Below are positions 1 through 44,113 of a DNA stretch of 44,113 nt, in pieces. The first letter of the stretch is position 1. Each line of letters starts with the position of its first letter. The position numbers and the translations under genes were made by a program. This stretch comes from an uncultured Granulosicoccaceae bacterium (GTDB lineage Bacteria > Pseudomonadota > Gammaproteobacteria > CALCKW01): the NCBI GenBank assembly GCA_937925815.1, contig CALAMQ010000023.1, positions 1-44,113 on the forward strand. Reading direction: 5' to 3'. The notes under the pieces were generated by a model that was not told the origin of the DNA, did no database searches, and saw nothing but the letters and a program-made list of their open reading frames with translations.

Positions 1-1181
1 GCACCGTCTCGATCAGTTGAGGGGCGCTGACGGATGGCTTCAAGGCTCACACCTTGATCCGCGAGAATGCGCGCCACATCCGCCATCACGCCCGGCTTGT
101 CCGCAGCCAAGAGCTTGATGTAATACGCGCTCTCAAAATGCTCGCGCGACAGCACCGGCAGCGCAGAGAGCGAATCCGCCTGAAACGCCAAGTACGGCAC
201 GCGGCTTTCAGGGTCCAAGGTGAGCGTGCGCGCCACGTCAACGATGTCCGCAACCACCGCAGAGGCGGTCGCGTGCGAGCCCGCACCGGCGCCGTAATAC
301 AGTGTTGGGCCGACGGCGTCGCTGTGCACCAGCACGGCGTTCATCACGCCGTCGACGTTTGCGACCAAGCGGCGCTCGGGGATCAGTGTCGGGTGTACCC
401 GCAACTCCACGCCCTCTTCGCGCTTGCGCGCAACGCCCAGGTGTTTGATGCGGTAGCCGAGCTCTTCAGCAAAGCCGATGTCTTCAGATGTGATTGCGCT
501 GATGCCCTCGGTATAGACCTTGTCAAATTGCAGCGGGATCCCAAAGGCGATGGACGCGAGAATGGTGAGCTTGTGTGCGGCGTCAATGCCCTCGACGTCA
601 AAAGTTGGGTCTGCTTCGGCGTAGCCGAGCGCCTGCGCTTCGGCCAGCACCTCATCAAAGCTCGCGCCGCGGTCGCGCATCTCGGTCATGATGAAATTGC
701 CGGTACCGTTGATGATGCCGGCGAGCCACTCGATGTCGTTGGCGGCGAGGCCTTCGCGAATGGATTTGATGATTGGTATGCCGCCGGCCACTGCGGGCTC
801 AAAGGTGATCATCAGGCCGCGCTTCTGCGCCTCGGCGAAGAGTTCGTTGCCGTGAATTGCGATCAGCGCCTTATTGGCGGTGACCACGTGCTTGCCGTTG
901 GCAAGCGCGCGCAGCACGAGGTCGCGGGCGAGGTCCGTGCCGCCTATCATCTCGCAGACGATATCGATCTCGGGGTCATCGACAACAAAGCCCGGATCGG
1001 TTGAGACCTCAATATCAAAGCCGTGAGCGCGCGCTTTGTCTATGTCACGCACCACCGCCGATTTGACACGGATCTCGCGGCCAGCGCGTCGCGCAATCTC
1101 ACCGCCGTTGCCGTGCAACACCGAGACCGTCCCGGCCCCGACCGTACCCAACCCAAGCAAACCGACATGCACTGCTTTCAC
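1..1181 (-). CDS. hom: Homoserine dehydrogenase (partial, C-terminus off the left edge)
   Basis: Reduces aspartate semialdehyde to homoserine with NAD(P)H, the branch point to threonine and methionine. Read from the reverse strand, the protein opens MKAVHVGLLGLGTVGAGTV, a Rossmann GxGxxG motif. It continues with the family motifs ANKALIA, INGTGNFIMTEM and DVEGIDAAHKLTILASIAFG, which carry the catalytic lysine and the acidic substrate-binding residues. About 393 codons are present. The last visible part (ADKPGVMADVARILADQGVS) is the start of the C-terminal ACT domain expected for threonine feedback. The GTG at 1181 is chosen because GGAGAG lies 4 nt upstream; a second in-frame GTG at 1172 is possible but badly spaced. 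A TATAAT box lies about 50 nt upstream, so the gene probably has its own promoter just past the rpoS terminator. The end of the gene lies outside the window. Confidence 0.95.
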   Translation of the reverse strand, partial: MKAVHVGLLGLGTVGAGTVSVLHGNGGEIARRAGREIRVKSAVVRDIDKARAHGFDIEVSTDPGFVVDDPEIDIVCEMIGGTDLARDLVLRALANGKHVVTANKALIAIHGNELFAEAQKRGLMITFEPAVAGGIPIIKSIREGLAANDIEWLAGIINGTGNFIMTEMRDRGASFDEVLAEAQALGYAEADPTFDVEGIDAAHKLTILASIAFGIPLQFDKVYTEGISAITSEDIGFAEELGYRIKHLGVARKREEGVELRVHPTLIPERRLVANVDGVMNAVLVHSDAVGPTLYYGAGAGSHATASAVVADIVDVARTLTLDPESRVPYLAFQADSLSALPVLSREHFESAYYIKLLAADKPGVMADVARILADQGVSLEAIRQRPSTDRDG

Positions 1182-1230
1182 TGCACTCTCCGCGTGCCGC
1201 CCAAGAGCGGGCGACGTGTTCAAACCGCGC

Positions 1231-1236
1231 ATTATA
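1231..1236 (-). promoter_or_regulatory. Putative -10 box for hom
   Basis: The reverse strand reads TATAAT here, a perfect -10 hexamer, 49 nt before the hom start codon. The stretch 17 nt upstream lies in the rpoS terminator stem (TGATGG) and is a poor -35. The T-rich spacer is the terminator U-tract. The -10 match is seen; promoter activity is inferred. Confidence 0.45.
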
Positions 1237-1240
1237 AAGT

Positions 1241-1274
1241 AAAAAAAAAGGCGCCATCACAGTGTGATGGCGCC
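1241..1274 (-). terminator. Intrinsic terminator of rpoS
   Basis: A perfect 11-bp inverted repeat (GGCGCCATCAC / GTGATGGCGCC, 1250-1260 and 1264-1274) with a 3-nt loop is followed on the reverse strand by nine T residues (1249-1241). It starts about 30 nt after the rpoS stop codon and ends just before the hom promoter region, so it separates the two genes. Confidence 0.92.
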
Positions 1275-1303
1275 TGCGGTTCAGGCTGCGCTGAATCGGT
1301 GAC

Positions 1304-2320
1304 TCAGAAGCGGAACACGCTGTCTGCGTTGTAGCCGCTGTGCTCGATGATACGGCGCAATTTCTTGAGCGCGTCCATCTGAATCTGGCGCACGCGCTCG
1401 CGCGTGACGCCGAGCTCAGCACCCACCTCTTCGAGCGTGGACCGCTCGTAGCCGTGCAGGCCAAAGCGTCGCACCACCACTTCGCGCTGCTTGGTCTCAA
1501 GCTTCGCAAGCCAGCCGTTGAGGTTCTTCTGCACGATGGACTCTTGCAACCGGGTAGAGGGATCGACGTTGTTCTCGTCCGGAATCACGTCGAGCAACAT
1601 GCGGTCGCCGTCTTTGCTGGTCGGCACATCAACTGAGGTCACGCGGTCACGCAGACCCAACACCCGCTTGACGTCTTCAACCGGGCGGTCGCACACCTCG
1701 GCGATCTCTTCCATGGTCGGCTCGTGATCGAGCGTTTGCTGCAGACGGCGTTGCGTGCGCAGGTAGACGTTCATCTCTTTGATCACGTGGATCGGCAGGC
1801 GAATTGTGCGCGTCTGGTTCATCAACGCGCGCTCGATGGTCTGACGAATCCACCAAGTCGCGTAAGTCGAGAAGCGAAAGCCTTTCTCTGCGTCAAACTT
1901 CTCAACCGCGTGGATCAGCCCGAGGTTGCCCTCTTCGATCAAATCAAGCAGCGCGAGGCCACGGTTCATGTAGCGGCGCGAAATCTTCACAACCAAACGC
2001 AAGTTGCACTCGATCATTTTCTTGCGCGCGGACTCATCACCCTTCTTGGAGCGACGGGAGTAGTACTTCTCCTCGTCAGCTGTCAGCAGCGCTGAGAACT
2101 CAATCTCTTTGAGATACATGCGCGTGGCATCCATCTCTTTGCGCGGGACGTCGCCGGCATCAAACCGTGTTTCCTTTGGCGTCGCTGCCGCGGCGTTGCC
2201 AACGTCCACATCAATCTCTGCGGTGGCGTCCAGATTGTCGGCGTTGTTGTCGGTTTTTGCGGTCGACTTTTCAGTCGACTCTTCGACGTTTTCCCACTCA
2301 GCAAGCCCCTGCCTTGCCAT
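1304..2320 (-). CDS. rpoS: RNA polymerase sigma factor RpoS (stationary phase / general stress)
   Basis: Directs RNA polymerase to stationary-phase and general stress promoters. The 338-aa protein has an acidic, low-complexity N-terminus (about residues 8-55), then the sigma region 1.2 start [21 protein letters not shown]. Region 2 carries [22 protein letters not shown] and [19 protein letters not shown]. Region 3 contains [21 protein letters not shown] and region 4 the helix-turn-helix [20 protein letters not shown]. The length fits RpoS (about 330 aa) rather than RpoD (over 600 aa). The ATG at 2320 has GGAGAG about 7 nt upstream. Its place directly after nlpD, in the order surE-pcm-nlpD-rpoS, is the classic gammaproteobacterial arrangement. 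In related species the main rpoS promoter lies inside nlpD; I could not identify it here. Confidence 0.97.
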
Positions 2321-2402
2321 CGCACTCTCTCCGCTTAAGATGCCAGTTTATTATGCTGTCGCCCGTTAAATTCGGGCTTGTGTTTACGCGATGACTGCGC
2401 GT

Positions 2403-3410
2403 TCAGTTGCCTTTCGGCAAATATTTCAACGGGTCCAGCGGCACGCCGCGCTGGCGTATCTGGAAATGGAAACGACCGTCCGCACTGCCGTCCCCGGCCT
2501 GCGCAATCACTTCTCCAACCCGGACGCTGTCGCCCTCCCCAACCAACAACTTGCCAACCTTGGCATATGCCGAGAGGTACTCTCCGGCGTGGTCAATGAT
2601 GATGGTTCGCCCGAGCACGTTCACATCACTGCCGGCGAAGGCCACGATGCCGTCGGCCGCCGCTCGAATCGGCTCGGATGCGCCACCGACAATGTCGATA
2701 CCTTGCTGCGAATTCTCAGACGCGGAAAATGATTTGACGATCTTGCCGCGCTGCGGCCACGCCCAGTTCAACCCGTCGCGCGACGCGGTTGGCACTTCAA
2801 TAACGTCTTCCACATTTAGAGCTGCGACCTCAGCGGGCTCTTGTGCGGCCTCAATTGGCTGCACCGCCACAGGCAGCGCAGGCACTACCAAAGGCTCTAC
2901 CGCCACCACTGCGGGCATCTCTGATCGGGCCACGTCATTTGGTACGTCTGCGAGCGCATCTGCGCGCGGTGACATGGGCACAATCAACTGAGAATCGAGC
3001 GGACTGGCTGCACCCGCTGCGCGTGTAACCGTGTCACTGACTGCAGCTTGCGGCACCGGCTGAACAGTCGGTTCAATCAACACCGGCGCTTGCACGATGG
3101 CAGTGGCGCCGCGTGGCGGGCGAACCTGCAAAGGCTGACCGGAGATCAATGCTGAGGCGCTGGCCATGCCATTCCACGCCAGCAGGTCATCCACGGACGT
3201 TTTGTAACGCCAAGCGATGTACGCGAGGTTGTCCCCTGGCTGGACGATGTAAGTAGAGCGCGAATCGAAACTGCGGCCCAGAGGCTCGAGCACGCGTTTG
3301 ACCGGTGTGACGACATCGGGAATTGCCATTGAGCTGCAGCCACTCACTACTACGACCACGCCCAGTGCCACCACTAAACGGCCAACGCCAACTTTGTGTT
3401 CTTTACTCAC
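2403..3410 (-). CDS. nlpD: NlpD-like lipoprotein: LysM plus degenerate M23 peptidase domain
   Basis: Envelope lipoprotein that in related bacteria activates the AmiC amidase during septum splitting. The N-terminus is a lipoprotein signal with lipobox VSGC, so Cys is the predicted lipidation site. A LysM peptidoglycan-binding domain follows (STYIVQPGDNLAYIAWRYKT). After a long Pro/Ala/Val-rich linker comes a C-terminal M23/LytM domain (about the last 115 residues). The first zinc-ligand motif of active M23 enzymes (HxxxD) reads QQGID, with Gln in place of His, and the second is only FHFQ. This loss is typical of regulatory NlpD proteins. The GTG at 3410 is chosen because GGAG lies 9 nt upstream and it gives a standard signal peptide. 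An in-frame ATG (3437) and GTG (3452) are further upstream. rpoS follows after 82 nt. Confidence 0.9.
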   Translation of the reverse strand: MSKEHKVGVGRLVVALGVVVVVSGCSSMAIPDVVTPVKRVLEPLGRSFDSRSTYIVQPGDNLAYIAWRYKTSVDDLLAWNGMASASALISGQPLQVRPPRGATAIVQAPVLIEPTVQPVPQAAVSDTVTRAAGAASPLDSQLIVPMSPRADALADVPNDVARSEMPAVVAVEPLVVPALPVAVQPIEAAQEPAEVAALNVEDVIEVPTASRDGLNWAWPQRGKIVKSFSASENSQQGIDIVGGASEPIRAAADGIVAFAGSDVNVLGRTIIIDHAGEYLSAYAKVGKLLVGEGDSVRVGEVIAQAGDGSADGRFHFQIRQRGVPLDPLKYLPKGN

Positions 3411-3544
3411 AGATTCCCACTCCGAAGCCACCGACATCGCACGAGCTGCCACAAGGATCCGAGTGCTGCCCCCGTGTACAACACGCGGGTACAGGTCAGC
3501 TCTCGAGACCCAATATGCGAGCTACTCTAACCCAAAAAAGAAAC

Positions 3545-3577
3545 GATTTGAAGAAGTTATGAAATCTTTTTCAAATC
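3545..3577. promoter_or_regulatory. AT-rich inverted repeat upstream of nlpD
   Basis: GATTTGAA (3545-3552) and TTCAAATC (3570-3577) are perfect 8-bp arms separated by 17 bp, in the AT-rich 211-bp gap between pcm and nlpD. A regulator site or part of an nlpD-rpoS promoter is possible. The symmetry is seen; any function is inferred. Confidence 0.3.
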
Positions 3578-3621
3578 TTAATTAGGTAACGTCAAGATTT
3601 TGATTCAGGGTGTCATCGGCC

Positions 3622-4353
3622 TTAGCCGAGCGTTGGAATCGCCATGCGAGGGCGCTCTGCGCGCGCAATTCGCTGCGTTCCGCCCACGTTGCCAGACAAC
3701 AGGGGCACAAATTTCACACGGGTCAGGTTTTCGCGCTCGAACTCAGAACCGAAGCGCCGTACTCGCACGAGTGTTTGTTCACCGTCTTCGCCGCTGACCG
3801 GTGCAATCAAGCAGCCGCCGTCACGCAGTTGTGAGAGCAGCACCGGTGAAAGCTGATCTGTGGCGGCGGTCAGCAATATGCCGTCAAAGGGCGCCCGTTC
3901 ACGCCACACGGTGTCGGTATGGCCATGCCGCGCCAATACGTTGCGGTAGCGAAGCGCGTGAAGACGGTCCTCAGCGCGCCGCAGCAAGGGCAAGATCCGC
4001 TCTTGGGTGTACACCCGGTCTACCAAACGCGACAAAACAGCCGCTTGGTAGCCAGACCCGGTGCCGAGTTCGAGCACAGAATGGGTGTTGCCGCCCTCGA
4101 GCAGCAGTTGAGTCATCACTGCCACAACCCAGGGCTGGGACAGTGTTTGGCGGTGACCAATGGGCAGCGAGCAGTCGTCATAAGCCCGGTGCGACAGGGC
4201 TTCGTCGACAAAGATGTGGCGTGGCACCTCGGCCATGCATTCGAGCACGCGTGGATCAGACACACCGCGCTGCTGTAAGCGTTCGACCATGCGGGAACGC
4301 GCTTTGGGCGCAGTTGCCCCTCGCCCGCCTATCGATTCAGCCGTCAATACCAT
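3622..4353 (-). CDS. pcm: Protein-L-isoaspartate O-methyltransferase
   Basis: Methylates L-isoaspartyl residues in aged proteins with S-adenosylmethionine, starting their repair. Seen: the PCMT substrate-binding stretch VPRHIFVDEAL...AYDDCSLPIGHRQTLSQP, SAM motif I VLELGTGSGYQAAVLSRL, and the late strand APFDGILLTAA. About 243 aa, slightly longer than E. coli Pcm because of roughly 20 extra N-terminal residues. The ATG at 4353 is preferred over a TTG four codons upstream; neither has a strong Shine-Dalgarno. It overlaps the end of surE by 17 bp, so translational coupling is likely. A C-terminal tail of about 20 residues follows the usual end (FVPLLSGN). The conserved surE-pcm-nlpD-rpoS order supports the call. 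Confidence 0.95.
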   Translation of the reverse strand: MVLTAESIGGRGATAPKARSRMVERLQQRGVSDPRVLECMAEVPRHIFVDEALSHRAYDDCSLPIGHRQTLSQPWVVAVMTQLLLEGGNTHSVLELGTGSGYQAAVLSRLVDRVYTQERILPLLRRAEDRLHALRYRNVLARHGHTDTVWRERAPFDGILLTAATDQLSPVLLSQLRDGGCLIAPVSGEDGEQTLVRVRRFGSEFERENLTRVKFVPLLSGNVGGTQRIARAERPRMAIPTLG

Positions 4354-5098
4354 TGTTGGGACCAAGCCACGTTTTCAACTCTGCCATTTGAGTGTAGCGG
4401 GTCAAATCGATCTGTAAGGGCGTGATTGACACGTACCCGGCATCAGTCGCCGCAAAATCCGTGTCGGGGTCACCGCGTTGCGGTGTGCCCGCCGGCCCAA
4501 TCCACCAGGCGACCTCCCCGCGTGGGTCGAGCGTGTGCTCCGCCGCGCCACCGGGCGCCCGTGTACCGAGACGGGTGACGCGATAGCCTTTGAGCTCGTC
4601 ATACGGCAGGTCCGGCACGTTGACGTTGAGGATGGTGTCGGCCGGCAATGGGTTGCTCAGGCTGCGCTCGAGCAGATCTCGCGCGACACGCGCACCGGTC
4701 TCAAAATGCGCTGGGCCGTGTTTCGCCATTGAAAACGCCATGGCGGGAAATCCGAGGTGGCGGCCTTCGAGCGCGGCGGCGACAGTGCCTGAATAGAGCA
4801 CGTCATCACCCATGTTCGCACCGTTGTTGATGCCGCTGATTACCATGTCCGGTGCGGCCTCGAGCAGGCCACCGACCGCGAGTAACACGCAATCACTCGG
4901 CGTGCCCTCGACTGAGAACACACCGTCACTGTGGCGGTGGGCGCGCAACGGACTCGTGAGTGTCAATGAACTGCTGGCACCGCTGCGGTTGCGGTCCGGC
5001 GCCACGACATCGAGAGTGACTTGCCCGGAGAGTGCCTGCATCAATGCGCGAAGCCCATCGGCGAGATAGCCGTCATCGTTGCTCAATAAAACGCGCAC
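4337..5098 (-). CDS. surE: 5'/3'-nucleotidase SurE
   Basis: Metal-dependent survival-protein phosphatase that acts on nucleoside monophosphates. The 253-aa protein begins MRVLLSNDDGY, in which the two Asp residues bind metal. It keeps VAPDRNRSGASSSLT and INNGANMGDDVLYSGTVAAA, the other SurE signature blocks. The GTG at 5098 has GGAG 5 nt upstream, and the MRVLLSNDDGY start matches the family. It heads the minus-strand run surE-pcm-nlpD-rpoS; pcm starts inside its 3' end. A TATAGT box at 5126-5131 could be its -10 element, without a clear -35. Confidence 0.96.
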   Translation of the reverse strand: MRVLLSNDDGYLADGLRALMQALSGQVTLDVVAPDRNRSGASSSLTLTSPLRAHRHSDGVFSVEGTPSDCVLLAVGGLLEAAPDMVISGINNGANMGDDVLYSGTVAAALEGRHLGFPAMAFSMAKHGPAHFETGARVARDLLERSLSNPLPADTILNVNVPDLPYDELKGYRVTRLGTRAPGGAAEHTLDPRGEVAWWIGPAGTPQRGDPDTDFAATDAGYVSITPLQIDLTRYTQMAELKTWLGPNNGIDG

Positions 5099-5137
5099 GG
5101 CTACTCCAGCCTACCGGGGACTTTGACTATAGATGAG

Positions 5138-5155
5138 ACCCCGCGCGACCGGGGT
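5138..5155. other. Short GC-rich hairpin between the orphan gene and surE
   Basis: ACCCCG and CGGGGT pair across a 6-nt loop, 16 nt after the stop of the gene ending at 5172. There is no U-tract on the reverse strand, so it is at best a weak terminator for that gene or a structure in the surE leader. Confidence 0.35.
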
Positions 5156-5171
5156 TAACCGATCGAGAGAA

Positions 5172-6437
5172 CTAGCCGCCGGCAACTGCCTCGCGCAGAT
5201 GACCGACGCGTTGCGACTGATTCCAGCCGTTCTCTGAGGGGCCGAGTAACGACATCAGCTTGGCCCCAAGGCTCAGCAAGTCGTGAATGCGTTGCGCATC
5301 TGCCGCATTGATTGGACTGTCTTCGGCATCAACGACAATCACCGCTTGTGGCCGATCGGCCACCATCAGCGACCCAATCACGCTGTGCAGCGCGGGAATG
5401 AGCGGCGAACCGGCGAGCGCTGCGACATCAGGGTGCACCGCATCGGGTGTGACATGCCGCGTCTGTGGCGAGAGCAACATCGCCTCCAGTGCAGGCGCGG
5501 CACCGATGGCAATGTCAATTGCGTGAAGTGGCATCGCACCGCGTACGTGCAGGCGGCGGCGGCTCTTGAGCGTGCCCGCCACACTATCAACCTCCAACAA
5601 ATGCACACGTCGTACACCGCCACAGGTCTTGAGCGCGGCTAATAAGTGATCGAGCATCTCTGTGGTGCGAAGCTGGCCACGCTGCAAACGGTTGCGCAAG
5701 GTGTCGATGGCGTTGTGGTGTTCTCGGTCGCGGCAATCGCGGCACAGTACGTTGAGCAAACTGCGGTTACACGTGACACCTGGCTCACCAACGGAGGGCT
5801 GTCGTGCCAATGTGAGCGCACCAAACCCCAGTGCGTCAGCGGATCTCGCCATCGAATCGAGTGCGCTCTCGGCTTGGGATTCAAGGTCAATCAGGGCGAA
5901 TCCGGTGCAGGCACTTGCGGCGTTGAGCATGTCTGCCGCCCGGCCCGACACGGCACCTGGACTCAATGCCAATGCAATTGCTGCCGCAGCGGCACCGGTA
6001 CTTTCAAGTGAGTTCGCTTCAAGTCGCTCTGGCTGCACCAGCGCGTGCAACGCTTGCAATTCACTGCACTGAGGCAGATCAACACCGCGTTCGCGCCAGT
6101 GACTTATGAGGGTCAAGGCGAGGCTTGCCTGCTCATGACACGTGAACCAACTAAAGAGTTCAGATGCGTTCAGTTCAGCCTGATCGAGCGTTTGGACGCG
6201 GGGCAACACGGCTGAAACTGAATCGTTTTCGAGCGCGCTGCCGGTGATCAGCTTTTCAGCCAGCTTGGCATCCATCAACAGCGCGAGAAAGAGTTCTGGG
6301 TACTGCACCGCCAGTTGCGTGCGCGATGCCGTATCGCCCGACATGAGCACCTCAAGCGCTGATTCAGACAACTCGCTGCCAAGTAAAATGGACTGGGAGT
6401 CGCACGCGGCGGCTGAGTTGGAATCGAATGAAGACAT
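5172..6437 (-). CDS. Uncharacterised protein with GAF-like C-terminal region
   Basis: I do not recognise this protein as a whole. It is about 421 aa, without signal peptide or membrane segment, and helical in the first half. Around residues 240-400 the pattern (LLAALKTCGGVRRVHLLEVD, then ALHSVIGSLMVADRPQAVIVVD, then a closing helix) resembles the GAF-like C-terminal domain of some HDOD-GAF signalling proteins. The N-terminal half could be an eroded HDOD-type domain, but no HD motif is visible. A Cys-rich spot (NVLCRDCRDREH, mid-protein) may be incidental. The ATG at 6437 is preferred over GTG 6446 because GGAG lies 8 nt upstream of it. It lies 150 bp downstream of the PilZ gene on the same strand, so a signalling role with the motor genes is conceivable. 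Confidence 0.6.
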   Translation of the reverse strand: MSSFDSNSAAACDSQSILLGSELSESALEVLMSGDTASRTQLAVQYPELFLALLMDAKLAEKLITGSALENDSVSAVLPRVQTLDQAELNASELFSWFTCHEQASLALTLISHWRERGVDLPQCSELQALHALVQPERLEANSLESTGAAAAAIALALSPGAVSGRAADMLNAASACTGFALIDLESQAESALDSMARSADALGFGALTLARQPSVGEPGVTCNRSLLNVLCRDCRDREHHNAIDTLRNRLQRGQLRTTEMLDHLLAALKTCGGVRRVHLLEVDSVAGTLKSRRRLHVRGAMPLHAIDIAIGAAPALEAMLLSPQTRHVTPDAVHPDVAALAGSPLIPALHSVIGSLMVADRPQAVIVVDAEDSPINAADAQRIHDLLSLGAKLMSLLGPSENGWNQSQRVGHLREAVAGG

Positions 6438-6590
6438 CGGGAGCACTCCGCTGATCTCTGCGGACAGGTGTCCGCAATTTGACTGTGTGCGGATCGTGTT
6501 GCGAAATGCGTGCCTGTGCCTTGCCGGAGCGGCAATTTTTTTCCGGTCGGTGCGGCAATCAGCTGCCGCAGTTGCAGACTGAGCGGTGGC

Positions 6591-7202
6591 TCAGTCCTCG
6601 TCTAGCGTGCGCGCGCGCAAGGCATCCATCTGCAGCACGTGTATATGTTGCAGCAGAGCTTCCCGCTCGCCTGGCAAAATATCGCTGAACTGCAATGCAC
6701 AGCTGAACTTGCCCTGACTGGCGGGCGTTGCACGCTTGTGCTCGCGCACCACTCGGGCGAGTGCATCAATGGTGAGACCCGAGGGGAAAAGACGCATTGT
6801 GACCCGCACCGACTGCCCGATGAAATACGCGACCTCGGATTCAAAATGCAAGCCGCTGCCGCTGATATTCACAGAGTGGGTCGGGGTCTGCAACGGCGCC
6901 TGGCCTGAGAGATCGCCGATTTGCCGTTGCAGCGCGTCGATGCGTTGCTCGAGCCGACTCAGATAGGCTGCGACCTCGGGGTAATTGTCCTCGAGATTGC
7001 GCCAAATCACATGCGCGTGCGCACTGTGATCAACGTCTTGCCCACTTTCTCGACGCTGCTCGAGAGTCATGCGGAACTGTTGCTCGCCGGCCTCGTCAAG
7101 TGGCTCTACGTGCAGGGCCACAGCATCGGTGATGCGGAAAAACGTTCTTCGCTCTGCTGAATCTGCCGCAGGCGTGACTTCTTGGTTTACTGCTGTAGAC
7201 AT
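6591..7202 (-). CDS. PilZ-domain protein with internal coiled coil (c-di-GMP receptor candidate)
   Basis: Likely binds cyclic-di-GMP. Both PilZ motifs are visible: RxxxR as RTFFR (in ERRTFFRITDAV, near residue 20) and [D/N]xSxxG as NISGSG (in HSVNISGSGLHFES). They are separated by about 80 residues, including a heptad-like helix YLSRLEQRIDALQRQIGDL, which could drive oligomerisation as in tetrameric PilZ proteins. The rest has the PilZ barrel strands VRVTMRLFPSGLTIDALARV and FSCALQFSDI and a closing helix. About 203 aa. The ATG at 7202 has a strong Shine-Dalgarno (GGGGAGGGG); longer readings run into pomB and are spurious. It lies 40 bp after pomB on the same strand, so a role in tuning the flagellar motor is the natural hypothesis. 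Confidence 0.85.
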   Translation of the reverse strand: MSTAVNQEVTPAADSAERRTFFRITDAVALHVEPLDEAGEQQFRMTLEQRRESGQDVDHSAHAHVIWRNLEDNYPEVAAYLSRLEQRIDALQRQIGDLSGQAPLQTPTHSVNISGSGLHFESEVAYFIGQSVRVTMRLFPSGLTIDALARVVREHKRATPASQGKFSCALQFSDILPGEREALLQHIHVLQMDALRARTLDED

Positions 7203-7242
7203 GGACCCCTCCCCAAAACCTTTTGCACCATGCGGCACCCGG

Positions 7243-8316
7243 TCACTTCTCGCTAATGTTGTCCTGCACCACCACTTCAACGCGTCTGTTACGTGCACGA
7301 TTGGCTGCTGTCGTGTTATCGGCAACCGGCTTAACTTCTGCGTGCGCACGCATTTCCACACGCCCCTTCGCAATACCGCCCTGGGTGGTGAGGTAGTGCA
7401 CCACGTTCGCGGCACGCGCCGCTGATAACTCCCAGTTGGAGCGAAACTCGTCGTTGGAAATCGGCACGTTGTCAGTGTGCCCAGCCACAACCAAGTCACC
7501 GGGCACCGCAGCCAACGCACGGCCAACGCGGGCGAGCACAGGCATGAATTGATCGTTTATCTTCGCGCGGGCAGTGTTGAAGAATCCCCGTTCGCGAAGT
7601 CGCACAATGACCTTATTGCCCTCTGTCACAACCTCGACGAGCCCTTGATCAATCTCTTCTTGGAGCTCGCGGCGCACAATCTCAGCTTTGCTCTCTGCAC
7701 GCGCCTGCGCCTCTTGTTCGAGTCGGCGCTTCAATTCACCATCAGACAACCGCTTGGGCATGTCTGCGAGCATGTGCTGAGCCACGATCTCCTCGGCAAT
7801 ATCAAGCGCCGCGGAGAGTTGCGCGTTCTCCACCGCTTCAGAGCGCGCCTCGGCGATGGCTTGCAAATGCGCCTCGGTGAATTCAACTGGCTCAGCCTGG
7901 CTCTCGGCCTGTGACGCCTGTTCGGACTGATCAGCTGATTCCGTGTTTTGATCGCCAGACTTCTCCTCGCCAGAGGACTTGTTCTGGCTGGTGTCAGAGT
8001 CGTTGAAGTCCAGATTCTGTTTGTACTGCTCGGTCGTTACCTGCTGCACACTTTTTACAATCGTGGGCATGGGCTTGCCGGCGCTGAACTCCTGGGCAAT
8101 GATGCTGGTGCCTTTGGGGATTTGCTTAACTTGCACTTCGCGTTGCACGCCAAATGCAAATTTCATAGATCCTGCAACGCGCTTGTATTTCTGCACGTCC
8201 ATCTCAGAGAAGGACAACAACAGCACGAAGAAACACATCAGCAGCGACATCAAGTCTGCAAAGGTTGCAAGCCACCCCGGTAGCTGGGGGCAATCTGGGC
8301 ACTCGTTATCGTCCAC
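7243..8316 (-). CDS. pomB: Flagellar stator protein PomB/MotB family
   Basis: Peptidoglycan-anchoring half of the flagellar stator. Near the N-terminus, CPDCPQLPGWLATFADLMSL leads into one transmembrane helix with the ion-binding Asp in FADLMSL, followed by SFSEMDVQKYKRVAGSMKFAFG, typical of PomB. A long acidic Ser/Gln/Glu-rich linker (about residues 98-140) and a helical segment follow. The C-terminal OmpA-like peptidoglycan-binding domain (about residues 230-350) contains VVAGHTDNVPIS and ELSAARAANVVHYL. 357 aa. The GTG at 8316 has GGGGAG 7 nt upstream. It starts 15 bp after pomA. Sequence style points to the sodium-driven class, but ion choice is inferred. Confidence 0.95.
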   Translation of the reverse strand: MDDNECPDCPQLPGWLATFADLMSLLMCFFVLLLSFSEMDVQKYKRVAGSMKFAFGVQREVQVKQIPKGTSIIAQEFSAGKPMPTIVKSVQQVTTEQYKQNLDFNDSDTSQNKSSGEEKSGDQNTESADQSEQASQAESQAEPVEFTEAHLQAIAEARSEAVENAQLSAALDIAEEIVAQHMLADMPKRLSDGELKRRLEQEAQARAESKAEIVRRELQEEIDQGLVEVVTEGNKVIVRLRERGFFNTARAKINDQFMPVLARVGRALAAVPGDLVVAGHTDNVPISNDEFRSNWELSAARAANVVHYLTTQGGIAKGRVEMRAHAEVKPVADNTTAANRARNRRVEVVVQDNISEK

Positions 8317-8331
8317 CGTGGCGCTCCCCTA

Positions 8332-9084
8332 TCAACCTGAGTTGCGCTTGGATTCGGGCAAGAAGTTGTTTAACAACTGCTCTAGAACCCGTGGATTGAT
8401 CCCTTCCTGGATGCCGGCAACCGATTCAAGAATGAGTCGCTTCTTGAGCTTCTCTTCGGCTGCTCGCAATTTGAGTTTGTCCGATATCGGCAAGGCGATG
8501 GCGTTGGATATGACCGCGCCGTAGAGCGTGGTTAAAAGAGCGACGGCCATAGACGGGCCGATACTCTTGGGGTCGTCCATGTTTCCAAGCATCTGCACCA
8601 GACCCACCAGTGTTCCAATCATGCCCATCGCCGGCGCGGCATCGCCCACCGCAGCAAAGAAATTGGCACCGGTCTCGTGACGCTCGATGGTGAGATTGGT
8701 GTCTTTGGCCAACATGTTCTGCACCACTTCGGGCGGGTTGCCGTCGATACAGAGCGAGATGCCTTTTTGCAAGAATGGATCACTGATCTCGCGACCTTCG
8801 AGCGCCAGCACGCCCTCTTTCCGGGCGACGTTGGCGAGCTCGACCGCCTCTGTGATCAAGTCCTCGGGTGGGATGCTCTTGAACATGAACGCTTTCGCGA
8901 GCACTTTGAACGAGCCAATGAAGTGACCCAGAGTGACGCGCAGCAGCACAGCGAATGTTGTTCCGCCAACGACGATGAGCATGGACGGGATGTCTATGAA
9001 AGCCCCAAAGCTTCCACCAACGAGGATTGCCCCGGCGATAATGCCGAGCGCCCCTACAAGCCCTACTAGCGTGGCGATATCCAC
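8332..9084 (-). CDS. pomA: Flagellar stator protein PomA/MotA family
   Basis: Inner-membrane, torque-generating half of the stator. The 250-aa protein has four hydrophobic segments: MDIATLVGLVGALGIIAGAI at the start, IDIPSMLIVVGGTTFAVLL next, and two near residues 145-205. The MotA signature GDAAPAMGMIGTLVGLVQML is present, with the conserved prolines. The cytoplasmic loop holds the acidic and basic residues expected for rotor contact (KEGVLALEGREI). The GTG at 9084 has AGG about 8 nt upstream. It is followed by pomB 15 bp later and preceded by a FliA-like promoter at 9130-9156. No other flagellar gene is in the window, which fits stator genes lying apart from the main flagellar clusters. Confidence 0.96.
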   Translation of the reverse strand: MDIATLVGLVGALGIIAGAILVGGSFGAFIDIPSMLIVVGGTTFAVLLRVTLGHFIGSFKVLAKAFMFKSIPPEDLITEAVELANVARKEGVLALEGREISDPFLQKGISLCIDGNPPEVVQNMLAKDTNLTIERHETGANFFAAVGDAAPAMGMIGTLVGLVQMLGNMDDPKSIGPSMAVALLTTLYGAVISNAIALPISDKLKLRAAEEKLKKRLILESVAGIQEGINPRVLEQLLNNFLPESKRNSG

Positions 9085-9129
9085 TGCCGCTACCTGCTCC
9101 TGCCGTCATTGTGAGTCCAAGCGAAACAT

Positions 9130-9156
9130 GGATCGGCTAGTAGGCAGCGCTCTTGA
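9130..9156 (-). promoter_or_regulatory. FliA (sigma-28)-like promoter for pomAB-pilZ
   Basis: On the reverse strand TCAA, a 15-bp spacer and GCCGATCC fit the flagellar sigma-28 pattern (TAAA or TCAA, N15, GCCGATAA). The transcript would begin about 40 nt before the pomA GTG. Sequence and spacing are seen; use by FliA is inferred from the gene it precedes. Confidence 0.65.
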
Positions 9157-9257
9157 GCGCGCACACACAGCCTGAGAAGCAAAAGACCACCTATTGACTG
9201 CTTCGACAAACCGATTCAGGTCCAGCTTTGCTACACTTTTAACGGCACTTCTTCTGT

Positions 9258-9334
9258 GCTCCGGTAGCTCAGCTGGATAGAGCGTTCCCCTCCTAAGGGA
9301 AAAGTCGGGGGTTCGAATCCCTCCCGGAGCGCCA
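9258..9334 (+). tRNA. tRNA-Arg (anticodon CCT)
   Basis: A complete 77-nt cloverleaf. The acceptor stem GCTCCGG pairs with CCGGAGC. The D-arm is GCTC/GAGC, and the anticodon stem TTCCC/GGGAA holds the loop CTCCTAA, so the anticodon is CCT (reads AGG). The T-arm is GGGGG TTCGAAT CCCTC, with one G-U pair. Discriminator G and CCA are encoded. It lies alone between pomA and the astacin gene; I see no attachment site or integrase nearby. Confidence 0.97.
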
Positions 9335-9512
9335 GCTCCCTTGCACTCTCGAGCACCCTCACGCGGCAAAACTTGCCGCTTAGCGGTCAAGATTTTCCAC
9401 CGCATACCGACAAAAGCCACAGCCCCGACGTGCACCTGCTGCGCAGACCACGCTTGCGGCCGTACAGCCCGTGCCGTCCATCGCGGACACTTGCCACTTG
9501 TCGGAAGCCCTC

Positions 9513-11126
9513 ATGTTCCTTCGTCTAGCACTCGCCACCTTGATCAGCGCCTGTCTCACGCCGTGGCTTCACGCGGCAGATGCACCCGAAACCGTCGCAG
9601 GTGAAGGCGCACCGGCCTCGTTGGCCATAGCGCCTTTCGATGGCGGTGGCACACAGGCCATCTCGGTGCAGCACGGCTCACTTGGCGCGGTGTTCGAGGG
9701 TGACATTCTGTTGCAAGTGAGCGAGACCAGCGCATCAGATCGTGTGCTGGCGCGCGGCTTTGGCACGGCTGTGAACGGGGCGTTGTGGCCGGACGGCGTC
9801 TTGCCATACACCATCGACAGCTCGATCAGCAGTACGATGGAGTCGCGGATTTTATCGGCCATCGCGCATTGGAATCAGAAGACGCCGGTCACTATTGTCG
9901 AGCGCACATCGGCTAACGCGAGCAGCTACCCCAACTACGTGACCTTCACCGACTACAGCGGCTGTGCGTCGTACCTTGGGCGCATTGGTGGCCAACAACC
10001 CATTTACACAGGTTCAGCTTGCTCGACGGGCAATGTGATTCACGAGATCGGCCATGCGCTTGGGCTGTACCACGAGCACACCCGACCGGACCGGGATGAC
10101 CACATCCAGCTCAATTGGGGCAACATCAACAGCAGCTACAGCTACAACTTCGACATGGTGACATCCAATGTCACCACGACCAGTGCTTATGATTTGGGGT
10201 CGGTGATGCATTATGGTGAATATTTTTTCACAACGAACGGCCAAAAGACGCTCGAATCGATCTACCCAACAACCCTGGTGATCGGGCAGCGATCAGGATT
10301 GAGCGACCTCGACATAGCGGGCATCAACGCGCTCTACGCCTCTGAGGTTGACGCAAATTTCGGCATGACGCCGACACACCCGTACTCGAATCAAGCGATT
10401 GCGCTGCAATTGACATTCGACAACACGCAACACAGCAGCCTCGCACTGACTTCAACCCAGATCGACATTGCAAGCGGCGCCGCGTACGTTGGCAACCAAA
10501 ATAGCGATTGGAGTTGCACTCAATCGGGCAGCGCCGTCAATTGCGCCGGCCCAACATTGGGTCTCGGGCAGTCGAGTACACTGGACTTGAGCTTCACAGC
10601 ACCGGCCAGTGTCAGCAGCGATTTGCTGTTTTTTGCGACGTCGACCGTGACACCCTCCAGTGGCGGCGCCGTGACTCACACTGCCTCTGCGTCATTTGAC
10701 ATGACCTCGTATAACATGGCGCCAGTAATCACGGCCGGACAGTACTTTGCGGTGAGCAACACCTCTCTGGCGTCTGGCACTTATCTCGGGCGGGTCGAGG
10801 CGACGGATCCAAACGGTGATGCTGTGCAAGCCTGGCAACTGCTTTCAACTGATGCACCCAATGCCGTGCAAGTGGTCAGCGCAACCGGTGACCTCTTTGT
10901 CGACGACGCCGCGGCCTTCGCCGCAAGCATCGACAATGTGATTGCCATCGGGCTGAGTGCATCTGACGGTTCCCTGAACAGCGTCGAAACACAAGTGACC
11001 CTCGGCACGGGTGCGCCGGCCACTGCCGCGTTGACCAGCAAATCTGGCGACCCGGCCTCTGGTGCAGTATTCAGCCTGCTCGCTTTGATTGGGTTGCGTC
11101 GTAGAACAAAAATACGCCAAGCATGA
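9513..11126 (+). CDS. Secreted astacin-family (M12A) zinc metalloprotease with C-terminal sorting-type tail
   Basis: Extracellular or surface endopeptidase. A signal peptide (MFLRLALATLISACLTPWLHA) is followed by a catalytic domain of about 200 residues. This carries the full astacin signature HEIGHALGLYHEHTRPDRD (three zinc His and the catalytic Glu) and the Met-turn SVMHY. The C-terminal half is Thr/Ser-rich, with repeated beta-type segments that look like immunoglobulin-like or cadherin-like domains. The last 22 residues run Ser-Gly, a hydrophobic stretch (AVFSLLALIGL), then RRR, resembling GlyGly-CTERM or PEP-CTERM-type sorting signals. No VPEP motif is present. The ATG at 9513 is chosen over one 14 codons upstream because it starts the signal peptide and has GGAAG about 7 nt before it. 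About 537 aa. Confidence 0.9.
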   Translation: MFLRLALATLISACLTPWLHAADAPETVAGEGAPASLAIAPFDGGGTQAISVQHGSLGAVFEGDILLQVSETSASDRVLARGFGTAVNGALWPDGVLPYTIDSSISSTMESRILSAIAHWNQKTPVTIVERTSANASSYPNYVTFTDYSGCASYLGRIGGQQPIYTGSACSTGNVIHEIGHALGLYHEHTRPDRDDHIQLNWGNINSSYSYNFDMVTSNVTTTSAYDLGSVMHYGEYFFTTNGQKTLESIYPTTLVIGQRSGLSDLDIAGINALYASEVDANFGMTPTHPYSNQAIALQLTFDNTQHSSLALTSTQIDIASGAAYVGNQNSDWSCTQSGSAVNCAGPTLGLGQSSTLDLSFTAPASVSSDLLFFATSTVTPSSGGAVTHTASASFDMTSYNMAPVITAGQYFAVSNTSLASGTYLGRVEATDPNGDAVQAWQLLSTDAPNAVQVVSATGDLFVDDAAAFAASIDNVIAIGLSASDGSLNSVETQVTLGTGAPATAALTSKSGDPASGAVFSLLALIGLRRRTKIRQA

Positions 11127-11130
11127 AGAC

Positions 11131-11161
11131 AAAAAAAAGGCAGCCATAAGGCTGCCTTTTT
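11131..11161. terminator. Bidirectional intrinsic terminator
   Basis: GGCAGCC (11139-11145) and GGCTGCC (11150-11156) pair around an ATAA loop. Eight A residues lie on the left and five T residues on the right, so both strands show stem plus U-tract. It ends the astacin gene on the plus strand and the tyrosine autokinase gene (stop at 11184) on the minus strand. Confidence 0.93.
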
Positions 11162-11183
11162 GGTTAGACCTTCGAGACCATCG

Positions 11184-13484
11184 CTAGAGCGAGCTGAAAT
11201 CGTCCGCGTCTTCGATGACCTTCTTTTTGCTGGCCTGGGCGCTGCCCTCTGAGTAGCCGTAGTAGTCGTAGTAGCCTTGGTAATAGTGGTCGCCACCGTA
11301 AGCCTTGAGCTTCTCGATATCGACTTGGGTCACAACCAAGCCCTTAATCGCGGCGCCAATTTGCTGCATGCGACGCACACCGCGCTGCGCAACTGGGAAC
11401 GGGGTTTCACCCGAACGCACCACATACAACACGCTATCAGCGTGGCGTGAGAGTACCAAGGCATCGCTCACTGCCTGAACCGGTGGGCAATCGATGATGA
11501 TGCGGTCGTAGTGTTTGCGAAGCTGCTCGAGCAAGTAGCCAAAACGCTTGCTTGAGATCAGCTCAAGCGGGTTGGCGGGCACGCCTCCAGCGGGCATGAC
11601 ATCCAGATTGCCAACCAAACCTTTGTAAATACAGTCAGCGGCACGCGCGGTTTTCTCAACAAGGTTAACAAGCCCGGGCGAGTCACTCGGAAGTCCAAGC
11701 GTTTTGTGCACGCTCGGTCGACGCATATCCGCATCGATCAGCAACACTTTTTCCATTTCAGACATGGAATGACCAAGGTTCACAGACAGCGTCGATTTGC
11801 CCTCGTTGGGCACGCTGGATGTGATGATCACAAGTTTGTCCGAGTCCTCGCCTCCGGCCAGCGTGAGGCCAGTGCGAATGGTGCGAATCGATTCGGCAAA
11901 GCTGCCCTTGGGGTCATTGAGATTAACCGGGCTCAACGCCAATTCAGTTGCTTTGCCTTGTTTGAGCTTTGGCAAAATGCCGAGCAGCGGAACACCCAGC
12001 TTGGATTCAATTTGATCAGAACCCACCACGCTATCATCGAGATACTCGCGCAAGAACGCGATGGCAACCGAACACATCAGGCCAAGCAAAAATCCGAGTG
12101 CCACCACAAGTGACTTCTTCGGCTTTGCCGGTGACAAGGGTGGCACCGCGGCGTCGGAGATACGCGCATTAGTGGAGTCCAAACTGCTCGCTTCGTCAGT
12201 TTCACGGAAGCGGTTAAAGAAGGTTTCGTACAGATTGCGGTTTGCGTCCACTTCACGCTGCAATTGATCAAGTTCAAAACTCTTGCGGGCAATGTCCTGA
12301 ATTTCCGACTTACCACCTGCAACGCGCGACTCGAGCGTGCGCACATTAGACTGCGCAAGTTCAAAGTCTTTCTGGATTGATGAGATGATGCGTTGAATTT
12401 CGAGATCGAGATTGCGCTCGATCACAACCAAGCGTGAGCGCGCATCGACCATACGTGGGTGGCGGTCACCGTAGCGGTTGGCTAGCTCGTCAATCTCCCG
12501 CTCAACCTGAGCCCGGTCGACCTTGTATGTCTGCACCAACGAGCTCGTTTGCACCGCAGGCAGGTTTTCCAACACATCGGGCGCGTTCGCTGCAAGGCGT
12601 TGCACTTCGTTATAGAGCGCTTCAGCCTCGGCCATCTCGCGCTGAGCATCAACCAATTTGTTTGAGAAATTGGCGAGCTCTTGCTCGTTGAAACGGGTGA
12701 CACCGCCACCGAAGTCGACAAGACCTGTGTCTTCCTTATAAGCCTGCAATTTCTCTTCAGACTCTTGCAACGCCACTTTCAGCACCGACAAACGCTCGGT
12801 CAACCAATCAGCAGCTTTGGCCGTCATCTCAGCTTTGGCATCGAGGTTATCTTCGATGTAAATCTCGCCCACAGAATTGGCAACATGGGCCGCGAATACA
12901 GCGTCAGGTGATTCAAAGCTCAGGCGCACGAGCTTGGTTTTGCGAACGGGTTCGACGCTCAAACGGCCGAGAAACTGTTGCGCTACAAAACGGCGACGCG
13001 TCTCCGGATCCATCGACCGCAGCAAATCCGAGCGTTGATCAAAACTGGCAGCTTCATCGCTCACGCCGAACAATTCACGCACGTAGCCGATGATGTCCAC
13101 GCCACTTGACGTCGTGAAATCTGGGTGTTCTGTGAGGTTGAGTTTGTCTGTGATTTTCTCAGCAAGCTCGCGGGACTTTAGGATTTCAAACTGGGTTTGA
13201 AAGTAATCCGAGTCTGTCGCATCGAATCCGTAGAGCTCTTGAATCGACACCACATTGTTCTGCTCGCCCTCAATAAGCAACGTCGACGTGGCCTGATAAA
13301 TCGGCGTCGCAGCGCTGACGTAAAGAAGTGCCAGGCCCGTGGTGAGCGCGGTGATCAGCGCTATCCACCACTTGTTCTTCAACAGGACGCGCAAATATTC
13401 TTTCAGATTGATCTCATCGTCACCACCGCGCGTGCTCTCGCGGTAGCCGACATCATCGTCCATGGATTGTTGAAAAATCGACAT
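11184..13484 (-). CDS. Polysaccharide co-polymerase / tyrosine autokinase (fused Wzc-like)
   Basis: Inner-membrane protein that sets chain length and phosphorylates its own tyrosine tail during exopolysaccharide assembly. The 766-aa protein has a Wzz domain with a first transmembrane helix at about residues 37-57. A long coiled-coil periplasmic region and a second membrane helix (KSLVVALGFLLGLMCSVAI, near residue 460) follow. The cytoplasmic BY-kinase domain has Walker A SSVPNEGKSTLSVNLG (about 550-565), Walker A' LLIDADMRRPSV and Walker B IIIDCPPV. The C-terminal tyrosine cluster HYYQGYYDYYGYS (about 730-745) is the expected autophosphorylation site. The Wza-like gene is transcribed just before it on the same strand, 66 bp away. 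A second, split co-polymerase and kinase pair lies at 20098-22494. Confidence 0.93.
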   Translation of the reverse strand: MSIFQQSMDDDVGYRESTRGGDDEINLKEYLRVLLKNKWWIALITALTTGLALLYVSAATPIYQATSTLLIEGEQNNVVSIQELYGFDATDSDYFQTQFEILKSRELAEKITDKLNLTEHPDFTTSSGVDIIGYVRELFGVSDEAASFDQRSDLLRSMDPETRRRFVAQQFLGRLSVEPVRKTKLVRLSFESPDAVFAAHVANSVGEIYIEDNLDAKAEMTAKAADWLTERLSVLKVALQESEEKLQAYKEDTGLVDFGGGVTRFNEQELANFSNKLVDAQREMAEAEALYNEVQRLAANAPDVLENLPAVQTSSLVQTYKVDRAQVEREIDELANRYGDRHPRMVDARSRLVVIERNLDLEIQRIISSIQKDFELAQSNVRTLESRVAGGKSEIQDIARKSFELDQLQREVDANRNLYETFFNRFRETDEASSLDSTNARISDAAVPPLSPAKPKKSLVVALGFLLGLMCSVAIAFLREYLDDSVVGSDQIESKLGVPLLGILPKLKQGKATELALSPVNLNDPKGSFAESIRTIRTGLTLAGGEDSDKLVIITSSVPNEGKSTLSVNLGHSMSEMEKVLLIDADMRRPSVHKTLGLPSDSPGLVNLVEKTARAADCIYKGLVGNLDVMPAGGVPANPLELISSKRFGYLLEQLRKHYDRIIIDCPPVQAVSDALVLSRHADSVLYVVRSGETPFPVAQRGVRRMQQIGAAIKGLVVTQVDIEKLKAYGGDHYYQGYYDYYGYSEGSAQASKKKVIEDADDFSSL

Positions 13485-13550
13485 ACTGTATACGACCTAA
13501 AAAAGGGTGATCCCTGTGTGTAGCGGAAAATCTGCTGTGTCTGGGGCGAA

Positions 13551-14123
13551 CTAGAAGAATCCCTCTTCCACCGTAATGATGTCCCCCGGTTCGACACCGT
13601 CTTGGAATCGCATGCGCTCCTTCTTGTCGCCAGTCCCACGTTGCAAATAGATTTTTCGACGCGACGCGCGATCGGTGAAGCCACCTGCCACTGACACAGC
13701 TTTTTCAAGGGTCAAACCTGGCTGATAGGGGTAATCACCGGGCGAGCGCACCTCGCCATTGATGAAAAACGGGCGGTACTCAAGCACCGTGACGCTGACG
13801 CTGGGCTGCTTGAGGTAGCCGTCCATCAACCTTGCCGTGACTAACTGCTCGACCTCTCGACTGGTCTGACCGGATATCGTGAGCTCACCGAGAAAGGAAT
13901 AATTGATGACGCCACGGTCATTGAGCGTCGTCTCAACGGTGAGTTCGTCCTCATCAAACACTTTGATCAGAATTTTGTCGCCCGTGTTGAGGCGGTAGTC
14001 ATTGCCTACAACCAACCCATCAGCAGCATCTTCATCAGCAGACAACGCCAATGTTGGTGCTAGCGCGATGAGAGCGGTTACAACAATCGCGACAAGCGGA
14101 CGCAACATTTTATTGATCAACAT
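13551..14123 (-). CDS. Polysaccharide export protein (Wza-like, short form)
   Basis: Outer-membrane or periplasmic export component that links the co-polymerase to secretion. The 190-aa precursor has a signal peptide (LVAIVVTALIALAPTLALSA) without a lipobox Cys, unlike E. coli Wza. The mature part begins with the Poly_export domain (YRLNTGDKILIKVFDEDELT through SVSVTVLEYRP). One SLBB domain follows (FFINGEVRSPGDYPYQPGLTL...AVSVAGGFTDRAS). It lacks the second SLBB domain and the C-terminal membrane helix of full Wza, which fits the short partner type found beside beta-barrel exporters. The barrel gene upstream (27 bp away) may supply the pore. ATG at 14123. Confidence 0.92.
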   Translation of the reverse strand: MLINKMLRPLVAIVVTALIALAPTLALSADEDAADGLVVGNDYRLNTGDKILIKVFDEDELTVETTLNDRGVINYSFLGELTISGQTSREVEQLVTARLMDGYLKQPSVSVTVLEYRPFFINGEVRSPGDYPYQPGLTLEKAVSVAGGFTDRASRRKIYLQRGTGDKKERMRFQDGVEPGDIITVEEGFF

Positions 14124-14149
14124 TGTTCAGTTTTCCACATCAATCTGAA

Positions 14150-15421
14150 TCAGAGGTTAGCGATCGCGCCAAGGTACAAATTGCGTGTTTCCGCATTACC
14201 GGCGATTTTATCGATATTCTGGGTTTCAAGCCCGCCAACCAATTGCAACCAGCGCCGTGGCGCAAAGCGCAACTCGGCACCTACCTGAGAATAGTCGCTA
14301 TTGGATGAACCATCAGCTTCTTCCTGTGACACTGTTTGTACCTTTATGCGCGTCGAAATTTTGTCGTTCCATTCGTGTCGCCACGTGACACCAAGCGCGC
14401 TGTTCTCACTGACCCCAGCACTGATGACCGAGTTATTCACTTGCTCAAACAAGCTGAACTCGAATCGACTGTAGGGCTTCCACAACCAAAAGAGCTTGGC
14501 GTCGGCAAGAACCGATTTGCTGTCTTCGAGTGTCGATGCATCAAAATCCCACTGGCGGTTGCGCAGACTCACGCTGCCAAACCAGAGGCCCGACAGCTCC
14601 CAAACAACACCCGCTGACACAGTCGTCGTATCGGCATCGCGTTTCACGCCATCCTCGTTGGGCTGGTCATAGTCGAGGCTGCGCAAAATCACATTGCCGA
14701 ACACACGCGTGCGCGGCGAAATGCGGTAATAAAGCTGTGACCAAGCCAGTGTGAAATCGCGATCGTTTTGGCGGGTCTCGTCTTCATTGCTGTTAAATGC
14801 AATCGATCCACCAGCAAGACCACCAACCAACTCGCCCTTCACCGACGGATTCCCATACGAAAAGGCCGCGCCAACTTTGTTGATGCGGTAGGTGTCGACT
14901 TCTTCTAGCGCATCAATGTCCGCATCTGAGAAGTTTAAAGTGCGCGAGAGACCTATTGACTGGTGGGATTGCGCCACGCTAGCTTCGAGATCGAGCCGCC
15001 GCCGAGAGTCGAACGCCGTGTGCGAGTTAACCGACAAGCGGTGATCCTGAAAATCCGCTTGAGGCGCGTCAGCGTGCTGACGGTAGTTGCCAAGGTAACC
15101 GAGCCACAGGGTTTGCTTAGCGCCACTCGCGATGTAATCGACTCGCGGGCTGAGCGTAAAATGACTGGTCTCGGTGGCAGCATCCGGGCTGACCTGCGAG
15201 AACACATTGTCAACTGAGCCAAATTGCAATGACACGCCTGGATAAATAGCGGCTTCACCAACGTCAAAAGCGATTGCGTTGCTGTTGGGGTATGCCGGCT
15301 GTGGCACTTCCTCTGATATCACAATCGGTGCTGACACAATCACCGGAAGTTGCGCGTGTGCCGCCGGAGTTGCTGCGATGATGACAATCAGTGCCGCCAA
15401 GCCGCGGGATTTGTGCTTCAT
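14150..15421 (-). CDS. Outer-membrane beta-barrel protein of the exopolysaccharide operon
   Basis: Probably the outer-membrane pore or an assembly factor for the exported polysaccharide. The 423-aa precursor has a signal peptide (ALIVIIAATPAAHA). The mature region is made of alternating short amphipathic strands such as FTLAWSQLYYRISPRTRVFG and LWFGSVSLRNRQWDF, a pattern matching the putative beta-barrel porin family (BBP2/EpsL-like). The ATG at 15421 follows GGTAG; upstream reading gives a Cys-rich, unlikely N-terminus. It is the first gene of the minus-strand group barrel, Wza-like, Wzc-like, preceded by a 308-bp gap with the regulatory candidates described there. The family assignment rests on pattern and context. 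Confidence 0.75.
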   Translation of the reverse strand: MKHKSRGLAALIVIIAATPAAHAQLPVIVSAPIVISEEVPQPAYPNSNAIAFDVGEAAIYPGVSLQFGSVDNVFSQVSPDAATETSHFTLSPRVDYIASGAKQTLWLGYLGNYRQHADAPQADFQDHRLSVNSHTAFDSRRRLDLEASVAQSHQSIGLSRTLNFSDADIDALEEVDTYRINKVGAAFSYGNPSVKGELVGGLAGGSIAFNSNEDETRQNDRDFTLAWSQLYYRISPRTRVFGNVILRSLDYDQPNEDGVKRDADTTTVSAGVVWELSGLWFGSVSLRNRQWDFDASTLEDSKSVLADAKLFWLWKPYSRFEFSLFEQVNNSVISAGVSENSALGVTWRHEWNDKISTRIKVQTVSQEEADGSSNSDYSQVGAELRFAPRRWLQLVGGLETQNIDKIAGNAETRNLYLGAIANL

Positions 15422-15445
15422 ATTTCTACCGTTAACAAAATAGAA

Positions 15446-15461
15446 AGAAAGGCGCCTTTCT
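15446..15461. promoter_or_regulatory. 16-bp palindrome in the leader of the barrel operon
   Basis: AGAAAGGCGCCTTTCT is a perfect palindrome 25 bp before the barrel start codon. On the minus strand it is followed by a T-rich stretch, so it may form a small hairpin (6-bp stem) in the leader or be a dimeric regulator site. Symmetry is seen; function is unknown. Confidence 0.4.
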
Positions 15462-15515
15462 ATTGCGCTGCTAACAACGCAGTTGACGCGATAAAGTGTG
15501 TACTGCGTAAGTGTT

Positions 15516-15532
15516 CGCAGCCAACACGCCAA
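15516..15532 (-). promoter_or_regulatory. Sigma-54-like promoter match for the barrel operon
   Basis: The reverse strand reads TTGGCGTGTTGGCTGCG. GG and GC stand 10 bp apart as required for -24/-12 promoters, with 9 of 13 informative positions of the consensus. The predicted transcript would have a leader of about 85 nt. Chance matches of this quality occur, so confidence is low. Confidence 0.33.
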
Positions 15533-15615
15533 TTTGCTGACACATAAAGTGACCATTGGGCTACAAACGCAATAGCTGTACCCATGCATGTCAGAGCCAA
15601 AAGTGTAGCCGCCCT

Positions 15616-15643
15616 TTGGCCACTCAACAGACAGGATTAATAC
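15616..15643 (+). promoter_or_regulatory. Weak sigma-70-like promoter for the amidotransferase gene
   Basis: TTGGCC and TAATAC are separated by 16 bp, about 87 nt before the GTG start of the asparagine synthetase-type gene. Both hexamers deviate from consensus. Confidence 0.25.
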
Positions 15644-15729
15644 GCGCAGACGCCTGCAGTGTGCACACAAAATGCTCTAACATCGCATGCGACCACCCTA
15701 AACGACGTCAGACCGGAGAAATGTGAACT

Positions 15730-17622
15730 GTGTGCGGTATAGCGGGATTTTGGCATTTCAAAACAGGGCTTCCAGCCACAGCGGACGCAGTCAAAGCGAT
15801 GACCGATCGCATCGAGCACCGCGGGCCTGACGGTGGAGGTGAGTACTGCAATGCCGATCTCGGACTTGGCCAACGGCGGCTATCGATCATCGATCTCGCC
15901 GGTGGGCACCAGCCCATGGCGAACGCCGAGGAAGATATTTGGGTGGTTTTTAACGGTGAAATATTCAATCACCGCGCACTACGCGCCGAACTCGAGGCAG
16001 ACGGCGTCCGGTTTCGCACCAGCAGCGACACAGAAGTTATTTCACATTGCTACCAAAAATACGGTGACACTTTCTCCAAAGCGCTCAATGGCTTCTTTGC
16101 CATCGCATTGTGGGACGTCAAACGACAACGGCTCATTCTGACACGCGATCGCCTGGGCAAGAAACCGCTGCTCATCGCCCACACTCAACACGGCATCGCC
16201 TTCGCCTCTGAAATGCAAGCCCTGTCTGCAGCCGAAGGGGTGTCCAAAACCCTCGACGTCAATGGCTTGGATGCCTTTGTCTCCTACGGCTACGTGCCGC
16301 ACCGGTTCTCAACGTATAAGGGCGTCACCAAACTCGCACCCGCAACCACCCTGTCAATAGAACGCGACGGTGCAGAACGTCAACAGTGTTACTGGCAAAT
16401 CGAACACAAACCAACCAATTTGAGCTATGAAGACGCCAAATCCGCGCTGTCTGAATTGATCGCGACCGCGGTGGCTGACCGCTTGGAATCGGACGTGCCG
16501 CTTGGCGCCTTCCTCAGCGGCGGCATCGACTCCACCACAATCGCCGCCTACGCAAGCGAGCAGTCCACCGAGCAGCTGCAAACGTTCTGTGTGGGTTTTA
16601 ACGAGCGCCGCTTTGACGAGCGGGCGCCGGCTCGCATGGTCGCGGAATGGTTGGGCACAGAGCACCGTGAATCGGTGGTTGATGTCGACGCTGCTGCCGT
16701 ACTGCCAAAACTGCTTCGCCACTACGGTGAGCCCTACTCCGACGCCTCGACCATTCCCACGTATTTTCTTTGTTCCGCAGTGCGCGAACACATGACCGTG
16801 GCGCTCAGCGGCGATGGCGGCGATGAATTGTTTCTGGGCTACCCGCACTACCCGAAATTTGAGAAGCGACTCAAACTCAATCGGCTTTTGAACGCCCTGC
16901 CCGGCAGCGGATTGATTGCCGATGTTGCACGCAACCGGTCGCGTCACTTGCGCAATTTGCCAGAACGTATCATCAACGCTGCACTCGAATCGGCCCTGCC
17001 TGTGCACGAAGCCTACGCACGCACCGTCACAACCTTCGTGCGCGGCGATAAACGCGAGCTCTATAACGACAGTTTTGCAAATGCGCTGACAGACACCGAC
17101 AACGTCGACCGTTACACCAGCGAGGTCTACGCCTCACACGCGGACCATGACTACATCACCCGCGCCGGCTTGACCGATATGCAGGTGTACATGGCCGATG
17201 ACATCCTTGCAAAAGTTGATATCTCCAGCATGGCGGCAAGCCTCGAGGTGCGCGCACCGCTGCTGGACTACCGCGTTGTCGAATTTGCGGCGAGCTTGCC
17301 ACAGGAATACAAATACAAAGATGGAAAAGGCAAACGCATCTTGCGCGATATCGCCAAAGACCGCCTGCCCGCTGAATTATTCTCGCTACCAAAATCAGGG
17401 TTTGGCATTCCAGTCAGCGATTGGCTGCGCGGCGACATGCGCGACATGGTTCACGATTCACTGCAAGACCCCAATAGCTTAATCGCTGATATGTTTGATC
17501 GGGCTGCAATTGACAAGATGATCGACTGGCACATGTCAGGCAAAGAGGGCTATGCCGAGCGTTTGTGGAAGCTCATGTGCCTTGGCGTATGGGCCAAAAA
17601 TGAGGGCGTTCGCTCGCTCTAA
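15730..17622 (+). CDS. asnB: Asparagine synthetase (glutamine-hydrolysing) type amidotransferase of the exopolysaccharide locus
   Basis: Transfers glutamine-derived ammonia to an ATP-activated carboxylate: aspartate in true AsnB, possibly a sugar uronate in polysaccharide clusters. The 630-aa protein begins MCGIAGF, with Cys2 as the glutaminase nucleophile. It continues with RIEHRGPDGGG, RLSIIDL and FNGEIFNH of the class II glutaminase domain. The synthetase domain has the PP-loop FLSGGIDSTTIAAYAS, then SGDGGDELFLGY and the late motif SLPKSGFGIPVSDWL. The length and domain layout also fit amidotransferases that accompany exosortase-type polysaccharide loci. The GTG at 15730 has GGAG about 11 nt upstream and exposes Cys2 correctly. 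It is the only rightward gene between two leftward polysaccharide operons. Confidence 0.92.
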   Translation: MCGIAGFWHFKTGLPATADAVKAMTDRIEHRGPDGGGEYCNADLGLGQRRLSIIDLAGGHQPMANAEEDIWVVFNGEIFNHRALRAELEADGVRFRTSSDTEVISHCYQKYGDTFSKALNGFFAIALWDVKRQRLILTRDRLGKKPLLIAHTQHGIAFASEMQALSAAEGVSKTLDVNGLDAFVSYGYVPHRFSTYKGVTKLAPATTLSIERDGAERQQCYWQIEHKPTNLSYEDAKSALSELIATAVADRLESDVPLGAFLSGGIDSTTIAAYASEQSTEQLQTFCVGFNERRFDERAPARMVAEWLGTEHRESVVDVDAAAVLPKLLRHYGEPYSDASTIPTYFLCSAVREHMTVALSGDGGDELFLGYPHYPKFEKRLKLNRLLNALPGSGLIADVARNRSRHLRNLPERIINAALESALPVHEAYARTVTTFVRGDKRELYNDSFANALTDTDNVDRYTSEVYASHADHDYITRAGLTDMQVYMADDILAKVDISSMAASLEVRAPLLDYRVVEFAASLPQEYKYKDGKGKRILRDIAKDRLPAELFSLPKSGFGIPVSDWLRGDMRDMVHDSLQDPNSLIADMFDRAAIDKMIDWHMSGKEGYAERLWKLMCLGVWAKNEGVRSL

Positions 17623-17651
17623 CGTTGAGCGATGCACTCGGCATTCACACC

Positions 17652-19121
17652 CTAGCTTTTCTTAAGATCAGGCGCCTGGGCCAACGTCGAGTTCTTGCCA
17701 ACTTGCATCGAGAGCGGCGCAGTTGCAGTCAGCCCACCTATGCCGGTCAAACCCGCAGCACCGGCAAGGCGTTCGCCCGGCGTCACAGCGGGCGTCTGAG
17801 CAGCGTCTTGCTTGGACGCAACCGATGGTTTAGACCGAGACTCGGTCTGGGTTGACACGAGTTCGCGGCGCGATACCTCAACTGCCGCAATCAGAATCGC
17901 CAAAAACAACCAACCTTGCTTGGTGTCGTAACTGACGTGTTGAATATCCATCAGGCTCAGGGTTGCAATTGTGACCAGAGCCATTCTAGGCACCGCATGA
18001 TGCCAGTCGCGGCGCAGCATCCCAACACAGCGAACAACCAGCGCGAGATAAATGCCGTAATACAGCAGTATGCCAACCACACCGGTTGCCACTAGGACTT
18101 CAATCACATTCGAGTGGGAGTACGCACCCATCAGCGCGCGAAAGTTATCGAGGCCAATACCGAGTAAATGACTTTCCAAAAGCAAATTCAAGCCTTGCTC
18201 GATCAACGCCAAACGTAATGACATCGACTCGCCGCCTTGCTCGGCCTGCACGCTGCCCGCGGTCAACACTCCTATAAAATCCCAGAGTCGGCTGATCGCA
18301 GAGTTGGGGTCTTCAAGTGAGAAAATACTATCGAGTCGCTCTGCGACCTCGGGTACATCTTTGAAGGTCAGATAGAGGCCCGCCGCGATGACAACAACCA
18401 CCGTTAGCATGGGTAAGGTTCGCACGAATTGACGTGCGCTCCACACGCGCATGGCCCAAGTCGACCCGAGCAACATCGCAATCATCCCAACCAGAGCCGT
18501 GCGCGATCCGCTGTTGAACACAGCGGCAACCAACAGCAAAGTCAGGATGGCCTGCACCCATTTGAGCTGGGTTGGCAGCTTGTGTGCGGCGGCGAGCAGA
18601 CAGAGTCCAAGCCCCATCACAGCTGCTGCACCAAATGTATTGGCGTTAGCCAGCGTGCTCGCTACGCGACCCGCCGGGTCAGCACCAGCAGCCGCCCCAC
18701 CACCAATACCAACGAAACTCAGCAGGTAGGCACCACTGACTGCCGCACCGTAGATGAGCAATGGCGCGATGGCTGAGTGTCGCCAGATGATGGCCTGGTG
18801 AATGGCAAGTGCCCACACCGCAAGCTGCAACATGGTCAGCACTTTGAACATTCCAGCCTCAACGTCGAATGCCAGTACGCTTGGAATCATCGCGTAGCAC
18901 AGCCACACCATGAGCAGCAGCCACTCGGCGCCAAACCAGACGGCTTTGCGCGAGAACATGCCAACTACGATCACCGCCAACAAGAACAACCCGGTCGCGC
19001 CATAGTTGACCAAATTTCCGCCGGGCAACTCGGCGACCAACATGGTCGAGAACACGTTGAGGCCAAGCAACAACGAGATCAGAATGACCCCGAAATCACG
19101 TTGAGTTTTGGCTTGCCCCAT
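17652..19121 (-). CDS. O-antigen ligase / polymerase-family membrane protein
   Basis: Probable polysaccharide polymerase or ligase in the inner membrane. The 489-aa protein has about 11 hydrophobic segments through residue 430. A large periplasmic loop around residues 255-310 is followed by SLRLALIEQGLNLLLESHLLGIGLDNFRALMGAYSHSNVIEVL, the Wzy_C pattern with the HSN motif typical of O-antigen ligase/polymerase proteins. A soluble, low-complexity tail of about 65 residues, rich in Ala, Thr and Ser, follows the last helix. ATG at 19121, 6 bp after the ExeA-type gene, so they are co-transcribed. This is the only polymerase candidate in the locus, and the substrate cannot be told. Confidence 0.85.
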   Translation of the reverse strand: MGQAKTQRDFGVILISLLLGLNVFSTMLVAELPGGNLVNYGATGLFLLAVIVVGMFSRKAVWFGAEWLLLMVWLCYAMIPSVLAFDVEAGMFKVLTMLQLAVWALAIHQAIIWRHSAIAPLLIYGAAVSGAYLLSFVGIGGGAAAGADPAGRVASTLANANTFGAAAVMGLGLCLLAAAHKLPTQLKWVQAILTLLLVAAVFNSGSRTALVGMIAMLLGSTWAMRVWSARQFVRTLPMLTVVVVIAAGLYLTFKDVPEVAERLDSIFSLEDPNSAISRLWDFIGVLTAGSVQAEQGGESMSLRLALIEQGLNLLLESHLLGIGLDNFRALMGAYSHSNVIEVLVATGVVGILLYYGIYLALVVRCVGMLRRDWHHAVPRMALVTIATLSLMDIQHVSYDTKQGWLFLAILIAAVEVSRRELVSTQTESRSKPSVASKQDAAQTPAVTPGERLAGAAGLTGIGGLTATAPLSMQVGKNSTLAQAPDLKKS

Positions 19122-19127
19122 CTGTGG

Positions 19128-20066
19128 TCAGCTGGCCCAGTAGAGCTTTCTGGCGAGCAAGGGCGCCGCGAGATCCTCGCTTGCAAAGCGGTTTCGAAAG
19201 GGCGCCACACGCGCCACATTGCGCAACGGGTTCTGCGCCAAATGTGACATTTGTAGCGCGATACCACCTCGGTTTCGGTCGCGCACCACAGAGGCAACGG
19301 TGTCGGCATCAACCATGACTTGCTGCTGCGAATACGCGTACACGAGACAGAGATCACAAATCGCATTGATTACCCGCGGCAGACCGTCGGCGTACTGGTG
19401 AATCAGGGTGATGGCGTCACCGGATATGACATTGGTGTCACCGCCACACGCATCAATCCGAAAACGGACATAGTCTGCGGTTTCGTCGCGCGTCAACGCG
19501 TCGAGGTGATAGTGCACTGAGATTCGTTGGCGAAACTGCGCCAAATCTGCCTGACGAATAGTGCGCCGAAGCTGCGTCTGCCCAACAAATAACACGGTGA
19601 TCAGCTTGTCGATTTCGTCATTGAAATTGACGATAAGGCGAATCGCCTCTAGATCATCAGCACTTAAATTCTGCGCGTCATCAAGCAACAGAATCAGCGA
19701 TTTGCCCCGCTTACTTTGCTCTTCGATGTAGCTGCCAAGGTGATTGACAAACTCCGGCAGACCAACGCCCTGCGAGCTCACACCAAAGGCGGCGCACAAC
19801 TGGGTTATCAGCGACGAGCGGCTGCTTGGCAAACAATTGATCTCAGCGACAACGGTCTGCGAGCCAACTTGATTGAGCACGTGGCGCACGAGCGTCGTTT
19901 TGCCCGTGCCGATCTCACCGCTCATCACGATGAAGCCCGGATTCTCCAAAATGCCGTATTCCAGAGACGCCGCCGCCACCCCGTGGTTCTCACCAAGGTA
20001 AATGTGGTCCGTGGCCGCGTGAATCGAGAACGGTTTGCGTTGGAAATTGAAAAAATCTAGGTACAT
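19128..20066 (-). CDS. ExeA/GspA-type AAA ATPase of the exopolysaccharide locus
   Basis: ATPase of the ExeA family, often found in polysaccharide loci that carry exosortase-type genes. The 312-aa protein starts MYLDFFNFQRKPFSIH, the family N-terminal motif. It has Walker A GEIGTGKTT (about 50-58), Walker B SLILLLDDAQNLS and the arginine-containing C-terminal helices (RQRISVHYHLDALTRDET, GLPRVINAICDLCL). There is no obvious peptidoglycan-binding domain or membrane helix, unlike Aeromonas ExeA. It sits between the polymerase-like gene (6 bp) and the BY-kinase gene (31 bp). Its exact job in polysaccharide assembly is not established; energy-dependent assembly or regulation is inferred. A related protein with an FHA domain is encoded at 22527-23720. 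Confidence 0.88.
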   Translation of the reverse strand: MYLDFFNFQRKPFSIHAATDHIYLGENHGVAAASLEYGILENPGFIVMSGEIGTGKTTLVRHVLNQVGSQTVVAEINCLPSSRSSLITQLCAAFGVSSQGVGLPEFVNHLGSYIEEQSKRGKSLILLLDDAQNLSADDLEAIRLIVNFNDEIDKLITVLFVGQTQLRRTIRQADLAQFRQRISVHYHLDALTRDETADYVRFRIDACGGDTNVISGDAITLIHQYADGLPRVINAICDLCLVYAYSQQQVMVDADTVASVVRDRNRGGIALQMSHLAQNPLRNVARVAPFRNRFASEDLAAPLLARKLYWAS

Positions 20067-20097
20067 GGTGAGCTGCTCGCTGCGCGCGTGTGCGCGA

Positions 20098-20910
20098 TCA
20101 GTAGTATTTGGTTTTGTAGCTGTACGCGGAGTGCTTATCGCGCGACTTATTGAGGACGGTTCCGATCAAGTTGAACTCATCGAGCAACTCGACCGCACGG
20201 CGCACTTCGTTGCGTTTCGCATGGCCCTCTTCCACCACCAACAGGCAACTGTCGAGGTGCGGCAAAATGGTCAATGCATCGTCCGTTGCAAGCACCGGCG
20301 GCAAGTCAAAAATGACAATGCGCGACGGATAACGTGCAATCACTTCGCGCGTGAGTTCGACCACTTTGGGTGAGGCCAGCAACTCAGACGATCGGTTGCT
20401 CGGCTTGCCGCCGGGCAGTACAACTAAACGGTCAATCCCCGGATTGAACAACACTTCCTCGAGCGGTATTTCCTTGCTGATAAAGTGTTGCAGCCCCATC
20501 GGCCCGCGGTAGTCAAATAATTTTCGGATGGAGGGGCGGCGTAAATCGAAGTCGACGAGCAAAGCGCTGTTGTTCACTTTTTGCGCAATGCTGACCGCGA
20601 GGTTTGCTGAAGTCAGGCTCTTGCCCTGACCCGGTCCAGTGCTGGTGATACCAATAGATGTCCAGCCACCCGCATTGAGCTTGTGCATCACACGCGAACG
20701 CAACATGCGGTAAGCATCGGCGTATTCGTCGCGCTCACGCCCTGCCACGACACGGTTCTTGTACAGCGTCGCAGGCGGCGTCTCAACAACCGCCGTCTGG
20801 GTATATTCAAATTTGAGCTCGTCGACCACACGAAGGCGGCGCTGACTGCCACCGCGTGTGGTTGACATGTTCTCGCCAGACTTGTTGACCGCGTCTCTGA
20901 GAAATTCCAT
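20098..20910 (-). CDS. Cytoplasmic BY-kinase (CpsD/CapB/EpsG-type tyrosine kinase)
   Basis: Tyrosine autokinase that works with a separate membrane co-polymerase. The 270-aa protein has Walker A STGPGQGKSLTSANLA (about 87-100), Walker A' LLVDFDLRRPSI and Walker B IVIFDLPPVLATDD. The usual Cys of the Walker B CPP is Leu here. A tyrosine-rich tail SAYSYKTKYY ends the protein, giving four Tyr in ten residues as likely phosphorylation sites. The N-terminus (about 70 residues, including EYADAYRMLRSRVM) matches the linker typical of CpsD-like kinases. It starts 27 bp after the chain-length gene on the same strand, forming a split pair, in contrast to the fused protein at 11184-13484. ATG at 20910 with GGAG 11 nt upstream. 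Confidence 0.9.
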   Translation of the reverse strand: MEFLRDAVNKSGENMSTTRGGSQRRLRVVDELKFEYTQTAVVETPPATLYKNRVVAGRERDEYADAYRMLRSRVMHKLNAGGWTSIGITSTGPGQGKSLTSANLAVSIAQKVNNSALLVDFDLRRPSIRKLFDYRGPMGLQHFISKEIPLEEVLFNPGIDRLVVLPGGKPSNRSSELLASPKVVELTREVIARYPSRIVIFDLPPVLATDDALTILPHLDSCLLVVEEGHAKRNEVRRAVELLDEFNLIGTVLNKSRDKHSAYSYKTKYY

Positions 20911-20937
20911 TGATCGATTAGCTCCGAGTGCAGCGGA

Positions 20938-22494
20938 TCAGCCGCCAGTACTCAATTTGAGGTAGAGGAAGGCACCTATCAGCAACGGCGAGGCCACCAT
21001 TAAGACGTAACCCACCAGGCCCATCGCCGATTCACCCGTTCCCGAAATGCGCGAAATGACACCGAGCGGCGGCTCGCCGGTCAGACCGATAAGATCGCTG
21101 ACGTCGCGCACCGACCGGTCAAAGAAATCCATAAGGATCACGAAACCCAGCGCGCCGAAAAGCGCCATCAAGGTTCCGAGCACACCAACGGCGAGTCGAA
21201 CCGGCTTGTCCGGCGCAGTGGCGACAACCGGCGCTTCAATCAGCGTCAAGCGATCGCCAGTGTCACTGTTGCCAATAGCAATCGAGAGTTCCGCTTCAGC
21301 CAGCTTCGCGCGCGCCTCTTCAACTTCGGTGACCGCTTGGGAGTACTCGCGTTGCAACGCCAGATACTGTTTCTGGATCTCCGGTGCACCGGCGAGCCGC
21401 AACTCGAGGTTGTCGAGTTTGCTGCGCAACTCACCGCGCGTGATCTGCAGCGACCCCAATCGCGAGTCGATGGACCCAAGCGTTGAGCGCAGGGTGATGT
21501 AAGCGGGGTTGTCAGGCGCTCGCTCTATCGACGTGAGCCCAGAGTCCCCGGCCGCAGCCTCGGCTTCGCGCAATTGCCGCTCTAGTCGGCGGATGTCTGG
21601 GTGCTCTGCCGAGTACTTGCGGCGAGCTTCGGCGAGTTGCGTCTTGAGTACTCGCACGTTTTCATCGTTCGACAACACCGTGGTGCCATCGGTTGCAACC
21701 ATGCGGCCAAAGGGGTTGGTGTTGGTGAGTTCGGCTTCCACTCGGGCGCGCTCAAGTTGCAAGCTGCGAACCTCACCGTCAATTGCAAGCAATTGCGACT
21801 GCGTGCTTTGCACACTTTGAAAATTGGTTGCCGATTCCTCCGGCAATTTCCCGCTGTGCTCACGACGGAACTCCGTGAGTTGGGTTTCAAGTTCCTCTGC
21901 CGCCAGCGCCAACCGATCGGCGTTTTGGTTCAGGACGTTTGCCGTCGCCTCACCTTCACTCTGGCGCGCTGCGGTCGAGAGATCGAGCAGTTGCGCAGTG
22001 AGCGCCTCGGTTACAGCGTGCGCGGTCTCAGGATCCGGGTGACGAAAGGCCACTTCAAATGCCAAGGTCGTGGTAGACCGGCGCCCGGTGCGGTCATCGA
22101 CCAAATCTGCGTCGATGCGTTCGAATGCCATGGACTTGCGGAACGTGTCGATCACGCCCTGGGGTTTTTCCACATCCAGCGAAAAGACGTCGTACTCGCG
22201 AATCAATTGCTCGATGTTCGCGTTAGTCTGCATGCTCTGCTGCACGCGGGCGAGGCGCTTGTCCGCTTGTTTTGCAGCCTCGAGCGCATCAACGCCGGCG
22301 ACGGACTGCCGCTGAACTTGCAACGACGCACGCGATTCGTACTTGGGGGTCACCAAGGTCACGGCAACAGCCACCGCCGCCAACATGGCGTAGAGCGGCA
22401 AGAAAAACGCTAGTTTGCGACGTGCGAACACTTTAAACAGCCGCCCACCCTCCTGGCGATCACTGTCTAGCTGCACAAATTCGGATTCATTCAT
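20938..22494 (-). CDS. Chain-length determinant / polysaccharide co-polymerase (Wzz/EpsF-type, no kinase domain)
   Basis: Membrane protein that controls polysaccharide length and recruits the BY-kinase encoded next to it. In the 518-aa protein a first membrane helix at about residues 30-52 (FFLPLYAMLAAVAVAVTLVT) follows a basic cytoplasmic start. A periplasmic region of about 380 residues with strong heptad patterns spans roughly 170-400. A second helix lies at about 428-455 and a third hydrophobic segment ends the chain (LVGYVLMVASPLLIGAFLYL). The motif between the last two helices (DFFDRSVRDVSDLIGLTGEPPLG) is typical of Wzz/EpsF proteins. ATG at 22494; the ribosome site is weak. It is 32 bp from the ExeA-FHA gene upstream. 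Confidence 0.9.
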   Translation of the reverse strand: MNESEFVQLDSDRQEGGRLFKVFARRKLAFFLPLYAMLAAVAVAVTLVTPKYESRASLQVQRQSVAGVDALEAAKQADKRLARVQQSMQTNANIEQLIREYDVFSLDVEKPQGVIDTFRKSMAFERIDADLVDDRTGRRSTTTLAFEVAFRHPDPETAHAVTEALTAQLLDLSTAARQSEGEATANVLNQNADRLALAAEELETQLTEFRREHSGKLPEESATNFQSVQSTQSQLLAIDGEVRSLQLERARVEAELTNTNPFGRMVATDGTTVLSNDENVRVLKTQLAEARRKYSAEHPDIRRLERQLREAEAAAGDSGLTSIERAPDNPAYITLRSTLGSIDSRLGSLQITRGELRSKLDNLELRLAGAPEIQKQYLALQREYSQAVTEVEEARAKLAEAELSIAIGNSDTGDRLTLIEAPVVATAPDKPVRLAVGVLGTLMALFGALGFVILMDFFDRSVRDVSDLIGLTGEPPLGVISRISGTGESAMGLVGYVLMVASPLLIGAFLYLKLSTGG

Positions 22495-22526
22495 AATGTG
22501 TCACTGTCATGTGCTCATTCGCACGT

Positions 22527-23720
22527 TCAGACGTTTTCCAGTTCCAGTGCGAATTCGCCCAGTTGAATGTGGTCGCCAACTGAGATCGCTTGGCGGTCAA
22601 TGACATCGCCGTTGACCAATGCTTTGTTGATGCCGCCGAGATCGATCAACGACACCGCGTCGCGCGTGACTTCAAGGCGCGCGTGCTGCCGACTGATGTG
22701 GCTGCTCTCTAGCTGAATGTCGCACTCCTGCGCGCGACCAATGGTGTATTCACCGAGCTTCAATTCAATTTCCACGCGCTCGCCCGCGGCATTGGAAATC
22801 ACCAAGCGGCGGGGTGGATTGCTGATCGATGTGACGGTGGCTGGCGGGTCAATTGTCGCCATGGGCGCCGCGCTCGGTGGCACAGGGTAGTTTGCGGCGT
22901 CGGCCGGAATCTCACCCTCTGGCAGAGTGTCGCCGCGCAACAATGCCAAGGCACGCCCCATGCTCTTGGCGCTGATGCGGCCCTCGCGCTGGGCTGCGCA
23001 CACGCTCAGCGCGCTGTCGAGTGCCCATCCCATGCGCCGGGGCACGCCGTCACTGAACGCATGAGCCGCGTCGATTGCCGCGGCGTCGATATCAAGCGGT
23101 TGTGCCGCGCCCGCAATGTGCCAGCGCGTCTGGATGTACATGTCACTGTCTTCACGTGTCATCGGTGCGAGCTCGGCCTTAAACCGAGTGCGCGCCGCGA
23201 TTCCCGCTGGCAGCGGTCGGGCCTCGTCAAAGCAACCGGCAAACACCACGCTCAAAGGACGTACTCCACCGCTGACGTGATTGGACAGCAGCGCCACGCG
23301 TTCGAGCACGTCATCACTGGCGAGATGAGCGTCATCAATCACCAGCAGCGCCCGCTGGTCCTGCGCCACGCAATCGTGCAGAAAATGTCCAATTGACGCG
23401 ACCAGAGCTGCCGCGCCCTCACCCTCGACCGCCACATCGAATCCACGCGCCACCGCGTGTAAGAGCTGATCGCTGTCCAAACTCGAAAAGCTGATCATAT
23501 TCAAAACATTGCTGCGATCGAGCTCGAAGGCCAGTCGGCGAAGCAATTGCGTTTTTCCAACCCCATGTTGCCCGTGCAGCACAGCGACCGGATCACTTTG
23601 CTGCAGCGCCACACACAAGGCGGCAAACGCACTCTCTGCAGTGGCGTGCGGCACGTACCACACGGAATCTGGGACATCGGCAAACGGAGGTGCCTTGAGC
23701 TGAAAATCTTGTAAGTACAT
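22527..23720 (-). CDS. ExeA-type AAA ATPase fused to a C-terminal FHA domain
   Basis: First gene of the leftward polysaccharide operon. The N-terminal ATPase starts MYLQDFQLKAPPFADVPDS, with Walker A GQHGVGKTQ (about 50-58) and Walker B ALLVIDDAHLA, and closes with the ExeA-like helices (RRMGWALDSALSVCA). After a proline-rich linker (about 275-305) comes an FHA domain (about 306-397) with GEYTIGRAQECDI, the phosphothreonine-site signature SSHISRQHARLEV and LIDLGGINKALVNGDVI. FHA domains bind phosphothreonine, so the protein may read a phosphosignal and connect it to the BY-kinase system. The fused form is uncommon in my knowledge. The ATG at 23720 is chosen because it matches the start of the paralogue at 19128-20066. 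About 397 aa. Confidence 0.88.
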   Translation of the reverse strand: MYLQDFQLKAPPFADVPDSVWYVPHATAESAFAALCVALQQSDPVAVLHGQHGVGKTQLLRRLAFELDRSNVLNMISFSSLDSDQLLHAVARGFDVAVEGEGAAALVASIGHFLHDCVAQDQRALLVIDDAHLASDDVLERVALLSNHVSGGVRPLSVVFAGCFDEARPLPAGIAARTRFKAELAPMTREDSDMYIQTRWHIAGAAQPLDIDAAAIDAAHAFSDGVPRRMGWALDSALSVCAAQREGRISAKSMGRALALLRGDTLPEGEIPADAANYPVPPSAAPMATIDPPATVTSISNPPRRLVISNAAGERVEIELKLGEYTIGRAQECDIQLESSHISRQHARLEVTRDAVSLIDLGGINKALVNGDVIDRQAISVGDHIQLGEFALELENV

Positions 23721-23787
23721 GATATGTCCGAACAACGTGTGAAATTTGCGATAGCAGCAACGGCGGCGAACGGCCACGCGTCGCCGT

Positions 23788-23807
23788 GTCACAAAAGTGA
23801 CTCACTT
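23788..23807. promoter_or_regulatory. Nested inverted repeats upstream of the ExeA-FHA operon
   Basis: GTCAC-AAAA-GTGAC (23788-23801) overlaps AAGTGACTCACTT (23795-23807), a perfect 13-bp odd-centre palindrome. The sites lie about 70-90 bp before the start codon at 23720, in the 199-bp gap after the winged-helix-like gene. A binding site for an operon regulator is possible. Confidence 0.35.
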
Positions 23808-23919
23808 AACTATGGGTCGAAGTCTGCAAAAAAGAAAGCCGAGGACAGATGAAATTGCCACAAGTGGATTACAGCGGCGGGCGTGCACCGCGTGCCTCAC
23901 CCTACTGGGCACTCACAGA

Positions 23920-24441
23920 TCAGTCGGCCAAGGCGGCCCGGAGTTGCTCGAGGCCCTGGCGCAAACTGGTCGATTCCACCGGACTTGCCGCCACCAGTTG
24001 CTCTAGTTCACCCAGGCGATGCTCTAGCTGCGGGGACACATCAGACCGGGACTCGAGCAGCCCTCGGCAGGCGGCCAATTGATCCAACAACGTGCTCACC
24101 GCAGGCCTGCTCAGTGGCGAAACGCTCTCCTCGCTGAGCCCAAAAAAGCCTGAAAGCGCTGGGAAATAAGCACTTGGCCGGTCTGGATCAATTTTGGCGA
24201 GATTGAGGGCCGCGAGCCCGACGGGTGACAGGCAGATTGAGCCCGCCGGGGTCACAAGCGAAATCAACCTCGCGTCACAGAGCTCGCGCACCAGCGATTG
24301 TAAAGGCTCCTCCCGGAGACCCAAACTCTCCCCGAGCGCCCACATATCGACACTCACAGCGGTCTTGAACTCACAGGCTGTGGCCAGTTGATGCAACAAC
24401 GTGAAGCACTGCTCAGGGTGGGTCAGAGACATGGTTGCCAT
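23920..24441 (-). CDS. Hypothetical protein with winged-helix-like N-terminus
   Basis: I do not recognise a named family. The 173-aa protein has an N-terminal half that reads like a winged helix: MWALGESLGLREEPLQSLVRE as helix-turn-helix, then LCDARLISLVTPAGSICLSPVGLAAL as wing and final helix. The C-terminal half is helical with Leu- and Glu-rich stretches (LEHRLGELEQLVAAS, LRQGLEQLRAAL) suited to dimerisation. No membrane segment or signal peptide. It is encoded just upstream of the ExeA-FHA operon on the same strand, with a 199-bp gap containing inverted repeats, so it could be a local regulator. ATG at 24441; a second ATG three codons later is equally possible, as neither has a strong ribosome site. 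Confidence 0.55.
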   Translation of the reverse strand: MATMSLTHPEQCFTLLHQLATACEFKTAVSVDMWALGESLGLREEPLQSLVRELCDARLISLVTPAGSICLSPVGLAALNLAKIDPDRPSAYFPALSGFFGLSEESVSPLSRPAVSTLLDQLAACRGLLESRSDVSPQLEHRLGELEQLVAASPVESTSLRQGLEQLRAALAD

Positions 24442-24477
24442 ACTGTAAGTCTGCTCGCAAAGTATACCGAGTGCCGG

Positions 24478-25347
24478 TCAATCCTGCTCTTTGAGGCGGG
24501 TGATCAGGCTTGAGGTGTCCCAGCGGTTGCCGCCGGCGCGCTGAACGTCGCTGTAAAAGCTGTCCACCAGTGCTGTGACAGGCAACTGCGCACCGTTGCG
24601 CCGGGCTTCATCGAGCACGATGCCGAGATCTTTGCGCATCCAATCCACAGCAAAGCCAAAATCGAATTCCCCAGAGGCCATGGTGTTCGCGCGGTTTTCA
24701 AGCTGCCATGACTGCGCAGCACCCTTAGAAATCACATCGAACACAGCGGCTTCATCGAGCCCCGCACGCGCAGCAAAGTGCACGCCCTCTGATAACGCCT
24801 GCAGCAATCCGGCTATGCAAACCTGATTGACCATCTTGGTCAATTGCCCCGCGCCCACCGGTCCGATCAACCGTGTGCGTTGCGCGTAAGCCGCGATGAC
24901 CGGTTCAGCGCGGTCAAAATCCCCTTGTGCACCTCCAACCATCACGGTCAGCGCACCATTCACGGCTCCCGCTTGCCCACCGGACACCGGCGCATCGAGA
25001 AACGCGATATCGCTCTCACCTGCTGCCGCCCCGAGTTCCCTCGCCAGTTCCGCTGATGCGGTGGTGTGATCAACCAATACACTGCCGGTTGACATGCCGG
25101 CTAGTGCCCCGGATTCACCGAGCACAACGCTTCTCACATCGTCGTCATTGCCAACGCAAACCATCACGCAATCCGCGCCGCTCGCGGCGTCACGCGGCGT
25201 CTGCGCGGCCCGTCCACCGTACTCATTCACCCAGGCCTCAGCGCGCGCGGCAGTGCGGTTAAAAACCGTCACATCGTGGCCTGCAGCCACCATATGCCCC
25301 GCCATGGGGTATCCCATAACACCGAGTCCAATAAAGGCGACTTTCAT
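24478..25347 (-). CDS. NAD(P)-dependent 3-hydroxyisobutyrate dehydrogenase-family oxidoreductase
   Basis: Beta-hydroxyacid dehydrogenase that oxidises a small hydroxyacid or reduces its semialdehyde; the substrate is not clear. The 289-aa protein has the Rossmann motif MKVAFIGLGVMGYPMAGHM, the substrate motif DAPVSGGQAGAVNGALTVMVGG, and GAGQLTKMVNQ with the catalytic Lys. The C-terminal helical domain contains KDLGIVLDEARRNGAQLPVT, typical of the family. The ATG at 25347, 5 bp after the folA stop, has GGAG upstream and begins the Rossmann fold correctly. It appears to be the last gene of the lgt-thyA-folA group. A second, distinct member lies at 36598-37548. Confidence 0.9.
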   Translation of the reverse strand: MKVAFIGLGVMGYPMAGHMVAAGHDVTVFNRTAARAEAWVNEYGGRAAQTPRDAASGADCVMVCVGNDDDVRSVVLGESGALAGMSTGSVLVDHTTASAELARELGAAAGESDIAFLDAPVSGGQAGAVNGALTVMVGGAQGDFDRAEPVIAAYAQRTRLIGPVGAGQLTKMVNQVCIAGLLQALSEGVHFAARAGLDEAAVFDVISKGAAQSWQLENRANTMASGEFDFGFAVDWMRKDLGIVLDEARRNGAQLPVTALVDSFYSDVQRAGGNRWDTSSLITRLKEQD

Positions 25348-25352
25348 GATAT

Positions 25353-25871
25353 CTACTCCGAGCTCGGTGCACCGGCGCGCACCAATGTGTAAAACGTAAG
25401 AGACCACTGCGTGTCTTCACCGGGTTCGAGTGTCCGGACCGACTCGGTGCGCCAGTCTTGCCAATCAAAACTGTCAAACCACGTATCACCGTCAAACTCA
25501 GCGTCAATCACCGTGAGATGCAGGACATCAATGTCATCCACTGCCTCACGGCAGAGAACGGCGCCGCCGATAACCTGCACGGTGTGCGCCGACGGCATCA
25601 GCGTGGGTGCCAGTGTAAATGCCGCCGAGAGAGACGTTGCTGCATGAACCCCGTCCGCTCGCCAGTTGGGGTCGCGACTGACCACTATGGTCTCGCGCCC
25701 AGGCAGTGGCCGACCGATATCATCTTCATAGGTCCGCCGCCCCACCACAAGCGGGCAACCGGCTGTGACCTGCCTAAAGTGACGCATGTCCGCTGGAATT
25801 TTCCACGGCAAACCGCCCTCGCGGCCGATCAAGCGGTTGCGGTCCATCGCCATGACCATGCCTTTTTTCAT
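25353..25871 (-). CDS. folA: Dihydrofolate reductase
   Basis: Reduces dihydrofolate to tetrahydrofolate with NADPH, restoring the cofactor consumed by thymidylate synthase. The 172-aa protein has [23 protein letters not shown], with the active-site acid in PADM, then [38 protein letters not shown] for the cofactor, and the closing [15 protein letters not shown]. The length is normal. The ATG at 25871 overlaps the thyA stop by 4 bp (ATGA), so the genes are translationally coupled. The pairing thyA-folA, behind lgt, is a common gammaproteobacterial order. The N-terminus [10 protein letters not shown] replaces the more usual ISLIAAV run but keeps the fold. Confidence 0.94.
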
Positions 25872-26662
25872 ACGGCGACCGGAGCTGGAATATTGGGATC
25901 GGCGAGGTAATCGTCGAAGCGAATATCCTCAAATCGAAAATCAAATACGTTGTCTATTGCCGGATTGAGCCAGAGTGTCGGCAATGATTTGGGGGTGCGC
26001 TGAAGTTGCAGGTTCGCTTGTTCGATGTGATTGTCGTAGAGGTGAGCATCCCCTAGCGTGTGCACGAAATCGCCAACCTCTAACTCACACACCTGTGCGA
26101 GCATCGCCGTCAACAGCGCATAGCTTGCAATATTAAACGGCACGCCCAGAAACACATCCGCGCTGCGCTGGTAGAGCTGACAGGACAATCGGCCGTCACA
26201 GACATAGAACTGAAACAGGCAATGACAGGGCGGCAACGCCATGTGCTCAATCACTCCAGGGTTCCACGCACACACAATGTGGCGGCGTGAATCAGGGTCG
26301 TGCTTGAGTCGGTTCACCAGGTCCGAGATTTGATCGACCTGCCCGCCGTCGGTTGTCGGCCACGCGCGCCACTGCGCGCCATAAACTGGACCGAGGTCAC
26401 CGTTTTCGTCTGCCCACTCATTCCAAATAGACACCCCGTTTTCTCGCAGATAGGCCGTGTTGGTGTCGCCGGCGAGAAACCACAAGAGTTCGTGCACGAT
26501 GGACCGCAAGTGCAGTTTTTTGGTCGTCAAAAGCGGAAAGCCCGCCGACAAATCAAATCGCATCTGGTAACCAAACACCGAACGGGTGCCTGTGCCTGTG
26601 CGATCAGATTTGTGGGCGCCTTGGTCGCGAACGTGTTTAAGCAATTCGAGGTAGCTGTGCAT
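25868..26662 (-). CDS. thyA: Thymidylate synthase
   Basis: Converts dUMP to dTMP with methylene-tetrahydrofolate. The 264-aa protein has exactly the E. coli length. It keeps [41 protein letters not shown], the catalytic Cys in [13 protein letters not shown], and [20 protein letters not shown], which binds dUMP and folate. The ATG at 26662 is preferred to a TTG four codons upstream: it follows the lgt stop by 1 bp and matches the family start ([11 protein letters not shown]). It is downstream of lgt and coupled to folA by a 4-bp overlap. Confidence 0.97.
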
Positions 26663-26663
26663 A

Positions 26664-27449
26664 TCAAATGGCAACTGCTTTGCGACGAGAATAAAACCAC
26701 AGCGCGATTCCGGACAACAGCATCGGCGCGCTCAACACTTGCCCCATGGTGATCCAGTCTGCTGCGAGGAAACCAATGTGGGCATCGGGCTCGCGGAAAA
26801 ACTCAACGGTAATACGCGCCACCGCGTAGCCAATGAGGAAAAGTGCCGCCACTGAGCCCGCAGGTCGCGGCCGTCGCCAGTACAGAGTCAACAGGACAAA
26901 GAGCAGCAACCCCTCACCAAAAAATTCATAGAGTTGCGAGGGATGGCGTGCAAGCGCACCGCCACCAGGGAAGACCACACCCCAAGGCACATCAGTCACC
27001 CGACCCCAAAGTTCGGCATTGATGAAGTTGCCGATACGTCCAGCAGCCAAGCCGATTGGCGTCACCCACGCGACGTGGTCGGCGACCGTCCAGAGCGGCG
27101 AACCGCTGACGCGCGCAAACACCATCACGGCGACAGCCACGCCGAGCAGTCCACCGTGAAAGGACATACCGCCTTGCCAGATGCGCAGCAACATCAAGGG
27201 ATCAGCGAGAAACTCGCTGGCGTTGTAGAACAGCACGTACCCCACACGGCCACCGACGATGACACCGAGTACACAGTAAAAAATGAGGTCGTCTACGCGG
27301 GCCGCAGACCAGGGTGAGCGCCCCTGTGACGCCCGGCGTTTGAGCAGCAGCAACGCCGATGCAAAGCCGATGACGTACATCATGCCGTACCAGTGGATCT
27401 GCAAGAACCCAAGGTCCAGCATGACAGGGTCGATTTGGGGAAAATCCAT
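26664..27449 (-). CDS. lgt: Prolipoprotein diacylglyceryl transferase
   Basis: Inner-membrane enzyme that attaches diacylglycerol from phosphatidylglycerol to the lipobox Cys of prolipoproteins, such as the NlpD encoded in this window. The 261-aa protein has seven membrane segments. Signatures seen: [34 protein letters not shown] with the essential His, and [20 protein letters not shown], the Lgt motif. The ATG at 27449 starts the expected [29 protein letters not shown] box about 47 nt upstream suggests its own promoter for lgt-thyA-folA. No strong Shine-Dalgarno is visible. Confidence 0.97.
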
Positions 27450-27495
27450 GCGGTGGGGTCTCGGCGATGCGTGCAGGACGGATGTCCAATTGCCG

Positions 27496-27501
27496 ATTAT
27501 A
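27496..27501 (-). promoter_or_regulatory. Putative -10 box of the lgt-thyA-folA operon
   Basis: TATAAT on the reverse strand, 46 nt before the lgt start. The -35 region at 17-18 bp (GGCAGT or TGGCAG) is a poor match. A transcript would start near 27489. Confidence 0.45.
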
Positions 27502-27626
27502 CGCGCGCCAGACAACCAACTGCCACGTCTCAAATGGCCCAATCGCGCTTGACTAAGGGGCCAATCATTTCCGAGCCCACTGCGCCAACAAGTTCTGGCC
27601 TTAACTTGCGAGTCCTAGGCGCTCGA

Positions 27627-29546
27627 CTATGGCCGCTGACCCAACGCACCATTGACGTCAAAACCAGTCCAGGCTGAGACAAACTGTTCAAATGCCGGTT
27701 GAGGCATCGGCATGCTCGCAAAGGCCCCTTGCAACTGATCGCAACCGAGATCACGCAGCATTTCAAATTGAACGCGGTTCTCCACACCTTCGGCGACAAC
27801 CTTCATACCCAAATCGCTAGCCATGGACAACACAGCACGCACGATGGCGAGGTCATCCGCGTTGGTCTCAATATCGCGCACAAATGCGCGGTCAATTTTA
27901 ATGACGTTAATTGGCAATTGCCGTAACAACAGCAATGAAGAGTAGCCAGTGCCGAAATCATCAATCGAGATGGTAAATCCCATTGCATGCAACTCACCGA
28001 TGACACGCGTGGTGGTGGCGATATCCTGACTGACGGCTGTCTCGGTCACCTCGAGTTCGAGTGCGCTCGCCTCGATACACTCCGCTTGTAAAACGGCGTG
28101 GAAGCGCTCGGGCAAGTCGGGCGAGACCACTTGGATCGGTGACAGATTCACCGAGACCAATCCCGGATCAAATCCAGCGCGACGCCACGCCGATATCTGC
28201 GTGCACGCACGGCGCAGTGCAAAATCCCCAAGCGCTATGATTTGCCCGGAACGCTCCGCCGCTGGAATAAACTGAGCCGGACTGATCATGCCCTTTTCAG
28301 GCTGATGCCATCGCATTAGGGCCTCTGCCCCAACCACTTGCTCGGTCACCATGTTCAATTTCGGTTGGTACCACAAGGCGAATTCATTATTGGCAAGCCC
28401 GGTATCAATCTCGCTTTCCAGGACCAATGTGTTGTCCTGTTGATCGGCCTTGCTCAGATTCGAGAAAGCTTGCACCTTGACACCCACAGCGCGATCAACA
28501 GCGTCGAGTGCGACCTCTGCGGCGTTGACAAGCGCGTGCGCATCACTCGCATCATCTGGCGAATATGCAAGCCCAACCTGAACATTCAACGCGAGCGCGT
28601 CTTCATCAATAGACAGCTCACTGCAGAGATTGGAGACCAATTGCTCGGCTATGTGCACGGCTTCATTTTGATTCGAATTTGAATGTTGTTTCAGGGCGAC
28701 CGCAAAACGGTCGTCGGCAATGCGCGCGAGCGTTGCCCGATCCGAGACGAGTGCCATCTCAGCGGTCAGGCGCTCGGCGATATCCTGTAACAACGAATCG
28801 GCTTGACGGTATCCATAGCGCTGATGCACTCGACCGAAGCCGCGCAAGTTCAGCGCGACCACGTGAACACAATCACCCTGCGACAGCATATGGTCTAGGC
28901 GCGAGAGAAACGTTGCACGAGCCAACAGCCCAGTGACCGAATCGTGCGACGTTTGAAAAGCAATCCTCGCTTCTTTGTCTTCGACCTCTTGCTGCAAATT
29001 CTGCGCGTCTTCTCGCGCCCCCTCAACCAGTGCCAGGGCCTCGAATTGCGCATTGGCTTGATCGAGCACAAACTCGAGCATACGCGCACGCATGCCGCTC
29101 CAACTCACGTCTTCAGGCAGCAGGGCTGCAATGTGCGATCCAGTCGGACGGTTAAAATCCAGTGGCGCAACCAACAGCCTACTCTGCCCAACATGCCGTG
29201 GTTTAGGCGGCACATCGTACAGCGCGCGACGCAAATTTCCGCTCATACTGAGTTCGGTGTAAGCCGCGCGCAGCTCGCTGTCGACAATGCTGTTGATCGC
29301 GGGTGAATCCGCCGGGTCGTCCGATACGATCAGCACTGCACAACTGCTGAGACCGAACAAATCACACAACACTCGGGCGAAAGTAAATTTTAACGCAGCT
29401 CTGTCACAGGCATTAACCGCCTGCGCAGCGTCAAGGCCGAAACTTTTTATCAAGTCCAGTGCAAGCCATTGCTGGTCCTGCCACTGATCCAGTGACAGCG
29501 CAATTTGCTGCTGAGTGTTCTGGCCGTCCAGCCCGTCGATGTCCAT
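27627..29546 (-). CDS. GGDEF-EAL protein: degenerate GGDEF, intact EAL (likely c-di-GMP phosphodiesterase)
   Basis: About 639 aa, cytoplasmic with no membrane helix. An N-terminal GAF-like region (about 50-180) is followed by a short coiled coil, then a GGDEF domain (about 205-370). Its signature reads ARIADDRFAV instead of GGDEF, so cyclase activity is unlikely. The EAL domain (about 385-625) keeps GAEALMRW, VSVNLSPIQV, LELEVTET, SIDDFGTGYSSL, INVIKIDRAFV and VVAEGVEN, the metal and catalytic residues of active phosphodiesterases. QGA replaces the usual QGY near the end. It is the last gene of the 30715-27627 operon, 7 bp after the HDOD gene, with which it may act. The start is ATG 29546 or the GTG immediately before it. 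Confidence 0.93.
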   Translation of the reverse strand: MDIDGLDGQNTQQQIALSLDQWQDQQWLALDLIKSFGLDAAQAVNACDRAALKFTFARVLCDLFGLSSCAVLIVSDDPADSPAINSIVDSELRAAYTELSMSGNLRRALYDVPPKPRHVGQSRLLVAPLDFNRPTGSHIAALLPEDVSWSGMRARMLEFVLDQANAQFEALALVEGAREDAQNLQQEVEDKEARIAFQTSHDSVTGLLARATFLSRLDHMLSQGDCVHVVALNLRGFGRVHQRYGYRQADSLLQDIAERLTAEMALVSDRATLARIADDRFAVALKQHSNSNQNEAVHIAEQLVSNLCSELSIDEDALALNVQVGLAYSPDDASDAHALVNAAEVALDAVDRAVGVKVQAFSNLSKADQQDNTLVLESEIDTGLANNEFALWYQPKLNMVTEQVVGAEALMRWHQPEKGMISPAQFIPAAERSGQIIALGDFALRRACTQISAWRRAGFDPGLVSVNLSPIQVVSPDLPERFHAVLQAECIEASALELEVTETAVSQDIATTTRVIGELHAMGFTISIDDFGTGYSSLLLLRQLPINVIKIDRAFVRDIETNADDLAIVRAVLSMASDLGMKVVAEGVENRVQFEMLRDLGCDQLQGAFASMPMPQPAFEQFVSAWTGFDVNGALGQRP

Positions 29547-29553
29547 CACCTGG

Positions 29554-30432
29554 TCAGCCAGAGAGAATCATGGACTGCATGTCGTGATAGATGTCAGACC
29601 CGACAGCTTGCACTTCATCTAGCGCGTCTAACGGCAGACCGGTTCGCGACCAGCTTGGGATACTGATTTCGGGGATCAATCGCTGCCCTGATCGACCCCA
29701 GCCAAAACTGTGTGCGAGCGCATCCGCCAAGTGTACGAGGTCGACTTCGACATGTTTCACTTCCTCAGGCCGGTGATGGTTAGCGATCATATTGACCACA
29801 CCGTCTGGTAGAGACCACGCCCTGGCAAGCGCCTCGCCCACCTCAGCGTGGTCAAAGCCGAAAAGCTCCCGCTCCAACGCCTCGAGCGAGGCCCTCTCGT
29901 CCTGCACTCGAATAAGTGCCTGAGCCATCTCATTGGGACGCTCTAACACCAGCACCAGTCGGCCGATATCGTGCAGAAGCCCACCAATAAACAGTTTATC
30001 CGCCGCACGCATGCGCATTTCAATCCCGAGCGCACGCGCGAGTGCAGCCGTTGCGATCGAATGCTGCCAAAAGTGCGACATATTCATTACGCCGATGGGC
30101 AGGCGGCTGAAGCGATCGACAACCACTGTTGCCAAAATCAAATCCCGCACCTGAGAGGTACCGATCAACACCAACGCGCGGTGCACGGTTTCCACTCGCG
30201 AAGCAAAGCCAAAAAATGCGGAGTTGGCGAGCGACAGCAAGCGCGCAGTGATGTTTGGATCCGTGATCAAAATGTCCGCGAGTGATTCAGAGCTTGCAGA
30301 GGGACTGTTGAGTTCCTGCTCAAATCTCAAAAACACCTCGGGCAACGTGACCAATTCCGTCACGTTCGCGACCAAGCTATCTATCGAGTTGTCATCTTGC
30401 TGGAGAACGGCATTTTCAGTTGCGGAGCTCAC
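29554..30432 (-). CDS. HDOD-domain signalling protein
   Basis: HDOD proteins are regulators related to the HD phosphohydrolase fold; most have lost enzymatic activity. In the 292-aa protein the core at about residues 15-210 includes LVTLPEVFLRFEQEL, ITDPNITARLLSLANSAFFG, RALVLIGTSQVRDLIL and IGGLLHDIGRLVLVLERP, where an HD pair is retained. FGFDHAEVGEALARAWSLPD and MIANHHRP follow. The C-terminal stretch is helical and unassigned. The GTG at 30432 is chosen for its clear GGAGG 6 nt upstream; it overlaps the preceding small gene by 17 bp, so the two are coupled. It is followed 7 bp later by the GGDEF-EAL gene. Confidence 0.92.
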   Translation of the reverse strand: MSSATENAVLQQDDNSIDSLVANVTELVTLPEVFLRFEQELNSPSASSESLADILITDPNITARLLSLANSAFFGFASRVETVHRALVLIGTSQVRDLILATVVVDRFSRLPIGVMNMSHFWQHSIATAALARALGIEMRMRAADKLFIGGLLHDIGRLVLVLERPNEMAQALIRVQDERASLEALERELFGFDHAEVGEALARAWSLPDGVVNMIANHHRPEEVKHVEVDLVHLADALAHSFGWGRSGQRLIPEISIPSWSRTGLPLDALDEVQAVGSDIYHDMQSMILSG

Positions 30433-30715
30433 GTGCGACCTCCACAATTTTCTTGACCAGCGGCTGGGACTGGTCGTTGAAGACAAACAGCGTTTCCAGC
30501 TCATCCACATCGGGCTGAGCTGACACCAATTCGCGAACATCGGCTTCGCTGAGATCAATCATGACCGTGGTCAGGGCAGCGCCTCGAAGCTGTGAAATCA
30601 GCTGGATATCAAGTTCGGTTCCCGCCGCCGCGAGCAGTGCACCATCGGCACCGACCGCGTCGGCGCCGAGCACCTGACCTGATTTGAGCAGGTCAATGGA
30701 GGTAATTCGTTTCAA
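30416..30715 (-). CDS. Small protein resembling the N-terminal module of HD-GYP proteins
   Basis: This 99-aa protein matches, in its first half, the pattern found N-terminal to HD-GYP phosphodiesterases: a 'leads-to-output' strand pair (here LKSGQVLGADAVGADGALLAAAGTEL), followed by a helix and a short strand (LISQLRGAALTTVMID). It has no enzyme motif of its own. The TTG at 30715 is the only in-frame start and has GAGG 7 nt upstream, so the start is rare but well supported. Its stop lies inside the HDOD gene start, a tight link. I infer an adaptor or sensor subunit for the HDOD protein. The domain similarity is by eye. Confidence 0.7.
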   Translation of the reverse strand: MKRITSIDLLKSGQVLGADAVGADGALLAAAGTELDIQLISQLRGAALTTVMIDLSEADVRELVSAQPDVDELETLFVFNDQSQPLVKKIVEVARELRN

Positions 30716-30779
30716 TGCATTGCCTCGAGGCGGGTGAATACCAGCAACAATGCAAAAACTTGACCCGTTGGAAACGCGG

Positions 30780-30798
30780 GCCGTGCTGAACGCACGGC
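30780..30798. other. Hairpin downstream of the rlmI-like gene
   Basis: GCCGTGC and GCACGGC form a perfect 7-bp stem around a 5-nt loop, 13 nt past the stop of the methyltransferase gene (minus strand). There is no U-tract, so it may be a weak terminator or a structure in the leader of the 99-aa gene. Confidence 0.45.
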
Positions 30799-30811
30799 AA
30801 TAGGTGTCAGA

Positions 30812-31993
30812 TCAGAAAGATGCCAAGCGACAAGTCACGGTTTTCAGGTATTGCGACTCTGGCATGGCCGGGTGCACGGGGTGGTCCACCCCCTGTTGGC
30901 CTCGGCTCAGTGTCTGCGCTACCCAGCCGCGACGGTGGGCAGCCTGCTCCACCACTGCGTCGAGGTCAGACGCCCCGAGATGGTGTGAGCAACTGCAACT
31001 GATCAACACGCCACCGGGTCGCATGAGGCGTGCCGCGTGTTGATTCAATGCGTGATAGTGCTTCAAACCTGCTCGCTGATCCTTTCGGCGTTTAATCAAC
31101 GCGGGCGGGTCTAAGACCACCACATCAAACGCTTCGCCACTTTCTCGCAACTGTTTGAGCACAGCCAACGCATCACCGAGAACCGTCTCGACAGCCAAAC
31201 CGTTCGCACTCGCGTTGGCATCGAGCGCTGCAAGCGCTGTTGACGAACTGTCGACTGCTGTGACAGAGGCCGCCCCGCCAGCGGCTGCGGAGAGAGACCA
31301 AGCGCCAACGTAGCTGAACACATCGAGCACACGTTTGCCCCGCACCCATTGGCGCAGTGCCTCTCGGTTTGGCCGTTGATCGAAAAACCAACCGGTCTTT
31401 TGCCCAAGACGCGCATCTATTGCGAAGCGCACACCGTTTTCGACAGCTTCGACAAGTTCCGGCACCGTGCCCGATGCAACCGCAACCTCGTGCGCCAGCC
31501 CCTCTAAATCGCGAGCGCGCGAATCGTTGCGAAATAACACACCACTGGGCTTAACCACGGCATTGAGCGCCTCAACCACCGACTCCCGCACGCGTTCAAG
31601 TCCCGCCGTGCCCAGCTGAGCCACCAAGGTGCCATCAAAGCGATCCACCACCAGCCCAGGCAACAAATCACCCTCGCCGTGAACCAGGCGGTAGTGCGGT
31701 GTTGAGTAGGCTGTGCTGCGCAGCGCCAACGCTTGTTCAAAACGCGATGTGAGCAGCGCCGTGTCGAGCGGTTGATCCGGTTTCCGCGCGTAGATTCGCG
31801 CGCACACCAAAGTATTTGGGTTGACCGTGGCCCGCCCCAGAAACTCGCCATTCTGTGCAAGCACATTGGCTTCATCGCCCGGCTCAAAGGCATCGAGCGG
31901 GGTGCGCTTGACGTCAACCTCGTTAGAGAACACCCACAGGTGACCGTGACGGATTCGGCGTTCCTGCCGCGCTTTCAACACCAGATCAGGCAC
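30812..31993 (-). CDS. rlmI: RlmI-like 23S rRNA (cytosine-C5)-methyltransferase
   Basis: Methylates a cytosine in 23S rRNA with S-adenosylmethionine; E. coli RlmI acts on C1962. The 393-aa protein begins with a PUA domain (VLKARQERRIRHGHLWVFSNEV). A central EEHEE-type region has YRLVHGEGDLLPGLVVDRFDG. The methyltransferase domain holds TGWFFDQRPNREALRQ, VLDVFSYVGAWSLSAAA as motif I, and VVLDPPALIKRRKDQ as motif IV. CSCSHHL near the end carries the catalytic-type Cys seen in this family. The GTG at 31993 has GGAG 6 nt upstream and matches the E. coli length (396 aa); longer readings run into non-coding sequence. rsd lies upstream on the same strand. Confidence 0.9.
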   Translation of the reverse strand: MPDLVLKARQERRIRHGHLWVFSNEVDVKRTPLDAFEPGDEANVLAQNGEFLGRATVNPNTLVCARIYARKPDQPLDTALLTSRFEQALALRSTAYSTPHYRLVHGEGDLLPGLVVDRFDGTLVAQLGTAGLERVRESVVEALNAVVKPSGVLFRNDSRARDLEGLAHEVAVASGTVPELVEAVENGVRFAIDARLGQKTGWFFDQRPNREALRQWVRGKRVLDVFSYVGAWSLSAAAGGAASVTAVDSSSTALAALDANASANGLAVETVLGDALAVLKQLRESGEAFDVVVLDPPALIKRRKDQRAGLKHYHALNQHAARLMRPGGVLISCSCSHHLGASDLDAVVEQAAHRRGWVAQTLSRGQQGVDHPVHPAMPESQYLKTVTCRLASF

Positions 31994-32081
31994 ACTCGAC
32001 TCCGAAATTTTAAGGGGACACAGGTTAGACACCCCGGCCCGAACAGACCGGAGTCGATAACAAAAAGTTTTTAGGGGGCAA

Positions 32082-32588
32082 TCAGGCTTGCAGCGCGGCC
32101 AGGACTTTGTCTTCCAAGTCACTGCGCAGTGACAACGCCTTACCCACTTTGCTCAAGTCGCCCTCGAGCGCTGCCAGGTCGTCTTCCTCGCCATTGAATC
32201 CGTCGTATTTGTCGTTGAATTCCACGAGGTAGTCGGTTGTTTCGGCGATGGTTGGGTAGAACTTCTGCGCGGCTTCGAGCACCAGCCGACGCCGCTCATG
32301 ACCGTCAATAATGCGTTGGTAGAGCTCAAAATGCCCAGTGCCGAGGTAGTCCATCATTTGATTGAGGAACCCTGTAAGCATCTCGGTGTGCACCGTGTGG
32401 CGCTCGTTACTCTCCGGGTCGATGTTGCTCACACCGGTCAGCTCACAGTAGGTCACGAACACGTTCTGCCGTTCACTGACGAGCTTGGCTACCGTGTTGC
32501 CGATTCCCTTACGTCTGTCCAAGGCTGGTGCCGCCGGGTCCACGTTTGGTTTATCAACCACTTTATCAATGCTCACTGTTTGCAACAC
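32082..32588 (-). CDS. rsd: Rsd/AlgQ-family anti-sigma factor (regulator of sigma-70)
   Basis: Rsd binds the housekeeping sigma factor RpoD in stationary phase and so favours RpoS. The 168-aa protein is helical. It shows the family pattern KLVSERQNVFVTYCELTGV, the hallmark LNQMMDYLGTGHFELYQRII and LSKVGKALSLRSDLEDKVL, which align with E. coli Rsd (VDYLSAGHFSIYERIL and EALEARFVLEDKLI). It has a longer N-terminus and a more acidic linker (NGEEDDLAALEGDL) than E. coli Rsd. The GTG at 32588 is the longest start; a GTG four codons further in is possible. rpoS is encoded in the same window, about 30 kb away. Confidence 0.82.
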   Translation of the reverse strand: MLQTVSIDKVVDKPNVDPAAPALDRRKGIGNTVAKLVSERQNVFVTYCELTGVSNIDPESNERHTVHTEMLTGFLNQMMDYLGTGHFELYQRIIDGHERRRLVLEAAQKFYPTIAETTDYLVEFNDKYDGFNGEEDDLAALEGDLSKVGKALSLRSDLEDKVLAALQA

Positions 32589-32703
32589 CTTATTGCTACA
32601 TGGCCGAAGACGGCCGATTGCTAACTGTCACTGAGACAGCAAAATATGTTCCGCTTTGCCAACCGCATCGGCAATTTCTTGCCGCCGAGCCTGGCCCACC
32701 AGT

Positions 32704-33159
32704 TTAACAGTGTCGATCCGCTGGTGGCGTGTACAGATCCGTAACATAACACGATAGCGAGTCGCTTCGCCTGACCCGTGCTTCGGGCACGGCAAGCTCG
32801 TGCACGGAGACACCAGCTCGGCGCACCGAGTCCGGGTCGCCACTGATCAGCGGATGCCAGGCCGGCAGATCGCGGCCTTCGTGAAGTCGCCGGTACGCGC
32901 AAGTCTCAGGCAGCGCTGGCGCCACCTCAGCCAGATTTTGCGGCGACAACACCACGCACGCAGGCACCCGCACTTGGCGTTCGGCGTAGTGCTTACAGCG
33001 CACCGTCTTGAGATCGAGTAAACGGCAGGCGACGCACGTAAACGCCACTTTTTCACCGTCATCTATTTTGTGCAGGCAGCAGCGCCCACAACCGTCACAC
33101 AAGGATTCCCACTGCGTTTGATCAAGCGCAGCAAGTGGTGTGTCGCGCCAAAAGGTCAC
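32704..33159 (-). CDS. YcgN-family cysteine-cluster protein
   Basis: A conserved bacterial protein of unknown function (YcgN/UPF0260 family). The 151-aa sequence has the typical cysteine pattern: [23 protein letters not shown], then [16 protein letters not shown]. The family core [42 protein letters not shown] follows. The eight or so Cys could bind a metal or Fe-S centre; this is inferred. The GTG at 33159 overlaps the fbp stop by 4 bp, indicating coupling. The gap of 115 bp to rsd holds a 5-bp hairpin (32602-32615) but no clear terminator. Confidence 0.88.
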
Positions 33160-34145
33160 GGCGCGGCAAACCTCGCCTCGACCTCGGCGACCTCATCAGC
33201 CGACCCAAGCACCACCGGCACGCGCTGATGCAATCCGCTTGGCACAATGTCGAGAATACGACCCTCTCCGGTACTGGCCGCTCCACCGGCTTGCTCAACG
33301 AGCCAACCCATGGGGTTCGCCTCGTACATCAGCCGCAACTTACCGGTCATGCCCTCGGCGATCATGGCGTGGTCGTTCGGGTACAGAAACACCCCGCCGC
33401 GCGTCATGATGCGGTGCACATCAGCCACCATCGATGCAATCCAGCGCATGTTGAAGTCGCGACCACGCGGGCCTGTTTCCCCGGCCACACAATCTCGAAT
33501 GTAAGCCGCAATGGGTGCCAGCCAGTGGCGCTGCCGCGCGGCATTAATCGCAAACTCCGCAGTTTGCTTGGGCACACTCAACGCCGAACCGGTCAACACG
33601 AATGCACCACGGGCGCGGTCGAGTGTGAACTGTTTGACGCCATCACCGGTGGTCAACACGAGCAAAGTCGACGGCCCATAGGCAACATACGCCGCCGCGA
33701 GTTGGCGGTGGCCTGGCTGCAAGAAATCGGCGTCGTTGGGGGCCGAGTTCGGCGCGGGCAGCACTGAAATGATTGTCCCAACCGTCACGTTAACGTCGAT
33801 ATTCGACGAACCGTCCAGTGGATCAAACAACACCAAATACGGTGCGCCACCTGGGATCGCTACCGCATGGTCTTCCTCTTCTGAAGCAATGCCGCAGGCG
33901 AGCCCGCTGTTTTGCAGCGCGTGCACAAGCAAGTCGTTACTGATCACATCGAGTTGCTTTTGCGTCTCGCCTTGAACATTGGCCCGATCAAGCGCGCCCA
34001 AGGTGCCTGACAAAGCCCCGCGCTCGACCGCATCGGCGATCTCGATGCACGCTTGCGCCATGCAATCGAGCAGCGCGCCCAAGTCCGGATCAATGCCGGA
34101 TTGCGCGAGAGATGTCTTCAACTCCACCAGATCTGACACGCTCAC
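33156..34145 (-). CDS. fbp: Fructose-1,6-bisphosphatase class I
   Basis: Hydrolyses fructose-1,6-bisphosphate to fructose-6-phosphate, the key gluconeogenic step. The 329-aa protein matches the usual length. The active-site block [22 protein letters not shown] contains the metal-binding DPLDGS. Other matches are [43 protein letters not shown] and [21 protein letters not shown], with the substrate-binding residues. The GTG at 34145 overlaps the rubredoxin stop by 4 bp. Gluconeogenic output could feed the glycogen genes at the right end of the window. Confidence 0.96.
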
Positions 34146-34312
34146 ACCTCGACCATTTCAAAGTCTTCTTTGCCAACACCGCAATCGGGGCAGGTCCAAT
34201 TCAATGGCACATCGTCCCAACGGGTTCCGGGCTCAAGTCCATCTTCGGGTGAGCCCTTCTCTTCGTCGTAGATCCAACCGCACACGATGCACATGTATTT
34301 CTTGTAGGCCAT
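34142..34312 (-). CDS. Rubredoxin
   Basis: A small iron protein, 56 aa, that carries one electron on a Fe(Cys)4 site. Both knuckles are present: [14 protein letters not shown] and [17 protein letters not shown], and spacing is normal. The ATG at 34312 has GGAG 5 nt upstream; a longer reading (110 aa) extends into unrelated sequence. It is the first of the coupled set rubredoxin-fbp-ycgN, with 4-bp overlaps, and is divergent from hemL. The redox partner is not in the window. Confidence 0.95.
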
Positions 34313-34441
34313 AAAGACTCCGGCGCCTTTGATCAATTCAGACTGAAAATTGTCCCATAACCGGGCTGAAGACGACCAACTCTCTGGTGCACCCCGGACA
34401 CAGTAATCGCACCGGCACCTGCGTGCCCTGCCCAACTTGGA

Positions 34442-34447
34442 TACAAT
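34442..34447 (+). promoter_or_regulatory. Putative -10 box of hemL
   Basis: TACAAT lies 22 nt before the hemL ATG in the 156-bp divergent gap with rubredoxin. No good -35 is seen at 16-18 bp. The rubredoxin-proximal side holds small inverted repeats (TTGATCAA; TTCAGACTGAA) of unclear meaning. Confidence 0.3.
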
Positions 34448-34468
34448 TTCGGTTTTACTCGGGTCGTT

Positions 34469-35752
34469 ATGCAACGCTCAATAGAACAATTCGAACGCGC
34501 GCAGCGCGTCATCCCCGGCGGCGTCAACTCACCGGTGCGCGCCTTCCGCTCAGTAGACGGCACGCCGGTCTTTATTGAACGCGCAAGCGGCGCCTACCTG
34601 CACGACATCGACGGTGCACGTTATATCGACTATGTCGGCTCGTGGGGCCCAATGATCGCAGGCCACGCCCACCCGGATGTTATCGCAGCCGTGACCGACG
34701 CCGCCGCGCGCGGCCTGAGCTTCGGCGCGCCTTGTGAAGCGGAAAACACCCTCGCCGAGCGCATCAAAGCACTCTACCCCTCGATGGACCTGTTGCGCAT
34801 GGTCAGCTCGGGGACCGAGGCGACCATGAGCGCCATTCGACTCGCGCGCGGCTTCACCGGCCGTTCCACCATCGTCAAATTTGAGGGCTGCTACCACGGC
34901 CACGCCGATTCATTGCTGGTCAAAGCCGGCTCCGGGGCACTCACGCTCGGTGTGCCAAGTTCACCCGGCGTCCCGCCAGAACTTGCAGCCCACACGCTCA
35001 CGCTCGAATTCAACAACGCAGACGCAGTGCGCGAACTCTTCGCCGCGCGCGGCGAGGACATCGCTTGCATCATTGTCGAGCCCATCGCTGGCAATATGAA
35101 TTGCATTCCACCAGCGCCGGGCTTCCTCGAGGCCCTGCGCGAGGTCTGCGACGCCTCGGGCGCGGTGCTGATTTTCGATGAGGTGATGACCGGATTTCGC
35201 GTGGCACTCGGAGGTGCGCAGTCGGTCTACGGCGTCAAACCCGACCTCACCACACTTGGCAAAGTGGTGGGCGGCGGGATGCCGGTTGGGGTCTTTGGGG
35301 GCCGCGCCGACATCATGCATTCAATCGCGCCACTCGGCCCGGTCTATCAAGCAGGCACGCTCTCGGGCAACCCGGTCGCAATGGCCGCGGGCATTGCAAC
35401 CCTGGACATCATCTCAGCCCCAGATTTCCACTCCAATCTCAGCCGCAAAACCACGCAGCTGCTCGACGGCTTTCAGTCCATTGCAAACGAGCTCGGCGTC
35501 GCCTTCACCACCAGCCAGGTTGGTGGCATGTTTGGGATGTTCTTCACCGACCAGCCCACCGTGACAAGTTTCCACGCGGCGACGCGTTGCAACATTGATC
35601 ACTTCAAAGCCTTCTTTTCTGGCATGCTCAAACGCGGGATTTACCTCGCACCGTCGGCCTATGAAGCCGGTTTCATGTCGAGTGCGCACAGCGACGCCGA
35701 CATCAACGACACCCACGCCGCCGCACGCGCGGCGATGGCCGAACTGGGCTGA
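34469..35752 (+). CDS. hemL: Glutamate-1-semialdehyde 2,1-aminomutase
   Basis: PLP enzyme that makes 5-aminolevulinate from glutamate-1-semialdehyde in the C5 haem pathway. The 427-aa protein has the family start [20 protein letters not shown], then [74 protein letters not shown] and the PLP lysine in [14 protein letters not shown]. The end motif FFTD...[16 protein letters not shown] is normal. ATG at 34469, with a weak ribosome site. It is followed 8 bp later by a GTP cyclohydrolase II gene. This route, rather than the Shemin pathway, fits a gammaproteobacterium. Confidence 0.97.
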
Positions 35753-35760
35753 CGATCACT

Positions 35761-36579
35761 GTGTTTACCTACCTCGACCCCTCAGTTAGAGAGCGCCTTA
35801 TCGCGGAAGGCACCTTCCAGCGGATCGACGCTGAGGGCGAGCCGATCTCACCAAACGCCGCCGTCCCCGAGGACAGCGTCGCACTGAATCTGCTCGGACC
35901 GATCCCGTTGCCGCTGCAACTGCCGTCCTTTAACGCGACGGTCAAGTGGTACGCCTCTGTCAGATCGAGCGAGCTGAGCACCGTTGATTCCCTCGCCCGC
36001 GATCTTCGTGCCGGCGGCGGTCAGCACTTATTTTCGCATTTGGTGTCCTCGATGGCGGTCAACAGTGTGCTCGTGATCGGGGAGCCCACTGAGAATCCCC
36101 TGGTGCGGGTGCACTCGAACTGCCTGACCGGCGATGTGTTTGGGTCACAGCGCTGTGACTGCGGGCCGCAACTCGACGCGGCCCTTGAGCGCATTGGCAA
36201 CGACCCAGCTGGGGGCTATGTCATTTACATGGCGGGTCACGAAGGCCGTGGCATTGGCTTGTGGGCGAAAGCCGCAACCTACTTGCTGCAAGACGCAGGT
36301 CAAGACACCTACCAGGCCAACCGCAGCTTGGGTCTGCCCGACGACAGCCGGGATTTCTCGGACGCTGCGATCCTGATCAAGCGCTTTATCGGTGAGGCAC
36401 CGTTCAGGTTGCTCAGCAACAACCCCAAAAAACTGCATGATCTCAGCGAACACGGCTTGCATAACATCACAGCCGTCAAGCACATCGCCGCGGTCAGCAG
36501 CTGGAACAAGCGTTACCTCAATGCCAAACGCGGCTGGGGCCATCACATCGACGAAGACGACCTCAACGACGGTGAATAA
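35761..36579 (+). CDS. ribA: GTP cyclohydrolase II (RibA family) with N-terminal extension
   Basis: Opens GTP for riboflavin synthesis. The core starts near residue 100: RVHSNCLTGDVFGSQRCDCG contains the three zinc Cys. HEGRGIGL, ATYLLQDAGQDT (with the Tyr equivalent to E. coli Tyr105), LPDDSRDF (Asp and Arg equivalent to Asp126 and Arg128) and LLSNNPKKL follow. These residues argue for real cyclohydrolase activity. The 272-aa length exceeds the 196 aa of E. coli RibA because of about 85 extra N-terminal residues of unknown role and a short C-terminal end. The catalytic loop before EGRGIGL (MAGH instead of HRQ) is divergent. The GTG at 35761 follows hemL by 8 bp. Whether it is the main RibA or a paralogue is not known. 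Confidence 0.85.
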   Translation: MFTYLDPSVRERLIAEGTFQRIDAEGEPISPNAAVPEDSVALNLLGPIPLPLQLPSFNATVKWYASVRSSELSTVDSLARDLRAGGGQHLFSHLVSSMAVNSVLVIGEPTENPLVRVHSNCLTGDVFGSQRCDCGPQLDAALERIGNDPAGGYVIYMAGHEGRGIGLWAKAATYLLQDAGQDTYQANRSLGLPDDSRDFSDAAILIKRFIGEAPFRLLSNNPKKLHDLSEHGLHNITAVKHIAAVSSWNKRYLNAKRGWGHHIDEDDLNDGE

Positions 36580-36597
36580 TCACCGCCGCCTACGGCA

Positions 36598-37548
36598 CTA
36601 AACTCGACCGGGCGGCACGACCTCATAACCCGACTCTTCTGGTTCATCGTCGTGCATCTCGGCTGGAAAGCCCGGTGCCTGCACCACGAGGCCAGTTGCG
36701 TCCTCCAGACGCCGGATAATATTGGGCGAGAGTTCGCGCTCGCCGAATCGCGCGATGCCGTCAGCAAAAATCTCAATCAACTTGGGTGAGATTTCCAGCG
36801 GCACACCAGCGCGGTTGGCCACTTCCTGAAACAAACCGATGTCCTTGGCAACCAGATCCATGGTGAAAGAGATATCTCGGCTGCCGTTGAGAATCACCTG
36901 GCTTTCAGTCTCGTGTACAAAGCTGGTGCCAGAGCTGATTTTGATGGCCTCATACGTGGTATTGAGATCCATACCGGCAGCTTTCGCGGTCACCAGTGCC
37001 TCGCAGCAGGTCACGAGATTTGCCGTCGCCAAATAGTTGGTCATCACTTTGAGCACCGATGCCGTACCGAGCTCACCGGTGTGTAGGATGCGCCGACCCA
37101 GGGTTTTGAGCAGCGGCAAGATGCGCTCGAAGGTGTCGCGGTCACAACCGGCAAAAATCGAAATATTGCCGGTATCCGCGCGATGACAACCACCCGAGAC
37201 CGGGCAATCCACCGCCACCCCGCCGCGCTCGGTCACCTGCGCGCCCAATCGCTTGACCTCAGCCTCATCAGTCGTTGACATCTCGAGCCAAATTTTTCCC
37301 GCTGTGACTTCGGGCAGCATCGCTTGCATCACCGCATCGGAGGCGGCCGGTGACGGCAGGCAGGTGATCACCACGTCGCAATCGCGCATCAGTTGCGCGG
37401 GACCTTCAGCGGCGGCCGCACCTCTTGCGACAAAGTCGGCAACCAGCTCGGCGTTGAGGTCGTGCACCGTCAGCTCAGCTCCGTTTCGCAACAGCGACCC
37501 GGACAACTTGCCGCCCACATTTCCAAGACCAATGAATCCCACTTTCAT
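36598..37548 (-). CDS. Second 3-hydroxyisobutyrate dehydrogenase-family oxidoreductase
   Basis: NAD(P)-dependent beta-hydroxyacid dehydrogenase with an unknown substrate. The 316-aa protein has the Rossmann start MKVGFIGLGNVGGKLSGSLL, the substrate motif DCPVSGGCHRADTGNISIFAG, and the catalytic Lys in GTASVLKVMTNYLA. It differs strongly from the paralogue at 24478-25347 and has an acidic C-terminal tail (MHDDEPEESGYEVV). It converges on ribA with an 18-bp gap that lacks a terminator. ATG at 37548; about 70 bp upstream an ATTGTG-GAT-CACAAT inverted repeat may be an operator. Confidence 0.9.
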   Translation of the reverse strand: MKVGFIGLGNVGGKLSGSLLRNGAELTVHDLNAELVADFVARGAAAAEGPAQLMRDCDVVITCLPSPAASDAVMQAMLPEVTAGKIWLEMSTTDEAEVKRLGAQVTERGGVAVDCPVSGGCHRADTGNISIFAGCDRDTFERILPLLKTLGRRILHTGELGTASVLKVMTNYLATANLVTCCEALVTAKAAGMDLNTTYEAIKISSGTSFVHETESQVILNGSRDISFTMDLVAKDIGLFQEVANRAGVPLEISPKLIEIFADGIARFGERELSPNIIRRLEDATGLVVQAPGFPAEMHDDEPEESGYEVVPPGRV

Positions 37549-37618
37549 GACGTGCGCTCAACCGTTGAGAGTTAAAGTAAGTAAACCGTTTAGTGCCAGA
37601 TCTCGGCGCTGCACGGTG

Positions 37619-37633
37619 ATTGTGGATCACAAT
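37619..37633. promoter_or_regulatory. 15-bp inverted repeat upstream of the dehydrogenase gene
   Basis: ATTGTG and CACAAT are perfect arms around GAT, about 70 bp before the start codon at 37548. The T-N11-A spacing is of the LysR type, but this is only a pattern match. Confidence 0.3.
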
Positions 37634-37722
37634 GTCAGCCACGCGTCAGAAAAATCACGCGGTGTTGATATCAGACGGCTGAGCCCGGGGACAGCGCACT
37701 TCAACGCTGCCAACACACCGCC

Positions 37723-38379
37723 TTAGCGCCAGGCAAATTCGGGCTGTTCAAATTCTTCAATGCGAGTGTGGCGGCCAAATAAGGCAAGCTCGCGGAACTG
37801 GAACAAGATCGCCGCAGTGGGCGCGTAGACGGAGGTGCCAACACTTGGCAAATCTGCGTAGAGCACCGTGTGGTCACCTGCATCATTGGCTTCAAAATGC
37901 GGTATTGCATCGGACATCAGTTCAGACAGGGGCACGCGATAAACCGCCGCCACCTCGTCAGGATTGGGCGCCAAGGTCGTTGCGGTGTGACAGTGAAAGA
38001 CCAACGTTGAAATGACAAAGCCAGACCGAGTGAGGCAGTCATCCAAGCGGCCCACTTGATCACTCGCCGCGAGTTCCAGACCCAACTCCTCTCGCAATTC
38101 GCGACGCGCTGCGGTTTCAACCGATTCACCGGGATCGAGGCGACCACCTGGCAAGGCAAATTGCCCGGCATGCCGCCTCAAAGCCACGCTTCGCCGCGTG
38201 AGCAACACTGCCGGTTCGGGGTGCTCAACCACCACCAGGGCAACGGCTGCGGCGCGCGCGCCGCAGGCTTCTGGGTCAATCAACCGCACTTCAAAATGTG
38301 CAAGAGCCGCGAGCAAGCGCGACTTTGCGGCCAATTCAGAATAAGACAGGCCACCCGCGTTGGTATGTGAATTCACCAC
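37723..38379 (-). CDS. Nudix hydrolase, coenzyme A pyrophosphatase type (NudL/YeaB-like)
   Basis: Hydrolyses a nucleoside diphosphate linked to another group; the type known for this motif cleaves CoA and derivatives. The Nudix box is perfect: [23 protein letters not shown]. In front of it [21 protein letters not shown] matches the CoA-pyrophosphatase motif. 218 aa, cytoplasmic. The GTG at 38379 is the longest start; an alternative inside the first ten codons is possible. It is divergent from glgC and lies 174 bp from the dehydrogenase gene. Confidence 0.88.
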
Positions 38380-38511
38380 AATCTGCGCACAACGGCAAAG
38401 AGCAGATTCTCAGGGCGTCTGTTTTGCGAAAGTGGCGCCGTGTTCAGGCTCTGCGATACAGTCAACTGCGGGTGCAGTTCATACCCCATCCAATCCGGAC
38501 GGAGAACGGTC

Positions 38512-39783
38512 GTGCCGAATCCAAACGAAGACTCAAGACACATCAGCCTGTTGACTAAGAACACAGTTGCGTTGGTGCTCGCTGGCGGCCGCGGTTCCCG
38601 CCTCCATGAACTCACGGCGTGGCGCGCCAAACCCGCCGTGTTTTTCGGTGGCAAATTTCGCATCATCGATTTCCCGCTGTCCAACTGCGTGAATTCTGGC
38701 ATCCGCCGCATTGGCGTGTTGACCCAGTACAAGGCGCACTCATTGATTCGCCACCTCACCCGCGGCTGGAGCCAATTCCGAAGTGAGCTGGACGAATTCA
38801 TTGAAGTCCTGCCAGCCTCGCAGCGCACTGGAGAAGATTGGTACGAAGGCACCGCAAACGCAATTTACCAAAACCTCGACATCATCCACCGTATGGCGCC
38901 GGAATACGTGTTGATCTTGTCTGGCGATCACGTCTACCGCATGGACTACGGCCCGCTGATCGCACAACACCAGCGCGCTGGTGCGGATATGACAGTGTGC
39001 TGTATCGAAGTCCCGATCGAAGAGGCGAGCTCTTTTGGTGTGATGGAGGTCGATGAAGACAACTGGGTCACCGGTTTTCAAGAGAAACCCGAGTCACCCA
39101 AGAGCATGCCCGGCAAACCCGGCACCGTGCTCGCGTCTATGGGCAATTATGTTTTCAACACCAAGTTTCTGTTTGAGGCGTTGTTTGAAGACGAAGACGA
39201 CGAACTGACCAGCCACGACTTTGGCCACGACATCATTCCAAAGTTGATTGCCAGGAGCCGTGTCCAGGCCGTGCCGTTTCGCAACCGCGAGGGCGAGCCC
39301 GCCTACTGGCGGGACGTCGGCACACTCGACGCGTTCTGGAAAGCCAACCTCGAACTCGCCGAAATTCAACCCAAACTCGATCTCTACGACAAAACCTGGC
39401 CGCTGCTCACCCACCAAGAGCAATTACCGCCGGCCAAGTTTGTGCTCGACGCGCCCGATGCGCGCGGCACCGCAATCGATTCCATGGTCAGCGGCGGGTG
39501 TGTCATCTCAGGCGGCACCGTTCGCGGGTCGGTGCTCTTCTCCAATGTACGCGTCGACAAAGGTGCTGAAGTCGAGCGCTCCGTGGTGCTACCCGACGCC
39601 CGAATCGGCCAGAACGTGCGCATCAAAAACGCCATCATCGACCGAGGCTGCCACCTGCCAAATGGCATGGTGATCGGGGAATCGATCGAGCAAGACCGCG
39701 CCCGCTTTCGCGTGAGTGAAAACGGCGTGGTGCTGGTCACAGGCGAGATGTTGGGCCAGGTCGTCCACTTTCAACGGAACTAA
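38512..39783 (+). CDS. glgC: Glucose-1-phosphate adenylyltransferase
   Basis: Makes ADP-glucose, the donor for glycogen. The 423-aa protein has the nucleotidyltransferase motif [33 protein letters not shown], then [13 protein letters not shown] and [13 protein letters not shown] (catalytic Asp). [19 protein letters not shown] and [16 protein letters not shown] follow, with a left-handed beta-helix at the end ([20 protein letters not shown]). The GTG at 38512 has GGAG 7 nt upstream; a longer reading with 24 extra residues is less likely. It opens the cluster glgC, EAL-HDOD, pgm, glgA. Allosteric regulation is expected from the family. Confidence 0.96.
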
Positions 39784-39886
39784 ACGCAGCGTCGCGCCAC
39801 TGCAACACGCCCAACTCAAGTCGCTCAGACCGCCGCCGCCACACTAGGAAGTTCTCTTTTGGCCTTCTGTACGGCTTAGCATCAAG

Positions 39887-39902
39887 TGCGAACTCATTCG
39901 CA
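39887..39902. other. Short inverted repeat before the EAL-HDOD gene
   Basis: TGCGAA and TTCGCA surround CTCA, 40 bp before the ATG at 39942. A leader hairpin or a regulator site is possible; the short arms make chance likely. Confidence 0.25.
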
Positions 39903-39941
39903 TCTTAAGGCGGCGGCACAGCTTTCGACCGTGGACGTGAT

Positions 39942-41162
39942 ATGACGCACGCATACATCGGGCGGCAACCGATACTTGACCGCGACGGTGCCACAGTAGG
40001 TTATGAGTTGCTGTTTAGAGGCGACAAGCAATGCGCCACAGCCAGCTTTATCGACGGTGACGTTGCCACCTCCACGGTGATGACCAACGCCATCAGCGAG
40101 ATCGGCCTCGACAACATCGTCGGCGACAAGTTAGCGTTTTTCAACCTCACCGAGCAGTTCCTGAGCAATCCAGAATTGGTGGCTTTTCTGCCGCCTGAAC
40201 GCGTGGTGCTGGAGGTATTGGAAACCGTTGAGATCACGCCAACCGTGGTCAGCGGGGTCAACACCCTAATAGACAACGGCTACACCATCGCACTGGACGA
40301 TTTCGAATACAGCGAAGCGGCCGAACCGCTGCTCGATGTGGTTCACATCGTCAAATACGATTACACCGTCACCGGTGCGGAAGCACTGGTGACCTTGGCG
40401 CAGAAAGACCGCGACGCCGGGCGCAAAGTGCTGGTCGAACGCATCGAAACCGCAGAGGAGTTCGACCTCGTAAAGGCAATGGCGATCGACTTCTTCCAAG
40501 GCTACTATTTTGCCAAGCCTGTCACACTCGGGCAGCGCGGTATTCCCTCGAGCAAACTGGTGTTGTTTGATTTACTGGCGAAAGTTAACAACGCCAACAC
40601 CACTCTGGCTGAAATCACAGAGCTGGTGAGTCACGACGTCGGCCTGTCAGTCAAGGCGCTGCGCTACGTCAATTCAGTCGCGTGTCGAGGCAACACGTCG
40701 GTTGAATCAATCAGCCAGGCCACCGTGTTGCTTGGCCGCAAATTGCTGCGAAGCTGGATCAGCGTGATGCTCATGACTGACATTAACGAAAAACCAGCGG
40801 AATTGGTGAGCCTCGCACTCTACCGCGGCAAATTTTGCGAGATCATGGCAGAAGAACTTCAGTTTAATTGCCCTGACTCCGGGTTTACAGTTGGCATGTT
40901 GTCACTGCTCGACGTCATGACCGACACCTCTTTCGAATCGATCTTGGAGAATCTCGCCATTGGAGACGATGTGCGAAATACCCTGCTTGGCACACCTGGG
41001 CCTCTGCTCGACCTGCTCAACCTCGCGCGCTCTCTGGAACGCGCCGACGCCGACGGTTTGGCCAAAGCAACCGCGGCGGCCATCGACGCCCACTACGACG
41101 CCTTGCGCTGGTCAGAAAAATCACTCAGTGACTTCAACCGGTCCGAGCAAACACAGCACTGA
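39942..41162 (+). CDS. EAL-HDOD signalling protein (YuxH-like, degenerate EAL)
   Basis: Regulator, 406 aa, with an EAL domain (about 1-200) and an HDOD domain (about 205-390). The EAL motif reads YELLFRG, so the first metal-binding Glu is kept but the Ala-Leu are changed. FNLTEQFL, LEVLETVEI, LDDFEYSEAAEPLL, VKYDYT and ERIETAEEF follow. The DDFGTGYSS loop is missing its GTGYSS part, so phosphodiesterase activity is doubtful. The HDOD part carries LVSHDVGLSVKALRYVNSVACRG, ATVLLGRKLLRSWISVMLM and FTVGMLSLLDVMTD. No signal peptide or membrane segment. It is inserted between glgC and pgm in the glycogen cluster, in the same direction, with gaps of 158 and 136 bp that could hold their own promoters. 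Confidence 0.93.
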   Translation: MTHAYIGRQPILDRDGATVGYELLFRGDKQCATASFIDGDVATSTVMTNAISEIGLDNIVGDKLAFFNLTEQFLSNPELVAFLPPERVVLEVLETVEITPTVVSGVNTLIDNGYTIALDDFEYSEAAEPLLDVVHIVKYDYTVTGAEALVTLAQKDRDAGRKVLVERIETAEEFDLVKAMAIDFFQGYYFAKPVTLGQRGIPSSKLVLFDLLAKVNNANTTLAEITELVSHDVGLSVKALRYVNSVACRGNTSVESISQATVLLGRKLLRSWISVMLMTDINEKPAELVSLALYRGKFCEIMAEELQFNCPDSGFTVGMLSLLDVMTDTSFESILENLAIGDDVRNTLLGTPGPLLDLLNLARSLERADADGLAKATAAAIDAHYDALRWSEKSLSDFNRSEQTQH

Positions 41163-41298
41163 TCAGTCGCACCATTTGAACCTCTCTGGTAGCTTCTATC
41201 TTTATCCAGACATGTAAACCGGGCTGACATCGCGCAGGCCGGTCGATTGCTGTCCAATTTCATGACCAAACTGCCAACCCATGGAGCGGTCTTAAGCT

Positions 41299-42927
41299 AT
41301 GCCCAAAATTTCCACAACCGCCTACCTCGATCAACGGCCGGGCACGTCAGGGCTGCGCAAAAAGGTGGCTGAGTTCAAGCAGCCTCACTACCTCGAAAAC
41401 TTCGTGCAATGCATTTTGGACGCAGCGGGTGATGTCGCGGGAAAGACGCTGGTTCTAGGCGGCGACGGTCGCTATCTCAACGCACACGCCGTGCAAGTCA
41501 TACTGCGCATTTGTGCAGGCAACGGAGTCGGACGCGTGATTGTGGGCCGCGGGGGTTTGCTCTCAACGCCTGCCGCCTCACACCTGATTCGCGTCAACCA
41601 GGCACACGGCGGCATCATCCTCTCCGCCAGTCACAACCCCGGTGGTCCAGACGCCGATTTCGGCATCAAATACAACACCGCAAACGGTGGACCGGCGCCA
41701 GAGAGCGTGACTGAAGACATTTACGCGCGATCACAGCGCATCGACGCCTACCATTGCGTCGAGACGGACGACATTGACCTCGACACCCTCGCAACCAGCC
41801 ACCTCGATCGCATGGTGATCGAGGTGGTCGACCCTGTCGACGCCTACGCAGACCTCTTAAAAACGTTGTTCGACTTTGACTTGATTCGCTCAAAACTTGC
41901 CGACGGCAGTCTGTCGGTGGTGTTCGATGCGATGAACGCCATCACCGGTCCGTACGCAACGCGCTTGCTGGTCGATGAACTGGGTGCACCGAAAGACGCG
42001 GTGCTGCGCGGCACGCCCTTGCCCGATTTTGGCGGTGCGCACCCCGACCCGAATTTGGTGCACGCAGCAGACATGGTTGCGCGCATGACAGCAGCAGACG
42101 CGCCCGTGCTCGGCGCCGCCTCCGACGGCGATGGCGACCGCAATCTCATCCACGGCGCCGGCCTCTACGTCACCCCGAGCGACAGCCTCGCCGTGATTGC
42201 CGCCAACGCCACACTGATCAAAGGCTACAGCGCCGGCATAGCCGGGGTCGCCCGGTCGATGCCCACCAGTCGTGCGGTAGACCGCGTGGCCAAAGCACTG
42301 GGCCTCCCTGCCTTTGAGACCCCAACCGGATGGAAATTTTTCAGCAATTTGCTCGATGACGGGCGCATTACTGTGTGCGGCGAGGAGAGCTTTGGCACGG
42401 GCTCGAACCACGTGCGGGAAAAAGACGGCCTCTGGGCTGTGATGTGTTGGCTCAACTTGCTCGCGGTGCGCGGTGACAGCGTGCGCGACATCCTGATCGA
42501 CCACTGGCAGACCTACGGCCGCGACTACTACACCCGCCACGATTTCGAGGCTTTGGACAGCGACGCGGCCAACCGACTGATGCAAGAACTCGAGTCCAAG
42601 GTTGATACGTTAGTTGGCAGCACATGGTCCGGACACCGCGTGCTGCACGCCGACAACTTTGCCTACACCGACCCAGTCGACGGCAGCGAGAGCGCGCGCC
42701 AGGGCATTCGGGTGAGTTTTGAGGGTGATGCGCGCATTGTCTACAGGCTCTCTGGCACCGGCACTGCGGGCGCCACGCTCAGGGTGTATATTGAGCGCGC
42801 TGAATCGCACCCCGAACGCTTGCTGCTCGACCCGCAACAAGTGCTAGCTGATCTCATCGCCGTCGCAGGCGATCTCGCCGACATTCGGGGTTTCACGGGT
42901 CGCGAGCGCGCTGACGTCATCACCTGA
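41299..42927 (+). CDS. pgm: Phosphoglucomutase (alpha-D-glucose phosphate-specific)
   Basis: Interconverts glucose-1-phosphate and glucose-6-phosphate, feeding GlgC and sugar nucleotide synthesis. The 542-aa protein has RPGTSGLRKKV, VLGGDGRYLN, the phosphoserine loop ILSASHNPGGPDADFGIKYN, and the metal loop GAASDGDGDRNLIHG. The sugar-binding loop GEESFGTGSNHVREKDGLWAV and the phosphate loop RLSGTGTAGATLRVYIE follow. The length is normal for this class. ATG at 41299; the ribosome site is weak (TTAAG). The gene sits between the EAL-HDOD gene and glgA, 43 bp from the latter. The exopolysaccharide locus could also draw on this enzyme. Confidence 0.97.
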   Translation: MPKISTTAYLDQRPGTSGLRKKVAEFKQPHYLENFVQCILDAAGDVAGKTLVLGGDGRYLNAHAVQVILRICAGNGVGRVIVGRGGLLSTPAASHLIRVNQAHGGIILSASHNPGGPDADFGIKYNTANGGPAPESVTEDIYARSQRIDAYHCVETDDIDLDTLATSHLDRMVIEVVDPVDAYADLLKTLFDFDLIRSKLADGSLSVVFDAMNAITGPYATRLLVDELGAPKDAVLRGTPLPDFGGAHPDPNLVHAADMVARMTAADAPVLGAASDGDGDRNLIHGAGLYVTPSDSLAVIAANATLIKGYSAGIAGVARSMPTSRAVDRVAKALGLPAFETPTGWKFFSNLLDDGRITVCGEESFGTGSNHVREKDGLWAVMCWLNLLAVRGDSVRDILIDHWQTYGRDYYTRHDFEALDSDAANRLMQELESKVDTLVGSTWSGHRVLHADNFAYTDPVDGSESARQGIRVSFEGDARIVYRLSGTGTAGATLRVYIERAESHPERLLLDPQQVLADLIAVAGDLADIRGFTGRERADVIT

Positions 42928-42970
42928 TTTGATCACGTCTCAGGCGCCCAATTAGAGCCAAGGAGACGGG

Positions 42971-44113
42971 ATGTCATTGCAACAACACATTGTCCTAGTT
43001 GCCGCCGAGAACGGCGCGCTGACCGGCGGCAAAGTGGGCGGCGTTGGAGACGTGATCGAGCACTTGCCACCCGCGCTCGCGCGGGTTGGCTGCCAAGTGA
43101 CGGTCATCACCCCGTCGTACGGCACACTGCACCGAGCCCCCGGCGCCCAACAGCGCACCACACTCGACGTGGATTTTGCAGGCGACATCAAACGCGTCAA
43201 GTTGTTTCAAGTGCCAACCGAGCTGCCCAATAAGTCGATTCGCCACTGGGTGTTGCACCACAGCGAATTCAGCAGTGCCGGCCAGGGCGTCATCTACTCC
43301 AGCCATGACGACGACCCCTTCGCAAGTGACGCACGAAAGTTTGCGCTGTTCAGCCAAGCCACCGCTGAGCTCTTACTCGACGACCCCGAGAATCAACCCA
43401 CCGCGTTACACCTGCACGATTGGCACACAGCCTTTTTGCTGTTGCTGCGCGCCGCCGCGCCGCGCTACGCCGTGCTGCGGGACATTCACTGCGTCTACTC
43501 CATCCACAACCTCGCACTGCAAGGCGTACGGCCCTTCACCGAGGGCCAGGCGTCATTGCAGCACTGGTTCCCGGACATGGATATGCAAGCCGCAACCGTC
43601 GCCGCCGACCCGCGTTGGCCGCAGTGCGTCAACCCGATGCTCGCAGGCGTCTTGCTGGCGGATCAGGTGCACACTGTCTCACCGCGCTACGCGACCGAAA
43701 TCACGCAACCGAGCGACCCCGAAATTCGCGGCTTCTCCGGCGGCGAGGGTCTGCACAAGGCGTTGCAACAAGTGCAAGCCAAAGGCCGCTTGCACGGCAT
43801 CTTAAACGGCTGCGACTACCCCAACCCCTCGCAACGCGCCGAGCGCGCGCGCAACCTAAGCGGCAGCAAGCACGGCGCGATACCGGAGATTCGTCAATGG
43901 CGGGACTTCATCGATGCCTGCCACCGCGAGCTCGCGCGTTGGGCCGCTCAAAAACCGGTGTTGCGCAGCAGCCATTTTGTCGCCGCACAACGCCTGCATG
44001 ATTTGGTCGACAAACCCATCGCCCGCCTGCTGACCTCGGTGACGCGGGTCACCGACCAAAAAATCAAATTGCTGCTGCAAACAGCCAGCAACGGCCGCTC
44101 TGCGCTCGAGAAT
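42971..44113 (+). CDS. glgA: Glycogen synthase, ADP-glucose type (partial, 3' end off the window)
   Basis: Elongates glycogen with ADP-glucose. 381 codons are visible. The start MSLQQHIVLVAAENGALTGGKVGGVGDVIEHLP carries the KxGG motif that binds the donor. LHLHDWHTAFLLLL, YSIHNLALQGV, HTVSPRYATEI and GILNGCDYPNP are typical of the GT5 N-terminal domain. After this the link to the C-terminal Rossmann domain is unusually long, about 70 residues before TSVTRVTDQKIKLLL, compared with about 40 in E. coli GlgA. The sequence ends just inside that second domain. The ATG at 42971 has AGGAG 5 nt upstream. It follows pgm by 43 bp in the glycogen cluster. Confidence 0.93.
   Translation, partial: MSLQQHIVLVAAENGALTGGKVGGVGDVIEHLPPALARVGCQVTVITPSYGTLHRAPGAQQRTTLDVDFAGDIKRVKLFQVPTELPNKSIRHWVLHHSEFSSAGQGVIYSSHDDDPFASDARKFALFSQATAELLLDDPENQPTALHLHDWHTAFLLLLRAAAPRYAVLRDIHCVYSIHNLALQGVRPFTEGQASLQHWFPDMDMQAATVAADPRWPQCVNPMLAGVLLADQVHTVSPRYATEITQPSDPEIRGFSGGEGLHKALQQVQAKGRLHGILNGCDYPNPSQRAERARNLSGSKHGAIPEIRQWRDFIDACHRELARWAAQKPVLRSSHFVAAQRLHDLVDKPIARLLTSVTRVTDQKIKLLLQTASNGRSALEN

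Follow-up and report, generated by a model that had tools for sequence, protein, structure and literature searches.

An ExeA-type ATPase with an FHA domain heads a conserved exopolysaccharide operon in an uncultured Granulosicoccaceae bacterium and may place it under Ser/Thr-kinase signalling

An exopolysaccharide operon headed by an unusual fusion gene was found in the 3.56 Mb genome (99% complete) of a marine bacterium, for which uncultured Granulosicoccaceae MAGs are the nearest named records. In the window, that is, the whole stretch of 44,113 nucleotides that was analysed, a gene coding for an ExeA-type AAA+ ATPase with a C-terminal FHA domain opens a minus-strand run of five genes, followed by those for a Wzz chain-length protein, a BY-type tyrosine kinase, a second ExeA-type ATPase and a membrane protein resembling Wzy; the successive genes are separated by about 32, 27, 31 and 6 nt (Table 1). 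The sequence-only reading of this DNA had already placed the fusion gene first in a run with a chain-length protein, a tyrosine kinase and a second ExeA-type ATPase, and gene order and Pfam/NCBIfam matches agree with it. The arrangement is no chance pattern, and the feature was confirmed to be real and conserved. Judged from sequence, context and analogy, the reading of a phosphosignal is its most likely mechanism, and the best explanation would be an FHA-docked AAA+ subunit that tunes polysaccharide assembly, to which we assign a probability of roughly one half.

Table 1. Positions of the fusion gene, its domains and the surrounding assembly genes in the window
Feature	Position	Strand	Remarks
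ATPase-FHA gene	22527..23720	minus	ExeA-type AAA+ ATPase + C-terminal FHA, 397 aa; ATPase residues 1-262, linker 263-304, FHA 305-397
ATPase domain	22935..23720	minus	residues 1-262; Walker A G50-T57, Walker B D129 D130, R177, R228
FHA domain	22530..22808	minus	residues 305-397; contacts R329, S343, H346, N365 retained
Wzz/chain-length protein	20938..22494	minus	best NCBIfam match TIGR03007 (XrtA type), 151.6 vs cut-off 278.85 bits
BY-type tyrosine autokinase	20098..20910	minus	best match TIGR03018, 172 vs cut-off 230.65 bits; over TIGR01007 cut-off; C-terminal tyrosine cluster
Second ExeA-type ATPase, without FHA	19128..20066	minus	TIGR03015, 242 vs cut-off 324.5 bits
Wzy/O-antigen-ligase-like membrane protein	17652..19121	minus	Pfam/NCBIfam
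Asparagine-synthase-type amidotransferase (TIGR03108-like)	15730..17622	plus	strand opposite to operon
Outer-membrane beta-barrel (BBP2_2)	14150..15571	minus	
SLBB polysaccharide export protein	13551..14123	minus	
Wzc-type fused co-polymerase/BY-kinase	11184..13484	minus	second assembly set

Both domains of the fusion protein were recognized far above the Pfam cut-offs, AAA_22 (PF13401) at residues 42-164 with 60.2 bits (cut-off 27, E 3.5e-16) and FHA (PF00498) at residues 325-388 with 57.6 bits (cut-off 20.7, E 1.8e-15). Direct inspection of the sequence revealed the ExeA-type start MYLxxFxLxxxPF, the Walker A motif GQHGVGKT, the Walker B motif LLVIDDAH and the arginine R177, and the residues expected of Walker A, Walker B and the conserved arginines (K56, D129, D130, R177, R228) are all in place. 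The FHA part displays the motifs GR329, S343-R-Q-H346, N365 and V-N370-G371, so that the phosphothreonine site retains its Arg, Ser, His and Asn. The loop near N365 is altered, presenting NK or NR where NG is usual and, in three of the four genus members, G363 instead of the usual Ser, which could change the specificity of the domain. The description of a P-loop ATPase with an ExeA N-terminus and of an FHA domain in one protein was therefore borne out by the Pfam scores and the motifs; its coordinates were exact, and the strand, which had not been given, is minus. Scores of this protein against the OdhI, FhaB and TagH models of NCBIfam were all far below cut-off (for TagH, TIGR03354, 29 versus 120.25 bits). 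The protein is probably cytoplasmic, since no strongly hydrophobic segment was found in it (maximum 19-residue hydropathy 1.29).

The AlphaFold2 model, obtained with a 32-sequence alignment, presented two confident domains (mean pLDDT 87, pTM 0.64) and predicted disorder at linker residues 274-300. Its ATPase part resembled the Cdc6/ORC, MuB and TnsC ATPases (Z 18-21), and its FHA part adopted the predicted beta-sandwich fold of the FHA domains of GarA (Z 16.7, rmsd 1.6, 94 residues) and of FhaA bound to its partner Rv3910 (Z 16.3, rmsd 1.2, 91 residues), both of which bind phosphothreonine. OdhI and GarA were also the best PDB sequence matches and, together with the Thr residues that the disordered linker carries just before the FHA domain, this could fit an autoinhibition in cis in the GarA/OdhI manner, in which a phosphorylated Thr of the protein's own linker would fold onto the FHA domain and lock the ATPase. 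However, the linker is the least conserved part of the protein (17-38% identity) and no single conserved linker Thr could be placed confidently, and such self-locking is considered improbable.

Three other genomes of the genus encode orthologues of the fusion protein, with 76, 69 and 44% identity, the last one in G003. In G001 and G003, the genes for the fusion protein, Wzz, BY-kinase and second ATPase adjoin one another, and the G002 contig stops after Wzz. Given that the Wzy and amidotransferase genes are absent from the corresponding place in G003, the conserved unit is this four-gene block. The fusion protein is its fastest-evolving member (68% identity in G001, versus 84, 91 and 88% for its neighbours), and the identity across the three relatives was 86/77/53% for the FHA core, 80/71/44% for the ATPase domain and 38/33/17% for the linker; conservation of the FHA core equals or exceeds that of the ATPase domain, in contrast to the linker. 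The search of a phylum-wide sample of 397 genomes with the genus profile yielded no further full-length protein of the window type, and the plasmid records searched gave ATPase-only matches.

Other elements were observed in the window and in the genus. Two co-polymerase/BY-kinase sets lie within 12 kb, one as the fused Wzc (11184-13484) and the other as the split Wzz and kinase (20098-22494), and a promoter scan of the region gave fewer matches than shuffled sequences. A secreted metalloprotease with an astacin-like HEIGHALGLYHEH motif is encoded at 9471-11126, and its C-terminal tail of small residues, hydrophobic residues and Arg resembles a sorting signal. Positions 23920-24441 code for a fast-evolving protein of 173 aa, with no Pfam or NCBIfam match, whose gene sits just upstream of the fusion gene in all four genus genomes. 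Moreover, a second exopolysaccharide locus with SLBB, Wzz, BY-kinase and barrel genes is present in the genus (L215, at G000:C69:1-20000, and also L216, where the SLBB gene was not detected, and L217). In the L215-type locus, Wzz exceeds the TIGR03007 cut-off (320.5 bits), sugar-nucleotide and glycosyltransferase genes are present, and no ExeA ATPase is adjacent.

The operon is reminiscent of the XrtA/PEP-CTERM systems. The N-terminal 252 residues of the fusion protein aligned to TIGR03015, the XrtA/PEP-CTERM ATPase, the first 250 covering nearly the whole profile, and the kinds of neighbours that accompany this ATPase (TIGR03007-like Wzz, TIGR03018-like kinase and TIGR03108-like amidotransferase) match those in the window. 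In contrast to the TIGR03015 ATPase, however, the fusion protein scored 114.5 bits against a cut-off of 324.5, carries an FHA tail and belongs to a genome devoid of exosortase, as no PF09721 match was found in the 99% complete window genome or in the three relatives. A wholly standard XrtA/PEP-CTERM locus was consequently rejected, since the exosortase is absent and the relevant models, including those for the Wzz and the kinase, fall under their cut-offs (Table 1).

The ExeA-FHA fusion itself turned out to be widespread. A profile made from eight ExeA-FHA proteins was run over 369 gammaproteobacterial genomes, and about 30 matches, spread over about 26 genomes (roughly 7% of those sampled), extended through the FHA region; a scan of named genomes added proteins from Steroidobacteraceae and others. 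The idea that this architecture is unique to the window operon was thus discarded, and the family is wider than the sequence-only reading supposed. These widespread proteins share domain order, spacing and contact residues with the window protein, from which they differ by their low identity (22-27%) and by being mostly outside polysaccharide loci. No paper combining ExeA or AAA ATPases with FHA, or exosortase with FHA, was found in searches of the open-access literature, either for the operon protein or for the wider family, which is consistent, within open-access papers, with the earlier suspicion of a largely undescribed module.

Alternatively, the FHA domain could act as a scaffold. In type III secretion, the FHA-like cytoplasmic domain of SctD is a phosphorylation-independent scaffold, and the FHA region of the window protein exceeded the cut-off of the corresponding Yop-YscD_cpl model (PF16697; 54.4 versus 33.2 bits), as would be expected if it fixed the ATPase to the Wzz/BY-kinase complex irrespective of phosphate. 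Nevertheless, the contact residues are kept over very divergent ExeA-FHA proteins, R329 and H346 in 32/32 and S343 and N365 in 31/32, and a pure scaffold is regarded as unlikely. Most of the readable ExeA-FHA neighbourhoods consist of unrelated housekeeping genes, such as purE/purK, tldD/pmbA-like, queC and ABC transporters, and therefore the FHA domain need not have an exopolysaccharide role. In fact, as these genes are widespread and mostly solitary, the window protein could be a general signalling ATPase merely located in the operon and acting elsewhere. Against it stand the co-location with Wzz, BY-kinase and second ATPase, conserved in the genus even in G003 at 44% identity, and a second lineage whose exopolysaccharide operon contains the fusion; among the alternatives weighed, this one is considered the least probable. 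One ExeA-FHA family adjoins an adenylate-cyclase-FHA gene, and at L107:280-1170 (G292) and L017 (G064) a nucleotide-cyclase-FHA gene directly follows the ExeA-FHA gene, placing two FHA proteins in one small operon.

The second lineage, the unrelated family f10, was the only other one found with ExeA-FHA in an exopolysaccharide operon among the neighbourhoods inspected. In three of its genomes, the genes for SLBB export protein, Wzz, BY-kinase, outer-membrane barrel and ExeA-FHA are consecutive, and in the fourth the barrel and ExeA-FHA genes lie at a contig end. This operon is of the XrtA type, with SLBB and Wzz proteins that score above the XrtA-family cut-offs, and the ATPase with the FHA tail, which occupies the usual place of the ATPase, reached 267 bits to TIGR03015. 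Similarly to the window, the f10 fusion gene (L144:7887-9167) belongs to an operon with Wzz and BY-kinase in a genome without exosortase; unlike the window, where the fusion gene is placed first, the f10 operon has a single ATPase, placed last, whose ATPase domain is an ordinary member of the ExeA-FHA clade. The sequence-only prompt to search databases for this architecture and its neighbours thus had a double outcome, as the fusion proved common and its exopolysaccharide placement recurs.

A tree built from 95 ATPase domains grouped the general ExeA-FHA proteins in one clade (support 100/99) and placed the window clade outside it, on a branch of 3.1 changes/site, a length that makes the separation in the free tree unsafe. 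A single clade for all ExeA-FHA proteins was not rejected by the AU test (p 0.468), and both one and two fusion events appear compatible with these results. Related operons of families f82, f120 and f135 carry an ExeA ATPase of the same ATPase clade with a different, FHA-free tail. ExeA ATPases inside the ExeA-FHA clade were also observed with a different, apparently helical tail in place of FHA (L023, L125, L127 and L130), several of them in exopolysaccharide operons, and a loss of FHA in exosortase-bearing genomes is possible. ExeA ATPases devoid of FHA are common in exopolysaccharide operons, and the FHA domain is therefore dispensable for the basic machine.

Exosortase was found in none of the four genus genomes and four f10 genomes, and hence the FHA-bearing exopolysaccharide operons are exosortase-less in 8/8 genomes, which represent only two lineages; it was present in 4/4 genomes carrying FHA-less relatives of the ATPase. 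Of 20 XrtA-type Wzz loci drawn from genomes with no exosortase match listed, four had an adjacent ATPase, which lacked FHA, and in the others no adjacent ATPase was found. Therefore, exosortase absence does not predict FHA, the strict version in which the FHA ATPase accompanies exosortase loss was rejected, and the association, seen in few lineages, is a lead only.

Concerning the origin of the phosphate, the absence of Ser/Thr kinases from the window, reported from the sequence alone, agrees with the search of the genome, in which the two kinases over cut-off both lie outside the window; therefore, a phosphate source exists. One of them, L039:7223-8611 (G000:C89), is fused to a cyclic-nucleotide-binding domain and is a candidate writer. 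In G000, G001 and G003 its gene lies between galE and mpl, near a glycosyltransferase gene, and in G002 it neighbours galE and mpl. The location of the nearest Ser/Thr kinase outside the operon counts against the best explanation. Ser/Thr kinase matches occurred in 15/15 ExeA-FHA genomes examined and also in 3/3 FHA-less comparison genomes; an enrichment of kinases with ExeA-FHA was thus not seen, and the presence of kinases does not point to a special link.

In the favoured explanation, the cytoplasmic AAA+ ATPase, of the ExeA/TIGR03015 kind, would serve the co-encoded polysaccharide-assembly complex composed of Wzz, BY-kinase, second ExeA ATPase and Wzy. The FHA tail, on its flexible linker, would bind a Thr-phosphorylated segment of a partner, which could be a product of the operon or a Ser/Thr kinase, and this docking would recruit or release the ATPase, tuning polysaccharide assembly. 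Hanks-type Ser/Thr-kinase signalling would thereby be coupled to the assembly or export of the chains, in parallel with the BY-kinase's tyrosine cycle. The suggestion that the fusion protein may read a Ser/Thr phosphosignal and gate polysaccharide assembly is partly supported by the intact FHA contacts, the stable operon, the genomic kinases and the second exopolysaccharide occurrence, and is weakened by an architecture that is not special to the operon.

Like the window protein, GarA/OdhI, FhaA, TagH/Fha1 and Rv1747 possess FHA domains with phosphothreonine-contact residues, and to our knowledge none of them has an ExeA-type ATPase. FhaA, TagH and Rv1747 act on envelope or secretion machines. 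FHA control of an envelope machine is presented for PknB-CwlM-FhaA-MviN in PMC6180346, and Rv1747 and PpkA-Fha1 are reviewed as FHA precedents in PMC6213207, where the phosphatase-like PssZ is also noted to be needed for rhizobial exopolysaccharide.

The broader proposal is a dual-phosphorylation control, in which a Hanks-type kinase would mark a partner that is read by the FHA-tailed AAA+ ATPase within the Wzz/BY-kinase machine, in at least two exosortase-less gammaproteobacterial lineages; it is put forward tentatively, as the odds are against it. What ExeA-type ATPases do in exopolysaccharide loci is not well established, and the cycling of BY-kinases is usually treated as a matter of tyrosine only. 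If true, the dual reading would represent an added control layer on exopolysaccharide assembly. The conserved FHA tail on an operon ATPase provides a concrete entry point to Ser/Thr-phosphate control of this process, and Ser/Thr-kinase signalling may act as a switch for exopolysaccharide assembly in these bacteria.
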